Part shown: positions 1-43,703 of the stretch, piece after piece | How the letters are laid out: each line of letters opens with the position of its first letter | Position numbering within the stretch: the stretch's first letter is position 1 | IMG/VR virus record: IMGVR_UViG_3300022751_000022 | Coordinates: 1 to 43,703 of that record | DNA: 43,703 nt | Source: a virus | Reading direction: 5' to 3' (one strand) | The notes under the pieces: model-generated | The model's database searches: none | Told to the model about the DNA's origin: nothing | The model's input: only the letters and a program-made list of their open reading frames with translations | Translations under genes and position numbers: made by a program

Positions 1-235
1 TGATAAAACCTTTATTGTATTCACTTCTTAACCAGATTTGACTAAAATAATTTCCTCCCCAAATAATTTGATTTTTTGACACTCTAAATAATTCATTAAA
101 GTATTCATCATTAGGTTTTACATCCCATTGACTATATTCTTTCATATTAAATTTATGGTCACCACCTCTTTTTGTCTTATTTAAAATTCCATAAGGCGGA
201 TCAACAATTGCAAGTTCAAAGTAATTGTCAGGATA
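1..235. repeat. Left copy of methyltransferase repeat
   Basis: Direct repeat of 40207-40441 with one mismatch (T at 128, C at 40334) over 235 bp. Bases 1-127 are completely identical and the window begins exactly at the repeat. That is the pattern left by a de Bruijn graph overlap of 127. The similarity ends at 236, inside the methyltransferase coding sequence. Confidence 0.95.
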
Positions 236-295
236 TCGTTTCATTAAAATTAAATTATCTTCCTGAGTGATTTTAATTTTATTAGTTACATTCAT
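1..295 (-). CDS. DNA amino-methyltransferase, C-terminus cut by window edge
   Basis: N-terminal 98 residues of an N6-adenine (or N4-cytosine) methyltransferase. The catalytic DPPYG motif lies near residue 35, and the AdoMet-binding FxGxG-type motif of the missing half would follow, as in beta-class enzymes. The start codon overlaps the stop of the upstream gene (ATGA at 292-295). Residues encoded by 1-235 are almost identical to the complete copy at 39866-40486; only the first 20 or so differ. Joining base 1 to base 40206 would complete the gene as 636 nt (211 aa). It sits last in the early operon after ninG, a usual place for phage methyltransferases that protect virion DNA from host restriction. 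The enzyme class is clear; the target base and site are not. Confidence 0.85.
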   Translation of the reverse strand, partial: MNVTNKIKITQEDNLILMKRYPDNYFELAIVDPPYGILNKTKRGGDHKFNMKEYSQWDVKPNDEYFNELFRVSKNQIIWGGNYFSQIWLRSEYNKGFI

Positions 296-603
296 AATAT
301 TTTACGGTATTCAATTACACGATTATTTTTCTCAGCGTCTTTAATTCCGTATTCCATACCCTTAGAAATACCATAATCAGTATAAACAACTGTTTTGCTC
401 GCTTTTTCACCCCATTTTAAACCTGCAGTAATTCCTAAAAATCTATGCGGTTCAAAATCATCATCCAAACATTGCGTATAAAGCAAATGACTTGCGAATG
501 GAGCTTCGTTTCTATTAAAACAATCTAACATACATTTTCTAGCGTAATCAATATTACGTTCTCTGTCTCCTGCGAAAGGACTTTCTAAAATTACTAATTC
601 CAT
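292..603 (-). CDS. DUF7768-like (SLOG/deoxyribosyltransferase-like) protein
   Basis: 103 aa. It opens with an ESPFAGDRERN motif, then APFASHLLYTQ, and has a VVYTDYGISKGM segment near residue 75. These features match the DUF7768 family, small Rossmann-like proteins related to DUF4406 and nucleoside 2-deoxyribosyltransferases that are common in phage early operons. The family suggests nucleotide or nucleotide-sugar binding; the reaction is unknown. It follows a leader carrying a kissing-loop terminator element (604-721), and its stop overlaps the start of the methyltransferase gene, so the two are probably co-translated. Confidence 0.7.
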   Translation of the reverse strand: MELVILESPFAGDRERNIDYARKCMLDCFNRNEAPFASHLLYTQCLDDDFEPHRFLGITAGLKWGEKASKTVVYTDYGISKGMEYGIKDAEKNNRVIEYRKIL

Positions 604-704
604 AATTTGTATAAAATAAAAATGCCTTTATAAAATCCAATACCGTCCGACGGGTATCATCATTTAAAAAGGCTGTTCTGTTAAGTTCTATTGTCGGACG
701 AACT
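604..704 (-). ncRNA. Kissing-loop leader element A
   Basis: Untranslated leader between ninG and the DUF7768 gene. In transcription order, hairpin 1 (arms 700-704 and 684-688, 5 bp) has an 11-nt loop holding GTCCGAC. Hairpin 2 has outer arms 668-673 and 624-629 (GCCTTT/AAAGGC, plus 4 more pairs after a mismatch), an inner stem 653-657/640-644 and an apical loop holding GTCGGAC, followed by a T-rich run (ATTTTTATTTT). The two loops are complementary over 7 nt (8 if base 700 is freed). It looks like an attenuator or terminator whose loop can pair with the 5' hairpin. Same design as 6196-6293, 25567-25645 and 28848-28936. Confidence 0.7.
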
Positions 705-713
705 ATTATAATG

Positions 714-721
714 CAAATATA
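714..721 (-). promoter_or_regulatory. Bacteroidota -7 promoter element
   Basis: TATATTTG on the minus strand matches TAnnTTTG. No good -33 TTG lies at 17-19 nt. The expected transcript start (about 710) falls just before hairpin 1 of leader element A. Confidence 0.5.
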
Positions 722-730
722 AACAATTTT

Positions 731-1357
731 TCAACTAAAATCTTGGTTTTTAATTTTTGTATCGTATTTTTTCTTTATATCAATCAATTCTTGTTTTGTG
801 TATTTGTAAACTCGTTTCGAATCGGCTTCACTTTCTAATTGCTCCACAAATTCTACTCCGTGCCGTTTAATCAATCCTTGCCTATATTCGATTAAATTTC
901 CTGAAAGATATACATTACAGTAGTCACAGCTTTTTGCGACGTTACGCGGGTCGAAAATAAGTCCTGAAAACCTATTACAATCAAAATAATGTGATGCGTG
1001 CCATTCTTTTGCTTTTACTGTATCACAACTAATGCAGTTTAATTCTGCGTCCCTAAGCCTGATCCAACGCTGAAAACTCTTTTTTGCGTCAGCTTCATGT
1101 TGCGAAAGCGTTTTCACATTCTCTTTCATTTTATCACGAATAACTTTTTCTTTTTTTACACTCTCTTTTTTAACTATTGATTTTCCAGCATTCATTGCCT
1201 TATGCATTATTACTTTGCCTCGTTCATCATTTAATAAATACTTCGGATAACACGAAGCGCAAAGTCCATATTTCAAATAAGCTACATTTGTAATTTTACC
1301 GCATGATTCAAAACCATGAGCTTTGTTTTGTCCTTTGCACTTCTTTTCTTTTATCAT
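731..1357 (-). CDS. ninG: NinG-like recombination protein
   Basis: 208 aa. The N-terminal third has a Cys-rich segment (CKGQ...C..., CASCY). The central and C-terminal part carries an HNH-like zinc module: CISCD, HASHYFD, then CDYCN with a conserved R.GLI.RHG segment. This is the layout of lambda NinG (Rap), a structure-specific nuclease acting on recombination intermediates. The start overlaps the stop of the upstream gene (ATGA at 1354-1357). The place at the end of the early operon, together with the ERF protein at 11955-12608, fits a phage annealing/junction-processing pathway. Confidence 0.85.
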   Translation of the reverse strand: MIKEKKCKGQNKAHGFESCGKITNVAYLKYGLCASCYPKYLLNDERGKVIMHKAMNAGKSIVKKESVKKEKVIRDKMKENVKTLSQHEADAKKSFQRWIRLRDAELNCISCDTVKAKEWHASHYFDCNRFSGLIFDPRNVAKSCDYCNVYLSGNLIEYRQGLIKRHGVEFVEQLESEADSKRVYKYTKQELIDIKKKYDTKIKNQDFS

Positions 1358-1644
1358 GATAAATCTATCTTAATTTTTAATTCCTGTAAAATGTGAGGAT
1401 GTGTTCTCCAACAAACACAAAAACCGTTCGGGACTTTTCCGTTTTCATCAACAATATTACAAATTATATTTTTTTCTTTATTTACAGCTATTAGAACAAA
1501 TAAATTTTTATATTGATAATAATACTCTATTTTATATTTGTCTTTTGGCTTACGATCTAAATTTACCGCGTCAAGTAATGCATCTGCGCCTGTTCTGAAA
1601 TATTCAGATCCTTGTTGCGAAAACAAAGATAATTGAGTATTCAT
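1354..1644 (-). CDS. Small early protein, unknown
   Basis: 96 aa, family not recognised. The N-terminus is MNTQLSLFSQQG, and such QLSLF-type segments can be clamp-binding or short docking peptides. The remainder looks like one compact alpha/beta domain with a central strand-rich stretch (residues 38-65). It overlaps ninG by 4 nt (ATGA), so it is probably co-translated with it. Confidence 0.6.
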   Translation of the reverse strand: MNTQLSLFSQQGSEYFRTGADALLDAVNLDRKPKDKYKIEYYYQYKNLFVLIAVNKEKNIICNIVDENGKVPNGFCVCWRTHPHILQELKIKIDLS

Positions 1645-1647
1645 AGC

Positions 1648-1803
1648 TTAATTTTTAAGTAAAAATTTAATTTTATTCACATGAGGCATATCTTTTACAG
1701 ATTCAACTACCCTCTTAGCTTCGGTGTTATCGTTTGATCTTAAATAACTGATATTATCAATTACTCTTTTTGTTGGGACCGGATTGTGCTTATTCTTTTT
1801 CAT
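1648..1803 (-). CDS. Small basic early protein, unknown
   Basis: 51 aa, beginning MKKNKHNPVPTKRVIDNISY and rich in Lys, Asn and Arg. It ends 3 nt before the next start codon and begins 4 nt after the previous stop, as expected for a real operon member. No family recognised; possibly nucleic-acid binding from its charge. Confidence 0.5.
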   Translation of the reverse strand: MKKNKHNPVPTKRVIDNISYLRSNDNTEAKRVVESVKDMPHVNKIKFLLKN

Positions 1804-1807
1804 TATT

Positions 1808-1987
1808 TTAGTGTAAAAATTTATATCCTACTTTAATTTTTAATACCAACGCTTTACTATCTAAAAAAATATTTGTTTCGTCAATTATTCCGTCGCAATT
1901 AAATTCAACTTTTATTCCCCACATTCCGTTTTCACAAATTGGGTTTCCAATTACACGTGTTACATTTGATTCTTTTAATACTTTCAT
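1808..1987 (-). CDS. Small early protein, unknown
   Basis: 59 aa with the start placed at 1987, where ATG overlaps the stop of the upstream gene (ATGA at 1984-1987). An upstream in-frame ATG at 2011 would overlap that gene by 28 nt and is less likely. The protein is strand-rich (GMWGIKVEFNCDG, then TNIFLDSKALVLKIKVG), like a small beta barrel. No family recognised. Confidence 0.55.
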   Translation of the reverse strand: MKVLKESNVTRVIGNPICENGMWGIKVEFNCDGIIDETNIFLDSKALVLKIKVGYKFLH

Positions 1988-2235
1988 GGGTGTATAAATG
2001 ACATTAAACAAAATCCTTTCATTAATCCGAATCTTTCGGCATCTTTAAGCATATAAGTTACTATTCTACTTGTAGAAAATCCGGTATATTGTTTTTTATC
2101 CTTGTCGTATTCTTCAAGAATTAATTGATCTCCTGTTTCGTAATTTCGATCGTTAAATCTTAATTCCCAGGTCTTTTCTCCCGAAACTACTTTTTGGTAG
2201 TATTCAATTTCTGTTTTTATTTTATGTGATTTCAT
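1984..2235 (-). CDS. DUF3850 / ASCH-like protein
   Basis: 83 aa. It has the typical order of the DUF3850 (ASCH/PUA-like) family: a start like HKIKTEIEYYQKVVSGEKTWE (Lys and Glu at the fold core), then LRFNDRNYETGDQLILEEYD, and a C-terminal strand ending in a hydrophobic core. ASCH folds bind RNA or modified bases; in phages the role is unknown. Short tandem genes surround it. Confidence 0.75.
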   Translation of the reverse strand: MKSHKIKTEIEYYQKVVSGEKTWELRFNDRNYETGDQLILEEYDKDKKQYTGFSTSRIVTYMLKDAERFGLMKGFCLMSFIHP

Positions 2236-2237
2236 AT

Positions 2238-2444
2238 CTAAAATAAATTAAGTTGTACATTCTCTTTCTCTAAAACTTCTATTCGCTCCGGATAACGCAA
2301 AATGTATTTGTTCATGTTAATTACTAAATCGGCTGTGTAATCTGATCCGTCCGGCATATTGTCTTTAAACTTTAATATTTGGTTTCCGTCTTCATCGTGA
2401 AGGATTTGTTTTTTACGATGATATGTTTTGTTTGGGTTTAGCAT
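2238..2444 (-). CDS. Small early protein, unknown
   Basis: 68 aa, mostly polar, with a C-terminal ENVQLNLF segment similar in style to the QLSLF peptide of the 1354-1644 protein. Both could be clamp-type short linear motifs; this is a guess. It ends 2 nt before the DUF3850 start. Confidence 0.5.
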   Translation of the reverse strand: MLNPNKTYHRKKQILHDEDGNQILKFKDNMPDGSDYTADLVINMNKYILRYPERIEVLEKENVQLNLF

Positions 2445-2447
2445 TAT

Positions 2448-2822
2448 TTAGTAAATTGGGGCTCGATATTTTATCCTAATCTTAAAATGAGAATATTTTA
2501 AATATGTTTTTTTATCTTCTGATATGTCCTCGCTTGGGTATGTTGTTGTTAATCCGTTTCTATAGAAAATAATATTTTCACCAATTAAATCAGGCAGATC
2601 TTTTTCGGATTCTATTTTCGTCCAGCCGTTGTTATCTTCTATTCCTTGTAAGGATTTAGGGCGAAAATAAATATATTCATCAATCCCAATCTTTTTATCT
2701 TTGTTTTGAGGAAAATAGGTGTAATATTCACTTCCTTTTATCCAACCGTTTTCGTCACATAAACCTAAGGCTATGTCTGAATATATCCCGTAACCTTGTT
2801 TTATTTTTTCCTGTTTAGTCAT
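2448..2822 (-). CDS. Early protein, unknown
   Basis: 124 aa, soluble, with many aromatic residues (YGIYSDI, YYTYFPQN, YIYFRP, WTKI). It looks like one alpha/beta domain without Cys clusters or membrane segments. No family recognised. It is preceded by an A-rich leader (2823-2873) with no visible structure. Confidence 0.55.
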   Translation of the reverse strand: MTKQEKIKQGYGIYSDIALGLCDENGWIKGSEYYTYFPQNKDKKIGIDEYIYFRPKSLQGIEDNNGWTKIESEKDLPDLIGENIIFYRNGLTTTYPSEDISEDKKTYLKYSHFKIRIKYRAPIY

Positions 2823-2873
2823 AATCTTATCTTTTTTGATTTATTTAAACTCTAAAAATCTACTGTTTTTTTA

Positions 2874-3203
2874 TTAACCCTTACTACACAATTCAAGTAA
2901 GTTTATATCGTCCTGTAAAAACCCAATCATAAAAATTGACTGCCTTACTTTGTGAATGTCGTTTGCAAATTTTAAATCCGTTTTATGCTGTTTTATAGAC
3001 TTAGACACACATGCGTGTTTGCGATCTACTAACAAAGCTACCGTAAAAAGCTTTTCTTTGGTCATTTCCCGCGATAAAAAATAATATACGTGTCTTGCGT
3101 AGGCGATTGATTTTTTACGGCTATGAGAGACTATTTTTGATTTATCAATTTTAAAGTAATCAGCTACTTTTTCTAATATTAATTCTATGGTTATTGTTTT
3201 CAT
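2874..3203 (-). CDS. DnaA domain-IV-like DNA-binding protein
   Basis: 109 aa made up of just the C-terminal DNA-binding domain of DnaA: an initial helix (VADYFKIDKSKIVSHSRKK), the long helix with ARHVYYFL, and the signature-like helix-turn-helix (LVDRKHACVSKSIKQHK) near residues 60-76. There is no AAA+ domain. In bacterial DnaA this domain reads the DnaA box. As a stand-alone phage protein it may recruit or compete with host initiation at the phage origin. It lies in the replication block with the helicase loader and replisome organizer. Confidence 0.7.
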   Translation of the reverse strand: MKTITIELILEKVADYFKIDKSKIVSHSRKKSIAYARHVYYFLSREMTKEKLFTVALLVDRKHACVSKSIKQHKTDLKFANDIHKVRQSIFMIGFLQDDINLLELCSKG

Positions 3204-3206
3204 GGG

Positions 3207-3593
3207 TTAAAAATTAAGTCGATCATCATAAGATTCGCATTCTTTCGGCATAAAATACTGTTCCACTTCTTCACCTTTTTTGTCATAACCGTGTTTAGCG
3301 TTTATTCCTCCATCTTTATTTTGAACAACTGCAGGAATTAAATATTGTTTTTTCAATGCGCAATAAAAACCGTTATAAGTTCTTTGTTCTGGTTCGCCTG
3401 AAATATAATTATCAATTCCAATATCTAAAATAATTGGTTTTCTTTCTAAATGTTGACAACCATTAAAACAAGCTCTCCAATTTTCAGGATTATTATTGCA
3501 TTTTTTTTCGTGATTAGCCATTGCGTGTTTTCGCTTCAATTCCTTTTTACAAAAATCACATTTGTAAATCGTAACGTTGTTTATTTCTTTCAT
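3207..3593 (-). CDS. C2H2-type zinc-finger protein, early
   Basis: 128 aa. The N-terminal finger is YKCDFCKKELKRKHAMANHE followed by KKC, with Cys-x2-Cys and His/Cys ligands. A second Cys pair follows (ACFNGCQH). The rest is unrecognised and contains an aromatic stretch (YNGFYCALKKQYL). Probably DNA or RNA binding. It sits 3 nt upstream of the DnaA-domain gene in the same operon. Confidence 0.6.
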   Translation of the reverse strand: MKEINNVTIYKCDFCKKELKRKHAMANHEKKCNNNPENWRACFNGCQHLERKPIILDIGIDNYISGEPEQRTYNGFYCALKKQYLIPAVVQNKDGGINAKHGYDKKGEEVEQYFMPKECESYDDRLNF

Positions 3594-3624
3594 AACTTTT
3601 GATTTTTGGTTTATCTTCTAAATT

Positions 3625-3843
3625 TTACAATATTGCAAATAATCTATCTAATTCTTCATTGGTTGCTTTTCTAACGAACTCAGGTTTTTCTTTGTCATAT
3701 TCCCAAATAAAACCACGTATGTAATAAGTTTCTACGATTGGATTAACTACACCTGAAAACTTACCTGATTCAATGCAAATATATTCTTCATCTACCCATT
3801 TAAAAACATCGCCTTTAACGGGTGTATATTTTTCTTTTTCCAT
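3625..3843 (-). CDS. Small early protein, unknown
   Basis: 72 aa, acidic and strand-rich at the start (PVKGDVFKWVDEEYICIESG), suggesting an SH3-like barrel, with a C-terminal helix (ATNEELDRLFAIL). Homologous-looking small proteins are common beside phage helicase loaders. No family name can be given. Confidence 0.5.
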   Translation of the reverse strand: MEKEKYTPVKGDVFKWVDEEYICIESGKFSGVVNPIVETYYIRGFIWEYDKEKPEFVRKATNEELDRLFAIL

Positions 3844-3847
3844 AATG

Positions 3848-4828
3848 TTATCTTCTAAAACTTTTCCCTTTAAATTCGATTATATTAAATATTTGCAATG
3901 CTCTATCGTACATGTGAGGTTCATATTTAACGCCTAAATTTTGAATTGCAATCCTTAAATTACCTGGATGCTCTTTGTGATAATTTAATGTTCCGTGCGT
4001 ACGATTAACGCGTTTTTCCTCTTTGATCTTAACAAAGATATCATCGTAACGATTTTCTAAAACAACCTGAATAACGTTCTTTAAACCGTAATTACTCGCT
4101 AATTGCTCTTTTGTAATATCATCGTAACAATAGTCTGACCTTGAATACTTGGTTAAAAAAGCCTGTTTGCTATCTTCTTTTGAAAGAAATTCGTATTCCG
4201 AAGCAATGGCACGACAACTTTTAAATTTAAACCTTAAACGCGCCCAATCGTTTACATTATTCCATCTATTATCAACGGCTATTTTATAATTGTGGTTTAT
4301 TAAATGTTCAAATGTTTGCATTATCGAACTTTTACCGTTGCCAAAATCACCAACAATTAAAATTCCTTTTTGAAAACTTGGAATTAATTCCCGATCATCA
4401 ATTTGTTTAATCAAACGTTCTGATTGAAAAAACGATTCATTGTTAGCGAAATACAAAACAACCGCCCTTATGTTTAAAATTGAATCTTCGGTTAATTCGA
4501 ATTTCTTTGCGTTAAGAGTTTCGAAAGCTTGCAAAAAACCGTATGATAAATTTTTATAATTAGGAATTAAGCCTTGAATAGTTTCAAATTCCGGTTTTTC
4601 TCCTTCACGAACAATTCTCATGTATTTTTTTCTTTCTTCTTCATCGATTTGCGGAGCTTTAAACTTATTCTCGTAGGATTCAATTTGCTTCAATTCAATT
4701 TCGGAAAGTGTTTTTTGCTCTTTATCCGGATTGGAAAAATTGTAATTATTGTATTGTTTTTGTAAATCGGTTAAATATTCATACTTTCTTATTCCGATCA
4801 TTTCTACTTTTATCTCTTGATTTTCCAT
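3848..4828 (-). CDS. AAA ATPase, DnaC-like helicase loader
   Basis: 326 aa. Walker A GDFGNGKSS is at residues 160-168 and a Walker B-like acidic segment YDDI follows near residue 236. An Arg-rich C-terminal region carries RTHGTLNYHKEHPGN, like the sensor/arginine-finger segments of DnaC/IstB-type ATPases. The first 110 residues form a helical domain that would contact the replisome organizer or DnaB. The start overlaps the stop of the replisome organizer gene (TAATG), which argues that the two are made together. The host DnaB helicase would be the client, since no phage helicase is visible. Confidence 0.8.
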   Translation of the reverse strand: MENQEIKVEMIGIRKYEYLTDLQKQYNNYNFSNPDKEQKTLSEIELKQIESYENKFKAPQIDEEERKKYMRIVREGEKPEFETIQGLIPNYKNLSYGFLQAFETLNAKKFELTEDSILNIRAVVLYFANNESFFQSERLIKQIDDRELIPSFQKGILIVGDFGNGKSSIMQTFEHLINHNYKIAVDNRWNNVNDWARLRFKFKSCRAIASEYEFLSKEDSKQAFLTKYSRSDYCYDDITKEQLASNYGLKNVIQVVLENRYDDIFVKIKEEKRVNRTHGTLNYHKEHPGNLRIAIQNLGVKYEPHMYDRALQIFNIIEFKGKSFRR

Positions 4829-5697
4829 TAGTTTGTATGAATTAAATTCCCTGATTCTATTTTTGTTGTTGAGGTTTTTTTATTATCATAATTACCTTCT
4901 AAAATCTTTATAAAATTTGTTTGGTTTAAAATCCAATCAAAATCTGCTTTCCATTCTCGATCATTTTCACCTTGCATAAAATTTGATTCTTTTGATTTTT
5001 CAATAACTTTCATAAAGTCTTCTTTAGAGAATTTTTTTATTAAGATTGAAATTTTCTTTTTCCTTGAATCAGATAAAACTTGAATTTTAGACATCGAACC
5101 ACAATTACTATTAAAAAACAATTTTAATTTATCATAATCAATTTTTAATTGTGGTGGGGTTGGATTTTTTAAATCCAACACATCCTCTTTAGTATCTTTT
5201 CTTATCTTATCTTCTTCTTTATCTAAGTCTTGTCTTATCTTGTCTTTATCTGCGATGTTTTGCGATCCTGTTGCGATCGGGTCGTTATCGGGGGGCGATA
5301 GCGGTGCGATAATTTTAGATAGCTCAATTGCCTTTTCCAAAGATATAGATTTTGAAATAAATTGATCGTAAATACCCTTGTGCCAGCGTTTTAGATTCCC
5401 AACAATTCCGCTTGTACTTTTATCTTTTTTATCTTCTTTTATTTCAAAAATTTGTTCGTCTAAAAAAGAAATGTAAATTTTTATCTCGTCAATCGTTATT
5501 ATTTTTTTTGATTTTAGAATGTTTAAATGATCTTCGTCAATTTCAATAATAGCATCTTCAATTGTCATTTCGCAATCTTTGACCCAATACATAGAACACA
5601 ATCTAATAAAACGAGCCTGAGTAACTTCGGGACACTTTTGTATTTTTCCCATCATCCAACGGCTAGGATTAAACTTAAACCATTTTATATCGTCCAT
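4828..5697 (-). CDS. Phage replisome organizer / replication initiator
   Basis: 289 aa. The N-terminal 90 residues (IKWFKFNPSRWMMGKI onward, with ARFIRLCSMYW) match the winged-helix domain of phage replisome organizers (DnaD/DUF4373-like). A polar linker spans residues about 115-180. The C-terminal domain has RKKKISILIKKFSKEDF and WKADFDWILNQTNFIKILEGNYDN, the classic initiator tail. The linker is encoded by a run of TGCGAT repeats and CTTATC repeats (5199-5310), so the origin probably lies inside the gene, as in lambda O. The DNA of this stretch is far more GC-rich than its surroundings. Confidence 0.82.
   Translation of the reverse strand: MDDIKWFKFNPSRWMMGKIQKCPEVTQARFIRLCSMYWVKDCEMTIEDAIIEIDEDHLNILKSKKIITIDEIKIYISFLDEQIFEIKEDKKDKSTSGIVGNLKRWHKGIYDQFISKSISLEKAIELSKIIAPLSPPDNDPIATGSQNIADKDKIRQDLDKEEDKIRKDTKEDVLDLKNPTPPQLKIDYDKLKLFFNSNCGSMSKIQVLSDSRKKKISILIKKFSKEDFMKVIEKSKESNFMQGENDREWKADFDWILNQTNFIKILEGNYDNKKTSTTKIESGNLIHTN
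5159..5179. repeat. 9-bp perfect inverted repeat
   Basis: GTTGGATTT at 5159-5167 is mirrored by AAATCCAAC at 5171-5179 with a 3-nt centre. It lies just left of the CTTATC and TGCGAT repeat arrays inside the replication initiator gene and may be part of the origin. Confidence 0.6.
5199..5310. other. Candidate replication origin with phased iterons
   Basis: Inside the initiator gene. TGCGAT occurs at 5251, 5261, 5272 and 5305, and GGCGAT at 5294, with a degenerate unit near 5283, so units repeat every 10-11 bp (one helical turn). To the left, 5199-5250 is pyrimidine-rich with repeated CTTATC/CTTTATC units, a possible unwinding region. The arrangement resembles the lambda origin inside gene O. 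It is inferred from pattern only. Confidence 0.55.
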
Positions 5698-5700
5698 ATC

Positions 5701-6177
5701 CTAACATTTAGAGTTATTAATCTTTTCCCACATCATTTTTTTTGCGTTGGTATCGCACCATTCATTTACAAAACTTCTTGCATCATCAATATTTGAATGC
5801 GCTTTTACGTGCCTAAATTCTATTTCTAATTGTTTTTTATACAAACGCCTCAGTTCTAAAAAAAGATTGCTAAATTGAATCCTTTTTGATGTTGAAAGAT
5901 TATATTTTGAAACATGTCTTTTATCGTTCTTTAAGTAGGCAATAGCGTTCAAAGAATCGGTATTTACGATTATCTTAGTAATACCTTTGTGAGATTTTAA
6001 AACGATGCTCAAAGCGTTTATAATACATTTTGCTTCGGCATCATCTGAAGTAGTACATTTTTTTCGAAACACTCCACTTTTGGTTATTTTAAAATCGTTA
6101 CAGACCGCCCAAAAAGCGTATCCACCGATTTTAAGTGATGTATGAAAACATGCATCTGTGTTTATTGTTACTAGCAT
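5701..6177 (-). CDS. RNase H-like nuclease
   Basis: 158 aa. The acidic residues of the RNase H fold are in place: NTDACFH near residue 7, DDAEAKCI near residue 47 (the glutamate), IVNTDSLNAIAYL near residue 71, and the C-terminal HVKAH plus WCDTNAKK near residues 121-144. It would remove RNA from RNA-DNA hybrids, for example primers, during phage replication. It is first in the replication operon after leader element B and ends 3 nt before the replisome organizer start. Confidence 0.8.
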   Translation of the reverse strand: MLVTINTDACFHTSLKIGGYAFWAVCNDFKITKSGVFRKKCTTSDDAEAKCIINALSIVLKSHKGITKIIVNTDSLNAIAYLKNDKRHVSKYNLSTSKRIQFSNLFLELRRLYKKQLEIEFRHVKAHSNIDDARSFVNEWCDTNAKKMMWEKINNSKC

Positions 6178-6195
6178 ATATTAAATATTTTAAAC

Positions 6196-6293
6196 GAAAA
6201 ACCCTTAATAGTTTCGAGGTGGTGGCTCTACTCCTATTAAGGGTTTTAAATCGTGAATATGTTAATTCGTAATAAATCCACCACAGATATTAC
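6196..6293 (-). ncRNA. Kissing-loop leader element B
   Basis: Leader of the RNase H-replication operon. Hairpin 1 (6-bp arms 6288-6293 and 6269-6274) shows the loop sequence GTGGTGG. Hairpin 2 is a perfect 14-bp stem (6234-6247 with 6198-6211), followed by a short T-run. Inside it a 3-bp inner stem (GAG/CTC) presents a 7-nt loop that is exactly CCACCAC. The two loops are complementary over 7 nt. The element starts within a few bases of the expected transcript start and ends about 20 nt before the RNase H start. Confidence 0.78.
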
Positions 6294-6298
6294 ATTCA

Positions 6299-6306
6299 CA
6301 AATGTA
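6299..6306 (-). promoter_or_regulatory. Bacteroidota -7 promoter element
   Basis: TACATTTG on the minus strand matches TAnnTTTG. The nearest TTG is 22 nt upstream, longer than ideal. The expected start (about 6295) falls at the foot of leader hairpin 1. Confidence 0.55.
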
Positions 6307-6349
6307 CAAAATTATTTCAATTAAAAAACAATTTAGGTTAATTATTTCA

Positions 6350-6508
6350 TTAATTAGATAAATATAACAGTAAAAATACTGTTGATATAGCCTGAATCCA
6401 ACCAGATAAATGATATATAATCTTATTATTTAATCCGCTTTCTTCCACGGTTAATAATACACATGAAATTAAACCAATAATTGGTATAAATGTTAATACT
6501 TTTTTCAT
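6350..6508 (-). CDS. Small membrane protein
   Basis: 52 aa with two hydrophobic segments (residues 4-20, beginning VLTFIPIIGLISCVLL, and residues 36-50, WIQAISTVFLLLYL) and a short polar stretch between. It is last in its operon, upstream of the RNase H promoter. The fold suggests a two-pass inner-membrane peptide; function unknown. Confidence 0.5.
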   Translation of the reverse strand: MKKVLTFIPIIGLISCVLLTVEESGLNNKIIYHLSGWIQAISTVFLLLYLSN

Positions 6509-6534
6509 AATCCTAAATTTTATGCCTATTGGCG

Positions 6535-6801
6535 TTAGTGGGTTAAAATTTGAAACTCTTTATTTAGTTTTCTTTGGCGTCTATTTTCTTCACGAGTATA
6601 ATACAATCCTTTTAATTTGAAGTAAGTATTTAATCCATATCCCCAACATACAGAACTATAGAAATCTAAAAAATCTTTTGTTTTGCTTAATTTTCCTGTT
6701 TCTTTATTTTTTGACATGTAGTAACTTTCTTTTTTTACATCATCCCAATAATGAATAATATAAAAACACCTTCTTATTTTCTTAAGTAATTTAGCTTTCA
6801 T
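6535..6801 (-). CDS. Small basic early protein, unknown
   Basis: 88 aa, strongly basic at both ends (MKAKLLKKIRRC and REENRRQRKLNK) and rich in Tyr (HYWDD, ESYYMS, GLYYT). No family recognised. Possibly nucleic-acid binding from its charge. It is followed 27 nt later by the small membrane protein. Confidence 0.5.
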   Translation of the reverse strand: MKAKLLKKIRRCFYIIHYWDDVKKESYYMSKNKETGKLSKTKDFLDFYSSVCWGYGLNTYFKLKGLYYTREENRRQRKLNKEFQILTH

Positions 6802-6807
6802 CCTAAT

Positions 6808-7053
6808 TTATTTTAAAGTTTCTTTGTTTGTTGCGAATGTTGAGTTGTAATAATCATTAGCCATTTTTTCTTCATGTGAAATAGATATACTATGATTGTT
6901 TTGCCCATATTTTACAGCGTCAATAATTTGCTGTTTTTCGGTTTCTTTAACACGCTCCAACACTTCAAATATTTGAGTGTAAGTTGGATGATCTGATGGA
7001 CTACTCCACAATTCTGCAATTTCCTTTTCTGCAATTTCTATAGCTGTTTTCAT
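6808..7053 (-). CDS. Small helical early protein, unknown
   Basis: 81 aa, with two predicted helices (TAIEIAEKEIAELW and TQIFEVLERVKETEKQQIIDAV) and the sequence YYNSTF near the C-terminus. Proteins with this 'KQQIIDAV..G' pattern are common in phages of Bacteroidota, but no function is established. It sits between closely spaced neighbours. Confidence 0.55.
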   Translation of the reverse strand: MKTAIEIAEKEIAELWSSPSDHPTYTQIFEVLERVKETEKQQIIDAVKYGQNNHSISISHEEKMANDYYNSTFATNKETLK

Positions 7054-7055
7054 AA

Positions 7056-7340
7056 TTACTGATTGTTTAATTGATAATAAATATTAACCGCCTTTTGTTT
7101 CTCTGAATCCGGCAGGGTGTGCTTTGCGTATTTTATTTGATTGCCAAATTTGTTAAATGCAAATATCCATTCTCTTTCTAGAAATAAGCCGTGTGTTAGC
7201 GTAAGTTGTGAGATCCTAGTTCGGAATCCGCTTAAGGTTGCAAAATCTACAATTGAAGCGTTGCCGAATAAAATTAGATGAAGTAACACTTCCTGAATGC
7301 TTGATTTGGGTTTCGGGTAACCTTGTAAAATGTCTTTCAT
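7056..7340 (-). CDS. Small early protein, possible winged helix
   Basis: 94 aa. Residues 14-60 (SIQEVLLHLILFGNASIVDFATLSGFRTRISQL, in part) look like a winged-helix or helix-turn-helix: a long helix, then a short helix with ATLSGF, then a recognition-like helix with R.RISQL. This could be a DNA-binding protein; the call is tentative. It overlaps the upstream gene by 4 nt. Confidence 0.5.
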   Translation of the reverse strand: MKDILQGYPKPKSSIQEVLLHLILFGNASIVDFATLSGFRTRISQLTLTHGLFLEREWIFAFNKFGNQIKYAKHTLPDSEKQKAVNIYYQLNNQ

Positions 7341-7777
7341 GGCTCTAAATTATTTATATTAATTGCCAAACCCGCTTCTATTAGTCCGTGAATATCGAAA
7401 TGCCATTCGTAAAGTGATTCCCAAAATATTAATGAAAATTTAAAACTTAATCTTGTTTCTGAATCCGATTCTATAAATTTTAATATACTTTCAAAATCAG
7501 TTTCTTTAGTCCATAACCCCATAAACTGAATTTGACCTATATCGGATAGTGGGCGTAGAAATAATTTGACTTTTATATCATGTACATTGTTATGTTCTAT
7601 CCAAGAAATTATATCACCTGAACAACTATTTATTTTTCTTTTATAAGTCGTTTCTATATCTTCTATCCCTGCATTAGTTATGTATGCACGTCTTTTTCTT
7701 GTAGTTAAACAATCTGTATATTGTACTTCTATCTTATAAGGCAAATACCCAACAATGTGTTTTAATTCTAATTTCAT
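7337..7777 (-). CDS. Early protein, unknown
   Basis: 146 aa, mixed alpha/beta with no Cys motif or membrane segment. A central HDIKVKLFLRPLSDI stretch and a C-terminal WHFDIHGLIEAGLAI segment stand out; proteins with a 'GLIEAGLAI' ending occur beside phage replication genes. Family not certain. An AAAACCAAAA-type leader precedes the start. Confidence 0.55.
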   Translation of the reverse strand: MKLELKHIVGYLPYKIEVQYTDCLTTRKRRAYITNAGIEDIETTYKRKINSCSGDIISWIEHNNVHDIKVKLFLRPLSDIGQIQFMGLWTKETDFESILKFIESDSETRLSFKFSLIFWESLYEWHFDIHGLIEAGLAININNLEP

Positions 7778-7799
7778 TTTTTTGGTTTTAAGTTTATAT

Positions 7800-8012
7800 T
7801 TATTTGTTATTCTCTAATTCTTGTTTTACTTCTTGCCAATAATGAATATTTCCGTTATATTCTTGCGACCAATTAAATGTGCTTGACATTAAATTTATTA
7901 TTTCTTCAACACATAGTATCGAACATTTTACCGATTCTTCGTAAGATATAGCCTCATCAAGTTTATCCCTAAATGATGTTATTAAATCTTCTGCTTTTTG
8001 TTTTGGTGTCAT
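7800..8012 (-). CDS. Small early protein, unknown
   Basis: 70 aa, almost all helical (TPKQKAEDLITSFRDKLD, then KCSILCVEEIINLM) with a C-terminal YWQEVKQELENNK. This is the common phage pattern for a short acidic alpha-hairpin protein. Function unknown. The start is preceded by an AACCAAAAA leader. Confidence 0.55.
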   Translation of the reverse strand: MTPKQKAEDLITSFRDKLDEAISYEESVKCSILCVEEIINLMSSTFNWSQEYNGNIHYWQEVKQELENNK

Positions 8013-8029
8013 TTTTGGTTATTTTTAAA

Positions 8030-8254
8030 TTAGTCAATAAATCCTTTTATTTTTAGTGTTTCCGGATCACAAAGTAATTTACCATTTTCAACATAAACGG
8101 GTTGTTTACCGTTTACCAATGGATCACTGTGTTTTGTCCTCCCTATTAAGCCGTTTTTAGTTTCTACAATATATCCTTGATTCGTTTGATTTAATCCAGC
8201 AAATCGATTCAATTGTTCGAACTCAAATTCTAATGCTTCGTCTGATAATTCCAT
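8030..8254 (-). CDS. Small early protein, unknown
   Basis: 74 aa. The N-terminal half is an acidic helix (SDEALEFEFEQLNRFAG); the C-terminal half has the strands GYIVETKNGLIGRTKHSD and KQPVYVENGKLLCDPETLK, resembling a small KOW-like barrel. No family recognised. Confidence 0.5.
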   Translation of the reverse strand: MELSDEALEFEFEQLNRFAGLNQTNQGYIVETKNGLIGRTKHSDPLVNGKQPVYVENGKLLCDPETLKIKGFID

Positions 8255-8265
8255 AAAATTGATTT

Positions 8266-8679
8266 TTAGTAATACTGTTCTACATTGTCCGCAATTTCCT
8301 GTTTATCGAAATGAAAGTATTTAATAATTACATCGACAACCGAATTGTATAGCTCTGAAAACTCATCTTCTGACATTGAAGCGAACGAGATGCTTTTTGC
8401 TTCGCGTATTTCAACTCCTAAAAGATCGTGCCTTAAATCGTAGTTTCCTGATTCGATAATTAAATCTTTTCGTAAGTGTTCGATGTTGGTGTATTGTTCT
8501 TGGTTGTCAAAAACCATTTTTACCAAAGCGAAAAACTTTTTATGGAACTTGTAATTCCTGGGTCTTTTAAATTCGTATTCGTAAGGCTCGTTTAATTTGA
8601 TCTTTTTGGAAATTTCAAAATCTGAATCATATGCCGGCTTGAATCCGGATAATGTGCGAACTAATGATATTTTAGTCAT
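8266..8679 (-). CDS. DUF1367 family protein
   Basis: 137 aa from the ATG at 8679 (the longer ORF from 8712 overlaps its neighbour more and lacks the family's usual start). The order RTLSGFKPAYD, then YEFKRPRNYKFHKKFFALVKMVFDNQ, then the acidic C-terminal helix matches DUF1367, a phage family found in NinB-like positions of early operons. Its biochemical role is not established; the position suggests replication or recombination. The start overlaps the upstream stop by 8 nt. Confidence 0.75.
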   Translation of the reverse strand: MTKISLVRTLSGFKPAYDSDFEISKKIKLNEPYEYEFKRPRNYKFHKKFFALVKMVFDNQEQYTNIEHLRKDLIIESGNYDLRHDLLGVEIREAKSISFASMSEDEFSELYNSVVDVIIKYFHFDKQEIADNVEQYY

Positions 8680-8992
8680 GGCTTGAATTATAAAGTTCAT
8701 TCGCTTTTTCAATTGCTTCCTCGTACCAATCCTTAAAACTCTCTAAATACTCACAATCTATTACTATGGGATCGCTCGGCTCTTCTTCTCTGTAATTCCA
8801 GATATTTATTTTTCTTTCGTAAACATTTCGATCAATATAAATGCCTCTTAAGTCAAAAAATTCTAAATATAATGCGTTTTGAAAAAGAGTATTTAATTCG
8901 TCTACAAATTCGACCCAATGATATGAGTGTTTATCTTGAACCCATTTCTCAAAATCTTTTAAACATTTCCTTGTTAGTTTTAATTCAGACAT
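8672..8992 (-). CDS. Early protein, unknown
   Basis: 106 aa, acidic, Trp- and Tyr-rich (WVQDKHSYHWVEF, WNYREEEP, FKDWYEEAI). It probably forms one alpha/beta domain. No family recognised. It overlaps the upstream 46-aa gene by 13 nt and the downstream DUF1367 gene by 8 nt. Confidence 0.55.
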   Translation of the reverse strand: MSELKLTRKCLKDFEKWVQDKHSYHWVEFVDELNTLFQNALYLEFFDLRGIYIDRNVYERKINIWNYREEEPSDPIVIDCEYLESFKDWYEEAIEKANELYNSSHD

Positions 8993-9120
8993 ATTCCAAT
9001 TTCTTTAATAAGTTTATCAATCAGTTCTTTGTTGGTTTTGCAAAATCTAAAACGCTTTTCAGGAATCAACCGCAACATTAAATCACGATTGTTTTGTTGG
9101 AATAATTGGTTAGTTGTCAT
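8980..9120 (-). CDS. Small early protein, unknown
   Basis: 46 aa, beginning MTTNQLFQQNNRDLMLRLIP, Arg/Lys-rich in the middle (EKRFRFCKTNKEL). It overlaps the next gene by 13 nt in another frame, typical of packed phage genes. No family recognised. Confidence 0.5.
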   Translation of the reverse strand: MTTNQLFQQNNRDLMLRLIPEKRFRFCKTNKELIDKLIKEIGICLN

Positions 9121-9123
9121 TTA

Positions 9124-9300
9124 TTAATAAATTACGTGTTCTATTTCATGTAAAAACTCATCTTTGTTTAGTCCTCCAAAAGTTCTAAGAATATTTGACA
9201 ACATATTATCGTCAATAATTAATTCTCTGTGCGGTTCTGATTCAAATTTATCTTCATCCCAATTATCATTATCTACTGAATATTGTATTGTTATTTTCAT
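9124..9300 (-). CDS. Small acidic early protein, unknown
   Basis: 58 aa with many Asp and Glu residues (VDNDNWDEDKFESEP; FLHEIEHVIY). It is preceded by an AAAACCAAAA leader 5 nt before ATG and ends 3 nt before the next start. No family recognised. Confidence 0.5.
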   Translation of the reverse strand: MKITIQYSVDNDNWDEDKFESEPHRELIIDDNMLSNILRTFGGLNKDEFLHEIEHVIY

Positions 9301-9310
9301 AATTTTGGTT

Positions 9311-9493
9311 TTAATTGTTGTTTATCTGTTTTAATTTCCACATTCCGATTGAGAATCTATCCTTCATATCTCTAGCGTATTTTTCGCTTGTATAATTATT
9401 GAATAAAAACATTGATACATTTGGATAAAACTGCACCAACTGAACTTTATCGTATTGAGAATAGTTTGTTTCGTGGTTTATTATTGGTTTCAT
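9311..9493 (-). CDS. Small early protein, unknown
   Basis: 60 aa, Tyr- and Asn-rich, with a VQLVQFYPNVSMFLFNNYTSE stretch (shown in part) and a basic C-terminal half (KYARDMKDRF). Its central segment, FYPN.SMFLFNNYTSEKYARD, resembles FVNNYMSNTQLRDWD in the 9505-9777 product, hinting that the two neighbours are related. Function unknown. Confidence 0.5.
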   Translation of the reverse strand: MKPIINHETNYSQYDKVQLVQFYPNVSMFLFNNYTSEKYARDMKDRFSIGMWKLKQINNN

Positions 9494-9504
9494 GGTTTTG
9501 TTTT

Positions 9505-9777
9505 TTAATTTATTAAAGTTCCGTCTTTTCTAAAGGCTTTATCTTCTTTATTTATTAATTCTCCTGATTCATTCCATTCTAATTTCCATCCGAATTGACT
9601 GTTATCAAAATATTTTTCACATTTTAATATTAAGTAAGGCGTTCCGTCCCAATCTCTAAGCTGAGTATTGCTCATATAATTATTTACGAACATAGGCATA
9701 ACAAATACTATTTCTGTAATAAACCACAAAGCTCCGTTTGGATGATATTCTTTTAATGTTTTTCTTTCTCCTAACAT
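9505..9777 (-). CDS. Early protein, unknown
   Basis: 90 aa. The start (LGERKTLKEYHPNGALWFI) and end (WNESGELINKEDKAFRKDGTLIN) have the 'NG.L/SGELI/DGTLI' pattern of MORN-like or toxin-antitoxin repeat proteins. The centre carries FVNNYMSNTQLRDW. No function can be assigned. Confidence 0.5.
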   Translation of the reverse strand: MLGERKTLKEYHPNGALWFITEIVFVMPMFVNNYMSNTQLRDWDGTPYLILKCEKYFDNSQFGWKLEWNESGELINKEDKAFRKDGTLIN

Positions 9778-9779
9778 AA

Positions 9780-10061
9780 TTAGTCGTTATTAAAAGTTGA
9801 TCCATCATACCATTTAGAAGCTCCGGAATTATCAACAACCACTCTCAACAACTCAACACTCGTATAAACCAATTCATTGAAGTAAACAGTTTCGTAACCT
9901 ATCCAACGCTCCGACTTCACTTGTCGATTACACTTCATTACAATAGCTTTAACGCCTTGTTTGATACTAGCCCACGCCAATTTCAAAGCCTCAGAAAAAG
10001 TTACGTTTTGCATTTTAAATATTGCGTGGGCGCTTGTCATTACGATTTGTTTAGTTTTCAT
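9780..10061 (-). CDS. Early protein, unknown
   Basis: 93 aa. The N-terminal helix AHAIFKMQNVTFSEALKLAW is followed by basic and strand-rich sequence ending WYDGSTFNND. Short proteins with this 'AH.I.K....FSEALK.AW' start are common in phages of Bacteroidota and Firmicutes, but with no known role. A -7 promoter box (10083-10090) lies 21 nt before the start. Confidence 0.55.
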   Translation of the reverse strand: MKTKQIVMTSAHAIFKMQNVTFSEALKLAWASIKQGVKAIVMKCNRQVKSERWIGYETVYFNELVYTSVELLRVVVDNSGASKWYDGSTFNND

Positions 10062-10082
10062 GGTTTCTTTGTTTTAGATAAG

Positions 10083-10090
10083 CAAATGTA
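10083..10090 (-). promoter_or_regulatory. Bacteroidota -7 promoter element
   Basis: TACATTTG on the minus strand, 21 nt upstream of the 10061 start. No clear -33 TTG. The gap 10062-10128 otherwise holds no gene. Confidence 0.45.
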
Positions 10091-10128
10091 ACAAATGCTT
10101 TTTAATAAATCACGGTTTAATTAAAACT

Positions 10129-10401
10129 TTAACACTTTTTATTTTTAACCTTTTGCGGATCAGTGTATTTTTTCTGCTCTGAGAGTATTAAAGCACGTAT
10201 AATCGGCTCGCTATCTTTGTGTACCAATACATCAATTCTAACAGGGTCAGGTATTGCTTTTCTTCCCGCTCCTTTTGGGTTAATTGGTTTGCCAGTATCT
10301 ATTACTTTATCTCCATGGCAAACAGGACATTGATCTAACATTGAACCCATTTTTTTATACATTCTGCCTTTTCCTTTGCAATTTTCGCATTCTTTTTTCA
10401 T
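10129..10401 (-). CDS. DnaJ-type zinc-ribbon small protein
   Basis: 90 aa. CENCKGKG (residues 5-12) and CPVCHGDK (residues 25-32) form the paired CxxCxGxG motif of the DnaJ central domain, without a J domain. A basic tail follows. Such free zinc ribbons are widespread in phages and bind nucleic acid or proteins; no specific role is known. Confidence 0.65.
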   Translation of the reverse strand: MKKECENCKGKGRMYKKMGSMLDQCPVCHGDKVIDTGKPINPKGAGRKAIPDPVRIDVLVHKDSEPIIRALILSEQKKYTDPQKVKNKKC

Positions 10402-10410
10402 ACTGTTATT

Positions 10411-10884
10411 TTATTTACTAAATTCTTTTTTAATAGTTTCTAATTCTTTATTCCAGAAAGAAGGAATTACAATATCTAAAACATTATATAATTTTAAATA
10501 ATCTTCTTTAGTAATTCTGTTTTCGTTTTGTAAACTGTAATTATAAAGACATTCATATTCTTTCTCCTCAATTTTAAAATCTAACATGTCTTTACTATGT
10601 TTTAAATCCCTAGCATAAAAACAAGTTATTCGCTCTACGTTTGCGTACAATTTCCCCTCGATTAAACTAACATCAGTTATATTGTACATGTAATATTGAG
10701 TTGTACCAAAACATCCTTTAAAATAGCCTCCATTTTGATTTAAATCATTCACAAAAGCTATTTGTTTTTTATCTCGTTTCTGTTGTTCTTTTTTAGCTTC
10801 CTGTTTTTCTTGTTCCTGTATTTGAAGTATTTCTTTTCCTGTTTTTTCTGGATAATCTCTAAGCAACAATTCTAATGATCTCAT
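10411..10884 (-). CDS. Early protein with N-terminal coiled coil, unknown
   Basis: 157 aa from the ATG at 10884. A longer reading frame begins at 10920, but the -7 box TATATTTG lies at 10910-10917, inside that extension, so the shorter start is preferred. Residues 10-45 are a charged helix rich in Glu, Gln and Lys (EKTGKEILQIQEQEKQ...), then an aromatic-rich domain. No family recognised. Confidence 0.6.
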   Translation of the reverse strand: MRSLELLLRDYPEKTGKEILQIQEQEKQEAKKEQQKRDKKQIAFVNDLNQNGGYFKGCFGTTQYYMYNITDVSLIEGKLYANVERITCFYARDLKHSKDMLDFKIEEKEYECLYNYSLQNENRITKEDYLKLYNVLDIVIPSFWNKELETIKKEFSK

Positions 10885-10909
10885 AATTAAATTTTTAATG
10901 GTTATACTG

Positions 10910-10917
10910 CAAATATA
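10910..10917 (-). promoter_or_regulatory. Bacteroidota -7 promoter element
   Basis: TATATTTG on the minus strand, 25 nt before the 10884 start. It decides the start choice of that gene and follows the terminator at 10976-11002. Confidence 0.5.
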
Positions 10918-10975
10918 CAAAACACATTTTAATATATCCGTATTTTATTAAACTTTAACATTTCCGCATATCACT

Positions 10976-11002
10976 AAAAAAAAGCCGAAGTGAATCGGCT
11001 TT
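10976..11002 (-). terminator. Intrinsic terminator
   Basis: 8-bp stem AAAGCCGA (10981-10988) with TCGGCTTT (10995-11002), 6-nt loop, followed on the minus strand by a run of eight T. It ends the operon that comes in from 11133. Confidence 0.85.
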
Positions 11003-11013
11003 GGGTTATTATA

Positions 11014-11133
11014 TTATTTTTGTTGTTCCTGCAACCATTTTTCATGCCCAATAACCTTTAGATATTTTTCGTGTTGTTCTTTTGTTTCTACTTCGTCTGG
11101 CATACAGTAGACGATCTTTTTTTCTTTTTCCAT
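11014..11133 (-). CDS. Small charged protein, unknown
   Basis: 39 aa beginning MEKEKKIVYCMPDEVETK and ending WLQEQQK. It is last in the operon, directly before the terminator, and has an A-rich leader. No family recognised. Confidence 0.5.
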   Translation of the reverse strand: MEKEKKIVYCMPDEVETKEQHEKYLKVIGHEKWLQEQQK

Positions 11134-11141
11134 ATTTTATT

Positions 11142-11276
11142 TTATTGATTAATACTTGATTCGTAAGTTTCGTATTTTTCAGGTTCCGTATAATGATTGT
11201 TTATCATTTCCTGTAATTTAACCTGAGCCTTGTCTTTTTGATAAAAGTCAGAAGGTCTTATTCTTGGCTCTTTCAT
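11142..11276 (-). CDS. Small protein, unknown
   Basis: 44 aa beginning MKEPRIRPSDFYQKDKAQVK. Its ATG overlaps the upstream stop (ATGA at 11273-11276), which supports that it is real. No family recognised. Confidence 0.55.
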   Translation of the reverse strand: MKEPRIRPSDFYQKDKAQVKLQEMINNHYTEPEKYETYESSINQ

Positions 11277-11509
11277 ATCGGGAACAACATAAAAGGTTTT
11301 ACTTTAACTTTTTCGTAACACTGATTTTTATCAATTGTCGGTTGATCGTTGTAAACCGAAGTAAAAGCTTTATCTATTTTTAAAGAAGCAAATCCGGTTT
11401 TAGTTTGATCTACTACAGTTCCTAATTTAATAGTGTTAATACCGCTTTTATTTTTTGCGAAACCGTAAGCGTTGCCTATGATTATATCGTTTCCTAGTGC
11501 ATCTTTCAT
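11273..11509 (-). CDS. Small beta-rich early protein, unknown
   Basis: 78 aa, strand-rich with regular turns: DALGNDIIIGNAYGFA, IKLGTVVDQTKTGFASLKI. It looks like a small SH3/KOW-type barrel. It is translationally coupled to the 44-aa gene. Function unknown. Confidence 0.55.
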   Translation of the reverse strand: MKDALGNDIIIGNAYGFAKNKSGINTIKLGTVVDQTKTGFASLKIDKAFTSVYNDQPTIDKNQCYEKVKVKPFMLFPI

Positions 11510-11512
11510 TGT

Positions 11513-11962
11513 TTAGAATTTTATTGTTACGCTTGATTTTTTTGGCGTGCTCGAAACTCTTGTTACTTCTACGCCTTCAGAATCGTAAATTTCTTTTTTA
11601 GACTTGTAAGCTGTTTTTAAAAGTTCTTCACGTTCGGTAAGTTCTTTTTTGATATCGCACCAAATAGGATCGTCTTTGTAATTTAAAGTTTCGCCTCCAT
11701 TTACAGGAATAAACTCTACACCTAATTCTTTGGCTTTTTCGATATCAATAATTGATTCTCTAGCCTCTGTCATTGCTGAACTAACAACCTCGTTTAAACG
11801 GGCTAAATTGGCTATGAAATGAAGTTTGTTAACTTCGCCTGATTCAAATACATTTTTAACTAATTGCTTCCCGGTTGCCGTTGCCTCCTTTTTTGTGAAA
11901 TCAGGAGAGTAAAGCGATTCCATTTCTTGAAACCGCATTAATTCAAATTGTTCTTTACTCAT
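11513..11962 (-). CDS. Early protein paired with ERF, unknown
   Basis: 149 aa, mainly helical (residues 1-80; MESLYSPDFTKKEATATGKQ, RLNEVVSSAMTEARESI) with a central GGETLNYKDDPIWCDIK and a Ser/Thr-rich basic tail ending SSVTIKF. Proteins of this shape sit next to single-strand annealing genes in phages of Bacteroidota, so a partner or modulator of the recombinase is plausible. It overlaps the ERF gene by 8 nt. Confidence 0.55.
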   Translation of the reverse strand: MSKEQFELMRFQEMESLYSPDFTKKEATATGKQLVKNVFESGEVNKLHFIANLARLNEVVSSAMTEARESIIDIEKAKELGVEFIPVNGGETLNYKDDPIWCDIKKELTEREELLKTAYKSKKEIYDSEGVEVTRVSSTPKKSSVTIKF

Positions 11963-12608
11963 TGGTTTTAGGTGTTAATTCTTCTCGTTTATCTTTGATC
12001 TCTTTTATAAAAACCTCGTTAGCGTGAAGAGTTTTGTTTTTATTATAAATCTGTGTTAGTTCTTTAGTGTCCTTTGCGTTTTGAACCTCTGAAATTGCAT
12101 TGATAAAAATTTCCTCGGGTGTTGGCGGCGGAGGCAAAGGAACTGCAGGAGTTGTTTGTCTTTGGTCGTTGTCGATATCGTCCTCATCCGTAGCAATGTG
12201 AAAGTATTTAAGTAAAAAATATCTTTCCGCATAAGTCAAAGCACTACCCAATCCTTTTTCCCAATCGTTTTGACCGTTTGCGCCAAAGCTGTTAACGTCT
12301 TTTTCTCCTGTTTCTGTATCGATCCAGGTAAATTGCATCATTACTTTTGAAAGTATTTCTGACTTGCTGCCGTTTTTTGTTTGATAATCTTGGCGAGTAT
12401 TTTCGATGCTTAAGACTTCTTGTTTTAGAATTAAGCCTAAATCGTTCATCATTGGCTTGACTTCGCCTAAAAGCTTATCGCCCGTGACGTATTTGTAGTT
12501 AAACGTAGCTTTGTCTTTTCCTAATCCGTTTATCTTTTGCTGAATGGTTAAAAGTTTTTGATATAGGTTTTTTTTCTGTTCTTTATTTTCTTCTTTTTCG
12601 GTTTTCAT
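11955..12608 (-). CDS. erf: ERF-family single-strand annealing protein
   Basis: 217 aa. The ERF core spans residues 15-140: LYQKLLTIQQKINGLGKDK, FNYKYVTGDKLLGEVKPMM, LGLILKQEV and the characteristic GLGSALTYAERYFLLKYFHIA with following DEDD. ERF proteins anneal complementary single strands during phage recombination and genome circularisation. A proline-rich linker (residues 153-163) leads to a C-terminal helical region. With NinG it makes a plausible recombination pathway. Confidence 0.88.
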   Translation of the reverse strand: MKTEKEENKEQKKNLYQKLLTIQQKINGLGKDKATFNYKYVTGDKLLGEVKPMMNDLGLILKQEVLSIENTRQDYQTKNGSKSEILSKVMMQFTWIDTETGEKDVNSFGANGQNDWEKGLGSALTYAERYFLLKYFHIATDEDDIDNDQRQTTPAVPLPPPPTPEEIFINAISEVQNAKDTKELTQIYNKNKTLHANEVFIKEIKDKREELTPKTNE

Positions 12609-12618
12609 TTTATAGGTT

Positions 12619-12768
12619 TTATATTATTTTGCTAAAGGAATGTGTACGGCTGAAAAAGAATAAACTTGTTTTGTTTAATACCCATCCGTCAGATTACATT
12701 TTCTTAACTGATCGTTTTGACTTGCCTATTTTCCAAACAGGCAAAGACATAAATATTTTTATTTCCAT
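12619..12768 (-). pseudogene. Small gene with one in-frame stop
   Basis: Reads as 24 codons (MEIKIFMSLPVWKIGKSKRS...), a TAA at 12694-12696, then 24 more open codons in the same frame (SDGWVLNKTSLFFFSRTHSF...). The start overlaps the upstream stop (TAATG at 12766-12770). A single C-to-T change of a CAA codon would create the stop, so this may be a 49-codon gene with a nonsense mutation. Alternatively only the 24-aa peptide is real. Confidence 0.35.
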
Positions 12769-13181
12769 TAGGTTAATAGTTCAGGGTTATCGTGAATGTT
12801 TCCACAAATACCCCATTTACTAAAAAAGTTTTCCGGTTCTAAATCACCGGTTAATTCACCGTGATTATCTTCTTCAGCTTGCCAAAATAAAGGAGAGCAA
12901 TTTGTTTTATTTATACCCCCATTAAAAGATCCATCTGAAAAAGATACTAAATAATATTCTTTTGAATTTTCAGGTAAATAAATGTCATCCTCGTAAACTT
13001 CATTACCATCTTTATCAGCTTCACCTGAAAATTGACCCACTGTATTAATATCAACTTCATGAGCTGAATTTGTAAGATCATTTTCATCGTAAATGGATGC
13101 TTCACCTTGAAAAATGGAAATACCACCGTAAACCCATTCGTGATTATCTAATCTTTTCCCTCTAAATTTAATTGTTCTCAT
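12768..13181 (-). CDS. YopX family protein
   Basis: 137 aa. Family features are clear: the start RTIKFRGKRLDNHEWVYGGI, the DINTVGQFSGEADKDGNEVYEDDI block near residues 45-65, and the C-terminal GNIHDNPEL. YopX proteins are frequent in phage early regions of Firmicutes and Bacteroidota; their role is unknown. An AAAAACCAAAAAAC leader precedes the start. Confidence 0.85.
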   Translation of the reverse strand: MRTIKFRGKRLDNHEWVYGGISIFQGEASIYDENDLTNSAHEVDINTVGQFSGEADKDGNEVYEDDIYLPENSKEYYLVSFSDGSFNGGINKTNCSPLFWQAEEDNHGELTGDLEPENFFSKWGICGNIHDNPELLT

Positions 13182-13193
13182 GTTTTTTGGTTT

Positions 13194-13394
13194 TTAAAAT
13201 CGGTTTATATATTTAAAATTGTTTTTGAAATTCCTTGACTGAATGCGTATTTCTTGATAGTAAAACTTACTTATACTTAAAGCCTGTGAAATATTTATAA
13301 TCGATATTTTTATCAATTCTAAAACCGTTTCTTTGGCGTTTTTAAGCTTTGTTTTGTTTACTTGGTAGGCGTGTATGAAAATATCTGATTTCAC
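13194..13394 (-). CDS. Small basic protein, unknown
   Basis: 66 aa, Lys-, Asn- and Ile-rich, helical in the first half (KNAKETVLELIKISI), basic at the end. Its start overlaps the upstream stop (13391-13394). No family recognised. Confidence 0.5.
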   Translation of the reverse strand: MKSDIFIHAYQVNKTKLKNAKETVLELIKISIINISQALSISKFYYQEIRIQSRNFKNNFKYINRF

Positions 13395-13792
13395 AACGCT
13401 ACTTCTTCGTTTTTACTGCTAACTTCAATTCCTTTAAAACCTAATATTTTAATATCAGATTCAGGATTCCGTTTATCTAGCTCTTTACGTTTTTCGTTAA
13501 ACAAATAAGCTCTTGACTTCATTATTTCTATAAGCGAATCACTTGGCTTTGAATTAAAAAATATTGCAACCGAATCTCCCTTGTAAACTTCACAAGGTCT
13601 ATAACACCCGTGATCGTCTGAAACTTGTTGAATTTCTTCATCAAATATTTCTGCAATATCCTCGTCTATGTACTCTTCTCCCACTTCACATTCTCCAACA
13701 ACGCCAGTTATAAAAGCTGTCATTTCTCTTTCAAAATTTCCTGCATATTCATTTGTATCAATGATAAATGCGAATCCTTGTTTTAAATTCAT
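13391..13792 (-). CDS. Acidic early protein, unknown
   Basis: 133 aa. The N-terminal half is strongly acidic (ECEVGEEYIDEDIAEIFDEE), and a Cys pair follows (HGCYRPCEVYKGDSVAIFF). The C-terminal helix is basic. It resembles phage early proteins that mimic DNA or bind a host protein, but no family can be named. Confidence 0.55.
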   Translation of the reverse strand: MNLKQGFAFIIDTNEYAGNFEREMTAFITGVVGECEVGEEYIDEDIAEIFDEEIQQVSDDHGCYRPCEVYKGDSVAIFFNSKPSDSLIEIMKSRAYLFNEKRKELDKRNPESDIKILGFKGIEVSSKNEEVAL

Positions 13793-13811
13793 ATTTTCTA
13801 TTTTTAATTAA

Positions 13812-14078
13812 TTAGTAAGGTTTTGAGTTATCAATTTCTAAAATTTCAAATAATTCTTTGTCGTAGTATTTAGCGATAATTACTAACGCGTTGATGTCTA
13901 AGAGCAAAAGACTATTTTTTTTCGCGTTTCTTCTTTGGGAGTTAGGAGAACCACCAATACTTTTACTTATTCTTTCCCTTAGATTAAAATCTAATTTGAT
14001 AAGGTCAAGATATTCCTGTTTTAATACGTGTTTACGATTTGGCTCGCTAACCGTTGCGCTTCTGATTTGTTTTTTCAT
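13812..14078 (-). CDS. Small early protein, possible DNA-binding
   Basis: 88 aa. It has a basic N-terminus and a helical middle (KQEYLDLIKLDFNLRERIS, then SQRRNAKKNSLLLLDINALVIIAKYY). The end, YDKELFEILE, resembles the last helix of XRE-type domains, but a full helix-turn-helix is not clear. Possibly an early regulator. Confidence 0.5.
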   Translation of the reverse strand: MKKQIRSATVSEPNRKHVLKQEYLDLIKLDFNLRERISKSIGGSPNSQRRNAKKNSLLLLDINALVIIAKYYDKELFEILEIDNSKPY

Positions 14079-14090
14079 AAGTTTTTTTGA

Positions 14091-14402
14091 TTAAATTGTT
14101 GTTGCTTTTTTGATTACATTGTTTATTTCTTCGTAAAGTTCGTGACATTCATCTTCGGGTCTCATATCTGATTCTATAAAAAGATCAATGAATTTTTGTA
14201 ATACTTCTAACATTTCGGGAGCACATAATATTAGTTTTGCATTTGCCCGTGCTTGCTCTACTGTTTCCGCCCCAACATGAGTGCCTTTAGCTTCTAAAAG
14301 CCACCAATCTTTATCCGTGCCTATAGAAATATACCCAGATCCATCTTCTATAATATTATCTCCAGTTATTTTCCATTCTCCTTTTGTTCCTTTAAATTCC
14401 AT
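14091..14402 (-). CDS. Early protein, phage DUF family
   Basis: 103 aa. The layout FKGTKGEWKITGDN, then ARANAKLILCAPEMLEVLQKFID, is the common phage 'A.ANA.LI..APEMLE.L' family (often annotated as a hypothetical early protein); function unknown. It is first in the early block and is preceded by a -7 box (14432-14439). Confidence 0.65.
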   Translation of the reverse strand: MEFKGTKGEWKITGDNIIEDGSGYISIGTDKDWWLLEAKGTHVGAETVEQARANAKLILCAPEMLEVLQKFIDLFIESDMRPEDECHELYEEINNVIKKATTI

Positions 14403-14431
14403 AATTATATTTTTAGTTATTGATTAAAGCA

Positions 14432-14439
14432 CAAAGATA
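14432..14439 (-). promoter_or_regulatory. Bacteroidota -7 promoter for early block
   Basis: TATCTTTG on the minus strand, 29 nt upstream of the 14402 start. It lies downstream of the terminator at 14519-14546, so it would start the early transcript separately from late read-through. No TTG at the ideal distance. Confidence 0.5.
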
Positions 14440-14518
14440 CAATATAATTCCGTTTAAATTGCTTTAAAGTTATTTATTTTTCACTTAGTGATTATTTATA
14501 AAGATTACAAACAACAAA

Positions 14519-14546
14519 AAAGGCACTCAAATAAATGAATGCCTTT
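14519..14546 (-). terminator. Intrinsic terminator between late and early blocks
   Basis: 7-bp outer stem AAAGGCA/TGCCTTT (14540-14546 with 14519-14525) extended by a 4-bp inner stem, with a 6-nt A/T loop, then a T6 run on the minus strand. The gap 14403-14652 holds no gene: a second possible -7 box (TGCATTTG, 14611-14618) and a small hairpin (14581-14596) lie upstream of it. Confidence 0.75.
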
Positions 14547-14652
14547 AAACCAAAACCAAAAAATAATCCTTTCAAAACATAAGGAAACCACCCCTTAAAA
14601 ATTTATAATACAAATGCAACAAACATTCATTATTAGATTGTAAATATACGCA

Positions 14653-15222
14653 TTATTTCGTTATTGCAACACCTAAAATAAAACCAATGCCAAATTTAAA
14701 CAATGTACTATCATAAAATTCTTTCTTTGGCTTTACTTCTATATGCTGTACTTGATCCGATGAAATGTATTTGTTTGTATGTGAAATATAGATAGTGTTT
14801 GTTTCTTTGCCTAAAAACCATTTTCTTTTTGTTCCAGTAACAATTAACAAAGAATCGTGTAACTGCATATTGTACACTTTAAAGCCTTTTTGATCCGTTT
14901 GATAAGTAAAGCTATATTCTTTCTCGTTTATTGCTCCTGATCGATCAAAAACACACGGAACAGTATCTTTATAATGAACTTTAATTGAATCAATTTTAAT
15001 TCTGTCAACATATCGTGTAACCGTTTTAATTTCCGTGAACTTTTTAACGATTGTATCGGGAATATTCGCGACTTGAATAGCTTCTTTTTTTGTAGTTACT
15101 GTTTTGTATTCCTGCGTATCGTGTTTGACTATTTTATCATTAGCACATCGATTCACAATCACAGCCAACAAAAATAAGACTAATCCCAACCAAGCCCAAT
15201 TTGATTTTATAAACTCTTTCAT
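14653..15222 (-). CDS. Membrane-anchored lysis protein, spanin-like
   Basis: 189 aa from the ATG at 15222, which overlaps the upstream stop (ATGA at 15219-15222); an in-frame ATG at 15243 is less likely. Residues 5-25 are a membrane anchor (WAWLGLVLFLLAVIVNRC). The periplasmic part is charged and helical/strand-rich, and a second hydrophobic stretch lies at the C-terminus (FKFGIGFILGVAITK). It follows the endolysin, the position of an i-spanin in Gram-negative phages. A spanin role is inferred from place and topology only. Confidence 0.55.
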   Translation of the reverse strand: MKEFIKSNWAWLGLVLFLLAVIVNRCANDKIVKHDTQEYKTVTTKKEAIQVANIPDTIVKKFTEIKTVTRYVDRIKIDSIKVHYKDTVPCVFDRSGAINEKEYSFTYQTDQKGFKVYNMQLHDSLLIVTGTKRKWFLGKETNTIYISHTNKYISSDQVQHIEVKPKKEFYDSTLFKFGIGFILGVAITK

Positions 15223-15317
15223 ACTAAATCGTCCTCCGTCCAAACTATTAAATCTCCTATTACGGTATCGTTTTTAATTCCGTGTACCACATCCGATATT
15301 ACTATTTCTTTTTTCAT
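15219..15317 (-). CDS. Micro-gene in lysis cluster
   Basis: 32 aa, MKKEIVISDVVHGIKNDTVI and more. It overlaps its neighbours by 4 nt on both sides (ATGA at 15314-15317 and 15219-15222), so translation appears coupled through it. No family recognised. Confidence 0.5.
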   Translation of the reverse strand: MKKEIVISDVVHGIKNDTVIGDLIVWTEDDLV

Positions 15318-15433
15318 TTATGAAATTTTGATTTATTAATAATAGTATAACTTAAGTCATGGCTAAATATATCAGGCAAACCGATAACATTAACACCAAT
15401 TTGAAAATAAATAATTGTGATTATATTTTTCAT
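15314..15433 (-). CDS. Micro-gene in lysis cluster
   Basis: 39 aa with a hydrophobic first half (MKNIITIIYFQIGVNVIGLP). Its ATG overlaps the endolysin stop (TAATG at 15433) and its stop overlaps the next start. It could be a small membrane peptide or a partner of lysis. No family recognised. Confidence 0.45.
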   Translation of the reverse strand: MKNIITIIYFQIGVNVIGLPDIFSHDLSYTIINKSKFHK

Positions 15434-16053
15434 TATGCAAACTCTTTTTTAAATTCTTCGAAATATTGTCTACGCTTGTCTAACCTATTTAAACCGCCAT
15501 TAATAACGCGTGTAATCAAAATAACAGCATCTTCATTTAATTTTGTTTTAGGGTTTAATTTAAAGCCTGTAAAATCTGCCAATTCATTTAATTTGTGTTT
15601 GTTCCAAAACCATAAAGCGGAGTTCATCGCATCGGCTTCATTAAATAAAAGATCAGGGTTGTTTAAATAGTCTATTCCGGTATATTTTGATAGTTCAGTA
15701 TAGTTTGCACGCCCTGTTATTTGTTTAAAACCTCTACCTCTATATTTCCATCCATCGCCAGGTTTTGTGTTTCCTAAATTAATCTTTCCGAATTCGCCAC
15801 CATACAAAATATTAGCTAACACTTCCTGATTAGCTTTTTGTTTTGATGTTCGACCGTATTTGTTTGCATCGGCAATACTTATTCTATGCCTGCCAAATCC
15901 ATTTATTAACCCTTCAACTGAGTAATTTAAACTTTCTTCAATTGGTTTTAATCCGGATTCTGCTTTTATCTGAGCGAAAAAATGAGATAATCTAAGCAAT
16001 GTATTGACCTTGAATTTATCTAATATTGATTTGTATTTTTCTTTTAATATCAT
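15433..16053 (-). CDS. GH19 (chitinase/lysozyme-like) endolysin
   Basis: 206 aa, a glycoside hydrolase family 19 domain over most of its length. Family marks are FFAQIKAESGLKPIEESLNY (with the catalytic-type Glu), GDGWKYRGRGFKQITGRANY and a C-terminal VINGGLNRLDKR. It would cleave peptidoglycan glycan strands at the end of infection. There is no signal peptide, so it needs a holin, probably one of the membrane proteins just upstream. Confidence 0.88.
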   Translation of the reverse strand: MILKEKYKSILDKFKVNTLLRLSHFFAQIKAESGLKPIEESLNYSVEGLINGFGRHRISIADANKYGRTSKQKANQEVLANILYGGEFGKINLGNTKPGDGWKYRGRGFKQITGRANYTELSKYTGIDYLNNPDLLFNEADAMNSALWFWNKHKLNELADFTGFKLNPKTKLNEDAVILITRVINGGLNRLDKRRQYFEEFKKEFA

Positions 16054-16331
16054 TTATTTAGGTTTTCGTGATTATCTTCGGTTAATGATTCTTTAAAATC
16101 CTTAAAAACAAATTTCTTGTCAATTAAAATTTCTTTAGATTGTTTTATTCTTCGTTCTTTTCTAATATGCCATTGATTTGTGAGTTGTAATACCAAAAGT
16201 GTAAAGCTAAGCATTGCCATGATTGACTTAAAAACAACGTCAACATCAAAGTTAAAATATTCATTAACGAAGAACATTATAGTCGAAAACCAGGTGCCTG
16301 TATTAAACGCTTTTGATAGTATATGATTCAT
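16050..16331 (-). CDS. Small membrane protein, holin candidate
   Basis: 93 aa with two hydrophobic segments (about residues 13-29 and 34-51, the second ending in LSFTLLVLQL) and a long basic/acidic cytoplasmic tail. It overlaps the endolysin start by 4 nt (16050-16053). The topology and place fit a class II-type holin. Confidence 0.6.
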   Translation of the reverse strand: MNHILSKAFNTGTWFSTIMFFVNEYFNFDVDVVFKSIMAMLSFTLLVLQLTNQWHIRKERRIKQSKEILIDKKFVFKDFKESLTEDNHENLNK

Positions 16332-16334
16332 TGG

Positions 16335-16640
16335 TTATTTAGGTTCTAATTTGTAAAAAGCTACGGCTATTAAAACAAATATTAAGGCATTTAAATATGC
16401 TAATAATTCTTGATCTAAAGATATAAAGAATTTTAACACCGAAAACAAAAGTATTGATAACGATAAAGCACACCCTAAATTACGGATATGCTTATCTTTT
16501 TGTTCATAAAACAACAATGTAAGTATAAAATAGTTTGATATAAAATACGCTCCATTCCAAAAAGGCGTATCTTTTGCAAACATCATATAAATACATGTAA
16601 ACGTTATCAATATATAAAGAGGTATGGCTTCTATTTTCAT
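16335..16640 (-). CDS. Four-segment membrane protein
   Basis: 101 aa with about four hydrophobic segments (IPLYILITFTCIYMMF, GAYFISNYFILTLLF, LGCALSLSILLFSVLKFF, LNALIFVLIAVAF). It lies between another membrane protein and the holin candidate. It could be an alternative holin or a membrane accessory. The start overlaps the upstream stop by 1 nt (16640). Confidence 0.55.
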   Translation of the reverse strand: MKIEAIPLYILITFTCIYMMFAKDTPFWNGAYFISNYFILTLLFYEQKDKHIRNLGCALSLSILLFSVLKFFISLDQELLAYLNALIFVLIAVAFYKLEPK

Positions 16641-17047
16641 TATACTGTTCCTTTTGGTCCCTTTGGAGGTATTGGGTCACCGTCTGCATATGTTTGTAAA
16701 ACTTCTTTTTCCGTAACCGTTTCATCTATCTTGGTTCTAATATATGCTTTACCTTTGTTAAATATGGCTTGAATTAAAACAGACCCAAATAAGCCTATAG
16801 CAAAAAAAGATGCTCTTATAAAGTTTAAAATATTAGGTTTTACATTGGCAACTTCCGGAAATATTAACAACCATACAAAGATCATTGCTATAGAAAGCGA
16901 TATACCCAAAAAATCCTTTGATAAGTAATCTTTTATAGTGAAATCAACTTTTAATCTTTTAGCATCAACCATTAATGAATTAGCTTTGATACAGCAATGT
17001 ATGAAAACGCCTAAAAAGGCAAGTGAAAAATAAATTAAGTATTCCAT
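16640..17047 (-). CDS. Membrane protein before lysis genes
   Basis: 135 aa with hydrophobic segments at residues 2-20 (YLIYFSLAFLGVFIHCC), 47-67 (LGISLSIAMIFVWLLIFP) and 77-97 (FIRASFFAIGLFGSVLIQAIF). The C-terminal tail is polar and ends in PIPPKGPKGTV. Possibly part of the lysis module; no family recognised. Confidence 0.55.
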   Translation of the reverse strand: MEYLIYFSLAFLGVFIHCCIKANSLMVDAKRLKVDFTIKDYLSKDFLGISLSIAMIFVWLLIFPEVANVKPNILNFIRASFFAIGLFGSVLIQAIFNKGKAYIRTKIDETVTEKEVLQTYADGDPIPPKGPKGTV

Positions 17048-17059
17048 TTTTATGTTTGT

Positions 17060-18988
17060 TTAAATATTAACGTTATATGTAAAGTTAGCTGTAAAAGTAC
17101 TTCCCCCTGTACTGGGGGTTAAATTAAAAACTATTGTAGTTTCGCTTGTCAGGCTTGATGTAACCCATCCGTTACAAAATACATTTGTGTTTCTAAGCAT
17201 CGATAACCCCATAGGATAAGACGAAGAAGTTGCTCTGTTTATTGGTAAAGAAATAGTAAAACTGCTATATGTATTAGCCGAAGTTAGATTTAAAGTACCA
17301 TATAAAGTTACGGTTACCACGCTACCAACCCTGTAATAAGATGCGTTAGTTACTACTGCTGAAGAAGTGTTTATTTGACTGCTTATTACCGGCGTATAAG
17401 TTCCTGATGTTGGTAATGCGCTACTAACTATTTTTTCAACAACTCCGGTACTCGTATTTCTTGTTAAAATATCGTAAGTTGCTGCGCTTGTTGTTGGCGC
17501 TGTTGTAATTGTTGCGCTTGGCGCGGTTATACTTCCTGTAAAAGAAGTGTTTCCATTACGCAAAATATCGATAAGATTTACCGTGGTAGATCCTGCTCTT
17601 CTAAATCTAAAAGCGGACTTTGTTAAATCTGTATAATCTAATCCATCTACACGCGTAGTATTAAATACCATATCTGCATTAGGGTTAGCATCTATATTAA
17701 CACCAGTAATACTTAAGCCTATTCCATTAGTTGATTTTGAGGAAATATCAGGAACCGTAACACCCGCTGAACCATTAGAAAATGAAATACTACCGTTTTC
17801 TAAATTAACCACATCTTTTGTTAATCCTGATCCGGTAAGTACGTTTAATCTACCTATTGGCGTATACGTTCCTATTCCGGTGTTACCTTCTACAAGCAAA
17901 CCGTTTGCGGGTGCTGTTCTAACTCTGTCATATCCTCCCCCTATTACACTATTTCCATGAACCTCAAAAGCGTTTAACGGAATTGCACCACCTACACCCG
18001 TAGCTCCACCGCCAATATTTACACCAGTTGGTGTTAAAATCATCTTCCAAGTAGCCGTATCATCTTCAAAAACGTATTGACCGAATCTGAAAATCAAGAA
18101 ATTTTTAGTCATGGATTCGGTAGGGGGTCTATAAGACATTCCACCCATAGTTGTGCCAAAATCAGGACCCGCAGAAAGTCCTGCAACTGGCTTGAATCCT
18201 AAGCCCCATCCGTTAGTTATATTTACCTGACCCGTTCCGTTTGGCGCTAAATTAATATCGTCATTATTTACCGTTTCTATATTTATAGATCCTGAAGGTG
18301 TCTTATTTATAGCAGGGAATGATGATGTAGCAGATTTACTAAATTTTGACGTTCCAAAGTAGCTGTCTGTTCCGGATATCCTGAAATTTGCAGTTTGTAA
18401 AACTGTATTTTGATTCAAAATAGTACCTGTTGAAATCGTTGTGCTTAAATTATCCAACGCATCGCTAGCATTAGCACCAGGGACACCCGAAACATTTACC
18501 ACGGTGTCGGTTGTCTGAGTTCCGGGTATTAATGCAATTATTTCGGCAAATCTATTAAATACAGCGTCTTCGCTTGGCGCTGTTTGAGTGTATCCAGAAC
18601 GAATGTTTTGTGTAATACCCGCTAATTCTACATTAATAGGTATTTGTACCGCTAAACTCCAATAGGATCCGTTAGAAGTAACTGCATTTAATTCTTCAGT
18701 AGTAATAATATCTGACCCGCCACCAACATTATGAAAAGTACCTTTTCCTACTAGCATCCACTCATTAGAATCCGTAGAAGGAAGAGTCCCGCCATCGTTT
18801 ACGGTCGTTGGATTAAAAGCTAAACTGTCCGATGTACCCAAGTAAGAGCCTATTAAGTCTGCAAGTTGCTGAACGGTTCCTCTATATAATTCTGTGCCTA
18901 TTTCGTGAGGCACATTATCCGTTAAGATAAAGTCAGCAGGCGGTAATTCACCGACTCTAACTGTTGTTACTGCATTAGGATCTATCAT
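17060..18988 (-). CDS. Tail fibre protein
   Basis: 642 aa. The N-terminal 45 residues (TTVRVGELPPADFILTDNVPHE in part) are shared with the next upstream gene and probably attach the fibre to the tail tip. The body is low-complexity, rich in Ser, Thr, Gly and Asn, with repeated strand motifs (NGTGQVNITNGWG, GNTGIGTYTPIGRLNV) typical of trimeric beta fibres. The C-terminal 110 residues form a beta-rich head and would contact the host. It overlaps the upstream fibre gene by 4 nt. Confidence 0.75.
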   Translation of the reverse strand: MIDPNAVTTVRVGELPPADFILTDNVPHEIGTELYRGTVQQLADLIGSYLGTSDSLAFNPTTVNDGGTLPSTDSNEWMLVGKGTFHNVGGGSDIITTEELNAVTSNGSYWSLAVQIPINVELAGITQNIRSGYTQTAPSEDAVFNRFAEIIALIPGTQTTDTVVNVSGVPGANASDALDNLSTTISTGTILNQNTVLQTANFRISGTDSYFGTSKFSKSATSSFPAINKTPSGSINIETVNNDDINLAPNGTGQVNITNGWGLGFKPVAGLSAGPDFGTTMGGMSYRPPTESMTKNFLIFRFGQYVFEDDTATWKMILTPTGVNIGGGATGVGGAIPLNAFEVHGNSVIGGGYDRVRTAPANGLLVEGNTGIGTYTPIGRLNVLTGSGLTKDVVNLENGSISFSNGSAGVTVPDISSKSTNGIGLSITGVNIDANPNADMVFNTTRVDGLDYTDLTKSAFRFRRAGSTTVNLIDILRNGNTSFTGSITAPSATITTAPTTSAATYDILTRNTSTGVVEKIVSSALPTSGTYTPVISSQINTSSAVVTNASYYRVGSVVTVTLYGTLNLTSANTYSSFTISLPINRATSSSYPMGLSMLRNTNVFCNGWVTSSLTSETTIVFNLTPSTGGSTFTANFTYNVNI

Positions 18989-19587
18989 GGTAATTTCATT
19001 ATAATTAAAACAACCATTGAAGGCTGTATATTGTTGTGTGCTAATCCTTCTCCAAAAGGCTTAATAAGCTCTCCTGGGGCAAAATTAGTTGTTCCTACGT
19101 CACCTACTGTTAATCCGGTTGATCCTCCAAAAGAACTGCCTTTTTTAAAGAATGTACCATTAATAGGACTTACAACAGGTAATTCCGGTATTGTTAAAAC
19201 ATGTTCTTCCTCTCCTAACATTTGCCCAGTTGTAGCGTAATTGGCTCCAAAACCTATTAATGTCCTTCCGTCTAAATTAGCAGTTCCGTTATTTCCGTTA
19301 AATATAGCCCAACCATTCCAAATACCTGAAATCTTTCCAAGTCCCTGTGTTGATCCGGGTGTCATATCGAAATTATCTTCAATATAAGCGTAATCTGGAG
19401 GGTAAATATATTTTATTTCATATGGATAACTTACCGATTGGCTACGTAAAAAGTTTACTAACTCTTGAATTGTAGATCTCGAAAGAACATCGCCAACTTC
19501 ATGAGGGAAGTTATCTGTTAATGACAATTCGTTAGGAGGTAAATCCTTAACTTGTACCGTATTTATATTATCTGGATCTATTGACAT
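18985..19587 (-). CDS. Tail fibre with phage tail-collar domain
   Basis: 200 aa. The N-terminal module (NTVQVKDLPPNELSLTDNFP, HEVGDVLSR) matches the neighbouring fibre. The C-terminal part is collar-like: WAIFNGNNGTANLDGRTLIGFG, EEEHVLTIPELP and a final NNIQPSMVVLIIMKLP, the order seen in phage collar/short-fibre tips, where His and Asp residues bind metal. It likely forms a short tail-tip fibre. Confidence 0.75.
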   Translation of the reverse strand: MSIDPDNINTVQVKDLPPNELSLTDNFPHEVGDVLSRSTIQELVNFLRSQSVSYPYEIKYIYPPDYAYIEDNFDMTPGSTQGLGKISGIWNGWAIFNGNNGTANLDGRTLIGFGANYATTGQMLGEEEHVLTIPELPVVSPINGTFFKKGSSFGGSTGLTVGDVGTTNFAPGELIKPFGEGLAHNNIQPSMVVLIIMKLP

Positions 19588-19590
19588 ATA

Positions 19591-20106
19591 TTAAAATTTA
19601 CTTACTCTTAATAATTCTTCTCCCGTCTCATTTGTTTGTATTACCGTATTTGGATCTCCGTTATTCAATAAAACAGTGCCTAAAGATGTTTTTAATGGTT
19701 TTCCAAATCCTGTTATAGATCCAGAAAAGCTCATGAACTCGCCAGCATTATTAGCCTCTCCTATTGAATTTATATATCCAAAGCCGTAATTCACAATAGG
19801 AAAAATTTTACCTTGTATTTTCCATTCAATCCTGATTTTTTTTTCTTTTAATTCAGTTAATCTATCATATGAAGCAACATTAAAATTACCACCTATTAAT
19901 GTAGAATTAACCTGTATTCCTGAAAAATTTATTGAATAGGATTGTAGCACCGGAGTTGATGTAGCCCATCCTTGATTATCTCTTGTAGTTGTGTCCAACA
20001 TTTCAGTAGAGCTATCAAATGAGTTGCCAGTCAAGCAACCTACAGGCATGTATATGCCATTGTATTTTATATATAAAATTCTATCTGATCCGTTTACAAA
20101 ATCCAT
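19591..20106 (-). CDS. Second tail-tube-like protein at tail tip
   Basis: 171 aa, related in layout to the tail tube protein at 25031-25480: both open with ILYIxxxGxYxPxxCLTGNxxxxxTExxxxxT-type sequence, share a Gly/Asp middle and end with a strand block around YGxGYI. This TP901-1-like tube fold placed after the tail tip gene suggests a tube-capping or tip-decorating ring. A TATCTTTG box lies 4 nt before its ATG. Confidence 0.72.
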   Translation of the reverse strand: MDFVNGSDRILYIKYNGIYMPVGCLTGNSFDSSTEMLDTTTRDNQGWATSTPVLQSYSINFSGIQVNSTLIGGNFNVASYDRLTELKEKKIRIEWKIQGKIFPIVNYGFGYINSIGEANNAGEFMSFSGSITGFGKPLKTSLGTVLLNNGDPNTVIQTNETGEELLRVSKF

Positions 20107-20110
20107 AATT

Positions 20111-20118
20111 CAAAGATA
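20111..20118 (-). promoter_or_regulatory. -7 element with leaderless spacing
   Basis: TATCTTTG followed by 4 nt and ATG (20106). The same box-N4-ATG spacing occurs at 26584, 31069 and 35378, placing the expected transcript start at or next to the A of ATG. Confidence 0.5.
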
Positions 20119-20126
20119 TAAAAAAA

Positions 20127-22463
20127 TTATGATGTAATAGTAGGTTTAACAGTTTCTCCGTAGTCATCAGTTTTTAAATAATCAATATCGTATAATTCCG
20201 GAGAAAATATTTCTAATCCTTTTGCAGTTGTAATATTACTGAATGTATTAAAACTCCATTCTATAGGCATGAATTTTCCGGGTACATTATTTATTTCATA
20301 AACACTTAAATAATGTAAATATCCGTAAATATCACCTGAAAATATTTTTGTTGGTATTTGAGATATTCTAAGTTCGTCCTCTGCAGCTATCCTAAGCAAT
20401 GGTTTCATTTCAAAAAATGTTTCATCAGGGAATTTACCTCTATGCCAATATTTTGTCAGCGTTTCTTTATCTTGCATATATATAGCGCCAGTATAAAAAT
20501 TACTGGTGCTATCACCATTTAAAACACTTCTATTTCCTTTTACGATAGAGCTAACTGCTTTATTTCTGCTTACTGTATGAAACTCACCTACAATATTTTC
20601 TCCTTGAAAAGTATTTATTAATTCAATACTTTTTACTTCTACCAAAACAGGCTCATTATTCACGTTGTTTCTAGGTACATTCATAGTTATTTTAATATTA
20701 CCTGATGCTCCAGGAGGCAATGGATCTGTTTTTATTGAGAATGTACGTTCAAAAATATTATCAGCTTTAGATTCAGGAAAAACTCCTTGATCTGCATTTA
20801 TTAAAATTATAGATACAGAACCTGTAGTGGAAAAATACCATGAACCATCTGACATTAATGAGTAATCCCCAACAGTTATAATAAATGTAAATGCAACAGG
20901 GTATCCGTAAGATATAACTCTAGACTTAAATTCAAAAGAATAACCTTCATAAACAGGAACAATTTCTGTTGATTCTATCGCTGTTCTTAGTTCTGCAGGG
21001 CCACCTGTATTTACACCTGACTCAAAACTTATACCTATAGTAGAAACAGGGTCTATGACTATTTTACCCGAGTTAAAAGTTTCAGTCCACGTTCTTACAT
21101 TCCAACCATCGTATATTTTTGTGCCTGCTTGATGATTAAGATTTCCATTCCCTAAAATACTGCTTATAAACCCATATTTATATCCTAATCTAAAAGCAGA
21201 AACAGCGCCTTTAATTTCTATTTGTTGATTACCGCTACAATGATGCGGGTAAAAATTATCTATTTGGCTTCCTATTTTGCTTTTAATTATTCCACCGAAA
21301 ATACCTTGATACGTTCCGTTAGGGTTATATAATTTGAATTGAGGATTTATGTTTTTATAAAATTCGCTTGGCCTAAATATAAACCATGTATCGCCTTGTG
21401 AGGTTATAACAGCATTAAATAAACCTAAAACTGACTTCAATACACTTTCGCAATTATCTATTGTATTATCGTCTGATTTTATAAACCTATCCGTAGATAA
21501 GTACATTTCTGCCAAAACATCCGTATTTATATTTTCGTCTATTATCCCTCTATAAAAAATAGGTACATATGTGCTTAATGAGTTCTTTAAGCCTGTTCTG
21601 GCTAAGCAATTTCTTATTATTTCAAGAGCGCTTAATTTACCTGTAAAACGATATCCGTTTTCGTCTACAAAAGAAAGTTCAGATAAAAAACCTAAACCAT
21701 CTACACATTCAATATTAATATTCCAAATAGATCTAGTAAATGATTGAAATATACCATCCGGTTTTAAATATCCTGAAAATAACATATTGTCATTCATATA
21801 AAACTTAACTGTAAAATCTCTTTCATTATCACTATACAAATCTTGAAACTGTAAATCCTCACTTGCTTCTAAAGACAAAGATAATCCGGTACCTCTTATA
21901 GAGTCAAAATGCTCTTTTATAGATCCTTTATTTATCGTTGCTCTCCCTGTTATTTCTTTTGCATTGCCAGTAAAGTCTTTTTGATATATTTGACATAAAA
22001 ACCTATCATTAACTAAATTTTCATATTGGAAAAAGTATTTGGGGGCTGTTGTCGGAACTGGTTTATTAGAAAAAGCAACAATTGAAACTCTTTCTGATGC
22101 AGAGGCATCTATTATAAATTTTATATTACTATCGTACGTGTATAAAGACTCTACATTCCATAAAGGCGTAGGAGATCCTAATATAACAAAATTATTTATA
22201 GGAATTGAATTTGACTCATAACCGTTGGTATCTAAAAACAATTTTAAATTATTAGCGGTTATTTCTGCCGTAGCTCCTATCTTAACTCTATGCAAAGGAT
22301 CAGCTAATATTTCTGAATCGTTATTAGTAAATTCAAAATCTACTACATTTAATCCATTATTATAAACTATATTTAAACCGTTTATAATTCCGTAAAAAGT
22401 AATTCTGTCACCTTCGGATGCGTTTTCTAAAAAAGTTATTCTTATACCTTGATTTATAGCCAT
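20127..22463 (-). CDS. Large tail tip / baseplate protein
   Basis: 778 aa. The order (tape measure, then this gene, then fibres) and the many strand blocks fit a tail-tip hub joining Dit/Tal-like functions. Notable segments: ITGRATINKGSIKEHFDSIRG (residues 168-188, in part), DFTVKFYMNDNMLFSGYL, and FTGKLSALEIIRNCLARTGL near residue 275, seen in hub proteins of flavobacterial siphophages. The C-terminal third is Ser/Thr-rich, as in carbohydrate-binding tips. The start overlaps the tape measure stop by 1 nt. Confidence 0.65.
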   Translation of the reverse strand: MAINQGIRITFLENASEGDRITFYGIINGLNIVYNNGLNVVDFEFTNNDSEILADPLHRVKIGATAEITANNLKLFLDTNGYESNSIPINNFVILGSPTPLWNVESLYTYDSNIKFIIDASASERVSIVAFSNKPVPTTAPKYFFQYENLVNDRFLCQIYQKDFTGNAKEITGRATINKGSIKEHFDSIRGTGLSLSLEASEDLQFQDLYSDNERDFTVKFYMNDNMLFSGYLKPDGIFQSFTRSIWNINIECVDGLGFLSELSFVDENGYRFTGKLSALEIIRNCLARTGLKNSLSTYVPIFYRGIIDENINTDVLAEMYLSTDRFIKSDDNTIDNCESVLKSVLGLFNAVITSQGDTWFIFRPSEFYKNINPQFKLYNPNGTYQGIFGGIIKSKIGSQIDNFYPHHCSGNQQIEIKGAVSAFRLGYKYGFISSILGNGNLNHQAGTKIYDGWNVRTWTETFNSGKIVIDPVSTIGISFESGVNTGGPAELRTAIESTEIVPVYEGYSFEFKSRVISYGYPVAFTFIITVGDYSLMSDGSWYFSTTGSVSIILINADQGVFPESKADNIFERTFSIKTDPLPPGASGNIKITMNVPRNNVNNEPVLVEVKSIELINTFQGENIVGEFHTVSRNKAVSSIVKGNRSVLNGDSTSNFYTGAIYMQDKETLTKYWHRGKFPDETFFEMKPLLRIAAEDELRISQIPTKIFSGDIYGYLHYLSVYEINNVPGKFMPIEWSFNTFSNITTAKGLEIFSPELYDIDYLKTDDYGETVKPTITS

Positions 22464-24352
22464 TATAAAGTTAACGACCCTCCTAGTCTTTTATTTGAAT
22501 CTAAAGTGTTTTTTAGCACTCCTATTAATGATTGTCCTGATATTTCAAATACTACCGTTCCGCTTCCAAATGATGATCCCCCAGATACCGATGAGTTACT
22601 TCTTGATGCAGGCGAACTGTAAGACGCACCGCTTGAATAGTTCCCAGATGATGCGCCAGAACCACTAGCTTTGGATGATATTGCACCGCCCGCAGCTTTT
22701 AAAGCTACGCCTACAGCTATTGCAGCAACTCCGGCACCAATAGTTACAACCGGATTTCCAGAAGTTAATGCTTTGTCAATGACTCCTTTTGCAACAGCTA
22801 ATGTACCGTATTTTATAAGTAAGGATCCCATTTCTGACAAAAAAGCACCTATTGAAGATATTAATGTTTTTCCAATTGCTCCAAATACATTTTGACCTTT
22901 AGCTAACGCCTCACCTATAGACGTTCCTAATTCTTCAAATGTTTTAGTAATTGATGTTTTCACCAACGAATCTAAATCTTTATTAAAGTCTTGAAGCAAT
23001 TTTAATGTAGCTAATAATTCAGAACTAACAACCGGGCGTATTCCTTTGAATGATGTTGTAATTTCTCCTGGTAAACTTCTAAGTTTGTTCTTAAACTCAT
23101 CAAGCTTTCCATTAAAAGTTTCTATTGTGTTTAAATCTACTAATGAATTATCAGGAGTGACATTTCCAACTCCTGAAACTTGTGGCGTATCATAAGTTTT
23201 TTTAGATGCTTTTTCTTTAGTATAATCAAGCTTTATTTGAGCAGCTGTTTGTTTTTCTAGACTGTTTGTTAGTTTATCTTGATCTTGTATGTTTTTACGC
23301 AATTCACCTCCTAAACCTTGTAATGTCTGAGAGTATTTAAAAGCAGCTAATGCAGTTTTTTCGGCTTTACTTAATGCATTAGCGCGTCCTGCTGTTAATT
23401 CTGCCTCTAAATCAATTTCTCCTCTTAGTTGTTTATTTAAAATTACAGCAGCATCATAAGCCTCTTGCTTGGTTAACCTATATTGTTTAAACTGTGCAGC
23501 TATAGAATTGTTTACGCTATTTTGTATTTTTTCTTCTTCTTCGGCTAGTTTAACTATCCTGTCCGTTAGTGCTGCAGCTTTTGCTTTTGCTATTAAAGCA
23601 GAAGTAACATCACGGACTGTTTTGGCTACGTTACCGTTTAATATTTCCTCTTTAGTAAGGTTCCCAAAATAAGCAGGATATTCGTCTTGTAGTTTTTTAA
23701 CCGCAATTAATCTATCTTCCATTGAAAGATTAATGTTTTTAGCCGCCGAAACATATGCTCCAACACTTGAAATCTGAGCTTGTGCATTTTTAGCAGACTC
23801 TACGTTCAAATCTTGCATGTCTTTACGTGCTTGATCGAACGTTCCTGAAAGCTTATTGAATACATCACTTACTGTTATGCCTTTTTGAGACATATAAGTA
23901 AGGCCTGATGTAACTAATGATATTGCCAACAAAAGACCTCCTGTGCCCATAAGCGAAGCTCCTACGGCTTTAAACGCTGCCCCTGCTGATCCTGTCTCTT
24001 TAACTAAATAACCAAATGATTCGGCAGTAGCGGTAATATTGTTTCCAATACCCATAATGCCGAAAGGCGCATCCTGTGCAATTCTTCCAAATTGAGTTAA
24101 TGCATTAGATCCGTTACCAATTTTTTTGTTAAAGTTATTTATGGCAGGAGCGGCATTATTTAAACCGTTTTTTAACTTATCAAGATTAGCATTTGCTGCT
24201 AATATTTTTTTATCAAGATCGCCCGTATCAGCATCAATACCAATTCGTATTCTCTTTTGTTTTTCAAGGTTCTTTATTTTTGCTTCAACTTGAGCAATTG
24301 CGGCTTCAAATTCAGCAGCATCAGCTCCAATTTGTACTTCTAATCCTGCCAT
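22463..24352 (-). CDS. Tape measure protein
   Basis: 629 aa. N-terminal coiled coil (AAEFEAAIAQVEAKIKNLEK), long Ala/Lys/Leu-rich helices through residues 1-400, and hydrophobic segments (about residues 140-155, and 500-560 with IGAGVAAIAVGVALKAAG). The C-terminal 70 residues are Ser/Gly-rich. It would set tail length and be ejected into the host membrane. At 629 aa the tail would be short to medium, roughly 90-100 nm by the usual rule. Confidence 0.85.
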   Translation of the reverse strand: MAGLEVQIGADAAEFEAAIAQVEAKIKNLEKQKRIRIGIDADTGDLDKKILAANANLDKLKNGLNNAAPAINNFNKKIGNGSNALTQFGRIAQDAPFGIMGIGNNITATAESFGYLVKETGSAGAAFKAVGASLMGTGGLLLAISLVTSGLTYMSQKGITVSDVFNKLSGTFDQARKDMQDLNVESAKNAQAQISSVGAYVSAAKNINLSMEDRLIAVKKLQDEYPAYFGNLTKEEILNGNVAKTVRDVTSALIAKAKAAALTDRIVKLAEEEEKIQNSVNNSIAAQFKQYRLTKQEAYDAAVILNKQLRGEIDLEAELTAGRANALSKAEKTALAAFKYSQTLQGLGGELRKNIQDQDKLTNSLEKQTAAQIKLDYTKEKASKKTYDTPQVSGVGNVTPDNSLVDLNTIETFNGKLDEFKNKLRSLPGEITTSFKGIRPVVSSELLATLKLLQDFNKDLDSLVKTSITKTFEELGTSIGEALAKGQNVFGAIGKTLISSIGAFLSEMGSLLIKYGTLAVAKGVIDKALTSGNPVVTIGAGVAAIAVGVALKAAGGAISSKASGSGASSGNYSSGASYSSPASRSNSSVSGGSSFGSGTVVFEISGQSLIGVLKNTLDSNKRLGGSLTL

Positions 24353-24353
24353 T

Positions 24354-25027
24354 TTATTTGCTGTTTACTTGTTTCATATATTCCTGAGTAACCTCTAAAA
24401 AACGTTTTCTTTGAGCATCAGAAATTATATTATCTTTTTTATCAATTCCTAACTTCATAAATTGAGTTATTGATTTGGGCATTTTTTTAGCATCCATGTG
24501 AGATCCTACCATTGAATACCAAGCTAAGATACGTACTTTTTCCCATTCTCGATCCTGCATTCTTGACCAAGCAAATAGGCGAATCTGAAACTCCGCAAAA
24601 CTCATGTCGTAAACACGTTTTAATGTGGGGATTCCAAGTTCGCCTATAGCAAATGAAATAACATCTTTTTGAAAGTTTATTTTATGGCTTTCACTACTTT
24701 TTTTTTGTCTTCATTTTCTGGAACTCCCTTTGATAATGATTCAAAAAATGCTTTTACAAACGATTGTACAAACTCACCTAAAACACCTCCATTTTCATCA
24801 ATCATGTCGTTTATTGTGTACATGTCGAAATCAACTTCTTCACGCTTTCTATTGACTGAATATAAGCGAGAATAGTATAATAGCTTAGGATAAATTGAAA
24901 CGTCACCCGCTTCTATTTTTTCCCCAATATGAACCAAATCAAGACCAGTATTCTCAACCAATTCAGTTAAAAATCCAATACCGAAATGGAATTCTTTTTC
25001 TAATAATATGATTTTATTTGGAGCCAT
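24354..25027 (-). CDS. Tail assembly chaperone, -1 frameshift product (GT-like)
   Basis: Joined reading of two frames. The first 110 codons (25027-24698) end in a run of nine A (minus strand; T9 at 24698-24706). A -1 slip there continues through an open second frame into LGIPTLKRVYD and the 83-residue ORF from 24605, giving 224 aa. This is the standard G/GT arrangement of siphophages, placed between tail tube and tape measure as expected. The second frame has no stop from the slip site to 24354. Confidence 0.8.
24677..25027 (-). CDS. Tail assembly chaperone (G-like)
   Basis: 116 aa, unshifted product that stops at 24677. Acidic and helical (VELVENTGLDLVH style N-terminal region, then FVQSFVKAFFESLSKG). 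The last codons before the stop contain the A9 slippery run. Together with the frameshifted form it would bind the tape measure before tube polymerisation. Confidence 0.8.
   Translation of the reverse strand: MAPNKIILLEKEFHFGIGFLTELVENTGLDLVHIGEKIEAGDVSIYPKLLYYSRLYSVNRKREEVDFDMYTINDMIDENGGVLGEFVQSFVKAFFESLSKGVPENEDKKKVVKAIK
24698..24706 (-). promoter_or_regulatory. A9 slippery site for -1 frameshift
   Basis: Nine consecutive A on the minus strand, read as three AAA codons in the zero frame, which allows tandem tRNA slippage. No strong stem was found directly downstream; the A-run alone may suffice. Confidence 0.75.
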
Positions 25028-25030
25028 AAG

Positions 25031-25480
25031 TTAAACGCTTGGTGCTAATGGGTCAGTTGTTGTAATTGCGCCTGATCCGTCAATTGTGATAGACGAAGTT
25101 GTAAATTCGTCTCCTGCAGGAGCATCTAAAGATAATGACGTAATATATCCGGTTCCGTAATAAGTTAAATCGGTAGTTCCCGAATCCATTTTCCAATTTA
25201 CTTTAGTTTTCGTTTGTTGCAGTCCTAGTAAATAATCGTGTGACGCTTTTGTATCATCACCTCCTACGCTTGTAGTATCTATTATTTCCATATCTGCATC
25301 AATCGTATAAGAAAACGCGCCTGGTTGTTTTTCAACAAGACCCGGAGAACATTTTGTTTGCGATTCAATGATAGCTAAATCTGTATTTAATGTATTTCCG
25401 GTAAGGCAAGCTAGGGGGCGATAAAGCGCTCCGTCATGAATGTAAAGTATAAGGCCTTCGCCTTTGATTTTATCTGCCAT
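25031..25480 (-). CDS. Major tail tube protein
   Basis: 149 aa of TP901-1-type tail tube: LILYIHDGALYRPLACLTGN at the start, LAIIESQTKCSPGLVEK, and a Ser/Thr/Asp-rich beta C-terminus (YYGTGYITSLSLDAPAGDEF). It would polymerise as hexameric rings around the tape measure. A paralogue lies at 19591-20106. Confidence 0.8.
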   Translation of the reverse strand: MADKIKGEGLILYIHDGALYRPLACLTGNTLNTDLAIIESQTKCSPGLVEKQPGAFSYTIDADMEIIDTTSVGGDDTKASHDYLLGLQQTKTKVNWKMDSGTTDLTYYGTGYITSLSLDAPAGDEFTTSSITIDGSGAITTTDPLAPSV

Positions 25481-25558
25481 TGTATTTTTATTTTAATGTT
25501 AAATTCATTTGCTATGATGTAAAAGTACAAAAATATTTTATATGTTATTGAAAAACAT

Positions 25559-25566
25559 TATATTTG
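25559..25566 (+). promoter_or_regulatory. Bacteroidota -7 promoter element for HNH gene
   Basis: TATATTTG on the plus strand, a full match to TAnnTTTG. The -33 region at the right distance reads TTTA rather than TTG. It lets the endonuclease be transcribed against the late operon. Confidence 0.6.
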
Positions 25567-25645
25567 TGTTGTCGAATGCAAGCGATATAACAATTTAATA
25601 AATTCTCCCTTTTGAGTGCCTTGCATCACTTTTTAGGGAGTTTTT
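25567..25645 (+). ncRNA. Kissing-loop leader element C
   Basis: Leader of the HNH gene. Hairpin 1 (25567-25574 with 25583-25592; 8 bp including one G-U and a 2-nt bulge) shows the loop ATGCAAG. Hairpin 2 has outer arms CTCCCT/AGGGAG (25605-25610, 25635-25640), inner stem GAGTG/CACTT, and an 8-nt apical loop that contains CTTGCAT. The loops are complementary over 7 nt. TTTTTG follows, 6 nt before ATG. Confidence 0.78.
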
Positions 25646-25651
25646 GTATTT

Positions 25652-26182
25652 ATGGAAGAATGGAGAAATATTAAAGAATATGAAGGATTATATCAGGTTA
25701 GTGATTTAGGTAATGTAAAAAGTTTGCCAAGAATAGCCAAAGCGCCTAGAGGACTAGAAAGATTTATAAAAGAAAGGGTATTGAAATATTCTGAAAATAA
25801 AGGCGGTTATCTAGCTGTTGTGTTGTGTAACGAAGGCATAATGTCAACTAAATATATTCATCAACTAGTAGCTGAATGTTTTTTAAATCATAATTATGAT
25901 AATAAAAATTTAGTCATAAATCATAAAGACTTTAATAGACAAAACAATAAATTGGATAATTTAGAAATAGTTACATTTAGAACCAATACTAATAAAAAGT
26001 ACTTAAAATCTTCAAGTAAATACACTGGTGTTTTTTGGATAAAGAAAAACAATAAATGGATGGCTAGTATTAGAATAAATAATCGTAATAAATATTTAGG
26101 TTCTTTTAAAGACGAGTTTAAAGCGCATTTAGCATATGAACAAGAACTAAAAAATCTACTTCAAAACGAGGTTAAGCCTTAA
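25652..26182 (+). CDS. NUMOD4-HNH homing endonuclease
   Basis: 176 aa in three parts: a NUMOD4 module (EEWRNIKEYEGLYQVSDLGNVKSLPR type, residues 2-30), an HNH nuclease core (HQLVAECFL, then VINHKDFNRQNNKLDNLEIV near residues 88-108) and an AP2-like DNA-binding domain (YTGVFWIKKNNKWMASIRI, YLGSFKDEFKAH). It is free-standing, on the opposite strand to the late genes, and overlaps the 3' end of the tail terminator gene by 27 nt. It is a selfish element that could also give the phage an advantage over related phages. Confidence 0.9.
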   Translation: MEEWRNIKEYEGLYQVSDLGNVKSLPRIAKAPRGLERFIKERVLKYSENKGGYLAVVLCNEGIMSTKYIHQLVAECFLNHNYDNKNLVINHKDFNRQNNKLDNLEIVTFRTNTNKKYLKSSSKYTGVFWIKKNNKWMASIRINNRNKYLGSFKDEFKAHLAYEQELKNLLQNEVKP

Positions 26183-26584
26183 AAATGATCTGTAAATATT
26201 ATCAGTATCAGTAACCGTTTCCAATGATGTTTCGTAAGTTATATTCTGCGTAACATTAGTAAATCCCTGTATAGTTAATTTAGGATTTAAAAGATTAATA
26301 ACAGCTTGTTCAATATCATTTAACAATAATCTGCTTCCTGTATTACCTACACTTGAATAACGTGTGTAAATTTCAATTAATAATGATGATTGCCATTCGT
26401 ACTCACATTTAGTATTTTTCAATACTTCCTTATCCTGGGCAGTCATTAAAATGTATTCTGATAAATTAGCGTTTCCGGTTAATCTACTATCAAACGTTTT
26501 TATTATTTTTGAATTAACCACAATATTATTAGTGGCTTCAAAAACCGCTTTACGAATAAATTTATCTGGATTCGTTGTAACCAT
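26156..26584 (-). CDS. Tail terminator / completion protein
   Basis: 142 aa, positioned between the gp10-like protein and the tail tube, where siphophages carry the tail terminator. It has the helix-strand layout of that family: LIEIYTRYSSVGNTGSRLLL in the middle and a C-terminal strand SFLRLNLVLK. Its 3' end is overlapped by the HNH gene. Confidence 0.65.
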   Translation of the reverse strand: MVTTNPDKFIRKAVFEATNNIVVNSKIIKTFDSRLTGNANLSEYILMTAQDKEVLKNTKCEYEWQSSLLIEIYTRYSSVGNTGSRLLLNDIEQAVINLLNPKLTIQGFTNVTQNITYETSLETVTDTDNIYRSFLRLNLVLK

Positions 26585-26588
26585 GTTT

Positions 26589-26596
26589 CAAAGATA
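26589..26596 (-). promoter_or_regulatory. -7 element with leaderless spacing
   Basis: TATCTTTG followed by 4 nt and ATG at 26584, with its upstream gene ending at 26597. Same box-N4-ATG spacing as at 20106, 31069 and 35378. Confidence 0.5.
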
Positions 26597-27118
26597 CTAT
26601 ATTTTTTTCTTTAATTTACCAAGTAATTTTCTAAGGTTTTGCAAATAATCCCTTTTACCCTTCATCCATGCCGGATATAGAAAAGGCTGTGGATTTATTC
26701 CTGCGCCTAATATTTTGGCAAAGATAGGATAAGCTGCTTTTTCATCAATGCCTTTTGATCGACACCAAATTTTTATCGCTTCTAATCCATCCTTAAAAGA
26801 ACCTCCTTTTTGACCTCTCAAACTATTTGCCATACTTTCAAATTCAGCAGGTACTTTCACTTTGGTTCCTGTTCCAAATTCAATATAACCTCCGTATTTT
26901 TCATTTACAGTTAATTCGTAATTCATACTACTTTTTCTACGGAAAGAAATAGACTGAGCTAATTTACCAAAGTTTTTAGGAGCTAGCTTCTTTGCATCAC
27001 CTTCTATTTGAAACGCAATAGCTTGTGTTTCGGCATCAATCATTTTCTCGGTGTCTTTACCAAACTTACGTATCGCCTGAATAGTCGCAAATGTTCCTTT
27101 TACTCCGGTTCTAGCCAT
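26597..27118 (-). CDS. HK97 gp10-like head-tail protein
   Basis: 173 aa, family HK97-gp10_like: helical start (TIQAIRKFGKDTEKMIDAETQ), then KLAPKNFGKLAQSISF, YGGYIEFGTGTKVKVP, and the end NPQPFLYPAWMKGKRDYLQN. It joins the neck to the tail. It overlaps the upstream head-closure gene by 8 nt. Confidence 0.85.
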   Translation of the reverse strand: MARTGVKGTFATIQAIRKFGKDTEKMIDAETQAIAFQIEGDAKKLAPKNFGKLAQSISFRRKSSMNYELTVNEKYGGYIEFGTGTKVKVPAEFESMANSLRGQKGGSFKDGLEAIKIWCRSKGIDEKAAYPIFAKILGAGINPQPFLYPAWMKGKRDYLQNLRKLLGKLKKKI

Positions 27119-27434
27119 TAGCCGTAATATTTAATTCTCTGAATAATTCATCATTGTATCTAATATCATTTACAACCCTTTTTATTCCACGATATTCTAT
27201 TGTTAAATTATCTATGTTATCAGGAGTGATTTTAGGTGTTGCACGAATATTAAACGACCAATTATCTTTAATGTCTGATTTGCCTATGCTGTAATCACGA
27301 TAAGCTGAATTTTGCTTTAATTCAGCCCAAAATGAGCCAATTAAAACATCTGTTACAGTATTACCACCGTAACCGTCAGGAACGTTGGTTGTACTGTAAA
27401 TTTTAATTCTTTTATCGTATTGTCTTGCTAACAT
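27111..27434 (-). CDS. Head-tail adaptor (SPP1 gp16-like)
   Basis: 107 aa. The strand-rich pattern DKRIKIYSTTNVPDGYGGNT, FWAELKQNSAYRDYSIGKSD and a C-terminal YRGIKRVVNDIRYND is that of the phage head-tail joining protein family, a ring below the connector. The start lies inside the overlapping micro-gene 27428-27568. Confidence 0.8.
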   Translation of the reverse strand: MLARQYDKRIKIYSTTNVPDGYGGNTVTDVLIGSFWAELKQNSAYRDYSIGKSDIKDNWSFNIRATPKITPDNIDNLTIEYRGIKRVVNDIRYNDELFRELNITANG

Positions 27435-27568
27435 TTTTTACTTAATATTAAATAAAATTCAATGAAAAAAAGTTTAATTTCAAATAAATTATAGTCTAAT
27501 CCTTTATCACAAATAAAAGAAAGTCCTATAAAATGGCTATAAACATTACATCGCTTACTTAGTATCAT
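27428..27568 (-). CDS. Small coupled ORF between connector genes
   Basis: 46 aa, Cys-, Phe- and Leu-rich (VYSHFIGLSFICDKGLDYN and FEIKLFFIEFYLILSKK). Its ATG overlaps the connector stop (ATGA at 27565-27568) and its end overlaps the adaptor start. It may be a real small membrane-like peptide or only a coupling ORF that carries ribosomes across the gap. Confidence 0.4.
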   Translation of the reverse strand: MILSKRCNVYSHFIGLSFICDKGLDYNLFEIKLFFIEFYLILSKKC

Positions 27569-28020
27569 ATAAATCTTTTTTCTACATCCAAAGCTTCAGT
27601 TACGCTAATCGGTATCATTTGGCTATTCACTTGTTTCTCTGACTCGTAGTACCATATTTTAATCATTTGCAATGCTGATTGAATAAAAATATCTGGCACT
27701 TCTTCGGGTGTCGCATAACCAATATTTAACGTAACCGTTTTTGCATCAGGATAAATAGTGTACATTGTACGAGTAATTGACCACGGCAAAGGATCTGTTG
27801 GAACTACAACCGAGTTAATCGGGTAATCGTAAACTTTTACCTGACAACTACCATTATAAACAATATCACGTGCATACATAAAATGTCTTGTTCTTTGCTC
27901 AACGTATCTTAATGATGCATTAATCATTGAAGTTATTTCCGCATCATCCTCAGTTAAATCAGGATCAATACGTAAATAGTTTTTAGCTCTTTCTAAAGTG
28001 ATTACATCGATGTACGCCAT
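27565..28020 (-). CDS. Head-tail connector (gp6-like)
   Basis: 151 aa: ITLERAKNYLRIDPDLTEDD, then ITSMINASLRYVEQRTRH, and VFIQSALQMIKIWYYESEKQ. This is the phage gp6-like connector family that binds beneath the portal. A terminator (28051-28077) and -7 box (28038-28045) lie between it and the preceding gene. Confidence 0.85.
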   Translation of the reverse strand: MAYIDVITLERAKNYLRIDPDLTEDDAEITSMINASLRYVEQRTRHFMYARDIVYNGSCQVKVYDYPINSVVVPTDPLPWSITRTMYTIYPDAKTVTLNIGYATPEEVPDIFIQSALQMIKIWYYESEKQVNSQMIPISVTEALDVEKRFI

Positions 28021-28037
28021 TGTAAAATTGTTTGATT

Positions 28038-28045
28038 CAAAGATA
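28038..28045 (-). promoter_or_regulatory. Bacteroidota -7 promoter element
   Basis: TATCTTTG on the minus strand, 17 nt before the connector start and just after the terminator at 28051-28077. It restarts transcription of the neck-tail genes. Confidence 0.5.
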
Positions 28046-28050
28046 TAAAA

Positions 28051-28077
28051 AAAACCGATACGTTATGCATCGGTTTT
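28051..28077 (-). terminator. Intrinsic terminator
   Basis: 9-bp stem AAAACCGAT/ATCGGTTTT (28051-28059 with 28069-28077), 9-nt loop, then a T-run on the minus strand. It ends the short operon containing 28098-28394. Confidence 0.85.
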
Positions 28078-28097
28078 AATCTCCTTTCTTTTAATAA

Positions 28098-28394
28098 TTA
28101 TCTATAACTCAAATTTGCAAATGTTTTCCCTCCTTCTGTCATTATGAAATAAGTTAAATCCTTGTTTAAAGGGATTGCTTTACCACCATCATGAACAACA
28201 AATGCGTAAATCTGCTTAGTGTTTATATCTGATTCATCATCATTATCCGCGACATAAGTCCTTTCAAATACTGCGTTAAACATATTGGAAAACTCATTAT
28301 AATTCAATTCTCTGTGTATGAATTGGTAATCGCCTCCTAAACTTTTGTTTAGTTCTGTTCTGTCTGAATATACTGATCTTAAAATAAAACCCAT
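28098..28394 (-). CDS. Small virion-region protein, unknown
   Basis: 98 aa, one alpha/beta domain with acidic middle (VADNDDESDINTKQIYAFVVH) and a strand end (YFIMTEGGKTFANLSYR). Between the structured leader gene and the connector, so it may be a minor head or neck protein. No family recognised. Confidence 0.55.
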   Translation of the reverse strand: MGFILRSVYSDRTELNKSLGGDYQFIHRELNYNEFSNMFNAVFERTYVADNDDESDINTKQIYAFVVHDGGKAIPLNKDLTYFIMTEGGKTFANLSYR

Positions 28395-28433
28395 AATGTA
28401 TGTATGTATTTATTTATGTATAATCCCTACTCG

Positions 28434-28613
28434 TTAGCTTTTCGGGTTCCGCTTTTTATTGTTGTAGTTTTGCTTTAATTCCTTCGTTTCTTTTTTAATT
28501 TCCGATACTTCTCCAACACCAACACGAAGCAAATAACCGCCTCTTTGCTCTGTTACTTCAATCGTATCTCCCGCAGTATGATCCAAATGATCTTTTAATA
28601 ATTTGACTTTCAT
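28434..28613 (-). CDS. Small head-region protein, KOW-like
   Basis: 59 aa. The start VKLLKDHLDHTAGDTIEVTEQRGGYLL type sequence (residues 2-28) matches the short phage-head 'V.LLKD..G...GD.IEV...RA..L...GV' pattern, followed by a charged helix (EIKKETKELKQNYNNKKR). Such proteins occur near capsid genes as decoration or accessory proteins. It is the first gene after the structured RNA at 28630-28782. Confidence 0.55.
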   Translation of the reverse strand: MKVKLLKDHLDHTAGDTIEVTEQRGGYLLRVGVGEVSEIKKETKELKQNYNNKKRNPKS

Positions 28614-28629
28614 AACTATTAGTTTTAAT

Positions 28630-28770
28630 TAAATAAAAACGCACAAACTAAACTTTAAACTTAACGTCTCAGCCCACCGTACGGGGTATTAATTCCGCTC
28701 CTTACAATATCTTTCAATTGTCGTTCTACCTATTTAGTTAAACCTTTGACCTAAGGCAGTGCGTTTTATA
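28630..28770 (-). ncRNA. Structured leader RNA, unknown class
   Basis: Between a TATCTTTG promoter and the 28613 start, the minus strand folds under a 9-bp closing stem (AAAACGCAC at 28759-28767 with GTGCGTTTT at 28636-28644), then a T5-rich tail. Inside: ACAAT/ATTGT hairpin, AACTAAA/TTTAGTT and CCTTA/TAAGG long-range pairs, and a GC-rich patch containing the palindrome CCGTACGG. It has no open reading frame. It looks like a cis-acting structured leader or a stable small RNA. Confidence 0.6.
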
Positions 28771-28774
28771 GTTT

Positions 28775-28782
28775 CAAAGATA
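28775..28782 (-). promoter_or_regulatory. Bacteroidota -7 promoter element
   Basis: TTATCTTTG context on the minus strand gives TATCTTTG. It precedes the structured leader RNA and is divergent from the plus-strand promoter at 28795-28824. Confidence 0.5.
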
Positions 28783-28794
28783 ATAAAAATATTG

Positions 28795-28824
28795 TTGCGT
28801 ATTTAAAAATAATTGTTACATTTA
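28795..28824 (+). promoter_or_regulatory. Bacteroidota promoter for plus-strand cassette
   Basis: TTG at 28795-28797, a 19-nt spacer and TACATTTA at 28817-28824, one base from the TAnnTTTG consensus. It would drive the two plus-strand genes independently of the late operon. Confidence 0.6.
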
Positions 28825-28847
28825 CAATCTGAAATAAGAACACATAA

Positions 28848-28936
28848 ATATTTACCAGAAGTCGGAAGCTGATAAGTATAAAAACACAAACAAGACTCTT
28901 TAGAACTGCCGACTCAGTTTTATTGGGTCTTTTTTA
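28848..28936 (+). ncRNA. Kissing-loop leader element D
   Basis: Hairpin 1: 28848-28858 with 28869-28879 (10 pairs, one mismatch), 10-nt loop containing AGTCGG. Hairpin 2: outer AAGACTC/GGGTCTT (28892-28898, 28925-28931), inner AACTG/CAGTT (28904-28908, 28915-28919), and a 6-nt apical loop that is exactly CCGACT. The two loops are complementary over 6 nt. A T-run (TTTTTT) follows, 13 nt before the ATG at 28949. This is the clearest member of the family. Confidence 0.82.
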
Positions 28937-28948
28937 ATTTATATAGTT

Positions 28949-29230
28949 ATGAAAACAGTTAAAATTATTATTACATTATCAGTATTTTTATTATTAACGT
29001 CATGTGCTGATGTATCGCCAAATGTAAGCGAATGCGTTACGCCAGAAGCTTATGGTTTCTGGTTTGGATTATGGCATGGGATTGTTTCTCCAATATCATT
29101 TATTGGAAGTTTATTCATTGATGATATTGCATTTTACGCATACAATAACAATGGAGGTTGGTATAATTTCGGTTTTGTATTAGGCGCTGGAATATTAGGT
29201 TTTGGCGGTTCTCATTCCTCTAAAAAGTAA
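28949..29230 (+). CDS. Small lipoprotein, moron candidate
   Basis: 93 aa. Signal peptide with lipobox (ITLSVFLLLTSCAD; the Cys is residue 19). The rest carries GFWFGLWHGIVSPISFIGSLF and NNNGGWYNFGFVLGAGIL, a pattern found in small bacterial membrane lipoproteins of unknown role. Carried by a phage on its own promoter, it may alter the host envelope, for example to exclude other phages. That role is inference. Confidence 0.72.
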   Translation: MKTVKIIITLSVFLLLTSCADVSPNVSECVTPEAYGFWFGLWHGIVSPISFIGSLFIDDIAFYAYNNNGGWYNFGFVLGAGILGFGGSHSSKK

Positions 29231-29233
29231 ACC

Positions 29234-29584
29234 ATGAAAAAGAAACTACTAATTATTTTCGATATATTGTTTAGAAATGGACAATATTTAAAAGCAACTA
29301 AAGATTTGTATGTTAAAGACAATCTTTACATAAAAGAGAAAGTTGTTAATCCGATTATTTTTATAGGAAGAACAATTGTAACAAAACCAGAAAGCGAAAA
29401 CATTCCTGAAGAAATTATATTTAAACAGGCTATTAACAACATTTTTAAATCTGAAAATATAATTCAATATTTACATACTTCTAAAACTGAGATTCAAGAT
29501 CATGAAGATTTTTTATCGGATAGAAAAAGAATATGCTATGAAGTTCAATTAACGCTAATACCTAAACAAACAAGCCAATCCTAA
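29234..29584 (+). CDS. Plus-strand cassette protein, unknown
   Basis: 116 aa, soluble, Lys- and Ile-rich (LLIIFDILFRNGQYLKATKD, then FKQAINNIFKSENIIQYLHT). No family recognised. It starts 3 nt after the lipoprotein gene, so the two are co-transcribed, and its 3' end overlaps the glycosyltransferase 3' end within a shared terminator. Confidence 0.6.
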   Translation: MKKKLLIIFDILFRNGQYLKATKDLYVKDNLYIKEKVVNPIIFIGRTIVTKPESENIPEEIIFKQAINNIFKSENIIQYLHTSKTEIQDHEDFLSDRKRICYEVQLTLIPKQTSQS

Positions 29585-29595
29585 TCGATTGGCTT
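29572..29595. terminator. Bidirectional terminator
   Basis: AAGCCAATC (29572-29580) with GATTGGCTT (29587-29595), 9-bp stem, 6-nt loop. It overlaps both convergent stop codons (29582-29584 plus and 29581-29583 minus), and T-rich sequence follows on the plus side; the minus side has fewer T. Confidence 0.75.
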
Positions 29596-30681
29596 TTCTA
29601 TTAACACCGCCAACCCTCTTTCAATAGCCGATAAAGCTCGTTCTTTTGGCAAATCTACTATTTCATCTATTTTATATTTTTGTACGACTGCAGTTATTTT
29701 TACAGTAATTACATTTTCTTTATACCATTCTAAACAACTATCAAAGAAATCAATCCAGTGTTCTTCTTTACCTAATTCCTCAAATTTGGGTACTTTTAAA
29801 TCACGTTTAAGAATCGAATCAAAGGGAATATTATCCATTTCAAACGGCACAATGTAACCGTTAACACCATTCGTTACTTGTTCTTTACCGGATGCAAAAG
29901 GTGTAATTATGCAAGGCGTTTTAACTTGCATTGCTTCATAAACTGAATATGCGAATCCTTCAGTATCTGATAACTGAACCAAATAATCAGCTTTGTTAAT
30001 TTCTTTGAATGGTTCGGTTGTGATCCCTTTGAAGTGTACTTTAGGACAATCAGCAAACTGTTTTAATAATTGTTTTCCGAAAGTATGAGAATCATCACCA
30101 AATATATTCCAAACATAATCTATTCCTAAAGAATCCATTTGCTTAGCCATTATATGCATTCTGTTGAAACCTTTTTCACCGGATAAACGTGAACAAGTGA
30201 TTAATGACAATACTTTGTTTTTCTTTTTCTTCTCGTATTTCTGCGTGTTATCTAAAAGATTGTAAATGACCGCATCACATTTTAAACTTGTGGTAATCTC
30301 AAACCCTTCTTTTACTATTTCCCCAACGCAAACATGATGTGTTACTTTAGGATACTTTTTATACTTAAATGCCCAACCTGATATAATTACTCTGTAATCA
30401 GCGTGTACGGTCTGAATATAAACTTTTGAATCTATTACATCAAATGCACTCTTACCCCATGCTGAAGCTGAAATAAACACATCGCATTTGTATCGATGTT
30501 TGAAATTAACTTTCTCAATACTGCAATACTTCTGCATTTCCGTTATCAAATGCGGACTTGCAACATTATCATACATCAATGTAACATTGTGATGCTTTGA
30601 CATTCTTTTTGCAAAGTTCTTAGTGAAGGTTTCAACACCGCCCAACAAATTCCAGTTACTTAAATATATTATTACTTTCAT
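29581..30681 (-). CDS. GT4-family glycosyltransferase with extra C-terminal domain
   Basis: 366 aa. N-terminal Rossmann half with NLLGGVETF near residue 12, C-terminal half with SRLSGEKGFNR (residues 166-176), IFGDD and the donor-binding DTEGFAYSVYEAMQ...TP (residues 238-254), as in GT4 retaining enzymes. The last 40 residues (VKITAVVQKYKIDEIVDLPK onward, ending LAVLIEKPID) do not belong to GT4 and resemble the small head-region protein at 28434-28613. It may modify the capsid or the host surface. It lies in the head module between capsid and neck genes. Confidence 0.82.
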   Translation of the reverse strand: MKVIIYLSNWNLLGGVETFTKNFAKRMSKHHNVTLMYDNVASPHLITEMQKYCSIEKVNFKHRYKCDVFISASAWGKSAFDVIDSKVYIQTVHADYRVIISGWAFKYKKYPKVTHHVCVGEIVKEGFEITTSLKCDAVIYNLLDNTQKYEKKKKNKVLSLITCSRLSGEKGFNRMHIMAKQMDSLGIDYVWNIFGDDSHTFGKQLLKQFADCPKVHFKGITTEPFKEINKADYLVQLSDTEGFAYSVYEAMQVKTPCIITPFASGKEQVTNGVNGYIVPFEMDNIPFDSILKRDLKVPKFEELGKEEHWIDFFDSCLEWYKENVITVKITAVVQKYKIDEIVDLPKERALSAIERGLAVLIEKPID

Positions 30682-30698
30682 AAGGTAAATTTAATAAA

Positions 30699-30726
30699 AA
30701 ACCTCCAATCTTTCGAAAGGAGGTTT
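30699..30726 (-). terminator. Intrinsic terminator
   Basis: AAACCTCC/GGAGGTTT (30699-30706 with 30719-30726), 8-bp stem; the inner loop holds TTTCGAAA. T6 run on the minus strand. It ends the transcript of the secreted protein gene. Confidence 0.85.
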
Positions 30727-30730
30727 AAAT

Positions 30731-31069
30731 TTATTTAGTATCATCCCTTATTCGCGCATTATATTCACCAGGATAATTTTCTTTTAATTTTAAATAATCG
30801 TAATCTTTATTAAAAGACCAACCTACATCTGAAATATAATTAATTTCTTTTTCGTAGGATTCGTCTGTAATTAATTCACATTTAAAAAATTCTCTCGCCT
30901 TGTGAACAATTAATTTTTCTACATTTTCAACAATAAATAAATTTTGCGTCTCCGGAAAATTAGCGTTAATTGTTGTTTTTGTTTTTTGCTTCGGCTCAGA
31001 TGTAAAACTGAATACCGCTAAACTAAACATAAAGATTAGTAAAGTGAAAAGCCCTTTAAGAAATTTCAT
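30731..31069 (-). CDS. Secreted or periplasmic small protein
   Basis: 112 aa with an N-terminal signal peptide (LKGLFTLLIFMFSLAVFSFT) and a charged, Lys/Glu-rich mature part. It sits right after the capsid gene but has its own -7 box (TATATTTG, 4 nt before ATG) and a terminator on each side, so it is a single-gene unit. It may act on the host envelope. No family recognised. Confidence 0.6.
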   Translation of the reverse strand: MKFLKGLFTLLIFMFSLAVFSFTSEPKQKTKTTINANFPETQNLFIVENVEKLIVHKAREFFKCELITDESYEKEINYISDVGWSFNKDYDYLKLKENYPGEYNARIRDDTK

Positions 31070-31073
31070 AATT

Positions 31074-31081
31074 CAAATATA
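31074..31081 (-). promoter_or_regulatory. -7 element with leaderless spacing
   Basis: TATATTTG followed by 4 nt and ATG (31069). It comes immediately after the capsid terminator. Confidence 0.55.
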
Positions 31082-31088
31082 AATAAAA

Positions 31089-31114
31089 AACTCGATACTT
31101 TTACATATCGAGTT
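31089..31114 (-). terminator. Intrinsic terminator after capsid gene
   Basis: 9-bp stem AACTCGATA/TATCGAGTT (31089-31097 with 31106-31114), 8-nt loop, T6 run on the minus strand. It separates capsid transcription from the following single gene. Confidence 0.88.
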
Positions 31115-31134
31115 AATTTATAATTCAAATTCTA

Positions 31135-32367
31135 TTAGATAGAAGGCGTAGCCAAAGATCCTTTTACAACCGCACTATTGTTGAAAATAGCAAGTGTGAT
31201 TCTTTCTTCAATTCTGAACATTACTTTGTTTTGCTTAGCCAAAGTAGCATCTTCAAACATTCTCAATTCAGGTGCTAATCTGTTGATAAGCAAAGTAGCG
31301 GTTCTATCGAAAGCTAAGAAGTTATTAGCTCCTAATTGAGTAGTAGTAGCAATATTCAATCCTGCAACTCTCAATCTTCCGTTTTCAAAAGCTACGGTTC
31401 CTGGAGGCAAATCATACTCGCCAGACCCTTCGGCTTTGTTCAATCCGATTTTAACACCATCACGAACGTTTAAAATAGCTGTATTCCCTTGATAGAACTC
31501 GAAAGTATCTTCTGGAATTTGACCATAAGCAGCATCTACAATCTTATCAACTGGAGCGGTAAAAGTTCCATCGTAAGCTGTTGCAACATCAAGTAATCCT
31601 TGTACCGGATTTGTGTCTGCCGTACCGTTTAAGATAAAATCATTCTCAGCAACTTTTAAACTGATAAGCATTTGTGATTGAATGTAAGAAGTCATAAACT
31701 CCAAATCGTCAAGCATTTCACGGTCAACAATAACGAAACCTGCAATCCATTTAACGAAAGCAGATTGGCTTGTTAAATCGTAATCCATTTGAGGTTTGTT
31801 TCCTGATCCTGTTACCCAAGTCGCAGCCGCTCCTTCACCTCCGTTTTGTTTTGGATAAATAACGCTTCCTTTTGTAGTGCTTCCTTGTGGCAAGTAATCA
31901 GACAACCAAACTCTATCATAAGGTTTTGGAATCATCATTTCTCTTACATCCTGATTCCATGGAGTTGATCCTGGGAAATTAGCAGCAATAGACATATCCC
32001 CAACCTCTTTAAGTTCTAAGCTTAAAACCTCTCCTTTACGGTGGTTTTGGATAGCTTCGGCATTTTCTTTGATTACTTCAGCAATGATTTTATTGAAAGT
32101 TTTTACTTCGTGTGAAGCCTCTCCTTTTGCTTGTTTCAAACGGATATCTAAAGCGTCAAGATGATCTTGTTGTAATTTAGATTTTGTTTGAAAATCAGCT
32201 TTCAGATCTTCAACCTCTTTTTCGAATTGTTTTTTTACAGCTTCGTTTTCAGCTTTTACTTTTGTTTCAAATGCTTCAATAGCCGTTTGAATATCTAACT
32301 TTGATTTAGTATCAAAATTGTTTGTAAGGTCATTTTTTAAACCTTCTAATTGTTCTTTTAAATCCAT
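31135..32367 (-). CDS. Major capsid protein, HK97 fold
   Basis: 410 aa. Residues 1-85 form the coiled-coil delta (scaffold) domain rich in Lys, Glu and Gln. The mature shell part follows: residues 120-220 with SIAANFPGSTPWNQDV and GSVIYPKQNGGEGAAATWVTG, the SAFVKWIAGFVIVDREMLDD segment, and the C-terminal MFRIEERITLAIFNNSAVVKG. The protease just upstream would remove the N-terminal domain. Codon use is more GC-rich than its neighbours, as expected for the most expressed gene. Confidence 0.93.
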   Translation of the reverse strand: MDLKEQLEGLKNDLTNNFDTKSKLDIQTAIEAFETKVKAENEAVKKQFEKEVEDLKADFQTKSKLQQDHLDALDIRLKQAKGEASHEVKTFNKIIAEVIKENAEAIQNHRKGEVLSLELKEVGDMSIAANFPGSTPWNQDVREMMIPKPYDRVWLSDYLPQGSTTKGSVIYPKQNGGEGAAATWVTGSGNKPQMDYDLTSQSAFVKWIAGFVIVDREMLDDLEFMTSYIQSQMLISLKVAENDFILNGTADTNPVQGLLDVATAYDGTFTAPVDKIVDAAYGQIPEDTFEFYQGNTAILNVRDGVKIGLNKAEGSGEYDLPPGTVAFENGRLRVAGLNIATTTQLGANNFLAFDRTATLLINRLAPELRMFEDATLAKQNKVMFRIEERITLAIFNNSAVVKGSLATPSI

Positions 32368-32368
32368 T

Positions 32369-33025
32369 TTAATTTAATTTTAATGATTGTCTAAATTGTT
32401 CGATAGTTTCGATAATCGGCTTATCTTGCAAAGTGTCAGTTTCTGACGGCTCATTAGAAAGTGATTTTAATAATGTTTCAAATTGTCTTAATCTTTCGTC
32501 AGAGTAATCCAAATTGTATGCTTTTTCAATAAGTGATAAAATACCGTAATGGCTTTTTATTCCTTTTATGTCTTGTACTGTTGCTAATTCATTCGCTGCC
32601 CAACTTGAAAGAAACGAATATTCCATTAACTTATATTCAGTAATGATTGATTTGTTTTTACTATCACGCTTCATTACGCTATAACCGATTGATAATTCAG
32701 CATTCATATTGCTTTCATGCATCAATTTTACATCAGTAAACATGTCTTTTCCTAATGGCTTATTCATGTTGAACTGAGTTGTTGTAAGCAATCCATAAGG
32801 ATCAGTAGTATCAATTTTCAATGGTACCCCAATCATCATTGTAGGATTATGATCTTTTAAAACACGAATACGCTTAAAATTTTCCGTGACTGTTTTATCA
32901 AATGAACCCGGAGCAGAAATGTCTTTGTCTGAATCCTCGTTATTGTAAGCGTTAGCATAAGCAACAACAACGCCTTTAGCATCGTCAAGCTCTTTTAAAT
33001 CGTAAGACAATTGTTTAAAGTTCAT
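32369..33025 (-). CDS. HK97-type prohead protease
   Basis: 218 aa. Family U35/HK97 protease: GVVVAYANAYNNEDSDKDIS (residues 19-38, in part), the histidine in VLKDHNPTMMIG (residue 59) and the serine in NAELSIGYSV (near residue 113). It would cleave the capsid delta domain during maturation. It lies 1 nt from the capsid gene. Confidence 0.88.
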   Translation of the reverse strand: MNFKQLSYDLKELDDAKGVVVAYANAYNNEDSDKDISAPGSFDKTVTENFKRIRVLKDHNPTMMIGVPLKIDTTDPYGLLTTTQFNMNKPLGKDMFTDVKLMHESNMNAELSIGYSVMKRDSKNKSIITEYKLMEYSFLSSWAANELATVQDIKGIKSHYGILSLIEKAYNLDYSDERLRQFETLLKSLSNEPSETDTLQDKPIIETIEQFRQSLKLN

Positions 33026-33027
33026 TG

Positions 33028-33801
33028 TTATTGTTTTAATATTAAATTACCTTCAGAATCACGCCTCGGTTTGTAACTCAAAGTGCATCTGCAATTTATT
33101 ACATCAGCAGGTTGTCCTTTTATATCCCCTGGATATTGCAAATAATCCGAACCGCCTAAATAAAACGGTTGCTCTAATTCCTGTACAACTCCATCAATAT
33201 AATAATGATCGAAAGGCGTTCTTCTTGTTCTATTATCCTGAACGCTAATCCAAACTTTATCTAACAACAATTCGCTGTTCTGAGCTGTTCTAAACGATGC
33301 GAAATTACTTGCGCTAGTTGTTTCAGTTCTTGCAATTCGTAAAGCCTGATATTTATAAAAAGGCTGTGATTTTGAAATTATATTATAAATAGCATTTTGT
33401 AAATCGATAACAGTTCCGTTTTCTACTAAACCATCTTTAATACCTTTTATAACATCTTGAATCAAAGTATCTCTAACACTTGTAATCTTTACACCTCCTT
33501 CATTAGACAAAAATAGTAAAATTTCTTTTAACAAATAGTCATTGAATAAAGTATTTGCTTTTGTAACCTTTTCTAAGTCTTTATTTACCCTGTTCCCATA
33601 ATCTATTCCAATTGTATTGTATAGTTCTAAAAACATCTTAAACACGTCCTCACTATGAATATTTAACTCAATTATGATCTCATAATTATTCAAATTAGTA
33701 TTGTCTACAGGAATTCTACTCAGAATCAATTTAATATGTTTCTGAACTATTCTATACGCTTTCTTTTCGTATCTTGGTTGTAGTTTTTTCCAATTTATCA
33801 T
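33028..33801 (-). CDS. Phage head morphogenesis protein (SPP1 gp7 / Mu F-like)
   Basis: 257 aa. The C-terminal half has the family block: ARTETTSASNFASFRTA, DNRTRRTPFDHYYIDG, and GQPADVINCRCTLSYKPRRD. These proteins ride inside the procapsid with the portal. The start overlaps the stop of the 58-aa gene (TAATG). Confidence 0.88.
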   Translation of the reverse strand: MINWKKLQPRYEKKAYRIVQKHIKLILSRIPVDNTNLNNYEIIIELNIHSEDVFKMFLELYNTIGIDYGNRVNKDLEKVTKANTLFNDYLLKEILLFLSNEGGVKITSVRDTLIQDVIKGIKDGLVENGTVIDLQNAIYNIISKSQPFYKYQALRIARTETTSASNFASFRTAQNSELLLDKVWISVQDNRTRRTPFDHYYIDGVVQELEQPFYLGGSDYLQYPGDIKGQPADVINCRCTLSYKPRRDSEGNLILKQ

Positions 33802-33977
33802 TATTTACTTTGAACAATTTTTTCGTTCTCTTTTATGTCAGAAGTTTTGCTCATTATATCCTGACAAATCTCGATTATTTTCTTATCGTTTTCGCTAAAT
33901 ATATCAGGATATTTATTTCTCATTCTGTTTGCCATTCTGGTAATTTTACCTAAACGATCTAATATTTCTTCACTCAT
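33801..33977 (-). CDS. Small helical protein between portal and head protein
   Basis: 58 aa, MSEEILDRLGKITRMANRM and a second helix (NDKKIIEICQDIMSKTSDI). Its stop overlaps the next gene's start (33801) and it begins 3 nt after the portal stop. It is likely a minor head factor. No family recognised. Confidence 0.6.
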   Translation of the reverse strand: MSEEILDRLGKITRMANRMRNKYPDIFSENDKKIIEICQDIMSKTSDIKENEKIVQSK

Positions 33978-33980
33978 AAC

Positions 33981-35378
33981 CTACAAATTAGCATCATTAA
34001 TCATTTCCGCACTTACATCATCAATTCTTACTTTACCTGTATTAATCCAAACAACATCCATTCCATCATCTTCAACTGTTTCGTATTTGAAAGCTGTTCT
34101 TACTTCATTAGGTGTTAATGGTATTTTATCTAATGCCTCAGACATTTGTTTCATATCTGTTTGCATTTCTGGAAGCGCGGTTACATCCCATTCAATAACG
34201 CTATTTTCATAACCTGGGAACAATGGAACAAAAGACTTGTTTAAAGCGTCCTGAAGCAATATTAAATCAGGCTGAATGTTTTCAGTAATCAATGTTTTTT
34301 TAGCCTCCATTGTTTCGGATGTGCCACCTAATTTAGACCCTCCATCATTGTTCAACAATTCATCAGGATAATTCAAAACATTACATAACATTTTTTGATC
34401 CCAATTAAGATAATCAAAAGGTTTCAATTCATCAGTAGTAAGTGAAATTCTTTGAAATCCAATCTCAGCAGATGAAGCTCCAATCTTACCTAATCTTCCT
34501 GGGTCTTTATCCATTTCAACTAAACGCTCTTTTAACGAACTCGCTTGATCCGGTGTCAACGGCGTTCCTTTACCGTATAAAAATCCGTATGCTCCTGCTG
34601 ATTTAAGCATTTGAATATTAGTGTCAATTGCGCTATTTTGAGATTGTAAATTACGTAATCCTGCTCTTAAACGAGATTGTCCGTATAAATGAGATCCTGA
34701 TCTATCGTAATTAGGGTTAACAGTTTTTACATGAATCACATCTTCTACAGGGAACTGAATAAACCAATCACCATCAATAAGCATGTAGTAATCAATTGGG
34801 TTTTCATCATACAACAAATTAGCGTCTTTTTTAAGTACTATTTGTATCATGTGAGCCGGTAAAGCATAAGCCAATTTTGGAACACCTTTGTTTAATCCAT
34901 CTTCAGGTTTTGGAGTGTATAGATAAAAATTACCGATTAAATCCAAATAAGTCTTATACAGTCCGAATATATCTGACCACGTTTGATTTGGGTTAGGCTG
35001 TTCTAATGGAAAAGGCTTTTCTTTATCTTTATAAGCTTTGGTTTCTAATTCAACTTTATCAATGTATTGACGAACAGAAATGTTTCCTTTAGTTGCTAAA
35101 TCCAACATTTTAAGCTTTGAGTAGCTTTGTTTATCCTCAACTTCTTTTATAGCATAAGGAACTGAAACAAGTTTTACAGTAGATTTATTTATAATGGAAA
35201 ATATAGTAGGATTAGTGTTGTAACCCTTATCGAGGTACGTTTTATTTTTGTGATCGTACTGAACGTAACCGATTCCGATCCATTCGTAAAACGCCTGATT
35301 GTATGCATTACGTGTTTTTTTACCTCCCGTAAGATAGTCGTAACCTAATCTAAAACTGTTCATTAAACTATTTGCCAT
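33981..35378 (-). CDS. Portal protein
   Basis: 465 aa of HK97-type portal. YDYLTGGKKTRNAY at the start, then the stem/wing segments WSDIFGLYKTYLDLIGNFYLY and VEDVIHVKTVNPNYDRSGSHLYGQSRLRAGLRN (shown in part), KDPGRLGKIG, and the C-terminal LYPGYE-like ENSVIEWDVTALPEMQTD. It forms the DNA gate. Its ATG lies 4 nt after a TATCTTTG box. Confidence 0.9.
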   Translation of the reverse strand: MANSLMNSFRLGYDYLTGGKKTRNAYNQAFYEWIGIGYVQYDHKNKTYLDKGYNTNPTIFSIINKSTVKLVSVPYAIKEVEDKQSYSKLKMLDLATKGNISVRQYIDKVELETKAYKDKEKPFPLEQPNPNQTWSDIFGLYKTYLDLIGNFYLYTPKPEDGLNKGVPKLAYALPAHMIQIVLKKDANLLYDENPIDYYMLIDGDWFIQFPVEDVIHVKTVNPNYDRSGSHLYGQSRLRAGLRNLQSQNSAIDTNIQMLKSAGAYGFLYGKGTPLTPDQASSLKERLVEMDKDPGRLGKIGASSAEIGFQRISLTTDELKPFDYLNWDQKMLCNVLNYPDELLNNDGGSKLGGTSETMEAKKTLITENIQPDLILLQDALNKSFVPLFPGYENSVIEWDVTALPEMQTDMKQMSEALDKIPLTPNEVRTAFKYETVEDDGMDVVWINTGKVRIDDVSAEMINDANL

Positions 35379-35382
35379 ACAA

Positions 35383-35390
35383 CAAAGATA
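35383..35390 (-). promoter_or_regulatory. -7 element with leaderless spacing
   Basis: TATCTTTG followed by 4 nt and ATG (35378). It lies in the short gap between terminase and portal and would allow portal transcription separate from terminase. Confidence 0.5.
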
Positions 35391-35402
35391 TATAAATTTT
35401 TA

Positions 35403-36920
35403 TTACATTATAAAAAAAGCAGGTTGCTTATCTAAATAGAATCTTTCACGTATCATAAACATGTCCATTAAATCGGGTGAATCTCCGTTTAATTTAGCTT
35501 TCATTTCGTCTTTACCGTTAATTTGAAGCTTGCCGTCCATATCAACTTTTTTACGTTTTATAGCTTTTCTTTCGTGCATAAAACGCTGTTTAACGGTCAT
35601 TTTATCATCATACATAGTATTAGCTACTTCTTCAGATACTTTGTATTTTCCTGCTTTTACTTTATCCCCTGATCGGTAATAACATTGTGTTTTAAGATTT
35701 AGGTAATTTTCTTTTTGTCCAAAATCTTTATCTCCTTGTTTTAGCTCAGGATTAGGGAATGGGCTACCTCCGTTATTAAACGGAATTGAACCAACTATAA
35801 ACCCATCAATAAAACTACCAACGCCATCAGCATCATAACAAATATTTTTATTAGGAGTTTTTAATTCCTTCGCCATGTCGGTAATTACTTCAATAACTTC
35901 TTTACCGTTGTTTTTATCTAATATTTTTATCTTAACTAATTCACGTCCTCGCCAACCTCCAACAATAAACTTATTGGATCCTTTCATTGCAATATCGGCA
36001 GTAATAAAAGTTTCTTCAGTATCTTCTAAATCATAAACATTGTTAAACATTCCTCTGAATGATTCGTATTCGTAAATGTCATTATCGGATAAAACCATCT
36101 TCCAGTTACCGTGTAATAACGCTGCCTGAGTTGCTGAATCTTGCGCTAATAGGTTCCCTAAATAAGCAGGATTTGTTTTAAGTAACTCTTTGTTATCGTA
36201 AATGCTTCCAGAAATAAAAGTAACTGACTTAACGAACTCATTCGGATCAATACCTGATTTATTTACAACATCTTCAAGTATATGCCATCCTTTTTGAATA
36301 GCTTCTTCTTTAGAATCCCCCCAAATATAATTGTCTCCATCAACAATTAAATAACGTAATTTTCCATCACGTTCCGGTATTGGTAAACCTGTTTCAGGAT
36401 CAATCCACCACTCTATAAATTCAGCAACCCAACTATCAGGATCAGGATTACAAGTGGCTCTAACATACGGATTAACACCGCAAACCGAACGATTACGAGT
36501 AAGTAAATAGAAAAACATCTTCTTTGGAAAATGAGTAAGCTCGTCAAATTCAATTAAAGGAATTTGCGAACCTTGCCAATCGTACATATTCTTATCATAT
36601 TCTAAATGCGAAAACTTTACTTTAGAAGCTCCAAAATCCCATTCTAAACTGCTTTCTCTTGGCTTTCCTCCTGCTTGATTATAAATAGTCATTGAAGTAT
36701 CCCATAAAGCTCCTTCTGCTTTGATTTGCGGGGTAGTTCTTCTAAAACAAACAACTCCGAAACCTGGGACGTCTTTGTGTCTTAAATTCTCTAAAAGTAA
36801 TGAATATGTTTTACCTACGCCTGCAGCACCGCCTCCAATTGCAATATCTGCAGAACTGGATAAAAAAGACATTTGATAACCGTCTTGTGGTCGTATTATA
36901 ACTGCATTATTTTCTGTCAT
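35403..36920 (-). CDS. terL: Terminase large subunit
   Basis: 505 aa. ATPase half with Walker A GGGAAGVGKT (residues 29-38), a Walker B-like PLIEFDELTHF near residue 125 and the coupling NPDPDSWVAEF. Nuclease half with TADIAMKG (near residue 308), CYDADGVGSFIDG (near residue 361) and a late acidic DSPDLMDMFMIR. It drives DNA packaging into the prohead. The ATG overlaps the small subunit's 3' end by 14 nt. Confidence 0.93.
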   Translation of the reverse strand: MTENNAVIIRPQDGYQMSFLSSSADIAIGGGAAGVGKTYSLLLENLRHKDVPGFGVVCFRRTTPQIKAEGALWDTSMTIYNQAGGKPRESSLEWDFGASKVKFSHLEYDKNMYDWQGSQIPLIEFDELTHFPKKMFFYLLTRNRSVCGVNPYVRATCNPDPDSWVAEFIEWWIDPETGLPIPERDGKLRYLIVDGDNYIWGDSKEEAIQKGWHILEDVVNKSGIDPNEFVKSVTFISGSIYDNKELLKTNPAYLGNLLAQDSATQAALLHGNWKMVLSDNDIYEYESFRGMFNNVYDLEDTEETFITADIAMKGSNKFIVGGWRGRELVKIKILDKNNGKEVIEVITDMAKELKTPNKNICYDADGVGSFIDGFIVGSIPFNNGGSPFPNPELKQGDKDFGQKENYLNLKTQCYYRSGDKVKAGKYKVSEEVANTMYDDKMTVKQRFMHERKAIKRKKVDMDGKLQINGKDEMKAKLNGDSPDLMDMFMIRERFYLDKQPAFFIM

Positions 36921-37314
36921 TGTCAGGTAATTGGAATATTGTGACCTGTGGCAGTTTCTCGCCTCCGGAAGTAACGTCTAGTTTATCCCCAAACATTTTT
37001 GGGTAAAACTTAGAAGAAAGCCATTTACCTGTTTGTATTAAAACGTTTCCGACTGACGGATCCATTTCTCCTGCTTTCAATTGATCTCTAATGTAATCAA
37101 TCTCTTCCATCTCAGATTCGGCTTTGTCCTGCATTGCGTTTACATACAGGTTGCGTAATTCTTCATTGTTACGTTTCCATCGGCACCAAGTAGAAAAGTC
37201 TGGGTACTCTGATTTAGACTTTAATACTGTTTTAATATTAAAACCTTCTGCCACTTCTTCGCATATAGCTTGGCACATTTCGAAATTATATTCACTTGGT
37301 CTACCTGCTCCCAT
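36907..37314 (-). CDS. terS: Terminase small subunit
   Basis: 135 aa. The N-terminal helix-turn-helix region (CQAICEEVAEGFNIKTVLKS; FSTWCRWKRNNEELRNLY) and the C-terminal QTGKWLSSKFYPKMFGDKLD match the Sf6-type small terminase family. It recognises the packaging site. A TAATTTTG box lies upstream. Confidence 0.85.
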   Translation of the reverse strand: MGAGRPSEYNFEMCQAICEEVAEGFNIKTVLKSKSEYPDFSTWCRWKRNNEELRNLYVNAMQDKAESEMEEIDYIRDQLKAGEMDPSVGNVLIQTGKWLSSKFYPKMFGDKLDVTSGGEKLPQVTIFQLPDNDRK

Positions 37315-37321
37315 AATACCC

Positions 37322-37329
37322 CAAAATTA
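37322..37329 (-). promoter_or_regulatory. -7 promoter element before terminase
   Basis: TAATTTTG on the minus strand, 7 nt before the terminase small subunit ATG (37314) and just after the terminator at 37354-37375. Confidence 0.4.
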
Positions 37330-37353
37330 GTTAATTACATCGTAAAAAGCAAA

Positions 37354-37375
37354 AAACACGTAACTAAACGTGTTT
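37354..37375 (-). terminator. Intrinsic terminator before packaging genes
   Basis: AAACACGT/ACGTGTTT (37354-37361 with 37368-37375), 8-bp stem, 6-nt loop, then T-rich sequence on the minus strand. It overlaps the stop codon of the 29-aa membrane peptide gene. Confidence 0.8.
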
Positions 37376-37453
37376 GTCTGATTTATATGCCATAATAAAT
37401 AAAGCTAGAATAACTATTAGTATTATAATTTTTGTAGATATTGAATCATTCAT
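37364..37453 (-). CDS. Single-pass membrane micro-peptide
   Basis: 29 aa; residues 7-23 are a membrane segment (TKIIILIVILALFIMAY) with a short charged tail. It has its own ATG after the 37455 gene and ends inside a terminator. It could be a small holin-like or accessory peptide. Confidence 0.5.
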   Translation of the reverse strand: MNDSISTKIIILIVILALFIMAYKSDKHV

Positions 37454-37454
37454 G

Positions 37455-37715
37455 TTAGTTGTTTTTTAATTGATTATCAAATTCTTTAGCCGTTTCGTAA
37501 TCATAAGCGAAACCATTGTAAGGATCTATTCCTTTGTCAATTAAATCAATTATGTTGTTAACTGCTACTTTAACTATTTTAGGTCTGTAATTACTGTCCG
37601 ACTGCTCTGATTTTATCACATCTTCTCGTGTAGCGTCTTCAATAAGAAAAGCATCTACAACAGTTGAGTAAATGCAATATAAACCATTAGGCTGTTTAAT
37701 TATATGATGTGCCAT
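37455..37715 (-). CDS. Small protein, unknown
   Basis: 86 aa, alpha/beta, soluble (GLYCIYSTVVDAFLIEDATR; VKVAVNNIIDLIDKGIDPYN). No Cys cluster or membrane segment. It lies in the accessory block before the terminase genes. No family recognised. Confidence 0.55.
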   Translation of the reverse strand: MAHHIIKQPNGLYCIYSTVVDAFLIEDATREDVIKSEQSDSNYRPKIVKVAVNNIIDLIDKGIDPYNGFAYDYETAKEFDNQLKNN

Positions 37716-37750
37716 AATCTACTTTATTTGTAATTAGTATTTAGGTTTTT

Positions 37751-38119
37751 TTACGCAAAAGTTTTACATTCATCTGGAGCAAACGATTTTCCACCGCCTA
37801 GCCAAAAACCAACTCTGTCAATCCAATTATGAAAAGAAGATTGTTTTTTACAACCTACTTCCTCAGCGATTACATTTATTTTTTCAATATCGGCAATCGT
37901 AAGCTTTAATTTAGGCTTCATTTCGACCTTTTCAAGGCTTTTACTTAATTCCGCATGTTCTTTTATCACTTGCAAAATATTATCGCATTTAGAGTATTGA
38001 ATTAGCTTTGGTTCTTTCACGTACTTAACCGTAGTTTTTCCGGTTTTGCTAAATTTAATTGTTTGGATTTCTCCAGTTTCGAATAACGATTCTATTTCTT
38101 TTAAAATTGATTTTTTCAT
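37751..38119 (-). CDS. Small basic protein, unknown
   Basis: 122 aa, helical and Lys/Glu-rich (LKEIESLFETGEIQTIKFS; LKLTIADIEKINVIAEEVG), with a C-terminal FHNWIDRVGFWLGGGKSF segment. No family recognised. An AAAACCCAAAAC leader precedes the start. Confidence 0.55.
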   Translation of the reverse strand: MKKSILKEIESLFETGEIQTIKFSKTGKTTVKYVKEPKLIQYSKCDNILQVIKEHAELSKSLEKVEMKPKLKLTIADIEKINVIAEEVGCKKQSSFHNWIDRVGFWLGGGKSFAPDECKTFA

Positions 38120-38135
38120 GGTTTTGGGTTTTTAA

Positions 38136-38351
38136 TTATTCAATCTCGTAATATTCCTGAATTAGATCGTTTAAAGATATTGCTGCGGGTTTATCTGTAA
38201 TTCTATTCGCTATCTTTTCAGATTGTGCAACTAGATAATCAGCTTCTTCTTGGGATAATAACTCATTGGTTGTTTCATCGGTAACATCATTCATCATAAG
38301 AATGCCTTTGCACCATCTTTTAGCTATTTCGTTTAAAATTCTTTTATCCAT
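38136..38351 (-). CDS. Small acidic helical protein, unknown
   Basis: 71 aa, mostly helical (ILNEIAKRWCKGILMMNDV; TNELLSQEEADYLVAQSEK). Its start overlaps the upstream poly-proline protein gene by 19 nt. No family recognised. Confidence 0.55.
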   Translation of the reverse strand: MDKRILNEIAKRWCKGILMMNDVTDETTNELLSQEEADYLVAQSEKIANRITDKPAAISLNDLIQEYYEIE

Positions 38352-38539
38352 AATTTTATTTTAGGTTTAAATATTAATATCATATAACTCAATATTCCTG
38401 CAACCAACAAAAACGCAAACAAATCACTTTGAATCGATACGCTTTGTTTGCAATGCGGGTTGTTTGCTCTTCCTGCTACTGAACACCAACAAGGCGAAAA
38501 TACTTCACAGTTAAATGGTGGTGGTGGCGGTGGATTCAT
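38333..38539 (-). CDS. Small membrane protein with proline/cysteine-rich start
   Basis: 68 aa. MNPPPPPPFNCEVFSPCWC at the start, then C near residue 30, a single membrane segment at residues 42-56 (FAFLLVAGILSYMILIF) and a basic tail. Cys-rich external domain with one anchor is typical of small envelope proteins. No family recognised. Confidence 0.55.
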   Translation of the reverse strand: MNPPPPPPFNCEVFSPCWCSVAGRANNPHCKQSVSIQSDLFAFLLVAGILSYMILIFKPKIKLWIKEF

Positions 38540-38550
38540 GATAATTGTTT

Positions 38551-38979
38551 TTATGCGGTTTTGGTTAATTGTAAATTGTATTTTATTAGGTTCTCAATTA
38601 CACCTAAACACTCTATAGGTTGCATAATATTATTAAACCTTATCAACTGTCTTTCTGAGTTTACGTCGAATTTACCATCAAACAAAACTCTGTCTTTTGC
38701 TTCTTGGTATTCTTGCAATGCACTTGAATAATAGTTATCGTTTTGGCCATCATTAAACGGCTCTTCCAAAACAACCCAAACACCATTAACTTTTTTACAG
38801 GGCACAAACATCCATAATTCAAGTTTTTGAGAAAGCAAATTTGCATGTTTGAATATTTTATCTTGAATACTTTGTTTTAACGATTGCAAATCTGTAAAAG
38901 GCATGCTTTGTTCAATACATCTTTTTAATTGGGTTTGAAGTTCTAAAACCTTTTCGGTCATTGAAATTAACTTTTCCAT
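38551..38979 (-). CDS. Helical protein, unknown
   Basis: 142 aa, with a long N-terminal coiled coil (ISMTEKVLELQTQLKRCIEQ; LQSLKQSIQDKIFKHANLLS) and a C-terminal VIENLIKYNLQLTK. The middle has WMFVPCKKVNGVWVVLEEP. No family recognised. Transcribed with its neighbours toward the terminase genes. Confidence 0.55.
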   Translation of the reverse strand: MEKLISMTEKVLELQTQLKRCIEQSMPFTDLQSLKQSIQDKIFKHANLLSQKLELWMFVPCKKVNGVWVVLEEPFNDGQNDNYYSSALQEYQEAKDRVLFDGKFDVNSERQLIRFNNIMQPIECLGVIENLIKYNLQLTKTA

Positions 38980-38981
38980 AA

Positions 38982-39257
38982 TTACGAACGTCTTAAGTAA
39001 GATTGATATTCAACTGTTCTTTGCAAGTTAGAAATGTTTTCAATATAAACGATTTCTCTATCCGTTTTTACATTGAAACCCTGACTTGATTTTGCTTTGA
39101 AGTAAACGTAAACGGCTGACTTTCCTGTTTTGCCACAAGTAACACCGTATTCAATTGAAACAATGTTTTTAGTTCTTGGCATATCGTTAATTTTTGACCG
39201 TCCAAAAACGTTTAAAGAAATAATAATTAATGCGAATGTTAAGATAAAATTTTTCAT
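38982..39257 (-). CDS. Secreted small protein
   Basis: 91 aa with a signal peptide (MKNFILTFALIIISLNVFG) and a beta-rich mature part (VSIEYGVTCGKTGKSAVYVY). It begins after a hairpin at 39287-39305. It may act in the periplasm; no family recognised. Confidence 0.55.
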   Translation of the reverse strand: MKNFILTFALIIISLNVFGRSKINDMPRTKNIVSIEYGVTCGKTGKSAVYVYFKAKSSQGFNVKTDREIVYIENISNLQRTVEYQSYLRRS

Positions 39258-39286
39258 AATGTGTGGTATTTATTGGGTTTTAAATT

Positions 39287-39305
39287 AGCCGGAATTTCAC
39301 CGGCT
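39287..39305 (-). terminator. Weak terminator or leader hairpin
   Basis: AGCCGG/CCGGCT (39287-39292 with 39300-39305), 6-bp GC-rich stem, 7-nt loop. The T-run is short on the minus side and better on the plus side, so it may be a leader hairpin of the 39257 gene rather than a terminator. Confidence 0.4.
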
Positions 39306-39315
39306 TTGTTTTTGT

Positions 39316-39495
39316 TTACTTGTAAGTTTCTAGCAGTTCTAAAATATCCTCTGCAACTCCTTTTCTAATCGAGAAACTAATTTCGCTTGGCTCCTGGATA
39401 AATTTAACAGTTATTGTGTTTTTGTTAAATCTAATGTAGTCAATAAATATTCCATCTACTAAACTACTTACTAATTCAAATGCGTCTTGATACAT
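39316..39495 (-). CDS. Small protein, unknown
   Basis: 59 aa, MYQDAFELVSSLVDGIFIDY and on, ending EDILELLETYK. It has a TATCTTTG box 24 nt upstream (39520-39527) and an AAAACCAAAA leader. No family recognised. Confidence 0.6.
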   Translation of the reverse strand: MYQDAFELVSSLVDGIFIDYIRFNKNTITVKFIQEPSEISFSIRKGVAEDILELLETYK

Positions 39496-39519
39496 AATGT
39501 TTTGGTTTTAAATTATATT

Positions 39520-39527
39520 CAAAGATA
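39520..39527 (-). promoter_or_regulatory. Bacteroidota -7 promoter element
   Basis: TATCTTTG on the minus strand, 24 nt before the 39495 start. It begins the accessory/packaging side of the late transcript. Confidence 0.5.
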
Positions 39528-39539
39528 CAAATGTTTCAC

Positions 39540-39734
39540 TTATTGTGCAAGTAATTCGAAAGATATTTTTAAATTAAATTGTGTTAAAATTTCTTTAAGA
39601 CGTTTTTCTCTAATGTTTCTAGACCCTGAAAGCCATTTTGAAAGTTGCGTTTCTGTACATTTTATCTGTTCAGAAAATTCCCTTTGAGTAAATCCAGTAC
39701 CTTCAAGAATCATTTTTAATATTTCTTTATTCAT
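39540..39734 (-). CDS. XRE-type helix-turn-helix protein
   Basis: 64 aa, one complete XRE domain: TGFTQREFSEQIKCTETQLSKWLSGSRN (residues 13-40, in part), the classic HTH with the recognition helix TETQLSKWLSG. It has no sensor or protease domain, so it acts as a small regulator; it is not similar to CI. It lies after the methyltransferase and micro-gene 39741. Confidence 0.8.
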   Translation of the reverse strand: MNKEILKMILEGTGFTQREFSEQIKCTETQLSKWLSGSRNIREKRLKEILTQFNLKISFELLAQ

Positions 39735-39740
39735 GATTAT

Positions 39741-39866
39741 TTATTTTTTTTCGTTATACAATTCTTTGATCATTTCAAAAGTAATCGCCTTTATGTTTTT
39801 AGACTTCATAATTGATTGCTTTTCTTGTTTAGGTAGTTTGTTCCACCAATATAAAATAGGTCGCAT
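39741..39866 (-). CDS. Small phage protein after methyltransferase
   Basis: 41 aa, MRPILYWWNKLPKQEKQSIM then KAITFEMIKELYNE. Its ATG overlaps the methyltransferase stop (TAATG at 39864-39868), so it is a coupled gene. This 'WWN.L....K....K..I..IT..MIKE.Y' pattern is recurrent in flavobacterial phages. Function unknown. Confidence 0.6.
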   Translation of the reverse strand: MRPILYWWNKLPKQEKQSIMKSKNIKAITFEMIKELYNEKK

Positions 39867-40486
39867 TAAAATAGTTTTTGTTGTCCTATGTGGTTTGTTA
39901 TTCTTTTTACAGCTGAATTATAATAATCAGGATCCAATTCGCATGCGGTCAGCTCAAAACCGTAATCATGACAAGCTATCGCAATACTTCCAGAGCCCAA
40001 ATGAGTATCTAATATTTTATCTCCTTGTTTTGCATACATTTTTAAAAGCCATTCATAAAGTTCAATTGGTTTTTGAGTCGGATGAATTTTATTTCTATTT
40101 TTTCTAACGCTATATCTAAAAATTTTTGATGGTTTATCTAGAGATGACCAAGCCATTTCTGCCATCGAAAAATTATTTAAGCTTTCAGGCTGATTTTTAT
40201 CCCATATGATAAAACCTTTATTGTATTCACTTCTTAACCAGATTTGACTAAAATAATTTCCTCCCCAAATAATTTGATTTTTTGACACTCTAAATAATTC
40301 ATTAAAGTATTCATCATTAGGTTTTACATCCCACTGACTATATTCTTTCATATTAAATTTATGGTCACCACCTCTTTTTGTCTTATTTAAAATTCCATAA
40401 GGCGGATCAACAATTGCAAGTTCAAAGTAATTGTCAGGATACCTTGCCATTAATTTCATATTGTTCTCTCTAGTAACTGTAATCAT
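39866..40486 (-). CDS. DNA amino-methyltransferase, complete copy
   Basis: 206 aa from the ATG at 40486 (an upstream in-frame ATG at 40522 would overlap the endonuclease gene). The catalytic DPPYG is near residue 25, the target loop region follows (NKTKRGGDHKFN), and the C-terminal part carries HPTQKP, then ILDTHLGSGSIAIAC with the AdoMet site and ELDPDYY. This is beta-class order, N6-adenine or N4-cytosine. It shares 1-235 with the truncated left copy. Downstream of a restriction gene, it may protect the second strand of an asymmetric site. Confidence 0.85.
   Translation of the reverse strand: MITVTRENNMKLMARYPDNYFELAIVDPPYGILNKTKRGGDHKFNMKEYSQWDVKPNDEYFNELFRVSKNQIIWGGNYFSQIWLRSEYNKGFIIWDKNQPESLNNFSMAEMAWSSLDKPSKIFRYSVRKNRNKIHPTQKPIELYEWLLKMYAKQGDKILDTHLGSGSIAIACHDYGFELTACELDPDYYNSAVKRITNHIGQQKLF
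40207..40441. repeat. Right copy of methyltransferase repeat
   Basis: 235 bp, one mismatch to 1-235. The exact identity over 127 bp (40207-40333) followed by a break is the signature of an assembly graph overlap. The junction of phage and restriction-modification sequences falls here if the window is a composite. Confidence 0.95.
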
Positions 40487-40496
40487 AATTTGGTAT

Positions 40497-41942
40497 TTAA
40501 TTTTTAGTTGCAAATCTTGCAATTGTTAAATCTGAAATATTTTTGCTTATGTCTTTTCCTAAATTTTTAGAAATGATATTGTCAAAATCTTTATAATCAA
40601 TATCACGAACATCATTTTCAATACAATTATATAGGTATTCCGAAAATGTACTTGCTCTAATTATTACAATTGAACTAGTTTTTATATCTTGTAAAACTGC
40701 AGGGACATACCTAGGAGTGATAACAATTGTATATGTTCCTCCAATTTTTTCACGATGTCCTTCTAAGCGCCCTGAATTTATTATAGATAGCTTATTTTTA
40801 GTCGATTTAGCATCAACTGCAAATTTTCTTTCTTCTGTTAAATATAAACATTCAACATCGGTATTTCCAGCTCCTCCAATCTTTTTCGCTTCAATATTAT
40901 AAAACATATTAAAACCATCAACGATAACATCTTCAAAAACATAAGCCTCTTTACCCTCATTATTATTTGAATACTGTTCTATCAATTTAGGTAAATTTAA
41001 TAACTCTATTTTTTTTTCATCAACAAATTCTTCTATCTCTTCTAAAATAGCACGAGGATAAAAGCTATAAATTTCCTTGACAACATCAATTGTAAGTCTT
41101 TCTGAGTCATTTAATTTTAAAGGTTTTTCTAAAAAAGAATTTTCCTTTTCAAGTTTAGCAATTAAACTCATCACTGTTGGAGAAATAGTAACTTCATTTT
41201 TGGTTAAACTCCGAATTGTACTTTTCCCATGATTTAATTTACATATTATTTCGCCATTTTTCTTCTCAATTATTCCGGCTTCGACAAAAAGTTTACTTAC
41301 ATAATAATCCCATTCATAAATAGCATTTACATATGTATGTTCATCTTTTTTAAATTCAATTTTAATTTTTTCATTAGTCCATGTTCTCATCTCAAGAATA
41401 TTTAGCACTAATCTTTCGTAACTCCTCTCAGTTATTTCCTCTACAAAAACAACGTAATACCCTACTTCAAATGCAAATAATTTAAAATCCAATCTTGGTT
41501 CCGAAAGCAATTTAAAAATTAGTCTAAAAGGATATAGTTTAAAAATCGAGTTTGAGCCTCCGTGTGGGTGTTCAAACTGCAAAGCCCATAACATTGTTAG
41601 GAAAATATTACTCAATTTTTTTTTGTTGTCAATATTTTTTAAAAATAAATTACCTAATGGACTAAATAAAAATCTATCTTCTCCTTTTATTTTTTCTTTA
41701 TAACCGAACATATAATATGCAAGAGTATTAATCCTGTGATTTATTGAATCAAGAGGCAATTCAGGATTACGTTCCTTATAATAGTCTAATTTTTTTAGTT
41801 CTAATAACAATTGCTTCTTATCCTCACTTGAAATAGAAGTTTTTGAAAAAAATTTTAAATTTATAGCGACAGCTGTCACCAAATCAAAATTACTAGTATG
41901 TCTGTATAAAATCCATTTATTACGTTCAACTCGATGTGTCAT
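40497..41942 (-). CDS. Type II restriction endonuclease candidate
   Basis: 481 aa. The C-terminal part has a PD-(D/E)xK centre: TDVEC (361-365) and VDAKS (376-380), followed by a GRLEGHREKIGGTYTIVIT segment and VPAVLQDIK. The first 300 residues look like winged-helix recognition domains. This resembles the AlwI/BspD6I-type enzymes that cut outside an asymmetric site. It lies between an m5C methyltransferase and an amino-methyltransferase, as expected when the two strands of an asymmetric site need different enzymes. The specificity is not predictable from sequence. Confidence 0.7.
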   Translation of the reverse strand: MTHRVERNKWILYRHTSNFDLVTAVAINLKFFSKTSISSEDKKQLLLELKKLDYYKERNPELPLDSINHRINTLAYYMFGYKEKIKGEDRFLFSPLGNLFLKNIDNKKKLSNIFLTMLWALQFEHPHGGSNSIFKLYPFRLIFKLLSEPRLDFKLFAFEVGYYVVFVEEITERSYERLVLNILEMRTWTNEKIKIEFKKDEHTYVNAIYEWDYYVSKLFVEAGIIEKKNGEIICKLNHGKSTIRSLTKNEVTISPTVMSLIAKLEKENSFLEKPLKLNDSERLTIDVVKEIYSFYPRAILEEIEEFVDEKKIELLNLPKLIEQYSNNNEGKEAYVFEDVIVDGFNMFYNIEAKKIGGAGNTDVECLYLTEERKFAVDAKSTKNKLSIINSGRLEGHREKIGGTYTIVITPRYVPAVLQDIKTSSIVIIRASTFSEYLYNCIENDVRDIDYKDFDNIISKNLGKDISKNISDLTIARFATKN

Positions 41943-41944
41943 TG

Positions 41945-42997
41945 TTATATATTTATTTCAGCTACAATTTTCTTAATCAGTAATGGTGGAATACACTCGC
42001 CAATACACTTTCTTATTAAAGCTTCTGGCGTATCAGAAGGAATATTCCAATCATTCGGAAGTGAAGACAACAACATTAATTCTAAAGGAGTCAAAACTCT
42101 CGCGTCAGAAAAAGTACCATCTTTCATGAGTCTGCCAGGGTGAACATTTAACTGCGAACTTACAGCATCATTTCTCATCGTTATAGTTGGAGCAGGTTCA
42201 TCCCATTTTATCCTCCTGTAAGTTGTACTGTAACTTTTTATTTTTTCTCCATTTGCTTTTTGCGGATAAAAGACTTCATTTTCAAATGCTGTCCTACCTG
42301 TAGGAGTATTTTTCATCCATTCAATATGATTTTTTGAATGATTACGAGCAAAATGCCATTTTAGATTAGATTTTTCTCCAGCCTCAATACTTGGTAAATC
42401 TCCTATAGCTTGCTCTACAGTAATAGCTTGTGAAGAATTTGGAATTCCCCACTTAAGTCCTTTTTTATACAATTTAATTATTGCCCTAGTTCTCTTTTGA
42501 GCTACTCCAAAATTAGATGCATCATAAACTTCAGCTTCTATATTATATTCATCTGCAAATAATATTGATAGAATATCTAATACTTTTAACTGTTTATTTT
42601 GAAAAGGAAGTTCTATTTTAAAAAATGTTGGTACATTTTCAATCAAAACAAACTTTGGTGATTTAATTTTTATAAAATCAATTATCCTAAAAACAAGATA
42701 ATTACGTTCATCAGTAAGCATTTGTTGAACATTTCTATTTTTTCCTGCTACACTCATACCTTGGCAAGGAGGTGAAGCTAACAGAAAATCAAGTTTATCT
42801 GAACTATTATCTAAAATTGTTTTAAATATTCTATCATCTAAAATATTACCTGCAATCATCTTTGCTTTTGGGTAAATAGCTTGATATAAATTAGCTCTTT
42901 CAAGTAATAATTCATTTGCAACAGTAATATTCAACCCGACATCTTCTAGATAAGTTTCTGATATACCAGCACTTGAGAATAAAGAAGTTCCAATCAT
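41945..42997 (-). CDS. DNA cytosine-C5 methyltransferase
   Basis: 350 aa with motifs in family order: I (SLFSSAGISETYLEDVG, residues 5-21, an atypical FSSAG in place of FAGxG), IV with the catalytic Cys in SPPCQG (Cys78), VI LIENVP (residues 118-123), VIII QKRTRAIIKL, IX-X APTITMRNDA and RVLTPLELMLLSSLP. It would protect the site of the adjacent endonuclease. It lies 3 nt after the regulator gene. Confidence 0.9.
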   Translation of the reverse strand: MIGTSLFSSAGISETYLEDVGLNITVANELLLERANLYQAIYPKAKMIAGNILDDRIFKTILDNSSDKLDFLLASPPCQGMSVAGKNRNVQQMLTDERNYLVFRIIDFIKIKSPKFVLIENVPTFFKIELPFQNKQLKVLDILSILFADEYNIEAEVYDASNFGVAQKRTRAIIKLYKKGLKWGIPNSSQAITVEQAIGDLPSIEAGEKSNLKWHFARNHSKNHIEWMKNTPTGRTAFENEVFYPQKANGEKIKSYSTTYRRIKWDEPAPTITMRNDAVSSQLNVHPGRLMKDGTFSDARVLTPLELMLLSSLPNDWNIPSDTPEALIRKCIGECIPPLLIKKIVAEINI

Positions 42998-43000
42998 CTT

Positions 43001-43327
43001 TTAAAATTTAATAATTCCTTGAGTAATTTTTTGAGCTCTAAAATATTTTGCTTTCTCTTCTGCTAAAAGGAATAAACTTTTAGTATCTTCCTCTTTATAT
43101 ATTAATGCAGCAATTTTTTCACTATAATATTCTTTTTCAAGAGATTTTAAATCAAGATTAAATACATTTGAAATTTTTGGTAATAACTCTTCATGAATAT
43201 TTCTTTTTCCATTTTCAATTTTAGATAATGTTGATTGATCAATATCTAATGAAGCTGCAAGTTTTGTTAAAGTAAGATTATTTTCTAATCTTAATTTATG
43301 AATATATTCTCCTAAAGTTTCTTTCAT
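43001..43327 (-). CDS. XRE regulator of the restriction-modification operon
   Basis: 108 aa. N-terminal XRE domain (GEYIHKLRLENNLTLTKLAA, SLDIDQSTLSKIENGKRNI; residues 6-43), then a helical tail. Controller proteins of type II systems have this form and repress or time the endonuclease. It is first in the operon. Its promoter overlaps an inverted repeat (43346-43361) that it may bind. Confidence 0.78.
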   Translation of the reverse strand: MKETLGEYIHKLRLENNLTLTKLAASLDIDQSTLSKIENGKRNIHEELLPKISNVFNLDLKSLEKEYYSEKIAALIYKEEDTKSLFLLAEEKAKYFRAQKITQGIIKF

Positions 43328-43345
43328 CTCCTTGATTTTTTTGTC

Positions 43346-43361
43346 TTGACGATTTTGTCAA
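43346..43361 (-). promoter_or_regulatory. Operator candidate for controller protein
   Basis: TTGAC-N6-GTCAA inverted repeat between the start of the XRE gene and its -7 box (TATTTTTG, 43359-43366). The position would let the protein repress its own operon. The gap 43328-43620 is very AT-rich and holds no gene. Confidence 0.55.
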
Positions 43362-43620
43362 AAATAATAAAAGAAATAACAAAAAACTAACTTTATATTT
43401 TTTTATTATTTATATATTATCAAAATAAAAAAAAATACTTAAAATGAATAAAATTAAGTACATTGCGTTAAATTGACACATATGTATTTATTTTTGTTGT
43501 TTCTCAACTAATAAGTGTCTAGAAAATTATAATTTATTAATTATCAGTTTTAATTGTAGTTTTTTTAAGATATCACCTTGCGCAATCTATTTAACTACAA
43601 AACTATTAATGATTTGAATA

Positions 43621-43703
43621 TGAGCATTCCTGATTTAGAAAAACTCAATAAAAAATTGATGAAGAAGATCTATTCTTCTTTTGGATTAGTATCAAAAAAT
43701 GAT
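43621..43703 (+). CDS. Start of a plus-strand gene, cut by window edge
   Basis: 27 codons visible (MSIPDLEKLNKKLMKKIYSS and on), no stop. It is divergent from the restriction operon. A TATTTTTG-like -7 box lies upstream near 43490. It is too short to name; it may be a host or mobile-element gene beside the restriction-modification operon. Confidence 0.5.

Follow-up and report, generated by a model that had tools for sequence, protein, structure and literature searches.

Four leaders with complementary hairpin loops

The window, that is, the whole 43.7-kb stretch of DNA analysed here, is an IMG/VR virus record with a GC content of 31% that carries terminase, portal and structural genes, and some uncultivated viral contigs are closely related to it. 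An initial annotation had drawn attention to one leader, here called leader D, in which the loops of two successive hairpins appeared to be complementary. The following features were assigned to leader D and the gene behind it:

28817-28824 (+), best -7 box, TACATTTA, unusually far from hairpin 1
28848-28879 (+), hairpin 1, with AGTCGG in the loop (28860-28865)
28892-28931 (+), terminator-like hairpin 2, with a 6-nt apical loop CCGACT (28909-28914) and T6 at 28930-28935
28949-29230 (+), gene for a small lipoprotein-like protein (phrog_30702), a relative of gp185 of Cellulophaga phage phi17:2

The loops AGTCGG and CCGACT are exactly complementary, and the stems of hairpin 2 (AAGACTC/GGGTCTT outside, AACTG/CAGTT inside), the T6 run and the ATG at 28949 were confirmed as first described. 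The same design had been reported, with different bases, in three further leaders of the window; these were also found (leaders A, B and C), and exact loop complements of 6-7 nt are present across all four:

714-721 (-), leader A, -7 box TATATTTG
684-704 (-), leader A, hairpin 1 (AGTTC/GAACT), kissing sequence GTCCGAC (693-699)
624-673 (-), leader A, hairpin 2, loop GTCGGAC (645-651), internal U.U/G.A/A.G loop, T5 after it
292-603 (-), gene behind leader A, DUF7768 protein
25559-25566 (+), leader B, -7 box TATATTTG
25571-25586 (+), leader B, hairpin 1 (GTCG/CGAT), loop of A plus ATGCAAG (25576-25582); the stem starts at the expected +1 (TSS distance from PMC9723704)
25605-25640 (+), leader B, hairpin 2, loop CTTGCAT (25620-25626), T5 after it
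25652-26182 (+), gene behind leader B, NUMOD4/HNH homing-type endonuclease
6299-6306 (-), leader C, -7 box TACATTTG
6269-6293 (-), leader C, hairpin 1 (GTAATA/TATTAC), kissing sequence GTGGTGG (6278-6284)
6200-6245 (-), leader C, hairpin 2, loop CCACCAC (6219-6225), AGUA/GAA internal loop of loop-E type, T5 after it
3848-6177 (-), genes behind leader C, RNase H, O/DnaD-like replication initiator and DnaC-like helicase loader

The position of the promoter differs in one leader: in leaders A, B and C, and in nearly all relatives, 8-16 nt separate the end of the box from the kissing sequence, which places hairpin 1 right at the 5' end, whereas in leader D hairpin 1 begins 23 nt, and the kissing sequence 35 nt, downstream of the best box. 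Leader D is the outlier in this promoter distance, in its longer stem 1 and in having only six kissing pairs. The genome is mostly minus-strand; leaders B and D lie on plus-strand islands with divergent genes upstream of both, and leader A has a co-directional gene (731-1357) directly upstream.

Several other elements were seen around leader D and its relatives. Phages phi17:2 and phi4:1 of Cellulophaga (145 kb) also carry the lipoprotein-like gene (28949-29230, +), there without a leader, and its occurrence suggests a travelling accessory gene. At locus L009, a degenerate tRNA-like sequence with a TAAGTTTG box before it, in which ARAGORN called no tRNA, lies just upstream of a D-type leader (AGTCGG) at 12314-12413 (-), and at locus L004 another tRNA-like or otherwise structured stretch, GTTGGTGCAAATCCAGCTCAGACCAC, precedes a homologue of the lipoprotein gene, about 150 nt before position 7953. 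In the window itself, 28424-28455 (-) matched the Rfam cis-regulatory RNA DUF805b (RF02914, 40 bits) about 30 nt upstream of an ORF at 28098-28394 (-); neither Pfam nor PHROG yielded a family for the protein of this ORF. DUF805b, of which the window phage has one copy, resembles the leaders as a short cis-regulatory element ahead of a gene, but it is 35 nt long and has neither a kiss nor a terminator; membership of the leaders in it was ruled out, as RF02914 matches none of the four. A long AT-rich intergenic inverted repeat at 31058-31121 (+), to which C0465 matched below threshold, is probably a terminator.

Shuffled controls and spread of the leaders

A custom scan searched for two successive hairpins, the second with a T-run, in which the first loop contains a Watson-Crick match of at least 6 nt to the second hairpin's apical loop. 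The score was the sum of the hairpin 1, hairpin 2 and duplex energies, and the thresholds were fixed after leaders A-D had been seen. The four leaders scored -28.5 (A), -31.6 (B), -35.3 (C) and -29.4 kcal/mol (D). The initial annotation had named dinucleotide-shuffled controls as a check, and these never matched the real leaders: 40 shuffles of the whole window, both strands included, gave a best score of -25.4 kcal/mol and none at or below -26, and none of 1000 shuffles per leader equalled the real one.

We then applied the scan to 131 AT-rich loci and required a score at or below -22, a flavobacterial -7 box at a distance of 7-24 nt from the kissing sequence, and an ORF immediately downstream. 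This yielded 69 matches in the real loci and 0 in the same loci after shuffling; as the loci had been collected from phage records and by way of neighbours of the nuclease, RNase H, DUF7768, lipoprotein and terminase types, the abundance and gene spectrum among them are biased. After removal of near-duplicates, 63 leaders with 45 different kissing sequences remained; at least one (L056) looks like a chance match, for two (L103 and L122) a start codon within the hairpin had been picked, and the geometry statistics below refer to n = 61. A co-directional ORF follows immediately behind 57 of the 59 strong promoter-flanked elements. Besides IMG/VR contigs, five Flavobacteriaceae phages in culture carry such leaders: FCV-1 of Flavobacterium columnare (two leaders, one of them at 40354-40459), P12002L and P12002S of Polaribacter, phi10:1 of Cellulophaga and 11b of Flavobacterium. 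One leader was located on a 5-kb contig of a Bacteroidales MAG. The architecture is common to many flavobacterial viruses and is family-wide rather than specific to the window.

Outside these loci, 640 kb of flavobacterial chromosome gave no match at or below -26 with promoter and ORF, and an insensitive covariance-model search of 399 Flavobacteriaceae genomes, in which 10 candidates per genome were scored, gave none either; the flanks of 27 HNH homologues in those genomes were free of leaders. The scan detected no leader in Cellulophaga phages phi17:2, phi38:1 (first 50 kb) and phi18:1, Flavobacterium phage 6H, Bacteroides phage B124-14 or Parabacteroides phage PF672P1 (first 50 kb). High-scoring matches in three GC-rich distant contigs (L023, L025 and L026) were rejected as chance, lying within coding sequence with no promoter. 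An alignment of nine HNH leaders was too diverse for scanning the collection.

Anatomy of the leader

The distance from the end of the -7 box to the kissing sequence is 8-16 nt in 60 of 61 leaders, and TTG at a spacing of 19 and an A-tract are enriched upstream of the box. Given this spacing and the position of the Flavobacterium psychrophilum -7 box at -12 to -5 (PMC9723704), stem 1 should start at about +1. Loop 1 of the commonest type consists of one purine and seven kissing nucleotides and loop 2 of one nucleotide and seven, a layout that would suit a kiss helix stacked on both stems; in a second type, exemplified by leader A, the kissing sequence comes first and an A/U-rich stretch lies behind it.

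Hairpin 2 is built from an outer stem of 7-10 bp, a usually small and symmetric internal loop, an inner stem of 3-5 bp and the kissing loop, and a T-run of 4-10 follows it in 60 of 61 leaders, which bears out its earlier description as terminator-like. The internal loop is tandem-GA-like in about half of the leaders, a rough count from loose automatic classing. An AGUA/GAA loop of the loop-E/sarcin-ricin type was found in leader C, L007, L120, L124, L106, L061 and FCV-1, at a recurring position three to five pairs below the kissing loop, where others have tandem-GA; L117 and L133, and by inspection leader B, have a U-rich loop instead.

From the end of loop 2 to the U-run the median distance is 16 nt, which is about the length of RNA hidden by the polymerase, so the kiss may become possible just at the termination decision. 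The ATG lies 3-7 nt past the U-run in many nuclease leaders and 12-42 nt past it in others. The elements combine a promoter, a leader and a GC stem with a U-run before the start codon, as an attenuator does.

Covariation of the kiss

Seventeen leaders, mostly before nuclease genes, align nearly without gaps. Pairing in this alignment amounts to 97% in stem 1, 96% in the kiss helix, 93% in the outer stem and 98% in the inner stem, two-sided changes occur in 19 of 21 pairs overall and in 7 of 7 pairs of the kiss helix, and sliding the partners by 1-3 columns lowers pairing from 95% to 30-48%. Because the scan selects for complementarity, it cannot by itself prove covariation, and since the rows of the alignment came from the scan, the stems are the more independent evidence in it.

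A covariance model was therefore built from the same alignment with the hairpin pairs only, so that it was blind to the kiss. It returned 48 matches at E <= 0.1, of which 31 (23 distinct) lay outside the training set, and a loop-loop match of at least 6 nt was present in 28 of these 31 new leaders versus 18 of 908 swapped loop pairs; among the other three, L134 has a mismatch, and in L112 and L114 the loop was cut off by the model. Two leaders of one orthologous gene, L040 and L041, carry ATTGTCGGAT/ATCCGACAAT and ATTGTGGGAT/ATCCCACAAT, respectively, a paired substitution within the kiss, and their stem 1 is likewise compensated. Compensatory changes between the two loops, as expected of a kissing-loop RNA, were thus found. 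The initial annotation had read covariation from four unrelated leaders and had proposed a covariance-model search for homologues with compensatory changes; on real homologues, that reading was upheld. Judged by these sequence comparisons, all four helices (stem 1, kiss, outer and inner) covary, and loop-loop kissing is well supported.

Covariation also bears on the weakest alternative, that no RNA structure exists and the pattern is chance or a protein-bound DNA inverted repeat, which we regard as hardly credible: the loop sequences do form inverted repeats, spaced by about 40 nt and close behind a promoter, but shuffles yielded zero matches, the elements always face promoter and gene in the same way, covariation in the flanking stems is independent, and 45 different repeat sequences exclude a single operator protein. 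A DNA operator was ruled out by the same 45 sequences together with the stem covariation.

Genes behind the leaders

Among 45 downstream proteins scanned, 11 carry the NUMOD4 domain of HNH endonucleases, and others are of GIY-YIG, RNase H, VapE/DUF3987, helicase and DUF7768 types, with many left without assignment; the P12002L leader precedes a gene annotated as a primosomal protein. An IscB-type guide RNA was ruled out, as the nucleases are NUMOD4/HNH proteins of about 170 aa and leaders also front non-nucleases. The GTCCGAC leader type stands before three different genes and the ATGCAAG type before both HNH and GIY-YIG genes, and some orthologous genes have no leader; the leader therefore behaves as an exchangeable cassette. 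Kissing sequences were shared between leaders on one contig in 0 of 14 pairs, which is no evidence for selected orthogonality since only 0.17 would be expected.

Transcription attenuation in cis as the preferred reading

Architecture, promoter, helix covariation and placement before genes emerge from the sequences themselves. We consider it somewhat better than an even bet (probability roughly 0.55) that the leaders attenuate transcription in cis ahead of replication operons, homing nucleases and moron genes, with the kiss controlling termination. Transcription would start at a host sigma-A promoter (TTG, about 19 nt, TAnnTTTG), and the first nucleotides of the RNA would form the 5' arm of hairpin 1. 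An A/U-rich linker would follow and then hairpin 2, whose outer stem of 7-10 bp ahead of 4-10 U would have the anatomy of an intrinsic terminator. With the polymerase at the U-run, loop 2 would just have left the exit channel and could kiss loop 1, and stem 1, the kiss helix and the inner stem could stack as one rod. Whether the polymerase stops at about +95 to +110 or reads through into the gene would be decided at the kiss, which might either promote or prevent termination. The leaders head units, for example the replication genes that follow leader C, and would have a regulatory role there.

Because the geometry is kept while the kissing letters drift freely, we propose that a reader, be it the polymerase or a phage or host factor, senses shape. 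A bolder version, which we put forward tentatively, is a sequence-free, shape-read switch in which the kissed hairpins form a rigid rod recognised by the polymerase or a phage factor, with several leaders making up one regulon and cassettes swapped between genes. Some observations weigh against cis attenuation. An RNAalifold consensus of the aligned leaders contained only three nested helices and no competing antiterminator helix, so there is no sign of the classical attenuator with two states; an alternative helix formed kinetically or stabilised by a protein may exist beyond this consensus. Hairpin 2 by itself resembles a strong terminator whose strength is not correlated with that of the kiss, and some orthologous genes have no leader.

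The initial annotation had offered a put-like cis antiterminator as the alternative to attenuation. As a processive antiterminator, the kissed RNA would stay on the polymerase so that hairpin 2 and later terminators are ignored without any factor, which would be a special case of cis attenuation with the kiss favouring read-through. We think this unlikely. HK022 put is a phage-borne cis RNA of about 70 nt that forms two stem-loops just behind an early promoter and affects termination (PMC9378689), and the leaders, too, have two stem-loops right behind a phage promoter, on this scale of about 70 nt, as in putL; the replication genes and other units downstream and the conserved shape and non-canonical internal loops would also fit. 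However, put is conserved in sequence, has no sequence likeness to the leaders and is described without a kiss (PMC9378689), whereas the leaders' loops pair with free sequence; and since put contains no terminator, whereas in 60 of 61 leaders a run of 4-10 U comes after hairpin 2, "put-like" can denote a functional analogy only.

Equally improbable, in our view, is a constitutive role in which the kiss only strengthens the terminator and the gene is insulated from upstream transcription, with low constant read-through. The stems and U-runs are strong, and leader A lies right behind the co-directional gene 731-1357, whose transcript hairpin 2 could end; leaders B and D, by contrast, follow divergent genes, and it would be wasteful to set a promoter right ahead of a strong terminator that is not regulated. 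The outer stems look sufficient alone, and the strengths of kiss and hairpin 2 neither correlate nor compensate for each other, which disfavours simple reinforcement.

Control of mRNA stability or translation, with the kissed fold shielding the 5' end or hiding the start codon and the U-run being incidental, is a poor candidate. Hairpin 1 is 5'-terminal, and an ATG 3-7 nt past the U-run, as in many nuclease leaders, is near enough for an effect on ribosome binding, but the other ATGs are 12-42 nt away, and 60 of 61 leaders have the U-run immediately after the outer stem, as is typical of terminators. Very unlikely is a trans-acting small RNA, a product of about 100 nt folded at both ends, with the gene served by read-through. 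Its own promoter, terminator and compact fold would suit such a product; against it, a co-directional ORF is tightly coupled to the leader (57 of 59), including on the opposite-strand islands of B and D, the loops occupy each other, and the sequence differs in every leader.

Comparison with known systems

Rfam 15 gave no match to the window leaders at the gathering score, and at E up to 5 only a sub-threshold SNORA12 match over leader C on the antisense strand; nine leader-bearing loci gave no Rfam match at E up to 1. A search of mostly open-access literature found no description of a kissing-hairpin terminator leader. The earlier statement that no described family has this architecture thus agrees with Rfam and the literature searched.

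Like classical attenuators, the attenuators proposed here consist of a promoter, a short leader and a GC stem with a U-run before the first gene, but their terminator loop pairs with the loop of a 5' hairpin and no competing antiterminator helix was seen. Guanidine-II and cobalamin riboswitches share loop-loop pairing between two leader hairpins; in the cobalamin class, the partners are an aptamer loop and the hairpin of the expression platform (PMC10907184). Both have conserved ligand-binding sequences, whereas the leaders have no conserved loop and several unrelated internal-loop types; with 45 loop sequences and no conserved ligand-binding sequence, a riboswitch was ruled out. ColE1 RNAI/RNAII have fully complementary 7-nt loops recognisable by their shape (by Rop), as the leaders might be; there two RNAs meet in trans, whereas the leaders carry both loops in one RNA. 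Kissing-hairpin leaders would be a new form of leader-RNA control, with a fair chance of a distinct mechanism.

They appear as a widespread structured-RNA family that sequence-based searches missed, little but the geometry being conserved. Cultured carriers (FCV-1, 11b, P12002L and phi10:1) make the function of the leader testable now. Little is known about how Bacteroidota phages regulate their genes; if the kiss gates termination, the leaders would add a level of RNA-based control over replication and homing genes in these phages and would supply attenuators that differ in kissing sequence for use in their hosts.
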